Origin: Planctomycetia bacterium
GTDB taxonomy: Bacteria > Planctomycetota > MHYJ01 > WSZJ01
DNA length: 44,955 nt
Assembly: GCA_020849035.1 (NCBI GenBank)
Contig: JADLHC010000127.1
Span: 1-44,955 of the forward strand
Direction: 5' to 3'
Part shown: one piece after another, positions 1 to 44,955 of the stretch
Layout: the number at the start of each line of letters is the position of its first letter
Numbering within the stretch: the stretch's first letter is position 1
Program-made: the position numbers and the translations under genes
Notes under the pieces: model-generated
The model's database searches: none
Told to the model about the DNA's origin: nothing
The model's input: only the letters and a program-made list of their open reading frames with translations

Positions 1-48
1 CCTCCCCTTTCCCCTGCCGTTTTCCCCCGAGCCTGCTAATCTCCCCCC

Positions 49-1587
49 GTGACCCCCTCCCGCTACAAGGGCCTCTCCCTCCGCCAGCGCATCGCCCAGC
101 TCATCTTCGTCGCCGCCTCCGGCTCCCCCTCCCGCCCCCGCGAGGGCGCCGATTTTGACACGGTGCGTCAATTGCTCGACGACGGCGAGTTCGGCGGCCT
201 CATCCTGTTCGGCGGCTCGATCTTCGAGACCCCCATGCAGGTCAACACCCTCCAGCGCTTCTCCAAGCTCCCCCTCCTCGTCTCCGCGGACCTCGAGCGC
301 GGCGCGGGGCAGCAGGTCGAGGGCGCGACGGACGTGCCGCCGCCGATGGCGATCGGCGCGACGGGGTCGGAGCAGCACGCGCATTTCGCGGGGAAGGTGA
401 CGGGGCTCGAGGCGAAGTCCTTCGGGATCCACTGGGTTTACGCGCCGGTGATGGACGTGAACACGGAGCCGCGCAACCCGATCATCAACACGCGGGCGTT
501 CTCGGACTCGCCGGCGCTGGTGTCGAAACTCGGGTGCGCGTTCATCAAGGGGATGCAGTCCACCGGCATCGCGGCCTGCGCCAAGCACTTCCCCGGCCAC
601 GGCGCTACGCCACTCGACTCGCATGTCGTACTGCCCACGGTGGACCACGACCGCGCACGGCTCGACGTCGAGGAGCTCCCCCCGTTCGCGGCCGCGGCGA
701 AAGCGGGCGTCGAGTCCGTCATGGTCGGGCACATCACGATGCCCGCGCTCGACCCGAAGCTCCCCGCGTCGCTCTCGCCGGCCGTGATGCGCGTCCTCCG
801 GCAGGACATGGGCTTCCAGGGCCTCATCGTCACGGACGCCCTCATGATGGGCGCCCTTTCGTCCTTCGGCTCCCCCGCCGCGCTCGCGCTCGAGGCCGGC
901 GCCGACGTCCTCCTCTACCCAGAGGACCCGATGGCCGCCCTCGCCGACTGCGTCCAGGCCGTCGAGTCGGGGCGCATCCCCGAGTCGCGCGTCGAGGAAG
1001 CGCTGGCGCGCGTCATGGCGGCGAAGGAGAAGCGGCGGCTCTTCGACCGGCGCGACGTGCCGCCCGAGGCGATCGAGCAGATCCCGGCGCACGAATACCA
1101 CGCGAAGGCGGCGGAGAAGCTGGCGCACGACGCGCTGGCGTGGGCCCGGCGCGGCGACGGGGCGGTGTTCGAGAAGGGCCGGAAACTGGGCGTGGTGATC
1201 CTGCGCGACGACGACTTCGCCGCGGGTCCGGACCCGTTCCTGGCGGCGCTGCGCGAGCGGGCGCCGGTCGAGTTCGCGTCGGCGAAGCCGGGGCAGCCGC
1301 TGCCCGAGGTCCCGAAATGCGACGGGCTCGTGATCGCGGCGTACGCGCGGGTCCGGGCGTGGAAAGGCCGGGTGGGGCTGCACGAGGAGCTCGAGAGGTT
1401 CTGCGGGAGCGTCGCCGCGGGCCGGCGCGCGACGGCGGTCAGCTTCGGCAACCCGTATTTCGCGAACCAGATCCCCGCTTCGAGCTTCCTCTGCGCGTGG
1501 AGCGACTCCCCCGCGGCGCAGAGGGGCGCGGCGATGGCGCTGTTCGGCGAGCTGCCGGCGGAGGGGCGCGTCCCGGTCCGGCTGTAG
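49..1587 (+). CDS. Glycoside hydrolase family 3, NagZ-like beta-N-acetylhexosaminidase
   Basis: A 512-aa family 3 glycosidase. The NagZ signature is clear: KHFPGHG at residues 179-185 followed by D190 and H192, the His that acts with Asp as acid/base in NagZ enzymes. The nucleophile region VTDALMM has D263. NagZ removes GlcNAc from cell-wall muropeptides during peptidoglycan recycling, so that role is inferred. The protein is longer than classic NagZ (about 340 aa). Residues ~330-512 form an extra C-terminal domain, as in family 3 enzymes of many non-enteric bacteria. The start is GTG at 49; an in-frame TAA at 37-39 rules out a longer protein. No clear ribosome site is visible upstream, though the window edge is close. 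It ends 3 bases from the convergent TPR gene. No signal peptide is evident. Confidence 0.9.
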   Translation: MTPSRYKGLSLRQRIAQLIFVAASGSPSRPREGADFDTVRQLLDDGEFGGLILFGGSIFETPMQVNTLQRFSKLPLLVSADLERGAGQQVEGATDVPPPMAIGATGSEQHAHFAGKVTGLEAKSFGIHWVYAPVMDVNTEPRNPIINTRAFSDSPALVSKLGCAFIKGMQSTGIAACAKHFPGHGATPLDSHVVLPTVDHDRARLDVEELPPFAAAAKAGVESVMVGHITMPALDPKLPASLSPAVMRVLRQDMGFQGLIVTDALMMGALSSFGSPAALALEAGADVLLYPEDPMAALADCVQAVESGRIPESRVEEALARVMAAKEKRRLFDRRDVPPEAIEQIPAHEYHAKAAEKLAHDALAWARRGDGAVFEKGRKLGVVILRDDDFAAGPDPFLAALRERAPVEFASAKPGQPLPEVPKCDGLVIAAYARVRAWKGRVGLHEELERFCGSVAAGRRATAVSFGNPYFANQIPASSFLCAWSDSPAAQRGAAMALFGELPAEGRVPVRL

Positions 1588-1590
1588 GGG

Positions 1591-2844
1591 TTACTTCCGC
1601 TTCTTCTGCAGCTTCTTCAGCTCGCGATCGCACGCCGCGACCATATCGGAAGCGCCGGCCTTTTCGAAGAGGGCCCGCGCCTCGGCCATGCGGGTTTCGG
1701 CCTCGGCGGACTCGCCGGCGGCCGAGCAGGCCATGCCGAGGGACATGAGGCAGCCGGCGCGCTGGTCGTCGAGGTCGCCGCCGGCGCGGTCGTAGAGGGC
1801 GAGGGCCTGCCGGAAGAGGGACACGGCGCCGGGGGCGTCGCGGCCCTCGCGGAAGAGGTCGCCGAGCACTTCGGTGACGAACCCCTGCTCGAACCACGCC
1901 TCGCGCTCGCCGAAGATCCTCGCGGCCCCTTCGTAGCACTCCCTCGCGCGCGCCGCGTCGTCGCCGGCGCGGGAAGCGTGGCCGGCTTCGAGCATGGTGC
2001 GGGCCTGGGGGAGCGCGGCGCCGATCTCCGCGTAGATGGCGGCGGCCTCGAGGAACGCGTCGGCGGCCTCCCTCGGCTCGCGCATCGCGACGAGGCACGC
2101 TCCCTGCGACCGGATGGCCCGGGCTTCACCGGGTCGCGACTCCGCCGTGCGGAACGCCTTCCCCGCATCCTCGAGCAGGGTCAGCGCATCCTCGAGCCCG
2201 TCCTCGTCGCCGGCCATGAAGCACCCGGCGTTCATGCGCAGCCGCCACCCGAGCCGCCGCGGGTCCTTCCCCTCCTTCCGTTCCAGCGCGAGATCCTCGT
2301 CCGCGGCGGAGCTCAGCTCGTCGCTCTCCATGATCATCGCCTCGAGCCGGTCCGCGACCGCGCGCGCCGCCACGTCCCCCGTCCGCCCGCCGGTCTCGAC
2401 GAACAGGTCCTCCGCCTCCTCCGCCTGCAGCGCCCCGTCCAGGATCTTCCCGAGCCGGGCGTTCGCCGCGGCGCAGGAGAGGAGCGCCTCTGCGCGCAGC
2501 CCGCGGTCGTCGGCTTCGGCGGCGAGCTTCGCCGCCTCCTCGAAGGCGTCGGAGGCGGCGCCCGCGGCGTCGCGCGCGCCGGCGAAGCGCCCGTGGACGA
2601 GGGCGATGGCGCCGCGCAGGGCGAGCCAGGCGCGGCGCCCCGCCGCGTCGGTGGCCTCCCCGGCGGCGCGCACGCGCGCCTCCGCCTCGGCGAGCGCCTG
2701 CCTCGCTTCCGCCTCGTCCTCCCACGCGGCGCAGGCGCGCGCGAGCTCCGTCCACGCCCGTCCCTCGGCCGCCGGGCCCTGGCTGCGCGCGGACTCGACC
2801 TTCTTGCGCAGCCCCGCCAGCTCCGCGTCGCGCTCCGCGCTCAT
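1591..2844 (-). CDS. TPR-repeat protein, alpha-helical
   Basis: A 417-aa, almost entirely helical protein with TPR-like repeats (Ala/Leu/Glu-rich helix pairs, for example around residues 240-390). It has no signal peptide or membrane segment, so it is probably cytoplasmic. TPR domains bind other proteins; no catalytic motif is visible. The ATG at 2844 overlaps the stop of the upstream lipoprotein gene by four bases (ATGA), which argues for translational coupling and fixes the start. It is the last gene of the minus-strand run that begins with the SNF2 ATPase. The C-terminus is lysine-rich. Function unknown; a scaffold role for the cluster is only inference. Confidence 0.8.
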   Translation of the reverse strand: MSAERDAELAGLRKKVESARSQGPAAEGRAWTELARACAAWEDEAEARQALAEAEARVRAAGEATDAAGRRAWLALRGAIALVHGRFAGARDAAGAASDAFEEAAKLAAEADDRGLRAEALLSCAAANARLGKILDGALQAEEAEDLFVETGGRTGDVAARAVADRLEAMIMESDELSSAADEDLALERKEGKDPRRLGWRLRMNAGCFMAGDEDGLEDALTLLEDAGKAFRTAESRPGEARAIRSQGACLVAMREPREAADAFLEAAAIYAEIGAALPQARTMLEAGHASRAGDDAARARECYEGAARIFGEREAWFEQGFVTEVLGDLFREGRDAPGAVSLFRQALALYDRAGGDLDDQRAGCLMSLGMACSAAGESAEAETRMAEARALFEKAGASDMVAACDRELKKLQKKRK

Positions 2845-3413
2845 TTGCCCTGCAGCCACGCGTCGATGGCCTTCGCGATCTCCAGCGTCGGCCCGCCCGC
2901 GGTTCTCGGCGGCCATTTCGTCGGCACGAACCTCGCCACGACCGAGCCGCGCAGGAAGACGATCGCGTCCGACTCGGCAAACGCCTTCTCGCCGACGTCG
3001 CTGATCGACTGCCCGCTCCGCCACTCCGAGAACGTCTTCGCCGCCCCGTACGGCGCCTGGTGGATGTAGATCTCCACCCGCACCCGCCGCAGGTCCGGCT
3101 TCGGGTTGCCCTTTTCGTCCTTCGCCTTGTCCCACGCTTGATGGCAGTAGTTCTTCACGAGGAGGGAATCCAGCAGGTTCGCGCGGAGCTGGCCGCTGAT
3201 CTTCTCTCCCGCGTAGATGTCCAGCTCCGCCGCGCCCGCCGGGTACTTCGCGCCGGGCGACTCCGCCGGAACCCAGTCCCCGGCCGAGGGGTACTTCTTC
3301 AGAACGATCGCACCCGCCGGCTGCCCGCCCCCGTTCCCGCCGCCGTCCTCGGGTCCGGTCGTGCAACCGGCCACCATGGCCGCCATCGCCGCCGCCAGCA
3401 GTCCCCGCATCAT
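2841..3413 (-). CDS. Small lipoprotein of unknown function
   Basis: A 190-aa protein with a lipoprotein signal peptide. The hydrophobic run from residue 4 ends in the lipobox VAGC, so the mature protein should be lipid-anchored on its Cys. A Gly-rich linker follows, then a mixed alpha/beta domain. I do not recognise the family. The gene begins ATGATG; the first ATG (3413) overlaps the stop of the upstream gene by four bases, and the second ATG (3410) is an alternative. Its own stop overlaps the next start. It therefore sits translationally coupled between a cytoplasmic zinc-ribbon protein and a TPR protein, an odd mixture of compartments for one operon. Confidence 0.8.
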   Translation of the reverse strand: MMRGLLAAAMAAMVAGCTTGPEDGGGNGGGQPAGAIVLKKYPSAGDWVPAESPGAKYPAGAAELDIYAGEKISGQLRANLLDSLLVKNYCHQAWDKAKDEKGNPKPDLRRVRVEIYIHQAPYGAAKTFSEWRSGQSISDVGEKAFAESDAIVFLRGSVVARFVPTKWPPRTAGGPTLEIAKAIDAWLQGK

Positions 3414-3982
3414 GCCTTCTCCTCCTCGAGCAGCTCCGCGGGAAGCACGTACTCCTCCGTGTCCTGCGCCTGCTCCGCCGACGCCATCCCCCATTCCTTG
3501 CGCAGCACGTCGTCGAAGTCGTCGCTGGTCCGCGACACGCAGCGCAGCCCCTCGACGAACTCCTCGTAGTCCAGCCCCTCGATCCCGCGGCTCCACACGA
3601 CGAAGAGCTGCCCGCCCTCGAGCGCGAAGCGGGCCGCGCCGGTCGCCGAGAAGTTCAGCTCGAGGATGCGGCGAAGGGCAAGCTGGGTGCCTTTCTTCGG
3701 GAGATTGAGGAAGGGCGAGGAGATGCGGATTTCGTCGCCGGTGAGCATCTGGAGAGTCACCTGGGCAGAGCCGAACTTCGCGAACCAGACCTCGCCGTTC
3801 TTCTGGAGCGCGACGCCGGACTCCTTCGCGTAGCGCTCGACGTACCCGGCAACGAGGGCCGGCGCGTGCTCGCCGCGCTGGGGGACGACGAGGATGTCGC
3901 CGCACTGGGACTTGAACGTCTCGCCGGGCTGCTTCCCGGAGACGTCGTAGGTGTTGTTGCACTTGCGGCAGCGGAGGAGCAT
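3410..3982 (-). CDS. Zinc-ribbon protein with YbjN/CesT-like C-terminal domain
   Basis: A 190-aa protein. The N-terminus (residues 1-40) is a short ribbon with C5 and C8 in a CxxC pair, then a single Cys in QCGD, and resembles the N-terminus of the SNF2 ATPase in this cluster. Residues ~50-170 look like the YbjN/type III chaperone-like fold: alternating strands and helices with the pattern L..IL.LN, then FAL..G.L.V. That fold usually binds partner proteins. The ATG at 3982 is chosen because the Cys pair follows at once; upstream codons to 4180 are arginine- and proline-rich and look non-coding. Its stop overlaps the lipoprotein start by four bases. The fold assignment is by eye and moderate. 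Confidence 0.75.
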   Translation of the reverse strand: MLLRCRKCNNTYDVSGKQPGETFKSQCGDILVVPQRGEHAPALVAGYVERYAKESGVALQKNGEVWFAKFGSAQVTLQMLTGDEIRISSPFLNLPKKGTQLALRRILELNFSATGAARFALEGGQLFVVWSRGIEGLDYEEFVEGLRCVSRTSDDFDDVLRKEWGMASAEQAQDTEEYVLPAELLEEEKA

Positions 3983-4091
3983 GCGAGGGGTGAGTGTCGC
4001 ACGGGAGCGGGGGGGTGGGAAGCGCGAGTGGTTGGGGGGTCGGCGGCCAGAGGCATCGTGTCGGAAGCGATGAGGGCCGCGCAGCCTGGTT

Positions 4092-4130
4092 CGCGATCGC
4101 GGCCCTGCGATCGCAGGCGGGGTCGCGCGA
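4092..4130. repeat. Three small palindromes in tandem, intergenic
   Basis: The gap between the Cys-rich protein gene and the zinc-ribbon gene (3983-4180) holds no gene. It contains three perfect palindromes in a row: CGCGATCGCG (4092-4101), CTGCGATCGCAG (4105-4116) and TCGCGCGA (4123-4130). They lie about 110-140 bases upstream of the start at 3982. They could be protein-binding sites or a folded leader; no -10/-35 pair is obvious. Confidence 0.5.
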
Positions 4131-4180
4131 TCCCCGCGGACGTCCTGCCCGCCCCCGGCTTGGTGCTCGACCGTCGACAC

Positions 4181-5857
4181 CTAACCGCCTCCCCCCCCGT
4201 CCCCCGCCCGCAGCTTGCGCATCCCGAACAGCCTCGACCCGCCCCACGCGCCGATCGGCCGCAGGTCCTTCGCGAGCAGGACGCGGTACCGGTTCCAGAA
4301 GGTCTTCCCCTCCAGACGGAAGCGCGTCTTCGACTCGGCCTTCCTCCAGGTCGCCCCCTGCGCCTCGGGGAGGAACGCGAGCGCGGCGGCGACGGCGGGG
4401 TCGCCGGCGGGCGCATCCGCCATCGCGCGGCACGTCGAGCAGCTCCCGCCCGCGACCGCGGTGTCGAGCACCGCGTCGCCGCACTCCGGGCACTTCACCA
4501 GGTGCTTCGGGCACGCGGCCTTGCCGGTCGCGTCGCAGATCGACTGGTGCTCGCCGCACAGCTCGATGTCGCACGACCCGCAGCGCTTCGCGTGGTCCGT
4601 GCACGACACCATCCTGCAGACCCCGCACTCGAACGCGTGCTGCCGGCAGAAGGCGCGGCAGCAGCGGACGCATTTGAAGAGGTGTTTTTCGCAGCAGAAC
4701 TGGGCGCAGGCCTCGCAGGGGGCGCCGTGGGCGGGGCAGGCGATCGCGCCGCAGGCGCAGGCCTTCGTGTGTTCGGCGCAGAGGCCGGCGCCGCAGGACT
4801 GGCAGTAGCGGCGGCATTTCGGGCAGAGGAGCACGTCGTGGCCGGGCGCCCCGCAGAGGGCGGCCTCGCCGGGCGGGCCGCCGCAGAGGTCGCAGACGGG
4901 CGCGTTGACGTTGCCGGTCGGCGGGAACCAGAGGACCTCGCGCGAGAACTTCCGCGCCCCTGCCGCGAACTCCAGCGGCACGCGCGCGGCGGTCCCCGTC
5001 ACCGCGAGCGCGGCGACGGCCTCGACGTGCGCGCTGGCACGGTGCCGGTCCGCGACCTCGAGCAGCCGCAGTTCGCGCTCGCGCTCGAGGTTCCGCAGCC
5101 GCGACGCCGCTTCCTTCTTCGCCTCCTCCCCGCGCGACTCCGACTTCTGCTCCTTCAGCTCTCCCGCGAGGTGTTCGAAATACGTCGTCACCTGCTGCGT
5201 CTCCTTCGCCAGCCGCGGCGCCGCGCGCTGCTCCGCCAGGCGCGCCCTGCGGTCGCCCTCCCGCTGCGCCACCGCCGCGGAGGCGTCCCGGAGTCGCGCG
5301 CGGTCGCCGGGGGACACGGCGGGGAGGGAGACGGGTTTCCCGGAGACAGCCATCTTCGGAAGCGAGTCCGCCGGGATCTCGAAGGCGGCGCCTTCGCGCC
5401 CGACGAACGCGGCGACGAGCGCGTCCTCGCGCTCCGGCCCCTCGACGCGCAGCCGGAACAGCACCGCCGTCCCCGCGAACGGCTCCACCGCCGGCGTCCC
5501 CGCCGTCACCGACCCGCCCCGCACCGCCAGCGCGCCCTTCGCCGCCGCCTTCGCCTGCGCCGGGTCGGGGTCGCCCTCGAACGCCACGGCGCTCGCCGCC
5601 CCCGCCGCGCCGAGCGCCTCGAGGAGCGACTTGAAGATCGGCGCGCCCGGCACCACGAGCTCGAGGTCCCGCTCCGACGCCTTGTAGAGCTCCCGGTCGA
5701 ACGTCAGCTGCAGCAGCGCCCGGTCGTCGAAATGCGGCGCCGCCGCCGGCGGCAGCGCGACCTCGAGGACACCGGGCTCCGGCTCGCGGATCTCGGCGCC
5801 GAGAGCGCCGAACGCGGTGCGGAGGAAGGCGGCGTCTGTGGTCACGGGGGGAATCAT
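4181..5857 (-). CDS. RapA_C-like domain / coiled coil / Cys-rich zinc-binding protein
   Basis: A 558-aa protein in three parts. Residues 25-170 carry a pattern resembling the C-terminal domain of RapA/HepA-type SNF2 proteins (LLQLTFDRELY near 48-58, then a hydrophobic helix in place of HPL). Residues ~185-275 are charged and helical, starting with the TTYFEHLAGEL segment. Residues 322-476 hold dense Cys/His pairs (CxxC and CxxxH repeats), probably binding several zinc ions. A basic tail follows. The helicase encoded upstream stops just after its ATPase lobes, so this protein may be its detached C-terminal partner. That is inference from pattern, not a database match. The ATG at 5857 lies 11 bases after the preceding stop. 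Cytoplasmic. Confidence 0.8.
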   Translation of the reverse strand: MIPPVTTDAAFLRTAFGALGAEIREPEPGVLEVALPPAAAPHFDDRALLQLTFDRELYKASERDLELVVPGAPIFKSLLEALGAAGAASAVAFEGDPDPAQAKAAAKGALAVRGGSVTAGTPAVEPFAGTAVLFRLRVEGPEREDALVAAFVGREGAAFEIPADSLPKMAVSGKPVSLPAVSPGDRARLRDASAAVAQREGDRRARLAEQRAAPRLAKETQQVTTYFEHLAGELKEQKSESRGEEAKKEAASRLRNLERERELRLLEVADRHRASAHVEAVAALAVTGTAARVPLEFAAGARKFSREVLWFPPTGNVNAPVCDLCGGPPGEAALCGAPGHDVLLCPKCRRYCQSCGAGLCAEHTKACACGAIACPAHGAPCEACAQFCCEKHLFKCVRCCRAFCRQHAFECGVCRMVSCTDHAKRCGSCDIELCGEHQSICDATGKAACPKHLVKCPECGDAVLDTAVAGGSCSTCRAMADAPAGDPAVAAALAFLPEAQGATWRKAESKTRFRLEGKTFWNRYRVLLAKDLRPIGAWGGSRLFGMRKLRAGDGGGGG

Positions 5858-5868
5858 ACGCCGGAAAC

Positions 5869-6363
5869 TCAGGGCCTCGTCGCATGGAAGCGGGCGTCGC
5901 CGGCGGGTGCGGCCTCGAACCTGCCCGCGGCGTTGACGGCGAGCACTTCGTCGCCGTGCACGCCGGGCTCGCAGCAGGCGATCCAGACCCAGAGGTTGTC
6001 GTCCGTCGGCGCGGCGGACGGGCCCCGGTAGCGCTTCCCCGTCCCGGGACAGACCGCCAGCTCGGGCTTTCCGATCGGGGACGTCGTGTCGTCGTTCAGG
6101 ATCGCGTCCCAGAACTCAGGACCGGTCGCCGCCGGCCAGGCGTGGTACTTGGCGCGGTACAGCTCCGCCGACACCCCCATGTACATCAGTCGGGCTTCGC
6201 ACTGCTCGCGATCGCCGTGGCGGAGGCCGCGCGACCGAAGTGCAACCGCCGCGAGGGCGAGGATCAGGAACACCGCGACCAGCACGAGGGGGGAGACGCC
6301 GGGGCCTGTCCGCGGTCCGGGGGGCGGGGCTGGAGAGGAGGCGACCAGGTCACCGGAGTTCAT
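5869..6363 (-). CDS. Single-pass membrane protein, pseudopilin-like (paralogue 1 of 3)
   Basis: A 164-aa protein with a short Pro-rich cytoplasmic start, one membrane helix (residues ~24-43) and an extracytoplasmic domain. The juxtamembrane helix ends in a Y..KY...P segment typical of pseudopilin bodies. The prepilin peptidase motif (G followed by FTLIE-like residues) is absent, so it is not a normal pilin. Two relatives lie at 35296-35862 and 39750-40310. Conserved features include LxxxGV..LY near the membrane and paired Cys. The start overlaps the nitroreductase stop by four bases (ATGA). Function unknown. Confidence 0.8.
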   Translation of the reverse strand: MNSGDLVASSPAPPPGPRTGPGVSPLVLVAVFLILALAAVALRSRGLRHGDREQCEARLMYMGVSAELYRAKYHAWPAATGPEFWDAILNDDTTSPIGKPELAVCPGTGKRYRGPSAAPTDDNLWVWIACCEPGVHGDEVLAVNAAGRFEAAPAGDARFHATRP

Positions 6364-7172
6364 CTGCGGCTGAACCCCTCGCGTTCCATCCACTCCCTGA
6401 GCACGGCGCGCCCCGTCATGGCTTTCGGCGAGCCGTCCACGCGCTTTCCGCTCCGCTGCGCCCACGTGACGTCGGCCTTCTGGCCCTGCGAGGCGTAGAA
6501 CGCGGCCATGCGCCGGTCGAACTCTGCCGTGTCGGGGGCGGCGTCGTAGCGCTCGCGGAACCAGACCGCGGGCTGCGACAGCCGCGGCTTCGCCTCCGCC
6601 CGGCACGACGCCGCCACCTTCCCGAGGCAGACGCCGAACACCGGCAGGCACCGCCCCGGCAGCCCCAGCAGCCGCTTCACCCCCTCGACGTCGTTGCGCA
6701 GCCCGCCGATGTAGCAGCAGCCGAGGCCGGCCGCCTCGGCGGCGGCGGTGAAGCGCTCCGCGGCGAGGGCGGCGTCGATGCAGCCCATGACGAGGAACTC
6801 GGCGTAGTCGAGCCCGGCGGGGTTTTCGCCGGCGGCGCGCGCGGCGGTCTCGATGCGGAAGAGGTCGACGACGAACGCGAAGAACCACGGGGCTTCCCGG
6901 ACCTGCTTCTGGTCGCCGCAGAGCTTCGTGATCGCCTCGCGGCGGGCGGGGTCCTGCACGCTGATCGCGCTCCAGAGCTGGAGGTGCGAGGACGTCGCCG
7001 CGGACTGCGCGGCGGCGAACAGCACGCGCACCGTGTCCTCGGGGACGGGCTCGGGCGCGAAGTCGCGCACCGAGCGGTGGCGGAGGAACGGCGTCAGCGC
7101 CGGAATCTCGGACGGCGGCGCCGCGTCGCCGTAGCGGGCGCGCCAGAGGGCTGCGAAGGTCTCGGAAAACAT
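6360..7172 (-). CDS. NfsA/FRP-like nitroreductase family flavoprotein
   Basis: A 270-aa nitroreductase-family protein. RSVRDF near residue 33 is the FMN-phosphate binding motif, and GLGCCYIGGLRND (~149-161) matches the conserved glycine-rich segment of the NfsA/FRP subgroup. These are FMN-dependent NAD(P)H oxidoreductases acting on nitro compounds, quinones or free flavin. The natural substrate here cannot be told. The ATG at 7172 has a good ribosome site (GGAG, 7-base spacing). It lies 39 bases after the TPR gene and overlaps the pseudopilin-like gene by four bases. A redox enzyme inside a helicase-headed cluster is unexpected. Confidence 0.9.
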   Translation of the reverse strand: MFSETFAALWRARYGDAAPPSEIPALTPFLRHRSVRDFAPEPVPEDTVRVLFAAAQSAATSSHLQLWSAISVQDPARREAITKLCGDQKQVREAPWFFAFVVDLFRIETAARAAGENPAGLDYAEFLVMGCIDAALAAERFTAAAEAAGLGCCYIGGLRNDVEGVKRLLGLPGRCLPVFGVCLGKVAASCRAEAKPRLSQPAVWFRERYDAAPDTAEFDRRMAAFYASQGQKADVTWAQRSGKRVDGSPKAMTGRAVLREWMEREGFSRR

Positions 7173-7211
7173 GGCGGGTCTCCGTTGGGAAGGGCGAAGC
7201 GTACCCGGAAT

Positions 7212-8567
7212 TCAGCGGCGGCGGACGATCGTCCCCGCGAACGGGGGGATCCCTGCGCGGTCGCACTCCGCGGCGACGCCCTCGGCCTGGCGGCGGAGAG
7301 TCTGTGGTTCGCCGGCCCTGGTGAGCGCGCGCCGGCACCGGCTCCAGGCCGCGCGCGCCGGGGGCACCTCCCCGCGCCGCAGGTGGACGGCCGCGAGCAC
7401 GCCCATCAGCGCGCCCTCGCTGCCCCTGTCGCCGAGGCGGCGGCAGGCGCCGGCGCCTTCTTCGAGAAGCGGCACCGCTTCCGAGTCGCGCCCCATCAGG
7501 TGCATCAGGCGGCCCAGGTTGCCCCGGTAGACGGCGACCGACCGCTGGTCCCCCAGTTCGGAGAGGAGCGCGATCGCGCGATGCAGGGTCTCCTCGGCGA
7601 GCGCGAAGCGCCCGTCGTCCATGTAGAGGTTTGCGAGGTTTCCGTAGCCCAGTCCCTCCGCGCGGAGGTTGTGCGATTCGCGCGCCATCCGCAGGGAGAC
7701 CTGCCAGATCGCCTCGGCCTTTCGCGGGTCACCGGCCTCGCTCCAGTGCAGCCCGAGGTTGGCGCGCGCCGCCGCGGCTTCACGCAGGTCCCCCGCCGCG
7801 TCGAGCAGGCGGATCGCCCGGGCCAGAGCGACGCGTGCTTCCTTCGCGCGGCCCATGACCGAGCAGGCGTGCCCGAGGACGACGAGGCTGCGGCCCTCGA
7901 GCTTCCGGTTGCGGCGACGATGGGCCATCGCGATGGCGCGCCGCAGGACGCCGGCTGCCTCGCGCACGCGTCCCGTGGCGCTGAGGATGATGCCGAGAAG
8001 TTGAAGGGCTTCCGTGGCGGGGTCGCCGGTTCGTCCGGCCGAGCGGGCGGCGCGGCGGGCGAGGGACTCGGCCTCGCGGGCCCGTCCGGTGCGGTAGGCA
8101 AGCGCGGCCTGGGCGCGGAGGACATTGGACCGGAGCGCCCGGTCCCGGGGCGCGGCCGCGAGCGCTGCTTCGAGCAGCCCCGCCGTTTCGCTGATGTCGC
8201 CCGCCAGGCGCGACGCTTCGCCGGCACGGTAGAGCGGCTCGGCGCGCGCGGCGCCGGGCAGCAACCCGGCGAGGCGGCGCCAGCAGCGGAGGGCCGCGGG
8301 CAGGTCGTAGACGCGGTCGCCGTGCTCGGCGGCGCGCCGCAGGCAGTCGCACTCCTTCGCGGCGAACGAAGGGTCTCCCAGCGCCTCTCGCGCGGCCCCG
8401 GCATGCCGCGCCATGTCCTCCCAGGCCCCCGGCCCGCCGCCGCGCTCCTCTTGAATCGCCAGCGCGAGCGCGTGAAGCTCCCCGCGCCGGCGCGGCATCT
8501 GCAGCTGGTACGCCGCATCGCGGAGGAGCACGTGGCGGAACAGGTACGCACGCTCCGCGCCGCTCAC
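7212..8567 (-). CDS. TPR protein with STAND-type winged-helix remnant at N-terminus
   Basis: A 451-aa protein. It opens with a segment like YLFRHVLLRDAAYQ (residues 8-21) and then an R.ELH motif. These match the end of the winged-helix region that follows the NTPase domain in AAA/STAND regulators with TPR tails. The rest is ~8-10 TPR-like repeats, with repeated GxxxGNLA/LG motifs. The NTPase half is missing. Start is GTG at 8567, overlapping the helicase stop (GTGA), so the short form looks deliberate and coupled to the ATPase gene. In-frame codons further upstream lie inside the helicase gene and do not encode a P-loop. Probably a cytoplasmic protein-binding partner. Confidence 0.8.
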   Translation of the reverse strand: MSGAERAYLFRHVLLRDAAYQLQMPRRRGELHALALAIQEERGGGPGAWEDMARHAGAAREALGDPSFAAKECDCLRRAAEHGDRVYDLPAALRCWRRLAGLLPGAARAEPLYRAGEASRLAGDISETAGLLEAALAAAPRDRALRSNVLRAQAALAYRTGRAREAESLARRAARSAGRTGDPATEALQLLGIILSATGRVREAAGVLRRAIAMAHRRRNRKLEGRSLVVLGHACSVMGRAKEARVALARAIRLLDAAGDLREAAAARANLGLHWSEAGDPRKAEAIWQVSLRMARESHNLRAEGLGYGNLANLYMDDGRFALAEETLHRAIALLSELGDQRSVAVYRGNLGRLMHLMGRDSEAVPLLEEGAGACRRLGDRGSEGALMGVLAAVHLRRGEVPPARAAWSRCRRALTRAGEPQTLRRQAEGVAAECDRAGIPPFAGTIVRRR

Positions 8568-10444
8568 GCGCGCGTCCCCGCCGGCGGTGGCACCGGCGCC
8601 GCCCCGCCGCCCACGCCGTCCAACACCCGCGCGTCCAGCGCCTTCGCCTCCTCGTACTCGCGCCGGAGACCCTTCAGGTCGTCCCCGTACTTGTCCACCC
8701 GCTTCCGGAACTCCTCGTCGTCCTTCGAGCCCAGGTAGATGTCCAGGAGGTCGTCCTCGACCCGCGTCTTGCCAAGGATCATGTCCAGCTCGCCCACGAT
8801 GAGACGGAACAGCTCGATCTTGCGGTCGAGGAGGTCGAGGAGCGCGACCTCCAGCGTGTCCTTCGCGATCATGTTCGCGACCTGCACCTCCTTCGTCTGC
8901 CCGAGGCGGTGGACGCGGCCGATGCGCTGCTCGACGCGCATCGGGTTCCACGGGAGGTCGTAGTTCACGATGCGGCGGCAGTGCTGGAGGTTCACGCCCT
9001 GCCCGGCGGACTCGGTCGCGACCAGGACGCGTTTCTCGCCGCGGAACTCCGCCACCGCCCGGTCCTTCTCGGGACGCGACATCTCCCCGTGGAAGCTCAC
9101 GCAGCTCACCCCCTCCCGCGTCAGCCGCTCCTCCAGCATCTGCTGCGTCCGCCGGTACTGCGTGAACACGATGCACTTCTCCGCGTCCTGCCGCAGCACG
9201 TCGCACAGCCGCTCCGCCTTCCCGACCTTCTTCACCGCGTGGCACGCGTCGCGCAGCTCCGCGATCGCCCGCGCAGCCGGCCCGTCCTTCGCCCGCGGCG
9301 TCAGCTTCTCGTCCACCGTGAACGCCAGCGACTGCGGGCTCGACCCGACCTGCTTCAGGATCGCCATCGCCACCAGCCGCGAGTTGTCCGCGTACACCTG
9401 CGCGAACTCCGGCGACCGCACGAACCGCGTCGCCAGGTCGTACACCCGCCGCTCCTCCGGCTCCAGGTCCACGTTCACCGTCGCCGCCCGCCGCGGCACG
9501 AACTGGATCCCCACCTCCGTCCGCCGGTTCCTCACCATCACCGCCTTCAGCAGCTGCTTCAGCCGCTCCGGGTCCTTGCACTTCCGCCGGTCCTTCGTGT
9601 CCAGGAACGCCTCCTTGAACTGCCCCAGCGTGTACAGCTGCCCCGGCCGCAGCAGCGTGATCATGTTGTACAGCTCAACCAGGTCGTTCTGGATCGGCGT
9701 CGCGCTCAGGAGCAGCAGGAACTTCTTCCGCAGCGCGTTCACCAGCTTCCAGTTCTGCGTCCGGTGGTTCTTCAGGTTGTGCGCCTCGTCCACGATCACC
9801 AGCTCGTGCTGCATCTTGAGAAGCGCCTGCTGGTTCCGCGCGCCCTTCGCCGAGTCGATGGAGGCGACGACGAGCCGCTTCTTCCATTCCGACTCGTCCT
9901 CCGGGATCGCGAATTCCAGGTCGAACTTCGCCTCCATCTCGTCGCGCCACTGCGTGACGAGCGACGCGGGCGCGAGGACGAGGACGCGGCGGGTGAGGCC
10001 GCGGACGAGCATCTCCTTGATGATGAACCCCGCCTCGATGGTCTTCCCGAGGCCGACCTCGTCGGCGAGGAGGGCGCGCCCGCCGAGCTCGCGCAGGACC
10101 TTGAGCGCGGTCGCGACCTGGTAGTCGTGCGGCTCGATCTCGTGAACGAGGTCCAGCGACAGGAGCCGGTCGAACGCCGGCGGCAGCGCCAGCCGCTCCG
10201 CGTGGAACCGCGTCAGGAACGCCTCCGGCGCGTCCGCGCGCCCCTCGTGCAGCGCCGCCTCCCACGCCGTCCCGGGTTTCGGCGCCGGCAGAGGGCGCGG
10301 GGGAAGGGGCGGCAGCGTGGCGAGCATGTCCTCCGACGGCGGCAGCTTCGCGCCCAGCCCGCACTTGCACCGCACCGGCTGCAGCGGCCAGCTCGGGAGG
10401 CGGTAGCGCGCGCCGCAGGCGCCGCACTGGAGGGTGGCGGGCAT
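8564..10444 (-). CDS. SNF2-family ATPase with N-terminal zinc ribbon
   Basis: A 626-aa SNF2/RapA-like ATPase. The N-terminus has C7, C10, C26 and C28, a probable zinc ribbon, followed by a Pro-rich linker. Motor motifs are complete: Walker A DEVGLGKT (128-135), DEAH (219-222), SATPIQND (247-254), FTQY (427-430), and QRIGRVHRLGQ (506-516). Such enzymes translocate on double-stranded DNA and remodel DNA-bound proteins. Bacterial RapA-type proteins normally extend several hundred residues past the last motif; this one stops after ~110, ending in an Ala/Pro tail. The 558-aa protein downstream may supply the missing domain. ATG at 10444; its stop is coupled to the TPR gene. Confidence 0.95.
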   Translation of the reverse strand: MPATLQCGACGARYRLPSWPLQPVRCKCGLGAKLPPSEDMLATLPPLPPRPLPAPKPGTAWEAALHEGRADAPEAFLTRFHAERLALPPAFDRLLSLDLVHEIEPHDYQVATALKVLRELGGRALLADEVGLGKTIEAGFIIKEMLVRGLTRRVLVLAPASLVTQWRDEMEAKFDLEFAIPEDESEWKKRLVVASIDSAKGARNQQALLKMQHELVIVDEAHNLKNHRTQNWKLVNALRKKFLLLLSATPIQNDLVELYNMITLLRPGQLYTLGQFKEAFLDTKDRRKCKDPERLKQLLKAVMVRNRRTEVGIQFVPRRAATVNVDLEPEERRVYDLATRFVRSPEFAQVYADNSRLVAMAILKQVGSSPQSLAFTVDEKLTPRAKDGPAARAIAELRDACHAVKKVGKAERLCDVLRQDAEKCIVFTQYRRTQQMLEERLTREGVSCVSFHGEMSRPEKDRAVAEFRGEKRVLVATESAGQGVNLQHCRRIVNYDLPWNPMRVEQRIGRVHRLGQTKEVQVANMIAKDTLEVALLDLLDRKIELFRLIVGELDMILGKTRVEDDLLDIYLGSKDDEEFRKRVDKYGDDLKGLRREYEEAKALDARVLDGVGGGAAPVPPPAGTRA

Positions 10445-10486
10445 CCCCGCAGTATAAGGGACGGGAATTCCGGGATGGGCAGGCGG

Positions 10487-11384
10487 CTACGCGAGCACGA
10501 ACGGCTCCTTGTGTCCCGTGCTGCACCAGAGGCAGCGCTCGACGTCTTCGCGCTCGACGGCCATGGAGTCCGCCCCCATGGCCGCGACGGCGGCGAAAGC
10601 GCGCAGGTCCGCGACGAGCCGCTCCACCTGCGCCCCGGCTTCCGCGGGAACGAACGCCACCAGGCCCGATACGTCCCGGCTCAGGCACGCGATTCCCCGA
10701 AGCTGTCCGGCGTGGTCCGCCACGGGGAACTTCGCGCTCAGGAAGAGCCTCGGCGCTCCCGAGACGCGCGTCGCGTTGAGGTAGAGGCACGGGCGGCGCG
10801 TCCGCAGGACAGCCTGATCAGACGCGCGGACTTCCTCGAGAAGGGTCGGCCTGTCGAATATCTCCGCGTCGAGCCGCCCCTCGACGGCGGACGGAATGCG
10901 CCCCAGCAGGGATGCTCCGGCCGCATTCATGAGCAGGTACTTCCCGGCCGTGTCCTTGACGAAGACGGCGTCCGATCCCCCGGAGTAACTCCTCCGGATC
11001 GCCTCGACGGCGGCGTCGAGGAGGCCGCCCCTGGGCGCCAGCTCGCGGACAAGCGAGCGCAGCTGATCGGGCAGGCTTCGCCAGCGCGAGTTCGACCGGG
11101 GATCCGGCCCCCGCCCCCTGCTCCAGCGCCGCCGGGTCGCCCGACATCAGCACCCGGACTGCCCCGGGACACCGCCGCCGCGCCTCTTCCAGCACCTCAA
11201 CTCCCGAGATGCCGGGCATCTGCAGATCGGACAGCACGAGATCGAAAGAAGCGTCGCGAAGCAGCGGGAGCGCGGCCGCCCCGGAAGCCGTGCTGACGTC
11301 GGCGCCCGCGGAGGAGAGGATCAGGCGGAAGAGCCCGAGGACGAGCAAGTCGTCGTCGACGACAAGGACGCGCACGAGCGCCAT
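10487..11384 (-). pseudogene. Receiver-PAS response regulator, frame broken by one extra base
   Basis: The first frame, from ATG 11384, encodes a complete receiver domain: VVDDD at 8-12, phospho-acceptor D53 in LSDLQMPG, and K103 in LALAKP. Near 11072 the coding frame changes. The second frame continues sensibly (DQLRSLVRELAP), then gives a PAS-like domain (VFVKDTAGKYLLMNAAG) and ends at 10487. The span is one base longer than a multiple of three. Removing one base between about 11060 and 11084 would give a ~298-aa protein. A sequencing error, a true mutation or a programmed shift are all possible. GGAGG sits 6 bases before ATG 11384. It lies 42 bases upstream of the SNF2 gene and could be its regulator. 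Confidence 0.75.
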
Positions 11385-11399
11385 CACTCACCTCCCCCA

Positions 11400-11416
11400 G
11401 CCGCCGCGCAGGCGGC
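11400..11416. other. G+C-rich hairpin in a 223-base gene-free gap
   Basis: GCCGCC and GGCGGC arms with a 5-base loop lie just upstream of the regulator's ribosome site, downstream of the small lipoprotein gene. It could end the lipoprotein transcript or fold in the regulator leader. The rest of 11385-11607 shows no gene that I can support. Confidence 0.35.
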
Positions 11417-11607
11417 CGGAAGGCATCCTACCAGACAGAGCGGACGGCCGGCCCCGGGAGTTCAGGCCGAGCGCGGCACTCGGACCTTGAACGTCCTGCC
11501 TTCAGTCTCACGACCCGCGAACATGGCCTCGGGATGGGAAACGCGCACGAGGAGCCGGACCGCCTCGGGGCAACCCACTCGGCAGCTCCCGCATGGCGGG
11601 CGGCACG

Positions 11608-12031
11608 CTATCGGGCAAGTCGGGCCTCAATTTCGGCCCAGGACATCTTCGGGTGCGGTGGTGCAGATACCAGGTTGAACGAAATCCCCTCCGCATCCTG
11701 TCGCCAGGCAAAGTCGGCCGTCACCGCCAAAGCGCGAATGCCTGATCCGTGCTCGTACGCGTAAAGACCGGCAGGCCTGGCGCCGCTCCTGTCGTAGAAG
11801 ACGATCAGGTCAGCCCCATGGACGGCCCAACGGTCAAGAACCGGACCCGCGATTTCGGTCACCACGTCCCGATCCACATGAACCAGCATGGAAGAGCACC
11901 GAGTCGCAGCCCCCCGCGTCGGAGGTGACTTCCTGGTACACGAAGAATGGCCCTTCGATATGTCCGTAGGACCGCTTTTCCCGGCATCCGGCATGCGTCA
12001 GGGACACGGCGGCAAGCGCAACGGAGACCAT
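11608..12031 (-). pseudogene. Small lipoprotein, frame broken by one extra base
   Basis: The first frame from ATG 12031 gives a hydrophobic start and lipobox THAGC (Cys at residue 16), then ~35 residues that read as a mature protein (GPFFVYQEVTSD). The second frame picks up near 11890-11925 (MLVHVDRDVVTEI) and runs to the stop at 11608. The span is one base longer than a multiple of three. Six C bases in a row near 11911 are a likely error site. With one base removed the product would be ~140 aa. The ATG start lacks a positive n-region; an in-frame CTG at 12043 would add Leu-Arg-Ser-Arg and sits nearer an AGGTGAGG sequence. Base composition is less G+C-rich than its neighbours. Family not recognised. 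Confidence 0.6.
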
Positions 12032-12092
12032 CCTGGAGCGCAGCTAACTCAACCTCACCTCCCCGTTCGCTCGTGGACGCGTCGTGCCCGCC

Positions 12093-12467
12093 CTACGACC
12101 TTGCGGCCTTCACCTTGAAATGCGGGTTTTCGATCACGCCCAGGATGTTCCCGAACGGGTCCTTCACCGCGCCTACCTTGATCCCGTCGCCGACGTCCGT
12201 GACCTTGTGGAACGGCTTCGCACCGAGCTTCACGAGCCGTTTCCACGCCGCGGCGGCCTTCGGGACGCCCCAGTAGGCGATCTGCCCGCCGGCGCCGAGC
12301 GGCTGGCCCTTCTCCGGAGGCAGCAGGCCGAGCTCGAAGCCGCCGACGTCGAAGCCGACGTAGAACGGCTGGTCGAAGTACGGCTTCGCGCGGAGGACCC
12401 TCGTGTACCAGGCCTTCGCGCCCGCGAGGTCCGTGACGTGGTAGCCGACGCTGCGGAGGCCGAGCAT
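12093..12467 (-). CDS. VOC/glyoxalase-fold protein
   Basis: A 124-aa vicinal-oxygen-chelate protein of typical single-domain length. GYHVTDL (H10), FELGL (E45) and the DPFGNILGVIENPHF-type ending (E113) are the usual metal-ligand positions of the glyoxalase/bleomycin-resistance fold. The fold covers lyases, dioxygenases and drug-binding proteins, so the reaction cannot be assigned. It starts two bases after the stop of the M3 peptidase gene and is surely cotranscribed with it. ATG at 12467. Confidence 0.88.
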   Translation of the reverse strand: MLGLRSVGYHVTDLAGAKAWYTRVLRAKPYFDQPFYVGFDVGGFELGLLPPEKGQPLGAGGQIAYWGVPKAAAAWKRLVKLGAKPFHKVTDVGDGIKVGAVKDPFGNILGVIENPHFKVKAARS

Positions 12468-12469
12468 CG

Positions 12470-14152
12470 CTATACCCCCAGCGCCTTCTTCGCCTGCGCC
12501 GCGACGTCGCGCAGGCACCCCGGCTGGAACGGCGACGTCAGCCCCGCGCCGCGCGCCAGCTCCTGGAACGGCGCTTCCCCGCCCCGGGCGCAGAGCGCGT
12601 GATACGCCGCCATCGTCGCGGGAAGGTCCTTCTGCATCCGGACCCAGAGCTGCAGGGCGCACGTCTCGGCGAGGGTGTAGTCGATGTAATAGAACGGGCT
12701 GAGGTAGATGTGGCGCTGCGACTGCCAGAAGCCGCCCGCCGCGACGTGCGGCAGGTCGCCGTAGTCGCGCCACGGGAGGTACGTCCGCTCGCACTCCTGC
12801 CACATCGCGTGCCGGTCGGCGGGCGTCGCGTCGGGGCGCGCGTAGACCATGTGCTGGAAGTGATCCACCGCGACGCCGTACGGGATGAACAGCAGGTTCT
12901 GCGTGAGGTGAATGCGGCGGAAGCGTTCGGCGTCCGCGCCGAAGAACTTCTCCATGTGCGGCCAGGTGAGGTACTCGAGGCCCATGGAGTGGATCTCGCA
13001 CGACTCGTACGTCGGCCAGAGGTAGTCCGCGAGCGGCTGGTTGCGGCTGCTGTAGCCCTGGTAGGCGTGGCCCATCTCGTGCGTGAAGACCTCGACGTCG
13101 CCCTTGGTGCCGTTGAAGTTCGCGTAGATGAACGGCATGCCGTAGGTCGGGAAGCCGGTGCAGAAGCCGCCGGGGGCCTTGCGTTCGCGGTTCTTGAGGT
13201 CTGTGAAGCGCCCCGCGGTCATCTGGCGCCAGAAGCCGCCGAGGTCCTTACCCATCGCGTCGAACATCTCGGTGGCGCGCGCGACCATCCAGTCGTGGTC
13301 GCCTTTCGGCGCCGGGTTGCCGAGCCGGTCCTGCACGGCATCGTCCCAGAACATGAGCGGGTCCACCCCGAGCGCCGCCGCCTGCCGCTTCCGCAGCTCC
13401 ACGCCCAGCGGCACGAGGTGCTCGCGCACCTCCGCCCGGAACCGCTCCACGTCCTGCTGCGTGTAGTCCACGCGCTTCATCCGCTTGTACCCCAGCCCGA
13501 CGTAGTTCTCGAACTTGAGCGTCCGCGCCATCGCGTGCCGCAGCTTCACCAGGTCACCGTAGATCCGGTCCAGCGCCGGCCGGTTCGCCGCGAACCACCC
13601 CCACCGAGCCTTCTCCGCGTCGTGCCGCACCGCGCGGTCCGCGTCCTCGCGGAACTTCACGATCCCCGACAGGTTGTGCGTCTCCCCTCTGAACGGGATC
13701 TTCGCCGACGCCGACAGCTCGTTGTACTCCGCCTGCAGCTTGGACTCCGCGACCAGCGACGCCTCGATCGCCGGGTCGAACGCCATCACGTCCGCTTCCC
13801 ACAGCGCGAACGCCTGCCGCCCGTACTTCTTCTCCAGCTCCGCCCGCCACGGCGCCGCCAGCAGCTTCCGCTTGAACGTCACCTCCAGGTCCGTCAGCTT
13901 CGGCGCGATCTCGTCCTTGAACTCGCGTTCCTTCTTGAAAGCCTCGTTGCCGGTGTCCTGGTTGAAGCGGAGGTCGACGAGGGCGTTCCAGGTCTCGAGG
14001 CGGCGGCGGAGGTCGTCCCACGCCTTCACGGCGGCGGCGCGGGCGTCGGGCGTCGCGGCCCGGTCGAGCGCGGCGTGCAGGCCGGCGTATTCACGGGTGA
14101 TGCCTTCGACCGTGGGCTTCTCGGCGCGGATGTCGTCGATGGTTAGCGGCAT
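12470..14152 (-). CDS. M3-family oligoendopeptidase (PepF-like)
   Basis: A 560-aa zinc metallopeptidase. The HExxH motif is HEMGH at residues 358-362, followed by TYESCEIHSMGLEYL (381-395), which supplies the third ligand Glu. The helical N-terminal half and total length fit the oligoendopeptidase F subgroup of family M3, which degrades short peptides in the cytoplasm. No signal peptide is present. ATG 14152 is preceded by GGAGG at 7 bases spacing. Heads a two-gene unit with the VOC protein. Confidence 0.95.
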   Translation of the reverse strand: MPLTIDDIRAEKPTVEGITREYAGLHAALDRAATPDARAAAVKAWDDLRRRLETWNALVDLRFNQDTGNEAFKKEREFKDEIAPKLTDLEVTFKRKLLAAPWRAELEKKYGRQAFALWEADVMAFDPAIEASLVAESKLQAEYNELSASAKIPFRGETHNLSGIVKFREDADRAVRHDAEKARWGWFAANRPALDRIYGDLVKLRHAMARTLKFENYVGLGYKRMKRVDYTQQDVERFRAEVREHLVPLGVELRKRQAAALGVDPLMFWDDAVQDRLGNPAPKGDHDWMVARATEMFDAMGKDLGGFWRQMTAGRFTDLKNRERKAPGGFCTGFPTYGMPFIYANFNGTKGDVEVFTHEMGHAYQGYSSRNQPLADYLWPTYESCEIHSMGLEYLTWPHMEKFFGADAERFRRIHLTQNLLFIPYGVAVDHFQHMVYARPDATPADRHAMWQECERTYLPWRDYGDLPHVAAGGFWQSQRHIYLSPFYYIDYTLAETCALQLWVRMQKDLPATMAAYHALCARGGEAPFQELARGAGLTSPFQPGCLRDVAAQAKKALGV

Positions 14153-14235
14153 GGAGGATCCTCCAGGGGGCGGGAAGGAGCGAATCGTAGCCCGAACGGC
14201 GGGAGGCGCAACAGGTGCCGCGCCGGGTCCGCCCC

Positions 14236-15156
14236 CTACCGGCGCCGCGCCGACTCCGCCTTCGCCAGCGCCTCGGTCAGCCGCCTGTGGAGCTCGTGGG
14301 GCGGGAGTGAGAGTTTCGACGCGATGGCGCCGAGCGCCTTGATCTCCGTGGGGTGGACGATGCCGTCGGCGGCGGCGGCGGTGACGAGCTCCTCGAAGAG
14401 CCTCCAGCGTCCCTCGGGCGCCCCCGGGAGGACGATGGACTTCTTCCCGTGGAGGACCTGCTGGAGGACCCTGTCCGCGGCGGAGCCGGAGAGACCGAGG
14501 CTGCGGCCGAGCACACCGAGGTGGCTGCGCTCGGCGGGGGCGAGTTCGCCGTCGAGCGCGAGGAGGGACGCGACGGAGGCGAACAGGCGCTCCGGGTTGT
14601 CGGCCTCCGCGGCCGGCGGCGCGGCCGCGGCGGTCGGTGCCGCCGTCGCGGGCGGCGCGACGGACGCCAGCGGCACCGATTCGCGCAGCGCCAGCGACGG
14701 CGGCTCACTGTAACTTCCCAGCGCAAGCTCCAGCGGCGAAGGGTCGATCTCCTCGGGCGCCCCGCTCACCCCCAGGCTCTCCCCCGCGATCTCCAGCGCC
14801 CGCTTCGCGAACGCCTGCGCGTCCTCCCATCGGTCCGAGGACTCCAGGTTCCGGTGCCCGCGATGGTCGAACACCCCGAGGTGATGCGAGCCGCTTCCCC
14901 CGATCCCCAGGTCCAGTTTCGCCCCCGACTGCGACGCGAGTTCGCGCAGCGCCGAGCTCGCGCCGAAGGCCGCGAGCGGGTTCACCTCCGCGACCACCGC
15001 CATGCGGACCTTCGACTCCGGCGGCACGGCGGCGAACAGCACGTGCGTGAACTCCGCCGCCTGCACGTTGCGGCAGTCGCCGACCAGCGCGCACACCGCC
15101 GGCCCGAGGCGCCAGGCGCGCACGACGCGGCCGCTGCGAAGCTGGGGAAGCGACAT
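14236..15156 (-). CDS. Protein with C-terminal TerB-like domain
   Basis: A 306-aa protein. Residues ~195-300 match the TerB-like helical fold, with acidic residues in two similar halves (LLALDGELAPAE near 203-214 and AAADGIVHPTEI near 264-275). TerB domains bind metal and occur in stress and membrane-linked proteins. The N-terminal ~165 residues form an alpha/beta domain that I do not recognise, joined by an Ala/Pro linker. ATG 15156 has AAGGAG six bases upstream; the longer open frame to 15318 lacks this support. It is divergent from the TetR gene with a 137-base gap. Confidence 0.75.
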   Translation of the reverse strand: MSLPQLRSGRVVRAWRLGPAVCALVGDCRNVQAAEFTHVLFAAVPPESKVRMAVVAEVNPLAAFGASSALRELASQSGAKLDLGIGGSGSHHLGVFDHRGHRNLESSDRWEDAQAFAKRALEIAGESLGVSGAPEEIDPSPLELALGSYSEPPSLALRESVPLASVAPPATAAPTAAAAPPAAEADNPERLFASVASLLALDGELAPAERSHLGVLGRSLGLSGSAADRVLQQVLHGKKSIVLPGAPEGRWRLFEELVTAAAADGIVHPTEIKALGAIASKLSLPPHELHRRLTEALAKAESARRR

Positions 15157-15293
15157 CCGGGCTCCTTGCTCGAATGGTGGCGACGGGAGACGCCCAAGCA
15201 TAACGCGGTCCGCAGGGCGATGCGAAGGGCGAGTCCTTGACCCGCTCCGCGGACTTCGTCTAGCGTTCCGCCACCGCAGTCCTCGGAGCGACG

Positions 15294-15923
15294 ATGCCGC
15301 GCAACTCCAAAGGCCCAACCCTCAAGCCCGGCGAACGCCGTCGGCAGGCGATCCTCGACGCGGCCTACTCCCTTTTCGTGACGAAAGGCTACGCCGCGGT
15401 GTCGCTCGACGACATCCTCGCGATCTCGGGCGGCTCGAAGGCGTCGATCTACAAGTTCTTCGGGAACAAGAGAGGGGTGCTGGAGGCGGTGACGGAGTCG
15501 CTGGCGAGGCGGATGATCGACGAGATGACGCCGTTGCCGGAGGGCGGCGGGGCGGTGCGGGAGTCGCTGGTCCGGATGGGCGTGGCGCTGGGGAAGCTGA
15601 TCCTCGGGGAGAAGGCGATCATGCAGCAGCGGCTGGCGGTCACGAACCTGAGCGTGGACCCGGAGCTGTCGCGGGGCTGGTACGAGCGCGGGCCGAAGAC
15701 GACGTACGACGGGTTCACGGAGTTCCTGAAGGAGGAGGAGCGGGCGGGGCGGTTGCGCATGAAGGATCCTGCGCGGGCGGCGCAGTTTTTCCTGGGGATG
15801 ATCCTCGGGAAGGACAATCTGCGGATGCTGGCGGGGGGAGAGGCGCCCCCTGAGAGTGAGTTGAAGGACCTGGTCGAGCAGGCGGTCGACGTGTTTCTCG
15901 CGGCCTACGGGGTGCCCTCCTAA
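15294..15923 (+). CDS. TetR/AcrR-family transcriptional regulator
   Basis: A 209-aa repressor-type regulator. Residues ~15-62 form the TetR HTH: ILDAAYSLFVTKGYAAVSLDDI, then the recognition helix around GGSKASIYKFF. The C-terminal helices (~85-200) form a ligand/dimer domain like that of AefR-type members. ATG 15294 has GGAG five bases upstream. Immediately downstream is a promoter covered by a palindrome (15977-15993) in front of a cytochrome gene, the likely target. The ligand is unknown. Confidence 0.92.
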   Translation: MPRNSKGPTLKPGERRRQAILDAAYSLFVTKGYAAVSLDDILAISGGSKASIYKFFGNKRGVLEAVTESLARRMIDEMTPLPEGGGAVRESLVRMGVALGKLILGEKAIMQQRLAVTNLSVDPELSRGWYERGPKTTYDGFTEFLKEEERAGRLRMKDPARAAQFFLGMILGKDNLRMLAGGEAPPESELKDLVEQAVDVFLAAYGVPS

Positions 15924-15963
15924 GCGACGCGGCTGAGAGTGCGGAGAAATTCTCGTGGTGCCG

Positions 15964-15993
15964 TTGACAAGATATGTACTGTACCGTACAGTA
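15964..15993 (+). promoter_or_regulatory. Promoter overlapped by palindromic operator, for the cytochrome gene
   Basis: A consensus -35 TTGACA (15964-15969) is followed after 17 bases by TACAGT (15987-15992), a fair -10. A perfect 8-bp inverted repeat with one central base, TACTGTAC-C-GTACAGTA, covers 15977-15993, that is, the spacer and -10. GTAC recurs at 15976, 15981 and 15986 (5-base steps) and again at 15999 and 16009. A repressor bound here would block the promoter; the adjacent TetR protein is the best candidate. The leader to the start at 16077 is ~75 bases and unusually A+T-rich. Confidence 0.7.
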
Positions 15994-16076
15994 TATCTGT
16001 ACTGATGAGTACACACTCGCTCCTTCGACACAAGTCAGCGCAAACCATTTCATACCATCATTTTAGGATGACTCAC

Positions 16077-16931
16077 ATGAAGCTCGCCTTCGCCCTGGCT
16101 GTGCTCGCCTTCGCGCCCCTCGCCTGCACACCGACGGAACCGAAGGCCGCTTCCCCAACTCCCGCCGGCTCCAGGGCTTCCATGGAGGTCCCCGAATCCC
16201 TCGCCGCCCTCTACCCTCCCCGCACCAAGGAACCCGCCTACCTCTTCGCCATGCTCCGCCTCGACGCCGCGTTCACCGGCATCGTCACCGACACCTCCGA
16301 GGGCGATCGCGACGGAGCCCGCGCGACCTTCCGCGACTTCCAGGCCCAGTATGCCGCCGCCGCGGCCCTCGTCCCCGAGTGGACCGACCGCTTCCCCGCC
16401 GAATCCGTCGACGCCCTTGGCACCGCCCTCGAGGGCGGCAACGTCCCGGCCGTGATGGCCGCCATCGACCGTGTCGGGCAGTCGTGTCACTCCTGCCACG
16501 CGACCAGCTTGGTTCCCGTCCAGCAGAAATTCCGCTGGGGGAACTTCGCCGCCGTGCGCCCCAGGGACCCCCTGGTCGGGAAGGACGTCGACTTCCGGAT
16601 GTACAAGCACCTCCTCTCCGCCAACCTCAACGGTGTCACCCACAACCTCCGCCAGGGACAGGTCGCCAACGCGCGCAAGCAGTTCCAGGAACTGTCGGCC
16701 CGGTTCCAGGGCCTCCGCTCCACCTGCCTCGAGTGCCACCCGGGCCGCGACCGGCACTTCGTCGATCGCGACATGGAAGCGCTGCTGGAGAAGGCCGGGG
16801 ACGCGCTGTCGTCGGACCGGGTGACGGCGGAGGAGGTGGCGCCGCTGCTGCAGCGGTTCGGGCAGGAGAGCTGCGCCGGGTGCCATCTCGTGCACGTGCC
16901 GGCGGCGATGGCCGCCGGGTCCGGACGGTGA
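16077..16931 (+). CDS. Triheme c-type cytochrome lipoprotein
   Basis: A 284-aa exported protein. The signal peptide ends in lipobox PLAC with Cys17. Three CxxCH heme c motifs are present: CHSCH (137-141), CLECH (217-221) and CAGCH (266-270). It is probably an outer-membrane or periplasm-facing electron carrier. The spacing of the motifs and helical segments suggests cytochrome c' or c554-like helical bundles, but I cannot assign a family. Start ATG 16077 (MKLAF) has AGGA eight bases upstream; an ATG at 16068 would add three residues. It is preceded by an operator-covered promoter and followed after 41 bases by an O-methyltransferase gene. Confidence 0.88.
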   Translation: MKLAFALAVLAFAPLACTPTEPKAASPTPAGSRASMEVPESLAALYPPRTKEPAYLFAMLRLDAAFTGIVTDTSEGDRDGARATFRDFQAQYAAAAALVPEWTDRFPAESVDALGTALEGGNVPAVMAAIDRVGQSCHSCHATSLVPVQQKFRWGNFAAVRPRDPLVGKDVDFRMYKHLLSANLNGVTHNLRQGQVANARKQFQELSARFQGLRSTCLECHPGRDRHFVDRDMEALLEKAGDALSSDRVTAEEVAPLLQRFGQESCAGCHLVHVPAAMAAGSGR

Positions 16932-16972
16932 ATTCCCCGCGAAACCCGAAAACCCAGGAGAGGAAGACTCCC

Positions 16973-17983
16973 ATGACCGGACAGGACAACGTTCGCTCGT
17001 TCTTCAAGCAGGTCTTCGGCGGCGCCTGGATCGCGCAGGCGCTTTCGGTGGCGGCGGAACTGGGTCTGGCGGACGAGGTCGCCGCGGGGCCGCAGTCCGC
17101 CGCGGAACTCGCGCGGCGGACCGGCGCGGATGCCGGCTCGCTTCACCGCCTGCTCCGCGCCCTCGCCTCGGCCGGCGTGTTCTCCGAGGACGCCGAGGGG
17201 CGTTTCGCGATGACCCCGCTCGCCGCCCCGCTCCAAGCCGGCATCCCCGGCTCGCAGAAGGCGATGGCCGCCATGATGGGGGCCGAGTTCCACGACGCGT
17301 GGGGCGGCCTCCTCCACTCCGTCCGAACGGGCAAGCCCGGGTTCGACGCGCGCTTCGGCGCACCGTTCTTCGAGTACATGACGGCGCACCCGGAGCGCCA
17401 CGGCGTCTACGACGACGCGATGACCTCGGTGCACGGGCACGAAACCGGCGCCGTGCTCGACGCCGTCGACTTCTCGCGCTTCCGCACCGTCGTGGACGTC
17501 GGCGGCGGGAACGGCTCGGCCCTGGCCGGGATCCTCCGGCGCCACCCCTCCGCCCGCGGCGTGCTGTTCGACCTCCCCGCCGTCGCCGACCGCGCGGCCG
17601 CCGCCCTCGGCCGCGCCGGACTCGCCGGCCGCCTCGACGTCGCCCGCGGGGACTTCTTCGCGGCCGTCCCCCCCGGCGCCGACGCCTACGTCCTCCGGCA
17701 CATCCTGCACGACTGGCAGGATCCCGAGGCCGTCGCCATCCTCCGCAACTGCCGCAGGGCCATGGGCCCCGGAAGCCGCCTCCTCGTCGTCGAGTCGGTC
17801 CTCCCCCCGGGAAACGCGCCGAGCTTCGGCAAGTGGCTGGACCTGATGATGCTCCTGGTCGGCGGCCGCGAACGCACGGCGGAGGAGTTTCGCCGGATCT
17901 TCGATCAGGCGGGGCTGCGCCTGGAGCGGATCGTCCCGACAGCCGCGGAGGTCTGCGTGATCGAGGGGACGACGGCCTCGTAG
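16973..17983 (+). CDS. SAM-dependent O-methyltransferase (Methyltransf_2 type)
   Basis: A 336-aa methyltransferase. Residues ~10-90 form the winged-helix dimerisation domain. The SAM-binding motif I is VDVGGGNGS (174-182). The catalytic region LRHILHDWQD (241-250) contains H246, the usual base. This family methylates hydroxyls on aromatic or polyene metabolites (for example hydroxyneurosporene, acetylserotonin). The substrate is unknown. ATG 16973 follows a GAGGA-rich stretch. It shares orientation and a short gap with the cytochrome gene, so the TetR operator may control both. Confidence 0.9.
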   Translation: MTGQDNVRSFFKQVFGGAWIAQALSVAAELGLADEVAAGPQSAAELARRTGADAGSLHRLLRALASAGVFSEDAEGRFAMTPLAAPLQAGIPGSQKAMAAMMGAEFHDAWGGLLHSVRTGKPGFDARFGAPFFEYMTAHPERHGVYDDAMTSVHGHETGAVLDAVDFSRFRTVVDVGGGNGSALAGILRRHPSARGVLFDLPAVADRAAAALGRAGLAGRLDVARGDFFAAVPPGADAYVLRHILHDWQDPEAVAILRNCRRAMGPGSRLLVVESVLPPGNAPSFGKWLDLMMLLVGGRERTAEEFRRIFDQAGLRLERIVPTAAEVCVIEGTTAS

Positions 17984-18014
17984 GCGCGGCGGCGCCGCCC
18001 CCACCTTTCCCTTT

Positions 18015-18079
18015 CCCTTTTCCGTAACCTGCCGTTCCATCGCCGGGGGACAGGGAAAGGAAAAGGTTCAGGAAAAGGG
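18015..18079. other. Hairpin of pyrimidine/purine tracts after the methyltransferase gene
   Basis: CCCTTTTCC (18015-18023) plus AACCT (18026-18030) pair with AGGTT (18064-18068) plus GGAAAAGGG (18071-18079), with a 2x2 internal loop and a ~33-base apical loop. It lies between the methyltransferase stop (17983) and the isomerase start (18103). It may end or attenuate transcription; there is no U-run. Confidence 0.5.
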
Positions 18080-18102
18080 GCGGCGCTGCGCGCCGCAACG
18101 TC

Positions 18103-18924
18103 ATGCCCTGGTTCGCCTACTCGACCAACGCGTTCCTGCGCACCTCCACGCCGGCGGCCCTTCGCGAAATCGCGAAGCTCGGCTTCGACGGCGCGGAGAT
18201 CCTCGTGGACCGGCCGCACGTGTGGCCGTACGACGAGGTCACCGTCGCGGCGGCGGCCGCGGCGGTGCGGCACACGGGCCTGCGCCTCTCCAACGTGAAC
18301 ATCAACACCGCGATGGGCCTCGACGGCGGCATCTGCCGCGACGGCCCCGGCCCCGCCCTCTCCGACCGCGACCCGGGCCGCGTCGGCGCGCGCATCCGCT
18401 ACACGCAGGCCGCCCTCCGCGCCGCGTGGGCCATCGGCGCCACCGTCGCCAGCGTCACGACCGGGCCCGCCCGCCGAGGGGCGTGGAAGCCGGCGATGGA
18501 AGCGCTGGGGCAGCTGGCCGAGCTCGCGGCGGCCGTCGGCATCCGGCTCGGCGTGGAGTACGAGCCCGGGTTCCTCGTCGGCGACTCGAAGACGCTGCTC
18601 CGGGCGCTGAAGGACGTCGGCCACCCGACGCTGGGGGCGAATCTCGACCTCGGGCACGCGCAGGTCGCGGGCGAAAACCTGGAGAAGACCATCGAGCTGC
18701 TCGCCGGGCGGACATGGAACATCCACGTCGAGGACATCCGGGGGCGCAGGCACCATCACCTGCCGATCGGCGACGGGACCATGCCGTGGCCGAAGATCTC
18801 CGCCGCGCTCGCCCGCACCGGGTACGAGGGGCCGCTCACCCTCGAGCTGTACACCTGCGACAGGAAGCCCGTCGAGGCCGGCCGCAAGTCGCTGAAGAAA
18901 CTCCGCGAGTACTTCCCCGCCTGA
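18103..18924 (+). CDS. Sugar phosphate isomerase/epimerase-like TIM barrel
   Basis: A 273-aa single-domain TIM barrel of the AP-endonuclease-2 fold. Likely metal ligands lie in the strand ends GVEYEPG (~147-153), NLDLGHA (~184-190), NIHVED (~205-210) and LTLELY (~245-250). The family includes xylose isomerase-like, inosose dehydratase and EboE-like proteins, so the substrate cannot be assigned. ATG 18103; no strong ribosome site is visible. A hairpin separates it from the methyltransferase gene, and a perfect terminator-like stem follows the stop. Confidence 0.85.
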   Translation: MPWFAYSTNAFLRTSTPAALREIAKLGFDGAEILVDRPHVWPYDEVTVAAAAAAVRHTGLRLSNVNINTAMGLDGGICRDGPGPALSDRDPGRVGARIRYTQAALRAAWAIGATVASVTTGPARRGAWKPAMEALGQLAELAAAVGIRLGVEYEPGFLVGDSKTLLRALKDVGHPTLGANLDLGHAQVAGENLEKTIELLAGRTWNIHVEDIRGRRHHHLPIGDGTMPWPKISAALARTGYEGPLTLELYTCDRKPVEAGRKSLKKLREYFPA

Positions 18925-18930
18925 GATAGA

Positions 18931-18959
18931 GGGAGGCGCGAGCCGCGCCCGCGCCTCCC
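18931..18959. terminator. Bidirectional terminator hairpin between convergent genes
   Basis: A perfect 10-bp inverted repeat, GGGAGGCGCG (18931-18940) and CGCGCCTCCC (18950-18959), with a 9-base loop. It starts 7 bases after the isomerase stop and lies 17 bases beyond the thioredoxin stop on the other strand. No U-tract, but position and perfect stem support termination in both directions. Confidence 0.75.
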
Positions 18960-18975
18960 CGTGTCGACGGCCGTC

Positions 18976-19941
18976 CTACTCGCCCTTCTTGTCCTTCATC
19001 TGCTGGATCTGCTCCAGGATGTCCGGCACCCGCGCGGCCCACTCGCTGTCCGGGTAGTCCTTCGCCATCTGCTCGAACGCCTTCGCCGCCGCGTCGAGGT
19101 CGCCGTCGATGTCCGCGAGGAGCGCCGCGAGCCAGAACGCCGCCTCCGCCGCCGCGTCGGACTTCGGGTACGCCTTCACGATCTCCGCGAACATCCCGCG
19201 CGCCTTCTCCATGTCCTCGCCCGCGTCCAGCCGCCCCGCCGCCAGGGCGAGGTTGTCGTTGTGACCCGCCTTGTTCTCCGGATCCCAGCCCTTCAGCTTC
19301 TCCTGCGCCGCCTTCACGCCGTCCACGTCGTTCGCGCCGGCGCTGTGCTTGCCCATCTCCCACCAGGCCTCGAGCGCGAGCTTCTTCGAGTTGTCCGCGT
19401 CCCCGTCCACCACCGCTTTCAGGTGCGGCTCCGCCTCGTCCCAGTTGTCCGCCGCCGCCCACACCTGCCCCGCCGCGAGGTGGCTCGCCAGATCCTTCCC
19501 GTCCTTCTTCAGCGCCTCCTCCGCAGCCACCAGCTTCTTCCCGTTCGCCTGGATCTCCTTCACCGCCTTCAGGTACGGCGCGGCGGGGAGGAACCCGACG
19601 ATGCGGCCGACGACGCGGCCGTCGCCGTCGAGGAACAGCAGAGCCGGGATCCCCTCGACGTTCATCTTTGTGGCGAGTTCCTCGTTCTTGTCCTTGTCCA
19701 TCCGGAGGTTCACGAACGTCTCGTCGAGGTACTTCTTCACGTCGGCGTCCGAATAGGTCTCCGCCTCGAGCTTCTTGCACCAGCCGCACCAGTCCGCCGT
19801 CCAGTCCACCTGCACCAGCTTCCCCGACTTCTTGCCCAGCTCCAGCGCGCCCTTGTAATCCTCCATGATCCAGCCGGACTCGTCGGCGCGGGCGGTGCCG
19901 GCGGCAAGCGCGACGAACAGCACGGGGGCGATCAGACGCAT
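18976..19941 (-). CDS. Periplasmic thioredoxin-TPR protein
   Basis: A 321-aa secreted protein. The signal peptide spans residues 1-~19 (cleavage near ARA-DE). A thioredoxin domain (~25-130) has the active site WCGWCK with C52 and C55, and the cis-Pro in GIPAL near 98. Residues ~150-315 form TPR-like helical repeats ending in a tetratricopeptide-like FEQMAKDYPDSEWA segment. It probably reduces or isomerises disulfides in the periplasm, with the TPR part binding a partner. ATG 19941, with GGAG nine bases upstream. It converges on the isomerase gene over a shared terminator. Confidence 0.92.
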   Translation of the reverse strand: MRLIAPVLFVALAAGTARADESGWIMEDYKGALELGKKSGKLVQVDWTADWCGWCKKLEAETYSDADVKKYLDETFVNLRMDKDKNEELATKMNVEGIPALLFLDGDGRVVGRIVGFLPAAPYLKAVKEIQANGKKLVAAEEALKKDGKDLASHLAAGQVWAAADNWDEAEPHLKAVVDGDADNSKKLALEAWWEMGKHSAGANDVDGVKAAQEKLKGWDPENKAGHNDNLALAAGRLDAGEDMEKARGMFAEIVKAYPKSDAAAEAAFWLAALLADIDGDLDAAAKAFEQMAKDYPDSEWAARVPDILEQIQQMKDKKGE

Positions 19942-20406
19942 CGAGAGGGGCTCCTGAGCTGGCCGCGCGCGGTTCTGATCCGGGCGCGGCGGGTTGTTGG
20001 TATGGTGTCCATCGGGCGCGGAACTCTACCACGAGGCAGATGCCGCGACCGCCGGGAGAGTGAACGCGCGGGGATGAAGCGGCATTCCTCGATCCGGGGA
20101 AGACCCACCAGGAATTCCGCCCGCAGGGGATTGATCCTCCCCGTGTTCCTCTCCATGCTCCGCGATTTCGCGCCGTCGCCGACAATCAGCGCGCGTCCGC
20201 TCGTGCGGTTCTATTCGAGATCGCCGCAATGCTCTCGACCCTCTCCCTGAACTTCGGCGGCAGCTGCGCTTCATCCCGCCCCCGGCCCAAGTCCGAACCT
20301 TTCGGCAGGAGTTCCGCATAGATATCATGCCGCGTCCCCGACCGGCTCCCCAGCGACGACGCGAGATGGGAGAGGGAGAGGGGAAGGGAAAGGGAGAGAA
20401 CAGAAC
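19942..20406. other. 465-base gap before valS; degenerate coding-like segment on minus strand
   Basis: No intact gene is supported. From about 20345 to the stop at 20186 the minus strand reads as protein with G/C at third positions (for example HDIYAELLPKGSDLG, then LPPKFRERVESIAAI). There is no ATG in frame, and the frame runs back toward the valS start. This may be a gene remnant or a small gene with an unusual start. A purine-rich stretch (about 20366-20400: GGGAGAGGGAGAGG and similar) precedes valS and includes its probable ribosome site. Confidence 0.35.
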
Positions 20407-23100
20407 ATGGCTTTGGACATTCCGACCCGTTTCGAGCCCGCCAGGCGCGAGGCCGAAATCTACGCCGGCTGGAAGAAGGCCGGCCGCTTCACCGCCAACC
20501 CCGCCTCCCCGAAAACGCCCTTCGTCATCGTCATCCCGCCCCCCAACGTCACCGGCTCCCTGCACATGGGGCACTGCCTCAACAACACGCTCCAGGACAT
20601 CCTCACCCGCTGGAAGCGCATGTCCGGGTTCGAGACGCTCTGGCTCCCCGGCACGGACCACGCCGGCATCGCGACGCAGAACGTGGTCGAGAAGGAGCTG
20701 CGCAAGGAGAAGACGAACCGCCACGCGCTCGGCCGCGAAAAGTTCCTGGAGCGGGTGTGGGCGTGGAAGGAGCAGTACGGCAACACGATCCTCATGCAGC
20801 TCGAGCGCATGGGATGCTCCTGCGACTGGACGCGGACGCGCTTCACGATGGACGCACCGTATTCGCAGGCGATCCGCGTGGCGTTCGTGCAGCTCTACAA
20901 GAAGGGGCTGATCTACAAGGGCAAGCGGATCATCAACTGGTGCCCGCGCTGCACGACGGCGCTGTCGGACATCGAGCTGCGGGACCAGCCGGACGACAAG
21001 GGGAAGCTGTACCACATCCGGTACCCGATCGTGGGCGGCGGCGAGCTGACGGTCGCGACGACGCGGCCGGAGACGATGCTGGGCGACACGGCGGTCGCCG
21101 TGCATCCCGACGACGCGCGGTACAAGGCGATCGTGGGGAAGAAGATCAGGCTGCCGCTCGTCGGGCGCGAGATCCCGGTCGTGGCGGACGCGTTCGTGGA
21201 CCCGAAATTCGGCACCGGCGCGGTCAAGGTCACGCCGGCGCACGACCCCAACGACTACGAGTGCAGCCAGCGCAACAACCTCGAGGCGATCTGCGTGATG
21301 GACGAGCGGGGCATGATGAACGCCAACGCGGGGCGCTTCGCGGGCATCGAGCGGTTCGAGGCGAGGAAACAGGTCGTCGCCGCCCTCGAGGCCGAGGGGT
21401 TCCTCACCGGCACCACCGACCACGTCGTCCCCCTCGCCGTCTGCGACCGCTGCGACACCATCGTCGAGCCGTCCCTTTCCGACCAGTGGTTCGTGAAGAT
21501 GAAGCCGCTCGCCGCCCCGGCCGCCGAGGCGGTGCGCAGCGGCCGCGTGAAGTTCGTGCCGGAGCGCTGGACGAAGATCTACCTCGACTGGGTGGACAAC
21601 ACGCGCGACTGGTGCGTCTCCCGGCAGCTCTGGTGGGGGCACCAGATCCCCGCGTGGCGGTGCCTGGACTGCAACGCGTACACGGTGGAGATCGCCGACC
21701 CGAAGAACTGCGCCCACTGCGGCAGCGCGTCCGTGAAACAGGAGGAGGACGTCCTCGACACCTGGTTCTCCAGCGGCCTCTGGCCGTTCGCGACGCTCGG
21801 CTGGCCGGAGAAAACCGCGGACCTCGCCAAGTTCTACCCCACGTCCGTCCTCGCGACCGACCGCGGCATCATCTACCTCTGGGTCGCCCGCATGATCATG
21901 AACGGCCTCGAGTTCATGGGGAAGGAGCCGTACCACACCGTCGTCATCCACCCCACGATCATGACGGACGACGGGAAGCGGATGTCCAAGTCCAAGGGCA
22001 CCGGCATTGATCCGCTCACGCTCCTCGACTCCTACGGCGCCGACGCGACGCGCTTCGCCATGAGCCGCCTCGTCACCACGTCGCAGGACATGCGCTTCGG
22101 CACGAACATCTCGAAGACCAAGGGTGAAGAAGGCCAGCGCTTCATGACGAAGATGTTCAACGCCGCCCGCTTCGTCCTCATGTCCCTCGACGGCGCGGAC
22201 AAGGCCGGCGCGCTCGCCGGCGCCGCGGCGCTCGCCAACGGCGACGCGATCCCCGGGCTCGCGTTCGAGGACCGCTGGATCCTCTCGCGCCTGAACACGA
22301 CGATCCGCGCGGTGGACGCCGCGCTGCAGAGGTACGAATTCGGCGACGCCGCCGCGCAGCTCTACGCGTTCGCGTGGTTCGAGTACTGCGACTGGTACAT
22401 CGAGCTGGCGAAACCGCGCCTGGCGCGCCCCGACGGCGCCGCGGCGCGTGCGACGCTGTTGCACGTGCTGGATTCGCTCACGCGGCTCCTCCACCCGATC
22501 ATGCCGTTCGTCACCGAGGAGATCTGGCAGTCCCTCCGCGCCTTCGACCCGAAGCGCGAGGACAGCGTCATGATCGCCGCGTGGCCCAAAGCCGACGCCG
22601 CCCGAGTGGACCTCGACATCGAAAAGACCGCAGGGACGCTGATGGAGATCGTCCGCGCCGTCCGCGACGTCCGCGCCAAGTACAACATCCCGCCCAAGCA
22701 GGCCCTCGCCGCCGCCCTGTCGGCCCCCGACGCCACGACGGCAAAGGCCCTCGCGGGACACGCGCAGCTCGTGCAGGACTCGGCAAACCTCACCAAACTC
22801 GACATCGGCGCCGGCATCGCCCCTCCCCCGTCCTCCGCCACCCAGGTCGTCGCCGGCTCCCAACTCTTCATCCCCCTCGCCGGCCTCGTCGACCCCGCCA
22901 AGGAGAAGGAACGCCTCGAGGGCGCGAAGAAGAAGGCCGCCGACCAGGCCGCGAGCATCCGCAGGAAGCTCGAGGACGAGAAGTTCGTCAAGAACGCGCC
23001 CGAGGAGCTCGTGGCCAAGGAGCGCGCGCGCCTCGAGGAGTTCGACGAGCAGATCGCGAAGGTGGAGAAGAGTCTGGAAGAGCTGAAGAACTGGAAGTGA
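20407..23100 (+). CDS. valS: Valyl-tRNA synthetase
   Basis: An 897-aa class I synthetase that charges tRNA-Val with valine. PPPNVTGSLHMGH (44-56) carries the HIGH-type motif (H53-H56) in its ValS-typical setting. KRMSKS is at 524-529. DWCVSRQLWWGHQIP is the standard ValS/IleS segment after the editing (CP1) domain, and the C-terminal ~65 residues form the coiled coil characteristic of ValS. All parts are present and the length is normal. ATG 20407; a GGGAGAG stretch lies ~10 bases upstream. Nearest genes appear unrelated. Confidence 0.98.
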   Translation: MALDIPTRFEPARREAEIYAGWKKAGRFTANPASPKTPFVIVIPPPNVTGSLHMGHCLNNTLQDILTRWKRMSGFETLWLPGTDHAGIATQNVVEKELRKEKTNRHALGREKFLERVWAWKEQYGNTILMQLERMGCSCDWTRTRFTMDAPYSQAIRVAFVQLYKKGLIYKGKRIINWCPRCTTALSDIELRDQPDDKGKLYHIRYPIVGGGELTVATTRPETMLGDTAVAVHPDDARYKAIVGKKIRLPLVGREIPVVADAFVDPKFGTGAVKVTPAHDPNDYECSQRNNLEAICVMDERGMMNANAGRFAGIERFEARKQVVAALEAEGFLTGTTDHVVPLAVCDRCDTIVEPSLSDQWFVKMKPLAAPAAEAVRSGRVKFVPERWTKIYLDWVDNTRDWCVSRQLWWGHQIPAWRCLDCNAYTVEIADPKNCAHCGSASVKQEEDVLDTWFSSGLWPFATLGWPEKTADLAKFYPTSVLATDRGIIYLWVARMIMNGLEFMGKEPYHTVVIHPTIMTDDGKRMSKSKGTGIDPLTLLDSYGADATRFAMSRLVTTSQDMRFGTNISKTKGEEGQRFMTKMFNAARFVLMSLDGADKAGALAGAAALANGDAIPGLAFEDRWILSRLNTTIRAVDAALQRYEFGDAAAQLYAFAWFEYCDWYIELAKPRLARPDGAAARATLLHVLDSLTRLLHPIMPFVTEEIWQSLRAFDPKREDSVMIAAWPKADAARVDLDIEKTAGTLMEIVRAVRDVRAKYNIPPKQALAAALSAPDATTAKALAGHAQLVQDSANLTKLDIGAGIAPPPSSATQVVAGSQLFIPLAGLVDPAKEKERLEGAKKKAADQAASIRRKLEDEKFVKNAPEELVAKERARLEEFDEQIAKVEKSLEELKNWK

Positions 23101-23180
23101 CCGCCAATTCCAAAGCTTGTAGGCTCTTCATCGCTTTGCCCACCCACCCTGACTCGTCTGAACACCGACCGGAGCAAGTC

Positions 23181-23564
23181 ATGCAGCTCGAGTTCCTTGC
23201 TGACGGCTCAGAGGATTGCCCGCTGATTCGCCTATTCGGGTTCTCGGTGGAAGATCTCAGGCAACTCTGTTCCGTGTTCCAGACCTGCTCGCGCTCACCA
23301 GCCGGATCACATCTCCAGCTTCACTCGCAGCCCTTCGTAGCTTCGATTCGGGGCTGTACGCTGACACTTTCTGTCGGAGCGCACTCGCTCGGCGTCCAGC
23401 GAACCGGCCGGCCGGCGGAGTTCATCTGTATTCTTGACCCGGAGTCCTGGATTGAGGCCCGTGAGCGAGCAGAAACCCTCCTGGACCCCATCGCGGAGAG
23501 CGCGTACCAATGGATCTGCGATGGCGACGTGAAGTTACTGCTCTCCAAGTCCGGGCAGTGGTAG
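23181..23564 (+). CDS. 127-aa conserved-looking protein of unknown function
   Basis: A 127-aa protein that starts MQLEFLADGSEDCPLIRLFGF and ends in a KLLLSKSGQW-type motif. It has beta-strand-like segments and no signal peptide. I recall similar small proteins (DCPLIRL near the start, LLLS.xG.W at the end) in planctomycete genomes, but cannot name a domain. ATG 23181 has GGAG six bases upstream. Third codon positions are clearly less G+C-rich than in valS, and the same holds for the toxin-antitoxin genes nearby, suggesting a transferred island. Confidence 0.7.
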   Translation: MQLEFLADGSEDCPLIRLFGFSVEDLRQLCSVFQTCSRSPAGSHLQLHSQPFVASIRGCTLTLSVGAHSLGVQRTGRPAEFICILDPESWIEARERAETLLDPIAESAYQWICDGDVKLLLSKSGQW

Positions 23565-23815
23565 AGGAGTCGAGAATCTCGAGGAACTGAGAACCGCGCT
23601 GGCGCTCAACGTGCACGGCGTGACGGAGTTCGCAAACCTCTGCTGTTCACCTGCGAAGTAGTCCAAGCCGGGGAGCCTCTTCCTCGATTTGAGTCTGGAG
23701 CGCGTAGAGTTGAAGTTGCAGGTGCTTTGCCACAGCTTGCAGGTCACACGTCCGACTGTGGTTTCGATCACTTCGGCTGTTGCGTTTATTGCGAATAATT
23801 GCTAGTCTCCACCCC
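23565..23815. other. 251-base gap, relatively A+T-rich; probable toxin-antitoxin promoter
   Basis: No gene is supported. Near its right end TTGC occurs at 23780, 23789 and 23799 within an A+T-rich run, spaced 9-10 bases. This could be the antitoxin operator and promoter. A minus-strand helix-like stretch ending near 23647 has no good start and may be a remnant. Confidence 0.35.
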
Positions 23816-24265
23816 ATGAACACTACGCTCCTCAGCCACACCCCCGTCTCCCCCACCCCCGACGAGTCCACGCTCGCCAAGGACTCCAGCCGACGGCTGG
23901 CCCCATTCCTCGCGAAGCCGCTCAAGGTGCAGCTCCCCGACTCGAGGGACACCGTCTCCCTGCCGGCGTCCGCCGTGCGCCTCCTCGTCGAATTGCTGGC
24001 CGAGATGGCGGAAGGAAACGCGGTCACGCTCATCCCCATTCATGCGGAGTTGACCACCCAGCAGGCCGCGGATCTGCTTGGCATCTCCCGCCCGTTTCTC
24101 ATCGGGCTCCTCGAGGACGGAAAGCTCCCGTTTCGAAAGGTCGGCACGCACCGTCGCGTCCTCTACGCAGACCTCATGCGGTTCAAGACCGCGATCGACC
24201 TGAGCCGCAAGGAGGCGCTCGACAAGCTGGCGAGCGAAGCCCAGGACCTCGGACTCGGGTACTGA
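23816..24265 (+). CDS. Antitoxin with excisionase-type HTH domain
   Basis: A 149-aa protein. Residues ~78-125 form an excisionase/MerR-like winged helix: LTTQQAADLLGISRPFLIGLL, then KLPFRKVGTHRRVLYADL. Such HTH proteins pair with PIN-domain toxins; the HTH autoregulates the operon and other segments neutralise the toxin. Start ATG 23816; the next gene begins at its last stop base (TGATG). The N-terminal ~75 residues include a short helical stretch (VRLLVELLAEMAEG). Codon use is less G+C-rich than in core genes. Confidence 0.88.
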   Translation: MNTTLLSHTPVSPTPDESTLAKDSSRRLAPFLAKPLKVQLPDSRDTVSLPASAVRLLVELLAEMAEGNAVTLIPIHAELTTQQAADLLGISRPFLIGLLEDGKLPFRKVGTHRRVLYADLMRFKTAIDLSRKEALDKLASEAQDLGLGY

Positions 24266-24837
24266 TGTTCGCGACCTTCACGGCGCTCTATGACTCGTGC
24301 GTCCTCTATCCGGCGCCTCTGCGTGATCTGCTCATGCGCCTGGCCATGACCGACCTCTTCCGGGCCCGATGGTCGCGAGACATCCATGAAGAATGGATCC
24401 GAAGCGTCCTGCGCGACCGGCCCGACCTGACCCGCGAGCGGCTGGAGAGGACGCGGGACCTGATGGATGCGCACGTCCGGGATTGCGTCGTCTCAGGCTA
24501 CGAGTCCTTGATTCCGGGACTCCAGCTCCCCGACGAGGACGACCGCCACGTCCTGGCCGCGGCCGTCAAGGCGGGGGCCTCGGTCATCGTTACTTACAAC
24601 GTCGCCGACTACCCCGAGGCCGCACTCTCCCGTTTCGGTATCGAGGCACAGCACCCGGACGTCTTTCTCACGCACCTGCTTGACCTGGCACCCGGAGCAG
24701 TGGTCGCAGCCGCCCGGGACCAGCGCGCGGCGCTGAGGAATCCGCCGCTCAGCGTGGAGGACTTCCTCGACGCGCTGGCGAGGCAGCAGCTCGCGGAGAC
24801 CGTGAAGCGGCTCGGAGAGTTCGCCGCACTGCTCTGA
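24265..24837 (+). CDS. PIN-domain toxin (VapC-like, PIN_3 type)
   Basis: A 190-aa PIN-domain protein. Catalytic acidic residues typical of PIN ribonucleases are present: D10 in ALYDSCVLYP, E42/E43, D93 in the DDRHVLAAA helix, and D115 in TYNVADYP. VapC-type toxins cleave RNA (tRNA or rRNA) to halt translation; the target here is unknown. ATG 24265 overlaps the antitoxin stop by one base, giving strict coupling. The open frame continues past its TGA into a pentapeptide-repeat segment. Confidence 0.92.
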   Translation: MFATFTALYDSCVLYPAPLRDLLMRLAMTDLFRARWSRDIHEEWIRSVLRDRPDLTRERLERTRDLMDAHVRDCVVSGYESLIPGLQLPDEDDRHVLAAAVKAGASVIVTYNVADYPEAALSRFGIEAQHPDVFLTHLLDLAPGAVVAAARDQRAALRNPPLSVEDFLDALARQQLAETVKRLGEFAALL

Positions 24838-24900
24838 TCGGTCGAAGTCCAGGGTTGCGTAACCCATGAGTACTCGGTCCCGGAGGCTGAGTGCGGGGAC

Positions 24901-25059
24901 TTGCAGCGGGCCGACCTGCGCCGCGTCAACCTGCTCGGCGCGAATGTCCGTGGCGCAGACTGGTACCTCGTGGACCTCCGCGGCGCGACTTACTCTCGCG
25001 ATCAGGAAGAGCACTTCCGACGGTGCCGTGCCATCCTCGGCCCCGGGGAGCGCGCCTGA
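24901..25059 (+). pseudogene. Pentapeptide-repeat protein remnant or small gene with TTG start
   Basis: The frame encodes ADLRRVNLLGANVRGADWYL and then a DLRGA / HFRRC / AIL ending, the usual A(D/N)Lxx repeat and tail of small pentapeptide-repeat proteins. It stays in the frame of the PIN toxin and is open from the toxin's TGA (24835-24837) to its own TGA (25057-25059). No ATG or GTG is in frame; TTG 24901 is the only plausible start. It may be a truncated gene, a fusion cut by the toxin stop, or a real small gene. Confidence 0.45.
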
Positions 25060-25116
25060 GCCGCGAACAGGAGGAGCGCGACCGGACCTGCGCGCCCTCC
25101 CCGGCGCGGCGCCCGA

Positions 25117-26301
25117 TCAGCGGCGCGGCAGGAGGGGGCAGTCGGCGGGAAGGCGGGCGCGCTTCCGGGCAATGATGTCGCTCGAGGACTTGCGGACGTA
25201 GTGGACGATCGTCTCCACGCGGATCCGCACGCTTCCCGACGGCTTTGTCGAGTCCAGGTCCCCGAATTTGAACAGGAGGGTGTCGCCCCCCTCCACGATC
25301 TTCTGGACGGGGGTGTAGGTCGGCTGGTCCATGCCGCACTCGTAGCTGGAGAGGCGCAGGACGCAGGTGATCCAGGGCAGGCGGGCGGCCACCTTGGCGC
25401 CCCAGAGGATCTCGTTGGTGTTGGCGCTGTACGAGGACGGCCAGACGTCCGAGATGTCGAAGCAGTTCCGGATGACGCCGGACTTGAGATCGTCGTGGAA
25501 CACCCATTCCAGAAGGTCGGAGTCCAGCGGGAAGTACTGCATCCAGAGGATGGGAAAGCCGCTCGCCTGGACGTTCACCTCGATCTCGTGGCCGATCCCC
25601 GGGTCCATGTGATACGGCCGCGCCAGGACCAGCAGGCACGGCCTGTCCTCCCGGGCGCAGGACTCGAGGATCTCGCGGCTCTTCGACCGCATCCTCGCGT
25701 TGAACTCGTCGAGCGCGTCGAAGCCGGCGTCCACGGCCTTCGTCGCCTCCTCCAGGTCCAGGTCCAGCACGTCGCCCAGCCCCTTGACCATCTGGCGCGG
25801 CATGAGGGCGCGTTCCGCGAACGACACGAAGGGGCTCGCGTACCGGATGCCGTTCCCGGAAAAGACGTCGGCCTCCTTGAGGAACCCGGACTTGATGTTC
25901 TCCGGGCCCGCCGCGACGCGGGTGCAGGAGAACGAGCCCTGGACGTGCCCGTGAAGGAAGGAGGGAAGGGTGTAGATGATGGGGCTCAGGATGACGTCGA
26001 GCTTCCGGCGCTGGCCGAAGACGAGTTCCCCGTAGTGGCCGCTCATGCATTTCACCGGATAGCAGCAGTCGACGGCGCCGCGGCCCTTTCCGAACTCGCG
26101 CCCCTGGTCTTCGGACGTGTCGGAGCTGTAGACGATGTTCTCGGGGCGGACTCCCAGCGCCTCGAGGAACGCGGTCCAGAACCGGTGCGTGCTCCAGACG
26201 TTGAGGACCCTGGGGATCCCGACGCGGAGCTTCGAACGGTCCTTAGCGGGCCGCGGCGTGGACGGTGCGGAAGGCCTCCTTCCGAACCAGGTCCGCAACA
26301 T
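25117..26301 (-). CDS. DUF2229-like acyl-CoA dehydratase activase-associated protein
   Basis: A 394-aa protein resembling the DUF2229 region that follows the two ATPase modules in very large clostridial activase proteins. It has Cys-bearing motifs DCCYPVKCMSGHYGEL (~79-94), CSYECGM-like segments near 320, and ARPYHMDPGIGHEI (~225-238). These may bind an iron-sulfur cluster. The ATG at 26301 lies inside the activase gene (59-base overlap); no alternative start fits nearer the conserved KLRVGIPRVLN beginning, so the overlap is accepted. Third gene of the operon. Cytoplasmic. Confidence 0.85.
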   Translation of the reverse strand: MLRTWFGRRPSAPSTPRPAKDRSKLRVGIPRVLNVWSTHRFWTAFLEALGVRPENIVYSSDTSEDQGREFGKGRGAVDCCYPVKCMSGHYGELVFGQRRKLDVILSPIIYTLPSFLHGHVQGSFSCTRVAAGPENIKSGFLKEADVFSGNGIRYASPFVSFAERALMPRQMVKGLGDVLDLDLEEATKAVDAGFDALDEFNARMRSKSREILESCAREDRPCLLVLARPYHMDPGIGHEIEVNVQASGFPILWMQYFPLDSDLLEWVFHDDLKSGVIRNCFDISDVWPSSYSANTNEILWGAKVAARLPWITCVLRLSSYECGMDQPTYTPVQKIVEGGDTLLFKFGDLDSTKPSGSVRIRVETIVHYVRKSSSDIIARKRARLPADCPLLPRR

Positions 26302-28399
26302 TGGGATATGCAGCCTTCGTCGTCTCCATCTCCGCCTTGACGAGTTTCATCTCGTCGACGTCCTCGACGAGGCCCTTGGGGCACGAGTTGTTCACGATGA
26401 CCCGCTGCCAGCCGGGCTGCAGCGGGACCTTGCTCCACGACCGGCCCTCGGCGCCCGGGAACTCGACGTCGATGAACGAGCGCTGGCAATCCACCGGGCA
26501 CCACTTGCAGACGGTCTTCGGGGACGTCGTCGTCCTGTACGTGAGCGATTCGATCGTCTCGTAGCCGCGGAACCGGCTCCTGCCGCCGGCTTTCCACCAC
26601 TCGAGCGCGACGAGCCCGGCGCCGATGGCCCCGGCTTCGCCGGACCAGGGGTGCACGACGACTTCCGAGTGGGGCATCTTCGAGCGGATGAAGTCGACCT
26701 GCGCCTTCACCACCGCCAGGTTCCGGTGCGTCCCGCCCTGGAGGATGAACTTCCTCCCGATGGTGTGGAGGTTGTTGAGCCCGCCGGCGTAGATCCAGAC
26801 GTTCAGCGGCAGGATGCCGCACAGCCCCGCCAGGATCTCGTCCGCCTGCCAGCCCTTCCGCTGCTGGTTCACGATGTCGCTCTGCAGGAACACGCCGCAT
26901 CCCATGGAAAGCTGCGGCATCGCCTGCGCGGAGAACGCCCGGTCGGCCATCTCGCCGAGCGGGATCGCGAACCGCTCCGCGACGCCCTGCAGGAACGCGC
27001 CGTTGCCCGAGGAGCACTGCGAATTCAGGCGGAAGTCCACGACCGTCCCCTGCGCCAGGATCATGATCTTCACGTCCACGCCGCCCACGTCGCAGATACA
27101 GTCGGCGTCCGGGAAGAAATGCAGGCCCGCGGAGGCGTGGGCAATCGTCTCGACGACGGCGCAGTCGGCGCCGAGGATGTCCTTGAGGAGGTCCTTCCCG
27201 TAGCCCGTCAGGCCGAGGCCGACGATCTTCGCGTCGCCGATCCCCTCCCGCACCTGCCGGAAGAGGGCCTTTGCGTCCTCGATCGGGTTGCCTCGACTGA
27301 GTGAGTAGCAAGAATGCACGAACTCCCGGTCGGGCGTGATGCAGACCGCCTTCGCCGTGGTCGAGCCGAAATCGCACCCGATCACGACGGTGTCCCCACG
27401 GAGAGGAACGCACTGCGGCGGCGGCTTCACGAACTCCGCCCGGAAGCGCTCCAGCTCCTCCTGCTCCTCCCAGAGGGCGGCGCGCCCGGCCTTCTTCTTC
27501 TCTTCGTGCTGGCCGACCTCGATCCACCACCGGAGCTTCTCGACCCCCGCGTACACGCCCGTGCCGGCCTGCTCGGCGCCGCCCAGCTCGACGCATCCGA
27601 GGGCCGCGTAGTACACCGCGTCCCCGGGAACGACGATCAGGTCCTCGGGAGACTTTCCCGCGGGCAGCTCGACGCCGCGCTCCTTCCAGAGCCGCCCCAG
27701 GTGGACGGCCCAGGCCTCGCGCAGGCCCCGGAAGAAGAGGTTCGGGCCGCCGAGGAGGAGGACCTGCGGCATCGGCGTGTTGCCCTTCGTCAGCGTCGAG
27801 AGATTCTGGTAGACAACGGCTTCGAAGAGCGACGCGATGATCTCCTCGTTCGGGATGCCCGCCTTGACGAGCGAGTTCGCGTCGGCCTCGGCGAAGATCC
27901 CGCACTTGCTGGAGAGCTTGTGGAGGGTGCGGCCGCCGTAGCCCATCTCCGCCAGGGCCTCGGTCCGGACCCCCAGCTTCCGGGCAGTCTTCTCCACGAA
28001 CGTCCCCGTACCTCCCGAACAGGCGCTCTGCATGAGCACCTGCTTGTTGCGCGCCTCTCCCTCGACGGTGAAGAAGATCGTCTTCATGTCTTCGCCGCCG
28101 ATCTCGCTCACGAAACGGACGTCGGGGTGCAGCTTCTCGACGGCGGCAGCGACGGCGACGACCTCCTGGTACGCCTTGGCGCCGGCGTGAGGCGCCAGCA
28201 GGCCTGCGCCGGAGCCGGTGAAGAAGACGCGGTCCCGCCCGGGGGAAAGGCCGTGGTCCCTTTCCAGGTTCACCAGGAACTCGAGCACCTTCTCGGCCTG
28301 TTTCGTGTTGTGCCGTTCGTACGCCTTCGCCACGACGCGGTCGCCGTCCACGAGGGCGTACTTGCAGGTGGTGCTCCCGACGTCGACGCCGAGGATCAC
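26243..28399 (-). CDS. Acyl-CoA dehydratase activase, two BadF/BadG/HgdC-type ATPase modules
   Basis: A 718-aa protein with two ASKHA ATPase modules. Module 1 (1-~280) has GVDVGSTTCK (4-13) and the cluster-ligand motifs ACSGGTGTF (C127) and SSKCGIFAEAD (C166), matching the two Cys that hold the bridging 4Fe-4S cluster in HgdC. Module 2 (~338-600) has GCDFGSTTAK (341-350), C462 and C501. The tail has C631, C634, C638 and C673, perhaps a second cluster. Activases use ATP to inject a low-potential electron into a 2-hydroxyacyl-CoA dehydratase or benzoyl-CoA reductase. Start GTG 28399 overlaps the preceding stop (GTGA). Confidence 0.93.
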   Translation of the reverse strand: MILGVDVGSTTCKYALVDGDRVVAKAYERHNTKQAEKVLEFLVNLERDHGLSPGRDRVFFTGSGAGLLAPHAGAKAYQEVVAVAAAVEKLHPDVRFVSEIGGEDMKTIFFTVEGEARNKQVLMQSACSGGTGTFVEKTARKLGVRTEALAEMGYGGRTLHKLSSKCGIFAEADANSLVKAGIPNEEIIASLFEAVVYQNLSTLTKGNTPMPQVLLLGGPNLFFRGLREAWAVHLGRLWKERGVELPAGKSPEDLIVVPGDAVYYAALGCVELGGAEQAGTGVYAGVEKLRWWIEVGQHEEKKKAGRAALWEEQEELERFRAEFVKPPPQCVPLRGDTVVIGCDFGSTTAKAVCITPDREFVHSCYSLSRGNPIEDAKALFRQVREGIGDAKIVGLGLTGYGKDLLKDILGADCAVVETIAHASAGLHFFPDADCICDVGGVDVKIMILAQGTVVDFRLNSQCSSGNGAFLQGVAERFAIPLGEMADRAFSAQAMPQLSMGCGVFLQSDIVNQQRKGWQADEILAGLCGILPLNVWIYAGGLNNLHTIGRKFILQGGTHRNLAVVKAQVDFIRSKMPHSEVVVHPWSGEAGAIGAGLVALEWWKAGGRSRFRGYETIESLTYRTTTSPKTVCKWCPVDCQRSFIDVEFPGAEGRSWSKVPLQPGWQRVIVNNSCPKGLVEDVDEMKLVKAEMETTKAAYPNVADLVRKEAFRTVHAAAR

Positions 28400-29910
28400 C
28401 GCGACCTCCGGGCCAGCTCGATCAGGTGGTTGGCCGCCGTGCCGGCCGCGCCGTGGTGCGGGAACGGCGCCATCGCGCTCCGCAGCCCCGGCCGCTTCGA
28501 CTCCAGCTCCCGCGCCTTCTCGAGCGTGAGCCCTGTCCTCGCCGCCGCCTCGTCGAACTCCCTCTGCGCCCGCTTCTTCGCCTCCGTCAACACCATCTGG
28601 CAGCGGGACAGCGCGTGCACCTCCGCGTCGCCCTTGATCTCGATCGGGGAGTACAGGAGGTCCGGGTGCTGCCCCATCACGTTCGCCATCGCGCCGACCG
28701 ACATGGTGTTCGGCATGCACGAGTACGGAGACAGCTCGCAGATCATGTGCGCGTGCTTGTTCCGGTGCGCGTAGAGCGCCTTGCCGACCAGCATGTACCC
28801 CTCTCCGCCGTTCAGGCGGAAGTGATAGTAGGGCTGCGCCAGCTCCTGCAGGACCTTCTGGTCCGGCAGTTCGGCCGGGATTCCGGAGAGCGCTCCGCGC
28901 AGGCGGTTGTAGCTCCACGTGTAGGCCTTCTGGAGGAGCTTCACGATCCGCACCTTCTTCCTCGCCTTCGGGTCGGTTTCCGCCTTCTCCTCGAGCTCCG
29001 CGAGGGCCAGCCCGATCAGGTAGTCCAGCCAGACCGCGATCGGCGGCGGCACGACCTCCGCCCCCTCGCGCTCCAGCCAGCGCTTGATGTCGTAGTTCCC
29101 GTCTCCCTCGTGCGTCTGCAGCCAGAATTCGCCGGTGATCTTGACGCGCGGCTTCACGCGCAGCCGGTCCACCTCCACCTTCTCGAAGATCCTCCGCACG
29201 TCCTTCAGCGCGTTCGTGTAGTAGCGGGAGAAGAGAGTCCAGGCCAGGGCGCCCCACTTCCTGCCCCGGTTCGGCCTGCTGCGGAAGGCCTGGTACATCC
29301 GCTCGACCGCCTCCTTCACCGCCGCATCCGTCGCGCCCGGCACCACCTCGTAGGGGCGCGTCCGGTACTCGAGGTCCGTTATGAGGTCGCCGCAGAGGAT
29401 CCCCCACACCAGGCCCAGCGAGAACGCCATGTTCATCTCGAGCCCGCCGCCCGCCGCGGCGCCCTGGTCGAGTTCCGTCTGGTCGAGCAGGAACAGCCGG
29501 AATTCCTTCAGGCCGATCCCGTCCAGCGCCATCGTGTAGGACTCGTGGTACTGCCCGAACCGGCAGGGCCCGCAGGAGCCGGCGGTCATGTAGACGTAGT
29601 TCCTGTTCACAGCCTCGGGCCCGATCTCCTTCGCCTTGTCCCGGAGGAAGCGGGCGAGGCTCCCGGTCGTGAACGTGGTGGGGCAGCAGGCGCCGACGTC
29701 GGTCAGCTCCTTGCCGACGTCGAGGTCGACGCGCTCGATGTTCGGCAGGGGAAGCGCCTTGTAGCCCTGGTTCTCGAGGGCTGCCTGGACGAGGCGCTCG
29801 TGCTTCCAGGTGAGGCCGCCGAAGAGGATCGTGACGTCCTTGCGTTCGGCGGCGGTGAAGGGGCGGGGCCGGTAGGCGCGGTAGTGTCGCGGCGGCGAGA
29901 CGGTGGCCAT
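28396..29910 (-). CDS. 2-hydroxyacyl-CoA dehydratase (HgdB)-like component
   Basis: A 504-aa protein resembling the HgdB-like C-terminal part of giant activase proteins. Cysteine motifs include DVGACCPTTF (~70-80), TAGSCGPCRFGQYHESY (~110-126) and ELSPYSCMPNTMS (near 405-417), probable 4Fe-4S ligands. It is likely the substrate-side or electron-accepting partner of the activase. The substrate is unknown. ATG 29910 has GGGAG six bases upstream; the longer frame to 29979 runs through the operator and is rejected. First gene of the operon, coupled to the activase gene by GTGA. Confidence 0.85.
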   Translation of the reverse strand: MATVSPPRHYRAYRPRPFTAAERKDVTILFGGLTWKHERLVQAALENQGYKALPLPNIERVDLDVGKELTDVGACCPTTFTTGSLARFLRDKAKEIGPEAVNRNYVYMTAGSCGPCRFGQYHESYTMALDGIGLKEFRLFLLDQTELDQGAAAGGGLEMNMAFSLGLVWGILCGDLITDLEYRTRPYEVVPGATDAAVKEAVERMYQAFRSRPNRGRKWGALAWTLFSRYYTNALKDVRRIFEKVEVDRLRVKPRVKITGEFWLQTHEGDGNYDIKRWLEREGAEVVPPPIAVWLDYLIGLALAELEEKAETDPKARKKVRIVKLLQKAYTWSYNRLRGALSGIPAELPDQKVLQELAQPYYHFRLNGGEGYMLVGKALYAHRNKHAHMICELSPYSCMPNTMSVGAMANVMGQHPDLLYSPIEIKGDAEVHALSRCQMVLTEAKKRAQREFDEAAARTGLTLEKARELESKRPGLRSAMAPFPHHGAAGTAANHLIELARRSR

Positions 29911-29939
29911 GCGGGACTCCCTTCGGGGATGATGAAGGG

Positions 29940-29965
29940 GACTAGACTGACATGTCAGTCTAGTC
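29940..29965. promoter_or_regulatory. Perfect 26-bp palindromic operator before the dehydratase operon
   Basis: The right half is reproduced exactly as the reverse complement of the left; the core is CTGACATGTCAG (29947-29958), flanked by GACTAGA and TCTAGTC. It lies 29 bases upstream of the first start codon of the operon. A TTGACC element (29972-29967, minus strand) just upstream resembles a -35, so a bound protein would cover the promoter. The TetR gene 63 bases away is the probable regulator. Confidence 0.85.
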
Positions 29966-30028
29966 GGGTCAACGGTCATTTCCTGACGCGGGGGAGGGGC
30001 CGGAAGCCGCCCGCGGAGGCCGGGCGCG

Positions 30029-30640
30029 CTACGGCAGCCTGCGGCCCGCGAGGACGCCCGTCAGGCCGAACCGGACGACTTCCTCGGCAACCTTGAGCGT
30101 CGACAGGCCCTTCCGCCGTTCCTGGACGATCGTCTCGACCACTCCGCGCACGCAGCCCAGCACGCACGCCGACACGACGTCCGGGTCGCACCCCCGCACG
30201 ATCCCGAGCGCACGCCCGCTCCGCAGGGACTGCTTGATCATGTCCCGCACGTGGACGAGGAACGTCCGGAATACCGCGCGCGACTCGTCGTCGAGCGCCC
30301 CCGCCTCGTGGAAGAGGATCCGCGACAGCTCCGGCTCGTTCACGAACGTGTCCAGCACGCGCGCCACGTTGTCCCTCACCTGCACCAGCGGATCCGGCCG
30401 GCCCGGCCCGAGGACCACGGGCCGGACCACGGCACCCAGCTCCTTGATGAGCTCGTCGAGCAGCGTCGCGAACACTTCGCGCTTGCCCGGGAAGTAGAGG
30501 TAAAACGTCCCGCGGGCTATCCCCGCCCGGCGGATGATGTCGTCGACGGAGGCGTGGTGGTAGCCCCGGCGCGCGAAGACCGGCTTCGCGGCGGCGAGGA
30601 TGGCGTTGCGGCGCTCGAGTGGTTTCATGTCGTCGACCAT
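30029..30640 (-). CDS. TetR/AcrR-family transcriptional regulator
   Basis: A 203-aa regulator with a clear N-terminal HTH (residues ~12-58): AILAAAKPVFARRGYHHASV, then IARGTFYLYFPGKREVF containing the recognition helix. The C-terminal helices form the ligand/dimer domain. Start chosen at ATG 30640 (MVDDMKPLERR); ATG 30628 is an alternative and the frame is open to 30697. It lies upstream of the dehydratase/activase operon in the same direction, with the 26-bp palindrome between them. It probably represses that operon in response to a CoA ester or related metabolite; that part is inference. Confidence 0.92.
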   Translation of the reverse strand: MVDDMKPLERRNAILAAAKPVFARRGYHHASVDDIIRRAGIARGTFYLYFPGKREVFATLLDELIKELGAVVRPVVLGPGRPDPLVQVRDNVARVLDTFVNEPELSRILFHEAGALDDESRAVFRTFLVHVRDMIKQSLRSGRALGIVRGCDPDVVSACVLGCVRGVVETIVQERRKGLSTLKVAEEVVRFGLTGVLAGRRLP

Positions 30641-30680
30641 CTCACGCGGCCCGGCCCCCGCGTCAAGGAATCCGTGGCGA

Positions 30681-30722
30681 CGGCGGCGAGCGGGCACGAA
30701 GGACGCGTGCCGCCCGCCGCCG
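30681..30722. other. Interrupted inverted repeat in divergent intergenic region
   Basis: CGGCGGC (30681-30687) pairs with GCCGCCG (30716-30722) and GGCACG (30693-30698) with CGTGCC (30706-30711), with an asymmetric bulge. It lies between the TetR gene (minus) and the small membrane protein gene (plus). Role unknown. Confidence 0.35.
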
Positions 30723-30763
30723 GTCGCGCGTAAACTCAGGGGACCTTCTTCAGGAGGCGCACC

Positions 30764-31018
30764 GTGGGCCTTCTCTCGTGGATGATCTTCGGCGCGCTCG
30801 CCGGCTGGGTCGCCAGCGGCCTGGTGGGCGACCGCGAGCCTCGCGGCTGCTTCTACAACATGGTCGTCGGGATCGTCGGAGCGATCCTCGGCGGGTTGAT
30901 CCTCGAGCTGATCGGCGGCCGCGAGGTAAGGTTCACGTGGAGCCTCCGGAGCTTTGTCGTCGCCGTGGTGGGCTCGCTGATCCTGCTGGCGCTGGCGGGC
31001 TCGCGGAGGCGGAAGTAG
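30764..31018 (+). CDS. GlsB/YeaQ/YmgE-family small membrane protein
   Basis: An 84-aa protein with three hydrophobic helices (about 3-22, 31-50 and 62-79) and the glycine-rich GALAGWVASGLVG pattern of the transglycosylase-associated (GlsB/YeaQ) family. Members are inner-membrane proteins linked to stress; the biochemical role is unknown and the transglycosylase name is historical. GTG 30764 has AGGAGG at good spacing. It ends 3 bases from the convergent lipoprotein gene. Confidence 0.9.
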   Translation: MGLLSWMIFGALAGWVASGLVGDREPRGCFYNMVVGIVGAILGGLILELIGGREVRFTWSLRSFVVAVVGSLILLALAGSRRRK

Positions 31019-31021
31019 CGA

Positions 31022-33676
31022 TCAGCGGGGCGGATAGACCCTGTCGAGCCTCTCCCTGAGCGCCTGCTGCGCCGTCCCGGAGAGGCCGTCGGCGATGCGC
31101 GCCCAGTTGCGGCGGATGCCGGAGCGGCGCAGGGAAGCGTCGGTGCCGAGCGGGGTGTCGCCGAAGACGGTCCCGGGGCGGGCGGCCTCGGTGACCGTGA
31201 CGTCTCCCGCGGGCGAGACGTGAATGATGCGCACGGTCCCGTCCGGAGAATTGAGGCTCCAGCGGCCGGCGCGGAAGTCGATCCCGAGCGGGATGGAGAT
31301 GGAGCGCAGGCGCGGTTCGTCGTTGTCGCGGAGGCGGGCGTCCACGTTGAAGCGGCCCGCCGTGACGATCTCGGTCCCCTCGTAGGGGCAGTGATCCGGA
31401 TTGGCGGGGCACGCGGTGCAGGCGCCGGGCGGGTGGGCGGCGCCGCGCGGCGGGGCGCCTGCTCGCCGGGGCGGGCAGTTGCAGCGGCTGGCGACGAGGT
31501 GGTTCTTCAGGGAGATGAAATCGGCGCCGGCAACGTCGATGTTCTCCGCGCCCCAGCAGGACCAGAACACGAGGCGGCGGACCGGAGTCCGGACCATCCG
31601 CTTGAAGTCCTCGACCACGGCGTGGAACGCGCCGCTGCTGCCGTGGTAGATGAACATCACCTCGTGCCACTTGTGGCAGTTCCCGAAGTGCGCGGAGAGG
31701 TCCTTTCCGCCGCGCGGGCGCGTGGTGCGGTACCCGGTCAGGCGGCGCCACTCCCTCCCCGTGTGGTTGAGGACGGTGGCGGGCGAGCCGCCGGCGTCGA
31801 GGTCGTCGTAGATGACGACATGAAAATGCGGATCGGGGTTGGCGGCGGCCATCGCGGCGGCGTACCGGCGCGCCGCGCAGATCGCCGTGTCGAGAGTGCG
31901 GAACCCTTCGCTGCTGTTCTCGTCGTAAAGCGGGTGCGCCCCGATCAGCGCCTCGTGCCGCGCGCGCTTCGCCTCGTCCGGCCGACCGGCCCGCGCGGGC
32001 GGGATGTCGAACTCGTCCCGCGCCACGCCGTCCAGCTCGCGCTTCACGTCGTCCATGCTCCCCCCGGCCGCCAGGCGGTTCCACAGCCCGCCCGAGACGA
32101 CCACGAGCCGGCACGGCCGGCAGGCGCACGGGTCGGGCGGCGGCGCGGCGGCCCGCCCGTTGTCGATCTCGAACCACGTGCGCGAAACCTCCTCTTCGTC
32201 CCACGGCACCGCCAGGAACGTCGTGTCGTCGGCCCGCCCTTCCCCGTCGCACGCGACCGCGACGAAGCCGGGGTCGCGGTCCTTCTGGGCGACGGGGACG
32301 AAGCGTGTTCCGCCTGACGCGGCGCAGGGGATGACGAGCTCGACGAGGCCGCCGCCGACGGGGCGGGAGACGCAGCCGGGGACTTCGGAGGAGCAGGCGC
32401 GCTCGGCGTCGCTGAGGATCCCGGCTTCGGGCGCGGACGCGGCGTCGCCGGGGCACTCGGGGCCGTCGGAGGCGAGCAGCCGGTCTTCGCAGGCGGGGTC
32501 GGTGGTGAGGTCCTCGCTCTCGTAGAAGAACTGGTGCATGCCGCCGCGCGACGCGCGGAGAGTGCCAAGCTGGGCCGTGCCGGACCCCGCGGGGAGGGTA
32601 CCGCTGCAGGAGGTCCCCGCCGGGGTGCCGGCCGCCGGCGTGAACGTCATGTCGTCGTCCGTGCGGATCGTCCACCGCTGTGCGCGCCGGCCCGAGTACT
32701 CGCAGACGACGGGCGCGCCGGACGAGAGCGACCCCGCGGTCGGGTTCGCCATCGAGCGGCAGGGGGGCTCGAGCGGAAGGGTCTCGGTCTCGGCGGCGCC
32801 GTCCTCGGCGAAGGAAGCGAGGGTTGCGGAGTCGCCGAGCGCGGCGGCGTCGAGCCCGCCGGCGCCCGCCTCGCAGGCGCCGAGGAAGGACGCGTTCCGC
32901 AGGAGGGGTTTCCACGGCACGGCGACCTCGCGTCCGTCGGCCTGCCGGAAGATCACGAAGTCGCGCCGGTCCTCCGAAGGCGCGCCGAGCTTCGAGTCGG
33001 CGTAAAGTAGGCTCCGCCCGATCACGGGCTTGCCGTTCGTGTGCAGGAACGAGAGGCCCTTCCCCGCCGCCTTTGCGTCGCGGCGGACGTGGATCTCCAG
33101 CGCGGCGACGACGCGGCCTTTCGAGTCGCGCCAGACGGCGAGCTTCGGGGCGGAGGGGTGTTTCGCGCTTTCGTACTGGCGCAGGGTGAGGTCGGGGTAG
33201 GAGAAGAAGACGAGGCGGGCGGACTGCTCTGGTGTCACGGAGAGGCGGCCGGGGAGGGCGCGGCCCTCGCCCGGGGCGGGCGCCGGGCGGTCCGCGGCGA
33301 CGTCGAGGCCGAGGGTCGTGGCGAAGGGATAGGGCGCCGGGAGGAGGAGGCGGGTTTCGCCCCCGGCCGGCGCGCGGACGGCGAGCCAGCCGTCGCCGCC
33401 GGTGCGGAATTCGCGGCGGAGGGTGGCGTCCGCGAACCATCGCGCGCGCACGAACCCGGCGGACTCCGCGCCGGGAGCGCGCAGGACGACCTCCCACGCC
33501 CCCTGTTCCGCGTTCCACGCGGCCGAGGCGACGGTCAGCGCGCCGCCGAGCGCCGACGCGCCGGGCTGAAGCGGCCAGAGCGACTCGACGCCGGGGGCCG
33601 GACGCTCGGGCCCACGCGACGGCGACGAGCACGAGACGAGCGCGACGGCAACCAGCGCGGCGGCGAGGCGTTTCAT
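31022..33676 (-). CDS. Large secreted lipoprotein with possible caspase-like domain
   Basis: An 884-aa protein. The signal peptide ends in lipobox LVSC (Cys16). Residues ~30-500 are beta-rich and contain many Cys. A region from ~520 to ~730 has VVIYDDLDAGG (620-630), then MFIYHGSSG (674-682) and RLVFWSCWGAEN (701-712). A His-Gly after a hydrophobic strand and a Cys after another strand are the arrangement of caspase/CHAT-type proteases, so H678 and C707 could be a dyad. A Cys-rich linker (732-763) and a C-terminal beta domain follow. ATG 33676 has GGAGG upstream. It is divergent from a true caspase-like gene with only 100 bases between. Family not recognised. Confidence 0.75.
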   Translation of the reverse strand: MKRLAAALVAVALVSCSSPSRGPERPAPGVESLWPLQPGASALGGALTVASAAWNAEQGAWEVVLRAPGAESAGFVRARWFADATLRREFRTGGDGWLAVRAPAGGETRLLLPAPYPFATTLGLDVAADRPAPAPGEGRALPGRLSVTPEQSARLVFFSYPDLTLRQYESAKHPSAPKLAVWRDSKGRVVAALEIHVRRDAKAAGKGLSFLHTNGKPVIGRSLLYADSKLGAPSEDRRDFVIFRQADGREVAVPWKPLLRNASFLGACEAGAGGLDAAALGDSATLASFAEDGAAETETLPLEPPCRSMANPTAGSLSSGAPVVCEYSGRRAQRWTIRTDDDMTFTPAAGTPAGTSCSGTLPAGSGTAQLGTLRASRGGMHQFFYESEDLTTDPACEDRLLASDGPECPGDAASAPEAGILSDAERACSSEVPGCVSRPVGGGLVELVIPCAASGGTRFVPVAQKDRDPGFVAVACDGEGRADDTTFLAVPWDEEEVSRTWFEIDNGRAAAPPPDPCACRPCRLVVVSGGLWNRLAAGGSMDDVKRELDGVARDEFDIPPARAGRPDEAKRARHEALIGAHPLYDENSSEGFRTLDTAICAARRYAAAMAAANPDPHFHVVIYDDLDAGGSPATVLNHTGREWRRLTGYRTTRPRGGKDLSAHFGNCHKWHEVMFIYHGSSGAFHAVVEDFKRMVRTPVRRLVFWSCWGAENIDVAGADFISLKNHLVASRCNCPPRRAGAPPRGAAHPPGACTACPANPDHCPYEGTEIVTAGRFNVDARLRDNDEPRLRSISIPLGIDFRAGRWSLNSPDGTVRIIHVSPAGDVTVTEAARPGTVFGDTPLGTDASLRRSGIRRNWARIADGLSGTAQQALRERLDRVYPPR

Positions 33677-33776
33677 GGCGGGTCCCCTCCTGGAGTGCGC
33701 CCAGTAGATCGGCGCCGCGCGCGGCAGTCCACCGCTATTCCGCTATCATCCCCCCTCACCTTCCCGGGAGCCACCG

Positions 33777-35285
33777 ATGCGCAGAACCCTCCTCGCCGCC
33801 GCCCTCCTCCTCCCCCGCTTCGCCGCCGCCGGCGACCCCGGCGCCTGGAACCCGCAGGACACCTTCGTCTTCGTCGCGAGCATCATCGAGTGGCCCGGCG
33901 ACGGCCTCGCCGCGTTCAAGGACGAGCGCCGCGACGACGCGTTCGTCGCCCAGCTCAAGGCGTGCGGCGTGCCCGCGGGCAACGTCGTCTTCCTGAAGGA
34001 CAAGGAAGCCACGCTCGCCGCAATGCGGAAGGAGTTCGTGGCGCTCGCGCGCCGCGGCGGCGAGGGCAGCACGTTCGTGTTCTATTTCCAGGGCCACGGC
34101 CTCAGCCGCAAGGAGAAGACCTGGCTCGCCTGCTACGACGTGGACCTCAAGGACTACGCCACCGCGTTCGACGTGGACGAGATCTTCCCGGTGCTCGACA
34201 AGGAGTGGAAGGGCTCGCGGCTGCTGCTGATCGGGGACTGCTGCCACTCCGGCGCGCTCGGCCGCGTCGTTGACCACTTCGCCGGGAAATCCTCCGTGCG
34301 CGCCGCGTGCCTTCCTTCCGCGGCCGCTTCCAACACGTCCACATCGCACTGGACGTTCACGGAGTCGCTCATCGCGGCGCTCGCGGGCGACGGCGCGGTG
34401 GACCGGAACCGCGACGGGAAGATCACGTTCGGCGAAGCGGAGGCGTTCGCGCACGACGAGATGAAGTTCCGGGAGAACCAGCTGTGCCGTGGGAAGCGGG
34501 GAGAGGGGTTCGACGCGGGGTGGGTGCTGCGGGAAGTGGCTCCGGACAAGCCGGCGCCTGCGAAGGCGGAGGGGCGGTGGCAGGTCGGGGACTACGTGGA
34601 CGCGTGCGACCGGGACGGGAAGTGGTACGTGTCGCAGGTGCTCGCGGTGAAGGACGGGAAGTGCCGGATCCACTACCTCGGATGGGACGCGAAGTGGGAC
34701 GAGTGGGTGGGCCCGGAGAAGGTGCGGCCGATCGAGCGGAAGAAGCTCAAGGTAGGCGAGCGGTACGAAGTCGAGTGGCGTCCCGGGCAGTGGTTCCTGG
34801 CGACGGTGACGAAGGAGGAGGACGACTTCTACTACGTGCACTACGAGGGCGAGGAGGGGGACGACGACGAGTGGGTGACGGCGGACCGTGCCCGGCCGCC
34901 GGCGGAGGGGGCGGCCCCGCCTCCCCCGGAGTTCGCGGCGCTCGCGCCGCGCGCGCTTGCGAAGGGCGACGCGGTCGCTGCGCGGTGGCGCAGGGCCTGG
35001 TACCTGGCCGAGGTGACGTCGGTGGACGCCGGCGTGCACGCGGTGAAGTACGCGGACGGCGACACGGGGTCGCTGTCGACCGCGGACCTCATTGCCGTGG
35101 CGACGGCCGCCGAGATCGCCCCCGGCGAGCGCGTCCTGGCGTGCTGGAACGGCAAGCCGCAGATGTTCCCCGGAAGCGTGGTCTCGAAGACGGACAAAGG
35201 CTGCGTCGTGAAGTGGGAGGACGGCACGAAGCCGTCGGAGGTCCCATTCGGGCAGTTTGCGCGGATCCGGCCGGCGAAGAAGTAG
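33777..35285 (+). CDS. Secreted caspase-like peptidase with EF-hand loop and four Tudor-like repeats
   Basis: A 502-aa exported protein (signal peptide ~1-18). The caspase fold covers ~25-250: H107 in YFQGHGL and C156 in GDCCHSGAL form the C14-type dyad. DRNRDGKITFGE (209-220) is a canonical calcium-binding EF-hand loop inside it. Four small beta-barrel repeats follow: ~266-319 (GDYVDACDRDGKWY ... YLGWDAKWDEWV), ~323-373, ~393-441 and ~446-499; the first two look like Tudor-knot/chromo-barrel domains. Such barrels bind proteins or nucleic acids; in a secreted protein the ligand is unclear. ATG 33777 with GGGAG six bases upstream; a -10-like TATCAT is at 33744. Confidence 0.93.
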   Translation: MRRTLLAAALLLPRFAAAGDPGAWNPQDTFVFVASIIEWPGDGLAAFKDERRDDAFVAQLKACGVPAGNVVFLKDKEATLAAMRKEFVALARRGGEGSTFVFYFQGHGLSRKEKTWLACYDVDLKDYATAFDVDEIFPVLDKEWKGSRLLLIGDCCHSGALGRVVDHFAGKSSVRAACLPSAAASNTSTSHWTFTESLIAALAGDGAVDRNRDGKITFGEAEAFAHDEMKFRENQLCRGKRGEGFDAGWVLREVAPDKPAPAKAEGRWQVGDYVDACDRDGKWYVSQVLAVKDGKCRIHYLGWDAKWDEWVGPEKVRPIERKKLKVGERYEVEWRPGQWFLATVTKEEDDFYYVHYEGEEGDDDEWVTADRARPPAEGAAPPPPEFAALAPRALAKGDAVAARWRRAWYLAEVTSVDAGVHAVKYADGDTGSLSTADLIAVATAAEIAPGERVLACWNGKPQMFPGSVVSKTDKGCVVKWEDGTKPSEVPFGQFARIRPAKK

Positions 35286-35295
35286 GGGCGCCTTC

Positions 35296-35862
35296 CTACT
35301 TCCAGACGGGCCCAGGATTCTCGAGCTTCAGCAGGTACTCGTCCTCGGCGCTTCCCGACCGGAATTTCTCGACGCGCCCGGAGTAGAAGAGGACGAAGTT
35401 GTCGCCTGCGAAGTTCGGGCAGCGGTGCCACACGATCGGTAGGTCGGGCGGCGCGCCGTCGCGGATCAGGCCGTCCTTCCACGACCAGGCGGTGCCGCCG
35501 GGCGTGACGCAGGAGCCCTCGGCCGGCAGGTACACGAAGCCGCGGCCGCACCCCGGGCACGTGAGGGCCGCGTCGCCGCCGGAGACCAACGTCTCCCTGG
35601 CGAAGGCCCCGAGCAGCGACGGGTCCGTCGTGCCGCCGTTGTACTTCGACTCGTAGAGCCCGAACGTCACGCCGAGCTGCTTCAGCGTCCCGCCCACGGC
35701 GCCGCGTCTCGGATCGACCCGGATCGTCGGGATGTAGAACTTCACGGCAAGCCACGAGGTGAGGATCAGGATCGCCAGCGAGGCGACGACGATCACGGCG
35801 CCCGACGGGCCGCCGCCGCGGCGGGCGGGCACGGCATCGGGGGCAGGCGCTTCGGGGTCCAC
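35296..35862 (-). CDS. Single-pass membrane protein, pseudopilin-like (paralogue 2 of 3)
   Basis: A 188-aa protein with a Pro/Gly-rich start, one membrane helix (21-42) and an outer domain. LKQLGV (60-65), then LYESKY, a CPGC pair (C102, C105), APPDLPI (137-143), C148 and a GRVEKF ending are shared with the protein at 39750-40310. The body resembles pseudopilins of type II secretion but lacks the prepilin cleavage motif. Start GTG 35862; ATG codons just upstream are out of frame. It converges on the caspase gene with a 10-base gap. Function unknown. Confidence 0.8.
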   Translation of the reverse strand: MDPEAPAPDAVPARRGGGPSGAVIVVASLAILILTSWLAVKFYIPTIRVDPRRGAVGGTLKQLGVTFGLYESKYNGGTTDPSLLGAFARETLVSGGDAALTCPGCGRGFVYLPAEGSCVTPGGTAWSWKDGLIRDGAPPDLPIVWHRCPNFAGDNFVLFYSGRVEKFRSGSAEDEYLLKLENPGPVWK

Positions 35863-35891
35863 GCCATCATTCTAAGGACGCCCCGCGCGTC

Positions 35892-36806
35892 CTACCCGCA
35901 CTTGAATTCGCGGCCGACGAAATCCTCGACGGCGTCCTCGACGGCCGGCGCCAGCTCCCGGCCGATCTTCGAGTGGGAGTATCCGGCGTAGCGCCGCGAA
36001 AGCGTGTGGAGCGATTCTGCGCGGTGGGCGCGGGCGGGGTCCTTGCCGCCGCCGGCCTTGACCTCCTCGTCAAGCCGGGAGGCCTCCGCCAGGATCGCGT
36101 CGTGCGACTCCTTCCGCGCGGCCGCCGCCTTCTCCTCGCCCGCGACGGCCCAGGCCAGGCCCTTCTCCACCTCGGCGCGCCAGAATTCCGCCGACCACCA
36201 GCCCCCGAACGCGTGGACGACCTTCCCGGAGGCCGTACACACCATCGTCTCGACGGCCATCTCCTCGCTGCCCTCGTCCACCAGCGCGCGGCCCTCGTCG
36301 GTGTCGGGGCAGAAGTTGCCGAGCCGCTGCTCCACGCCTTCGCCCGCGGCGGACGCGAGGTCGACCCAGAGCGGCACGCACCGCTCGCGCAGCAGCTTCA
36401 CGGTCTCCGCAGGCGCCAGCGTCTGCGACAGGAGCCTGGACGCCGCCGCCAGGCGGGCGGTGTCCGGCGTCCCCGTCGCGCACACCACGACGACCGGCCG
36501 GCCCGACCGCTTCGCCTCCGCCAGCGCCTTCTCGGGCGTGAAGACCCAGCGCGGCCGGCCGAGCCCCTGCAGGATTTCCCGCAGCCGCGCCGCTGCCTCC
36601 GGGTCCGCCGCCGCCTTCAACGCCTCATCGAGCCGGCCCCGCCACGACTCGTCGAGCGCCGACAGCTCCTCCTGCGCGGCCTGCCGCATTTCCGCGTCGT
36701 CCGCCGCCAGCTGGCGGACGAGGACGGCGAAGCGTTCCGGGGACGGATCCCCGGCAAGGACGGGCACGGAAAGGGCGAACAGCGCGGCGATGGCCAGGGT
36801 CTTCAC
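35892..36806 (-). CDS. Secreted protein with HEAT-like and thioredoxin-like regions
   Basis: A 304-aa protein with a signal peptide (~1-18, ending VLAG). Residues ~25-85 are a short helical HEAT-like segment. Residues ~88-215 have thioredoxin-like spacing (GRPVVVVCATGTPD, then a strand CVPLWVDL), but the CxxC active site is absent, so it is unlikely to be a redox enzyme. The C-terminal ~85 residues are helical. GTG 36806 with GAGG eight bases upstream. It follows the M16 peptidase gene by 63 bases in the same direction. Function unknown. Confidence 0.75.
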   Translation of the reverse strand: MKTLAIAALFALSVPVLAGDPSPERFAVLVRQLAADDAEMRQAAQEELSALDESWRGRLDEALKAAADPEAAARLREILQGLGRPRWVFTPEKALAEAKRSGRPVVVVCATGTPDTARLAAASRLLSQTLAPAETVKLLRERCVPLWVDLASAAGEGVEQRLGNFCPDTDEGRALVDEGSEEMAVETMVCTASGKVVHAFGGWWSAEFWRAEVEKGLAWAVAGEEKAAAARKESHDAILAEASRLDEEVKAGGGKDPARAHRAESLHTLSRRYAGYSHSKIGRELAPAVEDAVEDFVGREFKCG

Positions 36807-36869
36807 GGGGGGATCCTCGTCGGGGTCCGGACCTTGGACGCCCGGGGCGCCCCCGGGTTCCCTCCCCCG

Positions 36870-39626
36870 CTACTTTCCTTCCTGGCCGTCCTCCTTCTTC
36901 TTCTTCTTCCCGCCGCCCGCGAAGTCGCCCACCTGCACGAGCGCCATCTTCGACGGGTCGATGTACTTGCGGAGCGCGGCGTTGACGTCGTCCAGCGTGA
37001 GCTTCTCGGCCGCCGTGTCGAGCTCGGTCCAGAACCCGAAGTCCTTCCCGGCGATCCGGAGCTGGACGATCGTGCCGGAGAGGCGCCCATCGTCGGCGCG
37101 CCCCTGGGCGACCTGGTTGGCCCGCGACTTCTTGAACGCCTCAAGCTCCTCGGCCGTGACGCCCGACTTCAGCGCCTCCGCCAGCTCGGCCCGGATGATT
37201 TCCAGCGCCTTCCCGGCGTTCTCCGGCTTCGTCATCGAGTACAGGATGACCATCCCGAAGTCGCCGCGGAAATCGGCGACGACGTTCCCGCCCGTCGCAT
37301 AGCTCAGCGCCTTCTCGCCGCGGACCTTCTTCGGGATGCGCGCCGCCATCTGGTCCTCGAACAGCGCGTTGGCCGCCGCGACGATCGCAAGGTAGTCCGG
37401 CGCCAGCACCGACAGCCGGATCGGCTGCAGCAGCACCGTGAACGCGCTCGGCTTCCCCGGCGTCTCCACCTTGACTTCCGTCCTCAGCAGCCCCTCGACC
37501 GCGTCGTTCGACTCGCGCACGCCCGCCTTCTCCGCCTTCCAGTCCGCCAGCACCGGCTTCAGCGCCGCCTCCACGTCCTTCGAGTCCAGGTCGCCCACGA
37601 GGCCTCCGACCATTCCCTCGGCACCGAGGAACCGCTTGTGGAACGCCATCAGGTCCGCCACGGTCAGCTTCTCGAGCCCCGCGATCTGCTCGTCCGGCGT
37701 CCGGCCGCGGCGCGGGTCGCCCTCGGCGAAGAAGATCGTCGGGACGGTCTGCTGGAAGATCACCTGCGGCTCGTCGCGCATCGAGTTGATCTGGTCCTTC
37801 GTGCGGCGGACGAGCTCCTGGAGCGACGGCTCCTCGATGAACGGCGTCCGCAGCATCTCGCCCGCGATGGCCATCGCCTCCGCGAACGACTCCTTCGTGG
37901 TCTGGACCGAAACCGACAGCGCGTCGATCGAAATGCTGACCCCGATCTCCGTCTTCATCGCGGCCAGCTTCTTCTTCAGCTCGTCCTTCGAAAACGCCTT
38001 CGTCCGCTCGGTCATCAGGTCCGCGAGCGCCTCCCCGGCCGCATCGAACGGGAAGACCTCCTTGCGCCCCGCCAGCGGGACATTGAGCTGAAGGTGAATC
38101 CGGTCGCCCTTCACCTCCTTGCGGACCACGCCAATCTGCGCCGGGCCGACCGCCAGCCACTTCAGCGCCGCCTGCACCCCGGCCGCCGTGTACTCGAACT
38201 CCTTCACTTTCTTCGAGGTCGCCGGAAGCTTCGACAGGAGCGCGTCGTGGGTGGAAGCGTCGGGTTCCGGCTCGATCTTGACCGCGCCGGCCTCGTCGTC
38301 CGGCGTGAAGCGGCCGACGACGCGGTTCTCGAGGCGGATGTACTTCGCGGCGAAGGCCTTGACCTGGTCGAGCGTGATGGCCTTGGTCTGCTCGCGGCGG
38401 GCGAGGAGGAGCTTCCAGGAGCCCCACGACTCGGCCTCGCTGAGGGCCATGGAGAGGCGCTCGGGGCTGTTGAAGAGCTCGTCGAAGTCGCGCTCCATCT
38501 CGTGCTTGGCGCGCTCGAAGTCATCCTCGGAGAGGTTCGCGGACTGTTTCTCGAGGAGGTCGAGGATCGCGGCTTCGACGGCCTCGGGGTCCTTCTCCTT
38601 CGGGACCGTGGCGAGGACGAAGAACGGCGACGCGTAGCGGAGGCTCATCGTCCCGCAGCCGGCGGTTCCCGCCAGGCCCTTCGCCACGACCCGCTCGTAC
38701 AGGGGGCCGGACGTGCCGGAGGAGAGCATCTGCGCGTAAACGTCGGCGATCGCGGCGTCCGGGTGCGTGGAGCCCGGGAGGCGGTAGCCGACGAGCACGA
38801 CGTGCGCCTCGCCGGGCTTGCGGATGGTGTACCGCCGCTCGCCGAGCGACGCCGGCTCGCGCGTCGTGTATCCCGGCCGGCCGGCGCCCGAGCCCTGGAG
38901 CGGCCCGAAATGCTTCTTCACCATCTCCAGCGCGCGCGCCGTCTCGAACTTGCCCGTGACGATGAGCATCGCGTTGTCCGGGCGGTAGTACTTCCGGTAG
39001 AAGGCGAGGATGTTGTCGACCTTGAGCGACTTGAAGTCCTCGATCGTGCCGATCGGCTCGCGCGAGTAGGCGTGGAAGTCGAACATCGCGCCGAACATCC
39101 CCATGACGACGAGGCGCTGCGGGTTGGAGGAGCCGATGTCGAACTCGCTCTCGACGATCTTGCCCTCGCGCTCGAGGTCGGACGGATCGAGTCTGGCGCC
39201 TCCGAGGCGGCCGGCCTCGAGGCGGATGGCGGTCTCGAGGTTCTCGTCCGTCGCGTTCAGCGTCTCGAAGTAGTTCGTGCGGTCGAACCACGTCGTGCCG
39301 TTGTAGTTCGCGCCGAGCTCCTTGAGGGTCTTCGCGATGTCCGGGAACCCCTCGACCGAGTGGAACAGCACGTGCTCGAACACGTGCGCCATCCCCATCT
39401 CGCCGGCGCCCTCGTGGACGCTGCCGACGAGGACAGTCAGGTTCACCGTGACCTTCGGAGCCGTCGCGTCCGGGTACAGCAGGACCTTCAGCCCGTTGGC
39501 CATCCGGTACTCCTCGATGCCGAGGATCTGCGCGGTCCGTTCCGGCGCGCCTTCCTCCGCGCGCACGGCCAGGGACGAGAGAAGGGCGAGGACGGCGGAA
39601 GCGGCGGCGACGGCGTATCGGGTCAT
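36870..39626 (-). CDS. M16-family zinc peptidase, secreted, full double-length
   Basis: A 918-aa insulinase/pitrilysin-type peptidase with a signal peptide (~1-23). The inverted zinc motif HxxEH is HVFEH (H81, E84, H85), with a conserved Glu helix ~75 residues later (NLETAIRLEAGRL). Four M16 subdomains are recognisable; the second half lacks the motif, as expected. Such proteases degrade peptides in the periplasm. The C-terminus ends in a lysine run. ATG 39626 has GGAGG four bases upstream. Downstream lies the thioredoxin-like gene. Confidence 0.96.
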   Translation of the reverse strand: MTRYAVAAASAVLALLSSLAVRAEEGAPERTAQILGIEEYRMANGLKVLLYPDATAPKVTVNLTVLVGSVHEGAGEMGMAHVFEHVLFHSVEGFPDIAKTLKELGANYNGTTWFDRTNYFETLNATDENLETAIRLEAGRLGGARLDPSDLEREGKIVESEFDIGSSNPQRLVVMGMFGAMFDFHAYSREPIGTIEDFKSLKVDNILAFYRKYYRPDNAMLIVTGKFETARALEMVKKHFGPLQGSGAGRPGYTTREPASLGERRYTIRKPGEAHVVLVGYRLPGSTHPDAAIADVYAQMLSSGTSGPLYERVVAKGLAGTAGCGTMSLRYASPFFVLATVPKEKDPEAVEAAILDLLEKQSANLSEDDFERAKHEMERDFDELFNSPERLSMALSEAESWGSWKLLLARREQTKAITLDQVKAFAAKYIRLENRVVGRFTPDDEAGAVKIEPEPDASTHDALLSKLPATSKKVKEFEYTAAGVQAALKWLAVGPAQIGVVRKEVKGDRIHLQLNVPLAGRKEVFPFDAAGEALADLMTERTKAFSKDELKKKLAAMKTEIGVSISIDALSVSVQTTKESFAEAMAIAGEMLRTPFIEEPSLQELVRRTKDQINSMRDEPQVIFQQTVPTIFFAEGDPRRGRTPDEQIAGLEKLTVADLMAFHKRFLGAEGMVGGLVGDLDSKDVEAALKPVLADWKAEKAGVRESNDAVEGLLRTEVKVETPGKPSAFTVLLQPIRLSVLAPDYLAIVAAANALFEDQMAARIPKKVRGEKALSYATGGNVVADFRGDFGMVILYSMTKPENAGKALEIIRAELAEALKSGVTAEELEAFKKSRANQVAQGRADDGRLSGTIVQLRIAGKDFGFWTELDTAAEKLTLDDVNAALRKYIDPSKMALVQVGDFAGGGKKKKKEDGQEGK

Positions 39627-39692
39627 GGGACCTCCGTGAGTGGTCTATGAAGTACGGCGGGGGCGGGGCGGCGTTGGGCCCGCCCGCCGGGG

Positions 39693-39711
39693 CCCGGGAT
39701 TGGAACCCGGG
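39693..39711. terminator. Short G+C hairpin between the pseudopilin-like and M16 genes
   Basis: CCCGGG arms with a 7-base loop lie in the 123-base gap 39627-39749. They may end the upstream transcript. No U-run follows. The loop resembles a tRNA T-arm but no tRNA is present. Confidence 0.4.
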
Positions 39712-39749
39712 AGGCGCGCGGCGTCACGAAATGCGGTGGGCGGGGGACT

Positions 39750-40310
39750 TCACTTCCGGCTGGGCGGCGTGAAGCCCGCGGGGAGCTTCTGGCCCGGGGG
39801 CGGGGGGGCGAAGACGTCCACGCGTCCCTGGAAGCACAGGACCGGGAAGTCCGGGTCCCCGTGTTCCCTGCGGCACAGGTGCCACGCGATCGGCAGGTCC
39901 GGCGGGGCGGCGCCCGTGATTCCGGCCTCCGTCCACGTGTACGGCGTGCCGCCGGGAGGCGCCCACCTGCCAGAAGGAGCCACCTGCCAGAGAACGTCGA
40001 GCCGCCCCTTGCACTCGGGGCACTCGAACAGGGCACGCTCGTCCGTGCCCACCTCCCGGAGCATCCGGCTGAAGGAAGTCGCGTCCGGCGGGTACGCCTT
40101 GTACGTGCTCTCGTACAGTGCGACGTAGACGCCGAGCTGCTTCAGCTGCGATTTCGCCGTGTCCCGCCTCTGGTGCCCGCGGCGGCTCCCATAGATGAAA
40201 AGCGCCGCAAGAGTCGCCGCCGACAAGAGCACGAGCGCCACGACCGAGGGCAGCTGCGACGGTTTCTCAACGGGAAGACCCGGTGATTCGGACCCGGAAT
40301 GCGCGTCCAC
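39750..40310 (-). CDS. Single-pass membrane protein, pseudopilin-like (paralogue 3 of 3)
   Basis: A 186-aa protein with one membrane helix (22-40) and an outer domain. LKQLGV (56-61), LYESTYKAYPP, a CPEC pair (C97, C100), APPDLPI (135-141), C146 and GRVDVF align with the protein at 35296-35862. The LxxLGV..Y...Y..YPP segment is the typical start of a pseudopilin body, but the helix is not preceded by a prepilin peptidase site. GTG 40310, 22 bases after the LD-carboxypeptidase stop, so probably the last gene of that operon. Confidence 0.8.
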   Translation of the reverse strand: MDAHSGSESPGLPVEKPSQLPSVVALVLLSAATLAALFIYGSRRGHQRRDTAKSQLKQLGVYVALYESTYKAYPPDATSFSRMLREVGTDERALFECPECKGRLDVLWQVAPSGRWAPPGGTPYTWTEAGITGAAPPDLPIAWHLCRREHGDPDFPVLCFQGRVDVFAPPPPGQKLPAGFTPPSRK

Positions 40311-40332
40311 TCCGCGATTCTATCCCCGGCGG

Positions 40333-41244
40333 CTACCGCACCGCGCCATCCAGCATCTCCAGCGTCCCCTTCCGCGGGTCGATCCGCGCCGCCACGCCCT
40401 GGGGGATCGTGACCTTGTCGTCCACGTGCCCGTACGGCAGGCCGAACACGCAGGGGCGGCCCTTGAGCATCTTCGCGTAGTGCAGGAGCGTCGTGCGGAG
40501 CGACCTGCGCGGGCCGCAGTCGGACCAGGTCGTGAAGACAGCGCCGGCGATGCGGTCCCAGATGCCCGCGAGGCGGAGCTGGGCGAGCATGCGGTCCACG
40601 CGGCGGGTTTCCTCGTCGATGTCCTCGAGAACCAGGAGCGCGCCCTCGAACGAGGGAGCATACGGCGTGCCGAGAACCGTCTGGAGGATCGAGAGCGTGC
40701 CGCCGAGCAGCGGGCCCTGCGCCGGCCGCGTGCCGAGGAACTCGAGCGGCTTCTTCAGGCGGAAGCGTGCGGGCTCGGGGAGCTCGACGAGGGGCCAGAA
40801 GTGCTTCGCGGTGAAGCTCGGGAGGCCGCCGTCGAAGTCGGTAGCGACCATGGGTCCGGAGAAGGTGACGAGGCCGGTCTTCGCGTGGATCGCGAGCTGG
40901 GGCGCGGTGAGGTCGGAGTAGCCGACGAAGACCTTGGGGTGGCGGCGGACGAGCGCGTAGTCGAGGCGGTCGAGGAGGCGGGTGGCGCCGGCGCCGCCGC
41001 GGGCGCAGAAGATGCCCTTCACGGCGGGGTCGTGGAACGCGGCGTGGAGATCTTCGAGGCGGTCGTAGTCGCGGCCGCCGAGGTGATCGCACTTCTTCCC
41101 GACGTTCGCGCCGAGGACGACGCGGTAGCCGCGCTTCTCGATCTCCTTCACGCCGCGCCGGAGCGCCGCCCTGTCGGGCGCGGAGGAGGGCGCGACGACG
41201 GCGATGGTGTCGCCGGGGCGGAGGCGGGGCGGCTTGAGCGTCAC
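40333..41244 (-). CDS. ldcA: LD-carboxypeptidase, family S66
   Basis: A 303-aa S66 peptidase. The triad positions of LdcA are visible: S110 in VGYSDLT, E207 in LVLEDID and H273 in LPYGHVDD. LdcA cleaves the terminal D-Ala from recycled tetrapeptides in the cytoplasm; related MccF-type enzymes detoxify microcins, which cannot be excluded. The start is GTG 41244, overlapping the gmhA stop (GTGA); this also places the conserved KPPRLRPGDTIAVVAPSS beginning at residue 4. Peptidoglycan recycling would also involve the NagZ-like enzyme at the other end of the window. Confidence 0.93.
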   Translation of the reverse strand: MTLKPPRLRPGDTIAVVAPSSAPDRAALRRGVKEIEKRGYRVVLGANVGKKCDHLGGRDYDRLEDLHAAFHDPAVKGIFCARGGAGATRLLDRLDYALVRRHPKVFVGYSDLTAPQLAIHAKTGLVTFSGPMVATDFDGGLPSFTAKHFWPLVELPEPARFRLKKPLEFLGTRPAQGPLLGGTLSILQTVLGTPYAPSFEGALLVLEDIDEETRRVDRMLAQLRLAGIWDRIAGAVFTTWSDCGPRRSLRTTLLHYAKMLKGRPCVFGLPYGHVDDKVTIPQGVAARIDPRKGTLEMLDGAVR

Positions 41245-41867
41245 GCCTGCTCGAACGCCGCGCAGAGGATGTGACCGATGGACTCGTGGCACTCCTGCAC
41301 GATCGCGGTCTCCCTCGAGGGGACGCGCAGGCAGACGTCCACGAGGTCGGCGAGCTCGCCGCCGTCCTCGCCGGTGAGGCCGACGGTCTTCGCGCCGAGG
41401 GCGGATGCGGCCTTCGCGGCGGCGAGGACGTTCTTCGAGTTGCCGGAGGTCGAGATGAGGACGACGACGTCCTTCGGCTTCACGAGGGCCTCGACCTGGC
41501 GGCTGAAGACCTTCTCGAAGCCGAAGTCGTTCCCGGCGGCGGTGAGCGCGGAGGTGTCGGTCGTGAGCGCGACGGCGGCGATCGCGGGGCGGTTCTTCAC
41601 GTACCGGACGACGAGCTCGGTCGCCCAGTGCTGCGCGTCGGCGGCGCTGCCGCCGTTGCCGCAGAAGAAGACGGTTGCCCCTTTCTCGGAGGCCTCGCGG
41701 ACGGTGGCGACGAAGCGGGCGACCTCGTCGAGCATCGAGGTCAGGACCGCGGTCTTGGCCGCGATGGAGGCCTTGAGATGCGCCTCCGCGAGCTTGCGGA
41801 CCTTGAGCATGCCGGGGGTGAGGAAGAGCGTGGTGGCGAGCTCGGGCTTGCGGGGGGGTTTGGGCAT
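41241..41867 (-). CDS. gmhA: Sedoheptulose 7-phosphate isomerase
   Basis: A 208-aa SIS-domain isomerase that makes D-glycero-D-manno-heptose 7-phosphate, the first step to ADP-heptose for LPS core. CGNGGSAADA (69-78), LTTDTSALTAAGND (101-114), SGNSKN (141-146) and the QECHESIGH segment (191-199) match GmhA, including the zinc/catalytic Glu and His. An N-terminal extension of ~20 residues is present. hldE lies upstream in the same direction, with a large inverted repeat between. The stop is coupled to ldcA. No gmhB is in the window. Confidence 0.93.
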   Translation of the reverse strand: MPKPPRKPELATTLFLTPGMLKVRKLAEAHLKASIAAKTAVLTSMLDEVARFVATVREASEKGATVFFCGNGGSAADAQHWATELVVRYVKNRPAIAAVALTTDTSALTAAGNDFGFEKVFSRQVEALVKPKDVVVLISTSGNSKNVLAAAKAASALGAKTVGLTGEDGGELADLVDVCLRVPSRETAIVQECHESIGHILCAAFEQA

Positions 41868-41890
41868 GGGTTTCCAGTCCGTTGAATGGC

Positions 41891-42038
41891 GGATCCTCTT
41901 TTGCCGTCTTTTATCCCCCCAAAGTCGTTCCTACCGCCGTTCATCCAGGGGCATCCACGGATCCAACAGCGGATGTCGAGGGATGAACGGCGATAGGAAC
42001 GGCTTGGAGGGGATAAAGAAGGGTAAAGGAGGATGAAG
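41891..42038. repeat. 148-base imperfect inverted repeat built from TTYATCC units
   Basis: Left arm (41891-41956) and right arm (41971-42038) are reverse complements with scattered mismatches; the best block, CGTTCCTACCGCCGTTCATCC (with one mismatch), pairs across 41926-41946. Inside the arms a degenerate heptamer recurs: TTTATCC, TTCATCC, GCATCC, and on the other side GGATGAA, GGATAAA, GGGTAAA. It starts 24 bases upstream of gmhA and ends 8 bases from the hldE stop. The hldE-gmhA RNA would form a very long hairpin. Probably a REP-like or small mobile palindromic element. Confidence 0.8.
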
Positions 42039-42045
42039 TTCCAGG

Positions 42046-43512
42046 TTACTTGCTGGTCTTCTTCCTGATCTTCTTCACGAGCTCCGTCGTCGAAACGCCC
42101 TTCTCCAGCGGCGCCACCACCACGCGACCGCCCCAGCCCTTCACGACGTCCGCGCCGACCACCTGCTCCGACGTGTAGTCGCCGCCCTTCACCAGCACGT
42201 CCGGCTTCAGCTTCTTGAGCAGATCCACCGGCGTGTCCTGGTCGAACACCACGACGTAGTCCACGTCCTCGAGGGCGGCCAGGACCTGCGCGCGCTCGTT
42301 CTGGCCGACGATCGGGCGCTCGGGTCCCTTGAGGCGCCGCACGCTGGCGTCGCTGTTGATCGCGACGACGAGGACGTCGCCCTGGGCCCTAGCGAACCGG
42401 AGCGTCCGCAGGTGGCCGACGTGGAGGACGTCGAAGCAGCCGTTGGTGAAAGCGACGGTCTGCTGGCGGTCGCGGTGCTCCTTGAGGCGTGGGAGGATCT
42501 CGGAGACGGTGCGGACCTTGGCCGGGCGCAACTCGTGCTCCTCGGCGAGGTCGTCCATGATCTCCTTGCGCGTCACCGTCGCGACGCCGACCTTCGTCAC
42601 GGCGAGGCCGCCCGCGGCGTTGGCGAGCTTGACCGCGTCCTCGGGCGCGGCGCCGCACGCCAGCGCGAGCCCCATCGTCGCGACCGACGTGTCCCCGGCC
42701 CCCGCGACGTCGAACACCTGCCGCGGCCGCGCGTGGACATGCATCGGCGCGCGGCCGTTGCGGAAGAGCGACATGCCGTGCGCGCCGCGGGTGACGAGGA
42801 TGAACTCGCAGCCGAGGTCCTTGAGGAGCGAGACGGCGGCGAGGGCGATCTCGCCGTCGGTGCCGACGGGCATGCCGGTCGCGATCGCGAGTTCCTTGAG
42901 GTTCGGGGCCACCGCGGTCGCGCCGCGGTACTTGGAGAAGTTCGTGCCCTTGGGGCCGACGATCACGGGCTTGCCGTGCTTCTTCGCGGCGCCGATGACG
43001 GCCGCCAGCACGCCCGGCGTCAGCGCGCCCTTGTTGTAGTCGCTCAGGATCACCAGGTCGGACTTCGCGACCTGCTTCTCCAGCTTCCGCGCCAGCTCGC
43101 GCTCCGCCTCCTTCGACAGCGGGCTCGTCTTCTCCCGGTCCACGCGGAGCATCTGCTGCGCGCCGCCGATGCAGCGGGTCTTGATCGGCGTCGGCTTCGC
43201 CCCGTCCGTCACGACGGCGCCCGTGTCGATCCCGTCCGCCTTCATCACCTCGACCAGCGTCCGCGCCGCCGGGTCGTCGCCGACCGACCCCGCGCACGCC
43301 GCGTCCGCGCCGAGCGCCACCAGGTTTTTCGCCACGTTCGCCGCCCCGCCCGGACGCTCCTCCTCCCGCTGCACGTGCAGGATCGGGATCGGCCCCTCGG
43401 GCGAGATGCGCTCGACCTTGCCCCACAGGTAGCGGTCCAGCAGCAGGTCCCCGGCCACGAGAATCCTCGGCCGGCCGAACCCCCTCAGCAGCTCCGTCAG
43501 TCGGTTGATCAT
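42046..43512 (-). CDS. hldE: Bifunctional heptose 7-phosphate kinase / heptose 1-phosphate adenylyltransferase
   Basis: A 488-aa fusion protein. Residues 1-~320 are the PfkB-type kinase with GGAANVAKNL (55-64) and the GAGDT anion hole and base (271-275, D274). Residues ~352-486 are the cytidylyltransferase-like domain with TNGCFDVLHVGH (356-367). Together they make ADP-heptose for LPS core. The usual VDPKG motif reads VGPKG (G186), a small oddity. ATG 43512 follows the aldo/keto reductase stop by 78 bases. Confidence 0.96.
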   Translation of the reverse strand: MINRLTELLRGFGRPRILVAGDLLLDRYLWGKVERISPEGPIPILHVQREEERPGGAANVAKNLVALGADAACAGSVGDDPAARTLVEVMKADGIDTGAVVTDGAKPTPIKTRCIGGAQQMLRVDREKTSPLSKEAERELARKLEKQVAKSDLVILSDYNKGALTPGVLAAVIGAAKKHGKPVIVGPKGTNFSKYRGATAVAPNLKELAIATGMPVGTDGEIALAAVSLLKDLGCEFILVTRGAHGMSLFRNGRAPMHVHARPRQVFDVAGAGDTSVATMGLALACGAAPEDAVKLANAAGGLAVTKVGVATVTRKEIMDDLAEEHELRPAKVRTVSEILPRLKEHRDRQQTVAFTNGCFDVLHVGHLRTLRFARAQGDVLVVAINSDASVRRLKGPERPIVGQNERAQVLAALEDVDYVVVFDQDTPVDLLKKLKPDVLVKGGDYTSEQVVGADVVKGWGGRVVVAPLEKGVSTTELVKKIRKKTSK

Positions 43513-43590
43513 CGGCGTAGTATGAAACCGGAAGCGGCGGTCCTTGGCGACTGGATTTCCCGCCTTCCGGGTTCTTCCGTCCCTCCCTGT

Positions 43591-44340
43591 TTACTCGACC
43601 GCCCTCACCGCAGCCTCCAGGTGCGCGGCATTCAGCGACCCCACCACCACGCAGTCCACGAACGCCTGCCCCGCCGCGAACGCCACCGCCGCCGCGGGAT
43701 CGGACGCCCTTCCCTGCTCCACTGCCTTGATCGCCAGCACGCCCAGCCCCGCTTTCCGCGCCGCCGCCAGCGCCGGGCCGAGATCCTGCTGGCCGCGGCT
43801 GAAGGGCGCCATGACGACGTCCACGAGGCCGATCGCCTTCCGGATGCCGGCGTCGGTCTTCGCCGAGATCCCGACGGCGCGCGCCTGGCCGCGCCGCCTG
43901 GCTTCGCCCAGCGCCTCCGCCCCCTGCGCCAGCGCCTCCTCGTCGCGTCCGTCCGAGTGAAGCAGCAGCACGTCCACGGCGTCCGTCCGGAGCCGCTTCA
44001 GGCTCGCCCCGATCTGCCCCTCCAGCGCGGTCCGCGTGAAGTCCCAGCGCGAGACGCCGTTCTCGAAGAACTCCCCGCACTTCGTCACCAGTACGATCCG
44101 CGACCGGTTCGCCTTCACGAACCCTCCCAGCCGTTCCTCGCTCGTCCCGTACGCCGGCGCGGTGTCGAGCAGGTTGACGCCGAGGTCGAGCGCGCGGCCG
44201 AGGAGCGCGGCGACCTCGGCGTCGGTCGGCAGCGCGAAACTTCCCGGGTATTTCACGCCCTCGTTCCGCCCGATCTTCACGGTGCCGAGGCCGACGGGGG
44301 CGACGCGGAGGCCGGTGCCGCCTAGGGGACGGGGAACCAT
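43591..44340 (-). CDS. Aldo/keto reductase
   Basis: A 249-aa protein, shorter than the usual ~300. The catalytic tetrad is present: D59 and Y64 in LDTAPAYG, K87 in VTKCG and H128 in LLLHSDG. The NADPH-binding C-terminus (VVVGSLN near the end) is abbreviated. The substrate is unknown. ATG 44340 overlaps the upstream oxidoreductase gene by 19 bases. Probably cytoplasmic and cotranscribed with its neighbours. Confidence 0.92.
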   Translation of the reverse strand: MVPRPLGGTGLRVAPVGLGTVKIGRNEGVKYPGSFALPTDAEVAALLGRALDLGVNLLDTAPAYGTSEERLGGFVKANRSRIVLVTKCGEFFENGVSRWDFTRTALEGQIGASLKRLRTDAVDVLLLHSDGRDEEALAQGAEALGEARRRGQARAVGISAKTDAGIRKAIGLVDVVMAPFSRGQQDLGPALAAARKAGLGVLAIKAVEQGRASDPAAAVAFAAGQAFVDCVVVGSLNAAHLEAAVRAVE

Positions 44341-44955
44341 GCGGCCTCCTCCCAGGGCGGCGGGGCGACGGCGGGCGGCTCGCCGGCGGCGAGCGCGGGG
44401 TCGAACGTCCCGCGCGGCGGCCCGAGCTGCGCGACGAGCTCGTCGGCGAGCAGCGGCGCGAGCGCGAGCTTCGTCGGCCACGCGACCAGGGTCAGCGGGT
44501 TGTCGCGGACCTTCTCCACGTGAACGCCGCTCGGCCGCCGCGCGCCGGCCGTCGCGGCCTCGGCGCGCACCGCCGGGTACGTCGCGATCTCGAGCCGGGC
44601 GTACGGGAGGCCGGGGAAGAACTTCCGGACCTCCGCAGCGGCCTCCGCGCGGAACGCCGCGAGGTCGGTCGCGCCGGCGCCGCGTTCGGCGATCTCGCCG
44701 CCGACCTGCCAGACCGCGCGGCCCTCGCGGTCGCGCACCGCCGTCACCGTCAGGTGTGTCTTCCCGCCCACCACGCAGTGCGCCCACAGGTCCGGCAGCG
44801 CCCCGCGCAGCATCGCCATCATCAGCGGCCTCCTCTGCATCCGCCCGGGCTTCTCCCCCATCGCCCCGCGCAGCCCCGCGTTCCCCGCCCCCCCCGCCCC
44901 CCCCCCCGCGCCCCGCCGCCCGCCGGCCCCCGCCAGCCCGCCCACCCCCCCCCCG
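44322..44955 (-). CDS. FAD-dependent oxidoreductase, C-terminal part (5' end beyond window)
   Basis: The frame is open to the window edge, so the gene is partial. Residues counted from the edge end in a segment typical of DAO-type glycine/D-amino acid oxidase-like proteins: RRPLMMAMLRGALPDLWAHC, then VWQVGGEIAERGA and a substrate-side helix. The FAD-binding N-terminus is outside. The first ~25 codons in the window are Gly/Arg-rich and arise from a run of C bases, which may be poor sequence. It overlaps the aldo/keto reductase by 19 bases. Confidence 0.7.
   Translation of the reverse strand, partial: GGGVGGLAGAGGRRGAGGGAGGAGNAGLRGAMGEKPGRMQRRPLMMAMLRGALPDLWAHCVVGGKTHLTVTAVRDREGRAVWQVGGEIAERGAGATDLAAFRAEAAAEVRKFFPGLPYARLEIATYPAVRAEAATAGARRPSGVHVEKVRDNPLTLVAWPTKLALAPLLADELVAQLGPPRGTFDPALAAGEPPAVAPPPWEEAAWFPVP

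Follow-up and report, generated by a model that had tools for sequence, protein, structure and literature searches.

A SNF2 motor and a RapA Spacer and C-terminal-domain-like protein encoded by two genes of one planctomycete cluster

The gene cluster and its zinc-repeat protein

The window is a stretch of 44,955 nucleotides from a Planctomycetia bacterium (assembly GCA_020849035.1, contig JADLHC010000127.1), for which a first-pass annotation made from the sequence alone had proposed that a SNF2 ATPase and its RapA_C-like domain are divided between two genes of one cluster. The reading frames of the SNF2 gene and of the gene for a 558-aa protein, here called the partner, were both confirmed on the minus strand. 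The features of the cluster are:

8564..10444, minus strand: SNF2/RapA-type ATPase motor, 626 aa (Pfam SNF2-rel_dom and Helicase_C), without the RapA C-terminal region
7212..8567, minus strand: TPR gene between the halves (TPR_12, 2.6e-19), its GTG start overlapping the SNF2 stop
6360..7172, minus strand: nitroreductase gene between the halves (PF00881, 9.6e-21)
5869..6363, minus strand: gene between the halves for a short protein with one hydrophobic stretch
4181..5857, minus strand: partner, 558 aa, with a Spacer and CTD-like region (residues ~1-310), a zinc-repeat array (~322-476) and a C-terminal domain (~485-545)
4913..5857, minus strand: predicted RapA Spacer and CTD-like region of the partner (A2 and partner99 profiles and structural model), aligned to RapA 708-968
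4430..4894, minus strand: Cys-rich zinc-repeat array of the partner (C-x2-[HD]-x3-C, step 14-15 residues)
3410..3982, minus strand: YbjN/T3SS-chaperone-like gene with an N-terminal Cys motif (weak Pfam matches: YbjN 2.7e-4, just under the Pfam cut-off, and TY-Chap1 0.0017)

The intergenic gaps from the SNF2 gene to the partner gene are -4, 39, -4 and 11 bp, and the run therefore looks like a single operon. The partner had been placed three genes downstream, which is right if three intervening genes were meant. Two of these, the TPR and nitroreductase genes, were borne out by Pfam; the description of the third as pseudopilin-like remains unproven, as Pfam and NCBIfam searches with its product gave no match. 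Homologues of this product occur in genomes G001 and G002, and a nitroreductase gene lies near the SNF2 gene in G003 and G001 as well, with no TPR gene seen in the G003 cluster. The YbjN-like gene adjoins the partner gene in the window and in four of the five relatives in which the partner region was read, and lies 6.8 kb off in the fifth.

The motor is complete by eye, its translation containing DEVGLGKT, DEAH, SATPIQN and QRIGRVHRLGQ (Walker A, DEAH and helicase C motifs), and Pfam places SNF2-rel_dom at residues 124-353 (3.3e-35) and Helicase_C at 409-515 (4.5e-28). As the annotation had observed, the protein stops soon after the last motor motif: by the motor profile only about 26 residues follow, against 284 in E. 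coli RapA. The RapA family is described by the models PF12137 (RapA_C) and NF003426; PF12137 matched neither the SNF2 protein (E<=1) nor anything in the genome of the window. The Tudor pair PF18337 and PF18339, detected by Pfam in E. coli RapA, gave no match to the window motor or to its first 99 residues. A CxxC...CxC stretch at the motor N-terminus resembles a zinc ribbon by eye, with a Pfam E-value of merely 0.087.

The dense Cys/His region ascribed to the partner is real: the partner contains 31 Cys, without exception within residues 322-476, and 12 His. The array consists of seven 15-residue units, at residues 360, 374, 389, 404, 419, 434 and 449, and the longer pattern CxxC-x3-5-CxxH/D occurs five times in the partner as opposed to 0.09 times in shuffled sequences. 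This 15-residue zinc-type repeat array is recognised by no Pfam model.

Relationship of the partner to the RapA C-terminus

The structural model of the partner, with pLDDT mostly above 85 up to about residue 350, has E. coli RapA as its best match in VIA-align (residues 708-968 of 8so8, Z 9.1, 239 residues), and RapA again among the other top matches (8spg, Z 9.0; 8t0l and 6bog, 8.2). Scores of Z 8-9 with an rmsd of 5.5-11 are modest, which may be due in part to domain movement. Plain Foldseek with the same model gave nothing at E<=0.001, and RapA was absent from the first 50 rows. The match does not rest on structure alone, however, as a partner profile built from 95 relatives aligned with seven RapA C-termini over 200 collinear columns (score 42, E 2.4e-5), whereas the best of 30 column shuffles reached 16.8 and the reversed control 16.9. 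It was the seven-row RapA profile that resolved this relation, the comparison of a single RapA sequence with the partner profile being weak (hhalign probability 14.6). In size, too, the partner corresponds to the RapA tail of 284 residues past the motor. The proposed RapA_C-like N-terminus was thus upheld, and both model and profiles show that the N-terminal ~310 residues of the partner correspond to the part missing from the SNF2 motor, similar to the RapA Spacer and CTD.

Family models were of little help here, searches of Pfam, NCBIfam and PADLOC with the 558-aa protein all being empty at E<=1, for PF12137 and PF11079 (YqhG) too. A different profile, likewise of seven rows, gave against solved structures only weak RPB8 matches (E 0.27-0.45), which were dismissed.

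The partner of the Bacillus motor YqhH is YqhG, which belongs to PF11079 ("unknown function"). When a model of Bacillus YqhG was compared with the PDB by Foldseek, all four matches at E<=0.001 were RapA and so was the fifth row, RapA (2.5e-5) being separated from the next unrelated row (0.34) by four orders of magnitude. Because YqhG belongs to the partner family and RapA is its sole match at this threshold, PF11079 can be read as the RapA Spacer and CTD in detached form. A single partner profile search retrieved 99 frames, from Bacillus and from relatives of the window together, and the window partner matches the resulting profile with E 8.1e-55. The PF11079 model itself gives 381 bits for B. 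safensis and 27.5 for the partner in genome G017 (cut-off 25 bits). As probes, PF11079 found 2 of 199 genomes of the phylum (one above cut-off) and PF12137 found 4 of 149 (two above cut-off), which implies that both Pfam models are too narrow. In the literature searched, YqhG is named in few Bacillus papers only.

Pairing of the two genes across genomes

Among 80 loci picked by SNF2 similarity alone, the partner gene lies downstream on the same strand in 72, and in one it is found on the opposite strand at a distance of 4 kb. It is missing from the remaining seven loci, two of which are at contig ends; in the other five, the unlinked loci that could be tested, the genome retains a partner elsewhere. 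The partner forms a separate frame in all 73 loci with a partner match, and no fusion of motor and partner was seen among these pair-type loci. None of 20 control loci of other SNF2 proteins (L019-L033, L036-L040) had a partner. Of 24 relatives, eight have both genes and sixteen have neither, and all five genomes of the genus of the window hold both the 558-aa protein and the motor. As the pairing also extends far outside this genus, the association goes beyond chance. The annotation had listed two outcomes that would overturn it, the lack of a structural match to RapA_C and the lack of joint conservation of the genes, and neither was obtained. A plasmid search with a partner protein gave no match. 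The two-gene form of RapA is therefore common across bacteria. The split, which the annotation had regarded as an unfamiliar arrangement, is no rarity, and one such gene pair, yqhH-yqhG of Bacillus, was already known.

In a tree from which nine short or duplicate motor fragments had been left out beforehand, the window motor belongs to a group of 103 pair-type motors distinct from RapA, with a support of 42 that rises to 91 once the long branch L096 is removed. The tree does not decide whether the split or the fused form came first. That the halves reside in two genes stands, but to call them detached, as had been done, presupposes a fused ancestor.

Similar zinc arrays were found in 17 of 100 motor-partner pairs, these being the 103 pair motors minus three without a partner label (L124, with two partners, and L157 and L158, at contig ends); for L105, L118, L127, L139 and the genus of the window, labels were assigned by hand. 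Besides the window, the arrays are seen in Chloroflexi, Gemmatimonadetes and others, a tail of 789 residues having as many as 126 Cys.

A putative two-subunit ATPase and its alternatives

E. coli RapA is a machine that recycles RNA polymerase. The most probable explanation of the pair is a RapA-type ATPase made of two subunits, in which the SNF2 protein is the motor and partner residues ~1-310 would take the place of the post-motor part of E. coli RapA (~708-968, the Spacer and C-terminal domains). Joined together, they would presumably act as a RapA-like machine on RNA polymerase, both assembly and target being inferred; ATP-driven DNA translocation would then restructure or free complexes that have stalled or are past termination, and the second subunit may help to dock and control the motor. 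In the lineage of the window this subunit appears to have gained the zinc-repeat array and the C-terminal domain, probably as an extra surface for polymerase or nucleic acid, a role that is likewise an inference. What the data themselves show is the relationship in fold and sequence, and that the two genes occur together and linked in different phyla.

That the likeness to RapA is merely a shared coiled-coil and beta arrangement, with the genes adjacent for regulatory reasons, is very improbable. Many helical-hairpin proteins do match the partner, but only at residues 211-273, whereas the RapA rows of VIA-align cover residues 1-291 in order; the profile alignment is collinear, Foldseek on YqhG sets RapA well apart, and the partner is retained even where unlinked. 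Slightly less remote, though still improbable, is a stand-alone zinc-array scaffold whose link to the motor was lost in the window genus, a reading that might be suggested by the intervening genes in the window and by the ~12 kb between the halves in G003. Yet both genes are kept throughout this genus, motor, partner and YbjN-like gene are adjacent in G008 of the same class, and other array-bearing lineages keep motor and partner though unlinked. The helicases of the DISARM, BREX and Dpd systems are SNF2 proteins, and in NCBIfam and PADLOC the motor scores highest against DrmD, BrxHI and DpdE. An anti-phage defence module of this type is nevertheless hardly credible: the matches are partial and far below the NCBIfam cut-offs (DrmD 267 vs 610 bits, DpdE 236 vs 500), the second subunit has no PADLOC match, and in the six cluster proteins scanned with PADLOC there was, besides the motor, merely a weak TPR match, with no other defence gene recognised.

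A more serious competitor, though on balance unlikely, is a two-subunit SNF2 remodeller acting mainly on damaged DNA or other DNA-protein complexes rather than on RNA polymerase. B. thuringiensis survives UV less well when yqhH is deleted, and purified YqhH is described as an active ATPase and helicase, in the accessible part of that report (PMC10054049). The N-terminal extensions of the motors are also varied, comprising TPR (11/60), zinc ribbon (7/60) and kinase (2/60) domains, with the PcrA/UvrD Tudor domain, an RNA polymerase interaction domain according to the available text of PMC5397179, in only 5/60; these five do count towards a polymerase link, however. Against this rival, the RapA segment to which the partner aligns takes in the Spacer, and Spacer residue D744 touches the zinc-binding domain of the polymerase beta' subunit; deletion of this domain almost abolishes activation of the RapA ATPase (PMC8501970, available in part). 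B. subtilis YqhH, moreover, is called HepA/RapA and cited as an RNA polymerase interactor in the portion of PMC7385302 that could be consulted. The reported activity of purified B. thuringiensis YqhH suggests, within the same limits of its source, that YqhG may be a regulator and not an essential part. In favour of the polymerase link, one extracellular-DNA screen in B. subtilis yielded insertions in yqhG along with mfd and topA, as far as the excerpt of PMC3487849 tells.

Building on the two-subunit RapA-type ATPase, a broader model can be offered only tentatively, with somewhat less than even confidence: RapA would exist in many bacterial phyla as two-subunit YqhH-YqhG, with E. coli RapA as the fused form, and the free second subunit would let lineages add modules. 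The zinc arrays of the window, Chloroflexi, Gemmatimonadetes and others would be such modules, providing a docking or zinc/redox-sensing surface on a polymerase-recycling machine. The analysis gives PF11079/YqhG a fold and a testable function, exposes a zinc-type repeat array attached to the partner subunit in several phyla, and indicates that the Bacillus RapA homologue has so far been studied without its second half; YqhG is predicted to bind YqhH and to alter its ATPase or polymerase activity.

Compared with known systems, the pair shares with E. coli RapA the order of a SNF2 motor followed by Spacer and CTD, but these form one chain in E. coli and two in the window, where the Spacer and CTD fold is predicted in a separate protein, the motor lacks the Tudor pair and the second half bears a zinc array. 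The helicases DrmD, BrxHI and DpdE have a related SNF2 motor; unlike those systems, the window pair has a dedicated second subunit and no recognised defence genes among the proteins scanned. Bacillus YqhH-YqhG is the same gene pair, with its motor in the same tree group and YqhG in the same profile family with the same RapA match, although the Bacillus genes are adjacent, YqhG (266 aa in B. safensis) has no array and the PF11079 model fails to match the window partner. What is distinctive to the window is the combination of three genes between the halves and a partner with seven zinc repeats and a C-terminal domain.

A motor cut short and its partner

The SNF2 ATPase of the window (the motor, 626 aa) and a protein of 558 aa (the partner) are separated by three genes in a cluster on C127, which is one entire contig of an assembly of 349 contigs with a completeness of 89.5% and a contamination of 3.4%.

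Genes of the cluster in order of reading
8564-10444, minus strand, SNF2 motor
7212-8567, minus strand, TPR protein
6360-7172, minus strand, nitroreductase
5869-6363, minus strand, short protein with one hydrophobic stretch
4181-5857, minus strand, partner of 558 aa
3410-3982, minus strand, YbjN-like protein
2841-3413, minus strand, DUF6599-like protein
1591-2844, minus strand, second TPR protein

With intergenic gaps of -4, 39, -4 and 11 bp in order, the genes from motor to partner look co-transcribed as judged from sequence. At 10487-11387 (minus strand), an apparently single gene has a response-regulator receiver in one frame and a PAS domain in another; a frameshift, through sequence error or decay, is likely.

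The motor is complete according to Pfam and is followed by only 26 residues, compared to 284 in E. coli RapA and 279 in the fused RapA of G049, a genome of the same phylum. As the Pfam domain RapA_C spans residues 605-965 of E. coli RapA, the cut falls within that domain, just past the motor.

In G003, of the same genus, motor and partner are about 12 kb apart; in G008, which belongs to the same class, the genes for motor, partner and YbjN-like protein are direct neighbours, and the separation of the halves therefore looks derived within the lineage of the window, which remains an inference. The YbjN-like gene adjoins the partner in the window and in four of five relatives and is 6.8 kb off in the fifth; its product, similar to YbjN and type III secretion chaperones, has in its N-terminal part a Cys motif like the one in the SNF2 protein (3410-3982, minus strand, and L041:7809-8393).

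Resemblance of the partner to the RapA C-terminus

The first-pass annotation had proposed that the partner carries the missing C-terminal part of a RapA-type ATPase, and its RapA-like fold is borne out by structure. In an AlphaFold2 model built on a 65-row alignment, pLDDT mostly exceeds 85 between residue 11 and about residue 350, drops around 160-180 and is low across the zinc region. Plain Foldseek of this model against the PDB returned nothing at E<=0.001. In a second look with VIA, the two top entries are RapA structures, 8so8 (Z 9.1, 239 residues, rmsd 6.7) followed by 8spg (Z 9.0), and two more, 8t0l_F (Z 8.2, rmsd 5.5) and 6bog_A (Z 8.2), come fifth and sixth; the RapA rows pair residues 1-291 of the model with RapA 707-968, and the unrelated rows nearby cover only a helical hairpin (211-273). 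For the independent model of Bacillus safensis YqhG (pLDDT 92.8), all four Foldseek hits at E<=0.001 are RapA (best 2.5e-5, probability 1.00), as is the fifth row, the next and unrelated row having an E-value of 0.34; the top five VIA entries are RapA as well (Z 8.3 to 5.6).

By sequence, the partner itself matches nothing in Pfam, NCBIfam or PADLOC at E<=1. Homologues were found in 8 of 99 related genomes, and a profile built on the N-terminal region found them in 32 of 392. A relative in genome G017 matches PF11079, the YqhG family, with 27.5 bits (cut-off 25), to which B. safensis YqhG belongs at 2e-114, and the iterated partner profile gathered 99 frames, Bacillus ones among them. Profile-profile comparison of the partner family with seven RapA C-termini gave a collinear match over 200 columns (score 42.0, E 2.4e-5, probability 76%), while 30 column-shuffled controls reached at most 16.8 and the reversed control 16.9.

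Behind the RapA-like region, the partner, with 31 Cys in total, contains seven units of the repeat C-x2-[HD]-x3-C at a step of 14-15 residues; that of G008 has eleven at a step of exactly 15. Zinc binding is inferred from the Cys/His pattern only. Four Chloroflexota partners (genomes of L105, L118, L127 and L139) have 58-60 Cys after this region, and the partner of G103 (L085:6316-9681) has 126 in a tail of 789 residues, an extreme zinc-type array. Tails with at least 20 Cys occur in 17 of 100 labelled pairs, a distribution which takes six changes on the motor tree, four of them forced by well-supported branches. The C-terminal segment behind several arrays is similar, by eye only.

Inheritance of motor and partner

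The pairing was shown with loci picked by the SNF2 protein alone. Of 589 pattern matches in named genomes, at least 580 were confirmed relatives, and among the best 80 of these a partner match lies within 73 loci: 72 downstream on the same strand, with spacing from overlap to 3.5 kb, and one, L112, 4.3 kb distant on the opposite strand. Seven of these 80 loci lack a partner; L157 and L158 sit at the ends of their contigs, and the remaining five (L105, L118, L124, L127, L139) all have a partner elsewhere in the genome. As a control, no partner was found in 20 loci of other SNF2 proteins (L019-L033, L036-L040; flanks mostly about 1.5 kb). The 24 genomes nearest to the window, in which pair-type motors were recognised by their much higher scores, carry either both genes (8) or neither (16).

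Motor and partner distances of 84 linked pairs correlate with r = 0.91 (permutation maximum 0.08), as joint inheritance predicts. In the motor tree, 103 pair-type motors form a single group (support 42, or 91 without the long branch L096) separate from RapA (support 100); the phyla represented in the tree include Bacillota, Cyanobacteriota, Thermodesulfobacteriota, Chloroflexota, Armatimonadota, Gemmatimonadota, Nitrospirota and Myxococcota. In two Bacillota genomes, a single locus (L128 and L147, respectively) holds two distinct motor-partner pairs, one on each strand, and in Caldilineaceae and related Chloroflexota (genomes of L105, L118, L127 and L139) the two genes are unlinked.

Comparison with YqhH-YqhG and RapA

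Databases already list this gene pair as yqhH-yqhG. The literature search found one paper naming both genes, no yqhG report also covering SNF2, helicase and Bacillus, and no description of YqhG as a detached C-terminal part of RapA; most subscription papers and one Snf2 family survey, cited by PMC8501970, lay outside it, and of 28 papers containing "yqhG" many concern a different protein, from E. coli, or use the letters in another sense. yqhG is termed unknown in an extracellular-DNA screen with insertions alongside mfd and topA (PMC3487849), and a table in PMC3533761 lists it among sporulation genes of Bacilli. B. subtilis YqhH is equated with HepA/RapA and listed among polymerase interactors (PMC7385302), and for B. 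thuringiensis YqhH both ATPase and helicase activity are reported, its loss leading to UV sensitivity (PMC10054049).

The RapA Spacer, which follows the motor, contacts through its residue D744 the zinc-binding domain of polymerase β', deletion of which almost abolished activation of the RapA ATPase (PMC8501970); PMC8666675 attributes the same contact to the N-terminal domain. The N-terminal extensions of at least 100 residues among pair-type motors, together with that of the window motor, number sixty and include TPR (11), zinc ribbon (7), PcrA/UvrD Tudor (5) and protein kinase (2) modules, of which the Tudor domain has been demonstrated to bind polymerase (PMC5397179). We therefore favour a model in which the pair is a RapA in two subunits whose target is RNA polymerase, with its assembly, that target and what the zinc array contributes being inferred.

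Follow-up and report, generated by a model that had tools for sequence, protein, structure and literature searches.

Can a single exported bacterial protein combine a caspase-type protease, a calcium-binding loop and barrels of the kind that read methylated lysine, and how might such parts work together outside the cell? This question is raised by a gene at 33777-35285 in a planctomycete stretch of 44,955 nucleotides (hereafter the window). The first-pass annotation had read its product as a secreted caspase-like peptidase with a complete His/Cys dyad, a canonical calcium loop and four Tudor-like repeats. It called this combination rare and put forward calcium dependence, as in metacaspases, and barrel-guided targeting as testable ideas.

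The gene lies on the forward strand, as do all features below unless stated otherwise. It is an intact open reading frame from ATG to stop that is matched by orthologues, and its 502-residue product is predicted to be an exported caspase-type peptidase with an EF-type loop and four Tudor-like barrels. Residues 1-18 (MRRTLLAAALLLPRFAAA; 33777-33830) form a predicted signal peptide, judging from hydropathy and a hydrophobic segment followed by AAA. Each of the 26 family members has an equivalent hydrophobic, export-like segment directly N-terminal of the domain (hydropathy only), in agreement with the proposed export. The AF2 model of the full chain, built on 12 sequences, reached a mean pLDDT of 88.6 and consists of a caspase-like domain and four β-barrels, with residues 1-19 at low pLDDT. 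Peptidase_C14, Agenet, Tudor-knot and Tudor_3 of Pfam are all matched above their curated cut-offs. Foldseek TM values for the whole chain were low, as is expected when several domains are compared together.

The caspase-fold domain spans residues 24-262 (33846-34562) and has a p10-like second half, as judged from Pfam, the AF2 model and Foldseek. Peptidase_C14 covers residues 76-163 with 24.8 bits. In Foldseek, this first domain matches MALT1 and metacaspases, with a TM of 0.62 by target length for the Candida glabrata metacaspase CgMCA-I (7qp1). Metacaspase-4, MCA2 and GSU0716 all align in profile alignments through the dyad of His107 (within QGHG; 34095-34097) and Cys156 (34242-34244), the second Cys of GDCCHSG. 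That this second Cys is the nucleophile is shown by its alignment with the catalytic Cys that 6w8r, a metacaspase-4 entry, carries as Ala. The first Cys is not required, since two family members (L066 and L067, from the finished genomes G286 and G320) have DHCFSG in place of DCCHSG around the catalytic Cys. Two residues before the nucleophile, Asp154 (34236-34238) aligns to the Asp of the MCA2 motif DC(C)HSG and occupies what we take to be the place of the S1-pocket Asp in metacaspases and MALT1. On this residue we base the prediction that cleavage probably occurs after basic residues. H107, D121, D154, C156, D209 and E220 are invariant in the 26 aligned members, which diverge to about 30% identity outside H107, Asp154 and C156. 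By its modelled caspase fold and its His/Cys dyad, the protein belongs to peptidase family C14 with putative proteolytic activity, as the first-pass annotation had proposed. Furthermore, a bacterial p20-type domain, the HC dyad and the acidic putative S1 residue D154 place it among the prokaryotic orthocaspases.

The metacaspase-type calcium site is a different matter. In T. brucei MCA2, the metal is bound by Asp173, 189, 190 and 220, of which Asp173, 189 and 220 are equivalent to the Ca2+ ligands Asp198, Asp214 and Asp245 of CgMCA-I (PMC9622860). The four MCA2 positions fall on K114, V133, D134 and R163 of the window protein, so that one of four is kept, in a profile alignment that was read by hand and is uncertain by about a residue at 133-134. 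AtMC4 likewise has an Arg at the place of MCA2 Asp220 (PMC7206013), and prokaryotic orthocaspases are described as calcium-independent (PMC5756287). With three of the four ligands replaced, we rejected membership of the metacaspases by their Ca2+ ligands, and calcium dependence of the metacaspase kind is unsupported. The EF-type loop, a different site, is thus the sole remaining basis of the calcium idea.

This loop comprises the 12 residues D209-E220 (DRNRDGKITFGE; 34401-34436) between two helices of the p10-like half and was delineated by conservation, EF-hand profile matches and the model. It has D at position 1, D/N at 3, D at 5, G at 6, I at 8 and E at 12, together with two flanking helices, as defines an EF-hand loop. 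The full-chain model places it between helices 193-202 and 218-233, with the incoming helix stopping a few residues ahead of it and a short strand at 215-217, like those of EF-hands. Across the 26 members, position 211 is D, N or S, 213 is D or N, 214 is G in 24 and 216 is I, L or V. Translated in six frames, the window has 89,906 residues, among which DRNRDGKITFGE is the sole match to the strict EF loop pattern; of 20,000 shuffles of the window protein, 32 (0.16%) contain one. Over the loop stretch, a profile of the caspase region reaches Calcium binding protein 2 (2jnx; E 2.3e-4), STIM2 (3.3e-3) and calmodulin (7e-3). Taken together, the complete pattern, the invariant D209 and E220 and the profile matches to EF-hand proteins bear out a canonical calcium-type loop. 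The strict pattern scan of the whole protein gave this one loop and no paired EF hands, and a single unpaired EF-type loop is usually a weak Ca2+ binder.

The strict loop is also present in 15 of 48 sampled other planctomycete caspases with a recognisable dyad, where it lies 57-74 residues C-terminal to the Cys motif, compared with 52-55 in the family of the window gene. Because it is preceded by the same FT-helix segment, we consider the loop a part of the bacterial caspase domain rather than an added module. For archaeal orthocaspases, EF-hand motifs have been mentioned as extra domains (PMC6426788). No significant link between loop and export was found among the other planctomycete caspases (exported in 12/15 with the loop and 16/33 without it; Fisher p 0.06 at the strictest cut-off and 0.20-0.30 at others), and many of the loop-bearing cases in these counts are paralogues from one genome. 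One contig (G031, contig C25; L101, L116, L118-L120, L123, L125, L128) carries about ten Peptidase_C14 genes within 51 kb, several of which have the same EF-type loop.

The remainder of the chain folds in the AF2 model into four barrels with strands at residues 273-311, 329-368, 399-441 and 452-497. Barrel 1 (residues 268-320; 34578-34736) and barrel 2 (residues 324-375; 34746-34901) are of the Agenet/Tudor-knot type by Pfam and alignment; Agenet (43.4 bits) and Tudor-knot (36.3 bits) each match two stretches. Barrel 3 (residues 394-443; 34956-35105) forms the first half of a tandem Tudor. Barrel 4 (residues 449-500; 35121-35276) is Tudor_3/PHF20 Tudor2-like, judging from Pfam, the PHF20 alignment and the SGF29 fold, and its Tudor_3 match (residues 451-490, 33.3 bits, over the cut-off) recurs in all five orthologues. 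In hhalign, barrels 1 and 2 are clearly related, whereas barrels 3 and 4 have diverged from them and from each other. As the most diverged in sequence, barrels 3-4 were also modelled separately; the best model had a mean pLDDT of 85.5, the other four only 60-69. Its leading Foldseek hits are tandem Tudors, with SGF29 bound to H3K4me peptides ranking first (TM 0.71-0.81 by query) and BAHCC1, SETDB1 and 53BP1 following. In the full-chain search, the hits to the tail are tandem Agenet, MBT and KOW barrels. We conclude that barrels 3-4 model as one tandem Tudor that is closest to SGF29, and that all four barrels have the fold of the Royal (chromo-like/Tudor) superfamily, an SH3-like barrel with some five strands, barrels 1-2 by Pfam and model and barrels 3-4 by fold search. 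The repeats are therefore Tudor-like on structure comparison, and their number of four holds by sequence and structure, but they represent two pairs of unlike kind.

Cage residues were mapped by hand from alignments. The cage of PHF20L1 Tudor1 consists of Y24, Y29, F47, W50 and Y54 with D23 (PMC13285377), which correspond to R279, Y284, Y300, W303, W307 and D278 of barrel 1. The PHF20 Tudor positions W97, Y103, F120 and D122 (PMC4792926; PMC13285377) correspond to W457, F464, W480 and D482 of barrel 4. These positions bind methyl-lysine in PHF20L1 Tudor1 and in PHF20/PHF20L1 Tudor2 (PMC13285377, PMC4792926). Across all five orthologues, the cage aromatics of barrels 1 and 4 and D482 are unchanged apart from F/Y exchanges. 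In barrel 3, with W404, Y409, Y425 and D427, Y409 is replaced by F, F, F and H in the other orthologues. Of the four cage positions of barrel 1, barrel 2 has aromatics at two, F340 and Y356, and none at the other two. Thus, the predicted aromatic cage is complete in barrel 4, has four of five aromatics in barrel 1, is similar in barrel 3 and partial in barrel 2. With cages kept in barrels 1 and 4 and largely in barrel 3, barrel-guided targeting stands as an idea that can be tested.

All five genomes of the genus contain the four-barrel gene, the other four copies being 66-74% identical to that of the window, and three of the five also have a two-barrel paralogue, divided over two contigs in one of them. 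Of 392 Planctomycetota genomes sampled in a profile search, 24 have the core of caspase, EF loop and two barrels, among them all five of the genus, and this core constitutes a stand-alone family. Barrels 3 and 4 are confined to the genus among the family sequences compared, which suggests that they were joined only recently to an already exported protein of older design. A scan of genome contigs gave four loci, namely two full-length congeners and two caspase-free Tudor-knot proteins. In the same genus, G000 (contig C338, L002: 889-2793) and G003 (contig C36, L041) encode exported-looking proteins that have about three Agenet/Tudor-type barrels but lack a caspase.

Kaur et al. 2018 described fusions of exported bacterial caspases with tandem chromo-like domains for planctomycetes, cyanobacteria, bacteroidetes and chloroflexi and proposed the same targeting idea for the general class (PMC5906684). 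The window protein has the architecture given there, combining a predicted signal peptide, a caspase and tandem chromo-like domains in one chain, and on this account the architecture is of a known kind. Given the published fusion, the 24 of 392 genomes with the core and the loop in 15 of 48 other caspases, the combination cannot be called rare. What this analysis adds is, for this family, an EF-type loop that is built into the caspase domain as a constant feature, the SGF29-like second barrel pair limited to one genus, and the cage-by-cage mapping together with the evidence against a metacaspase-type calcium site.

The genomic neighbourhood gave no partner gene that hints at a substrate, the neighbours being shared with one of the four other genus genomes. 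The flanking genes on both sides are on the opposite strand, which excludes a shared operon. A conserved operon or partner was rejected, as apart from the congener G001 no neighbour is common to the other eight loci compared. Downstream, an M16 peptidase (36870-39626, reverse strand) and an LD-carboxypeptidase (S66; 40333-41292, reverse strand) keep their order in G001 only. Adjoining the caspase gene and divergent from it, 31022-33676 (reverse strand) encodes an 884-residue lipoprotein-like protein with no Pfam match; a 56% identical copy occurs only in G001, with a weak match in G020, and its FIYHGSSG...VFWSCWG spacing resembles a caspase dyad. An anti-phage caspase system was also rejected, since the PADLOC match is only the general 'caspase' one (41 bits) and export and the lack of partners argue against it. 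Beyond generic caspases, a viral fold search returned only hits that were unrelated or SH3-like.

How might these parts act together? We favour, with middling confidence, an exported orthocaspase-like cysteine endopeptidase whose barrels attach it to side chains that are cationic or methylated and in which Ca2+ is mainly structural; the confidences of this account and of its rivals are not mutually exclusive. Fold, dyad, loop, barrels, cages and their conservation were computed; the steps that concern activity, calcium and ligand are inferred. After export, the barrels would anchor the enzyme on cationic side chains of surface or matrix peptides, the ligand probably being methylated lysine or a lysine-like diamine, and the tethered caspase domain would cleave nearby chains after basic residues. 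Ca2+, which is abundant outside the cytoplasm, would occupy the EF-type loop and fix its two flanking helices, acting mainly as a structural ion, perhaps also as a pre-export safeguard, and not as a signal switch. Since the dyad, Asp154 and the loop ends are invariant in 26 members across the phylum, active site and loop are conserved jointly. The two cage positions missing from the sequence of barrel 2 count against this account. So do the calcium independence reported for the orthocaspases studied so far, the usually weak Ca2+ binding of an unpaired EF-type loop, the lack of a conserved neighbour that would point to a substrate, and the DNA binding of PHF20L1 Tudors. Alternatively, the loop of the same exported protease might be a true switch, the enzyme becoming active only once Ca2+ has ordered the p10-like half and the active site. 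A switch would suit the conservation of all loop ligand positions alongside the dyad in 26 members and the modelled placement of the loop, which joins two helices of the p10-like half C-terminal to the active-site region. However, extracytoplasmic Ca2+ is normally high, so that such a switch would always be on. Moreover, the metacaspase Ca2+ ligands are not kept and orthocaspases are reported to be calcium-independent (PMC5756287), which makes a switch unlikely in our view.

We give real, if lesser, weight to the barrels serving for general attachment to the wall, matrix or extracellular DNA, with methylation irrelevant and the protease cutting whatever is near. Bacterial SH3-type domains in the same architectures bind peptidoglycan peptides, as discussed by Kaur et al. 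2018 (PMC5906684), and the cage of barrel 2 is partial. The Tudors of PHF20L1 bind DNA besides methyl-lysine, so the ligand of the barrels need not be a peptide, and Tudor pairs can lose methyl selectivity in this way (PMC13285377). Against general tethering speaks that all five orthologues retain the cage residues of barrels 1 and 4, the acidic D482 included. A non-proteolytic or highly restricted homologue, serving mainly as a scaffold or for self-processing only, is the least probable reading: a complete dyad does not prove proteolysis, as stated for orthocaspases (PMC5756287), but none of His107, Asp154 and Cys156 varies among 26 members whose remainder has diverged to about 30% identity. 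Quite improbable, too, is an exported caspase that requires calcium and in which the tandem Tudor barrels recognise methylated lysine or a lysine-like diamine and thereby direct cleavage outside the cell. If true, this would be a bacterial modification-guided protease, with cleavage steered by extracellular modification of surface or matrix proteins. Tudor-type domains that read methyl-lysine are known from their action on histones, yet bacteria export such domains fused to caspases. The window protein is compact, its active site and loop are kept across the phylum and its cages within the genus, and its family offers a direct test case for the ligand of bacterial barrels and the role of an EF-type loop in prokaryotic caspases.

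Among known systems, the only NCBIfam match is caspase_w_EACC1 (NF047832), at 41.1 bits against a cut-off of 140. An EACC1-associated caspase was rejected on this low score and because the window protein is predicted to be exported, stands alone and is not in a conflict system. With orthocaspases such as MaOC1 of Microcystis, it shares the p20-type domain, the HC dyad and the acidic residue next to the Cys; orthocaspases often have further C-terminal domains, as does the window protein, although MaOC1 has none. It differs from them in its predicted export, its conserved EF-type loop and its Tudor barrels, and orthocaspases are not reported to need calcium. Metacaspases (T. brucei MCA2, C. glabrata MCA-I, A. 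thaliana MC4) have the same caspase fold and DCC/DSC-H-S-G active site, but their Ca2+ ligands are mostly replaced here (K114, V133, R163) and the calcium-type loop lies elsewhere. Barrels 3-4 share the fold of the SGF29 tandem Tudor, and the cage positions of PHF20 Tudor2 and PHF20L1 Tudor1 recur in barrels 4 and 1, respectively. These three are eukaryotic histone readers, whereas the window protein is bacterial, predicted to be exported and fused to a protease, and a histone is an unlikely ligand of its barrels. Closest are the proteins of Kaur et al. 2018 (PMC5906684), which likewise join a signal peptide, a caspase-like peptidase and tandem chromo-like/Tudor barrels; the main text of that paper describes neither an EF-type loop inside the caspase domain nor a second, SGF29-like tandem Tudor. 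The four-barrel form with its conserved calcium-type loop is thus a testable variant of the design published in 2018.
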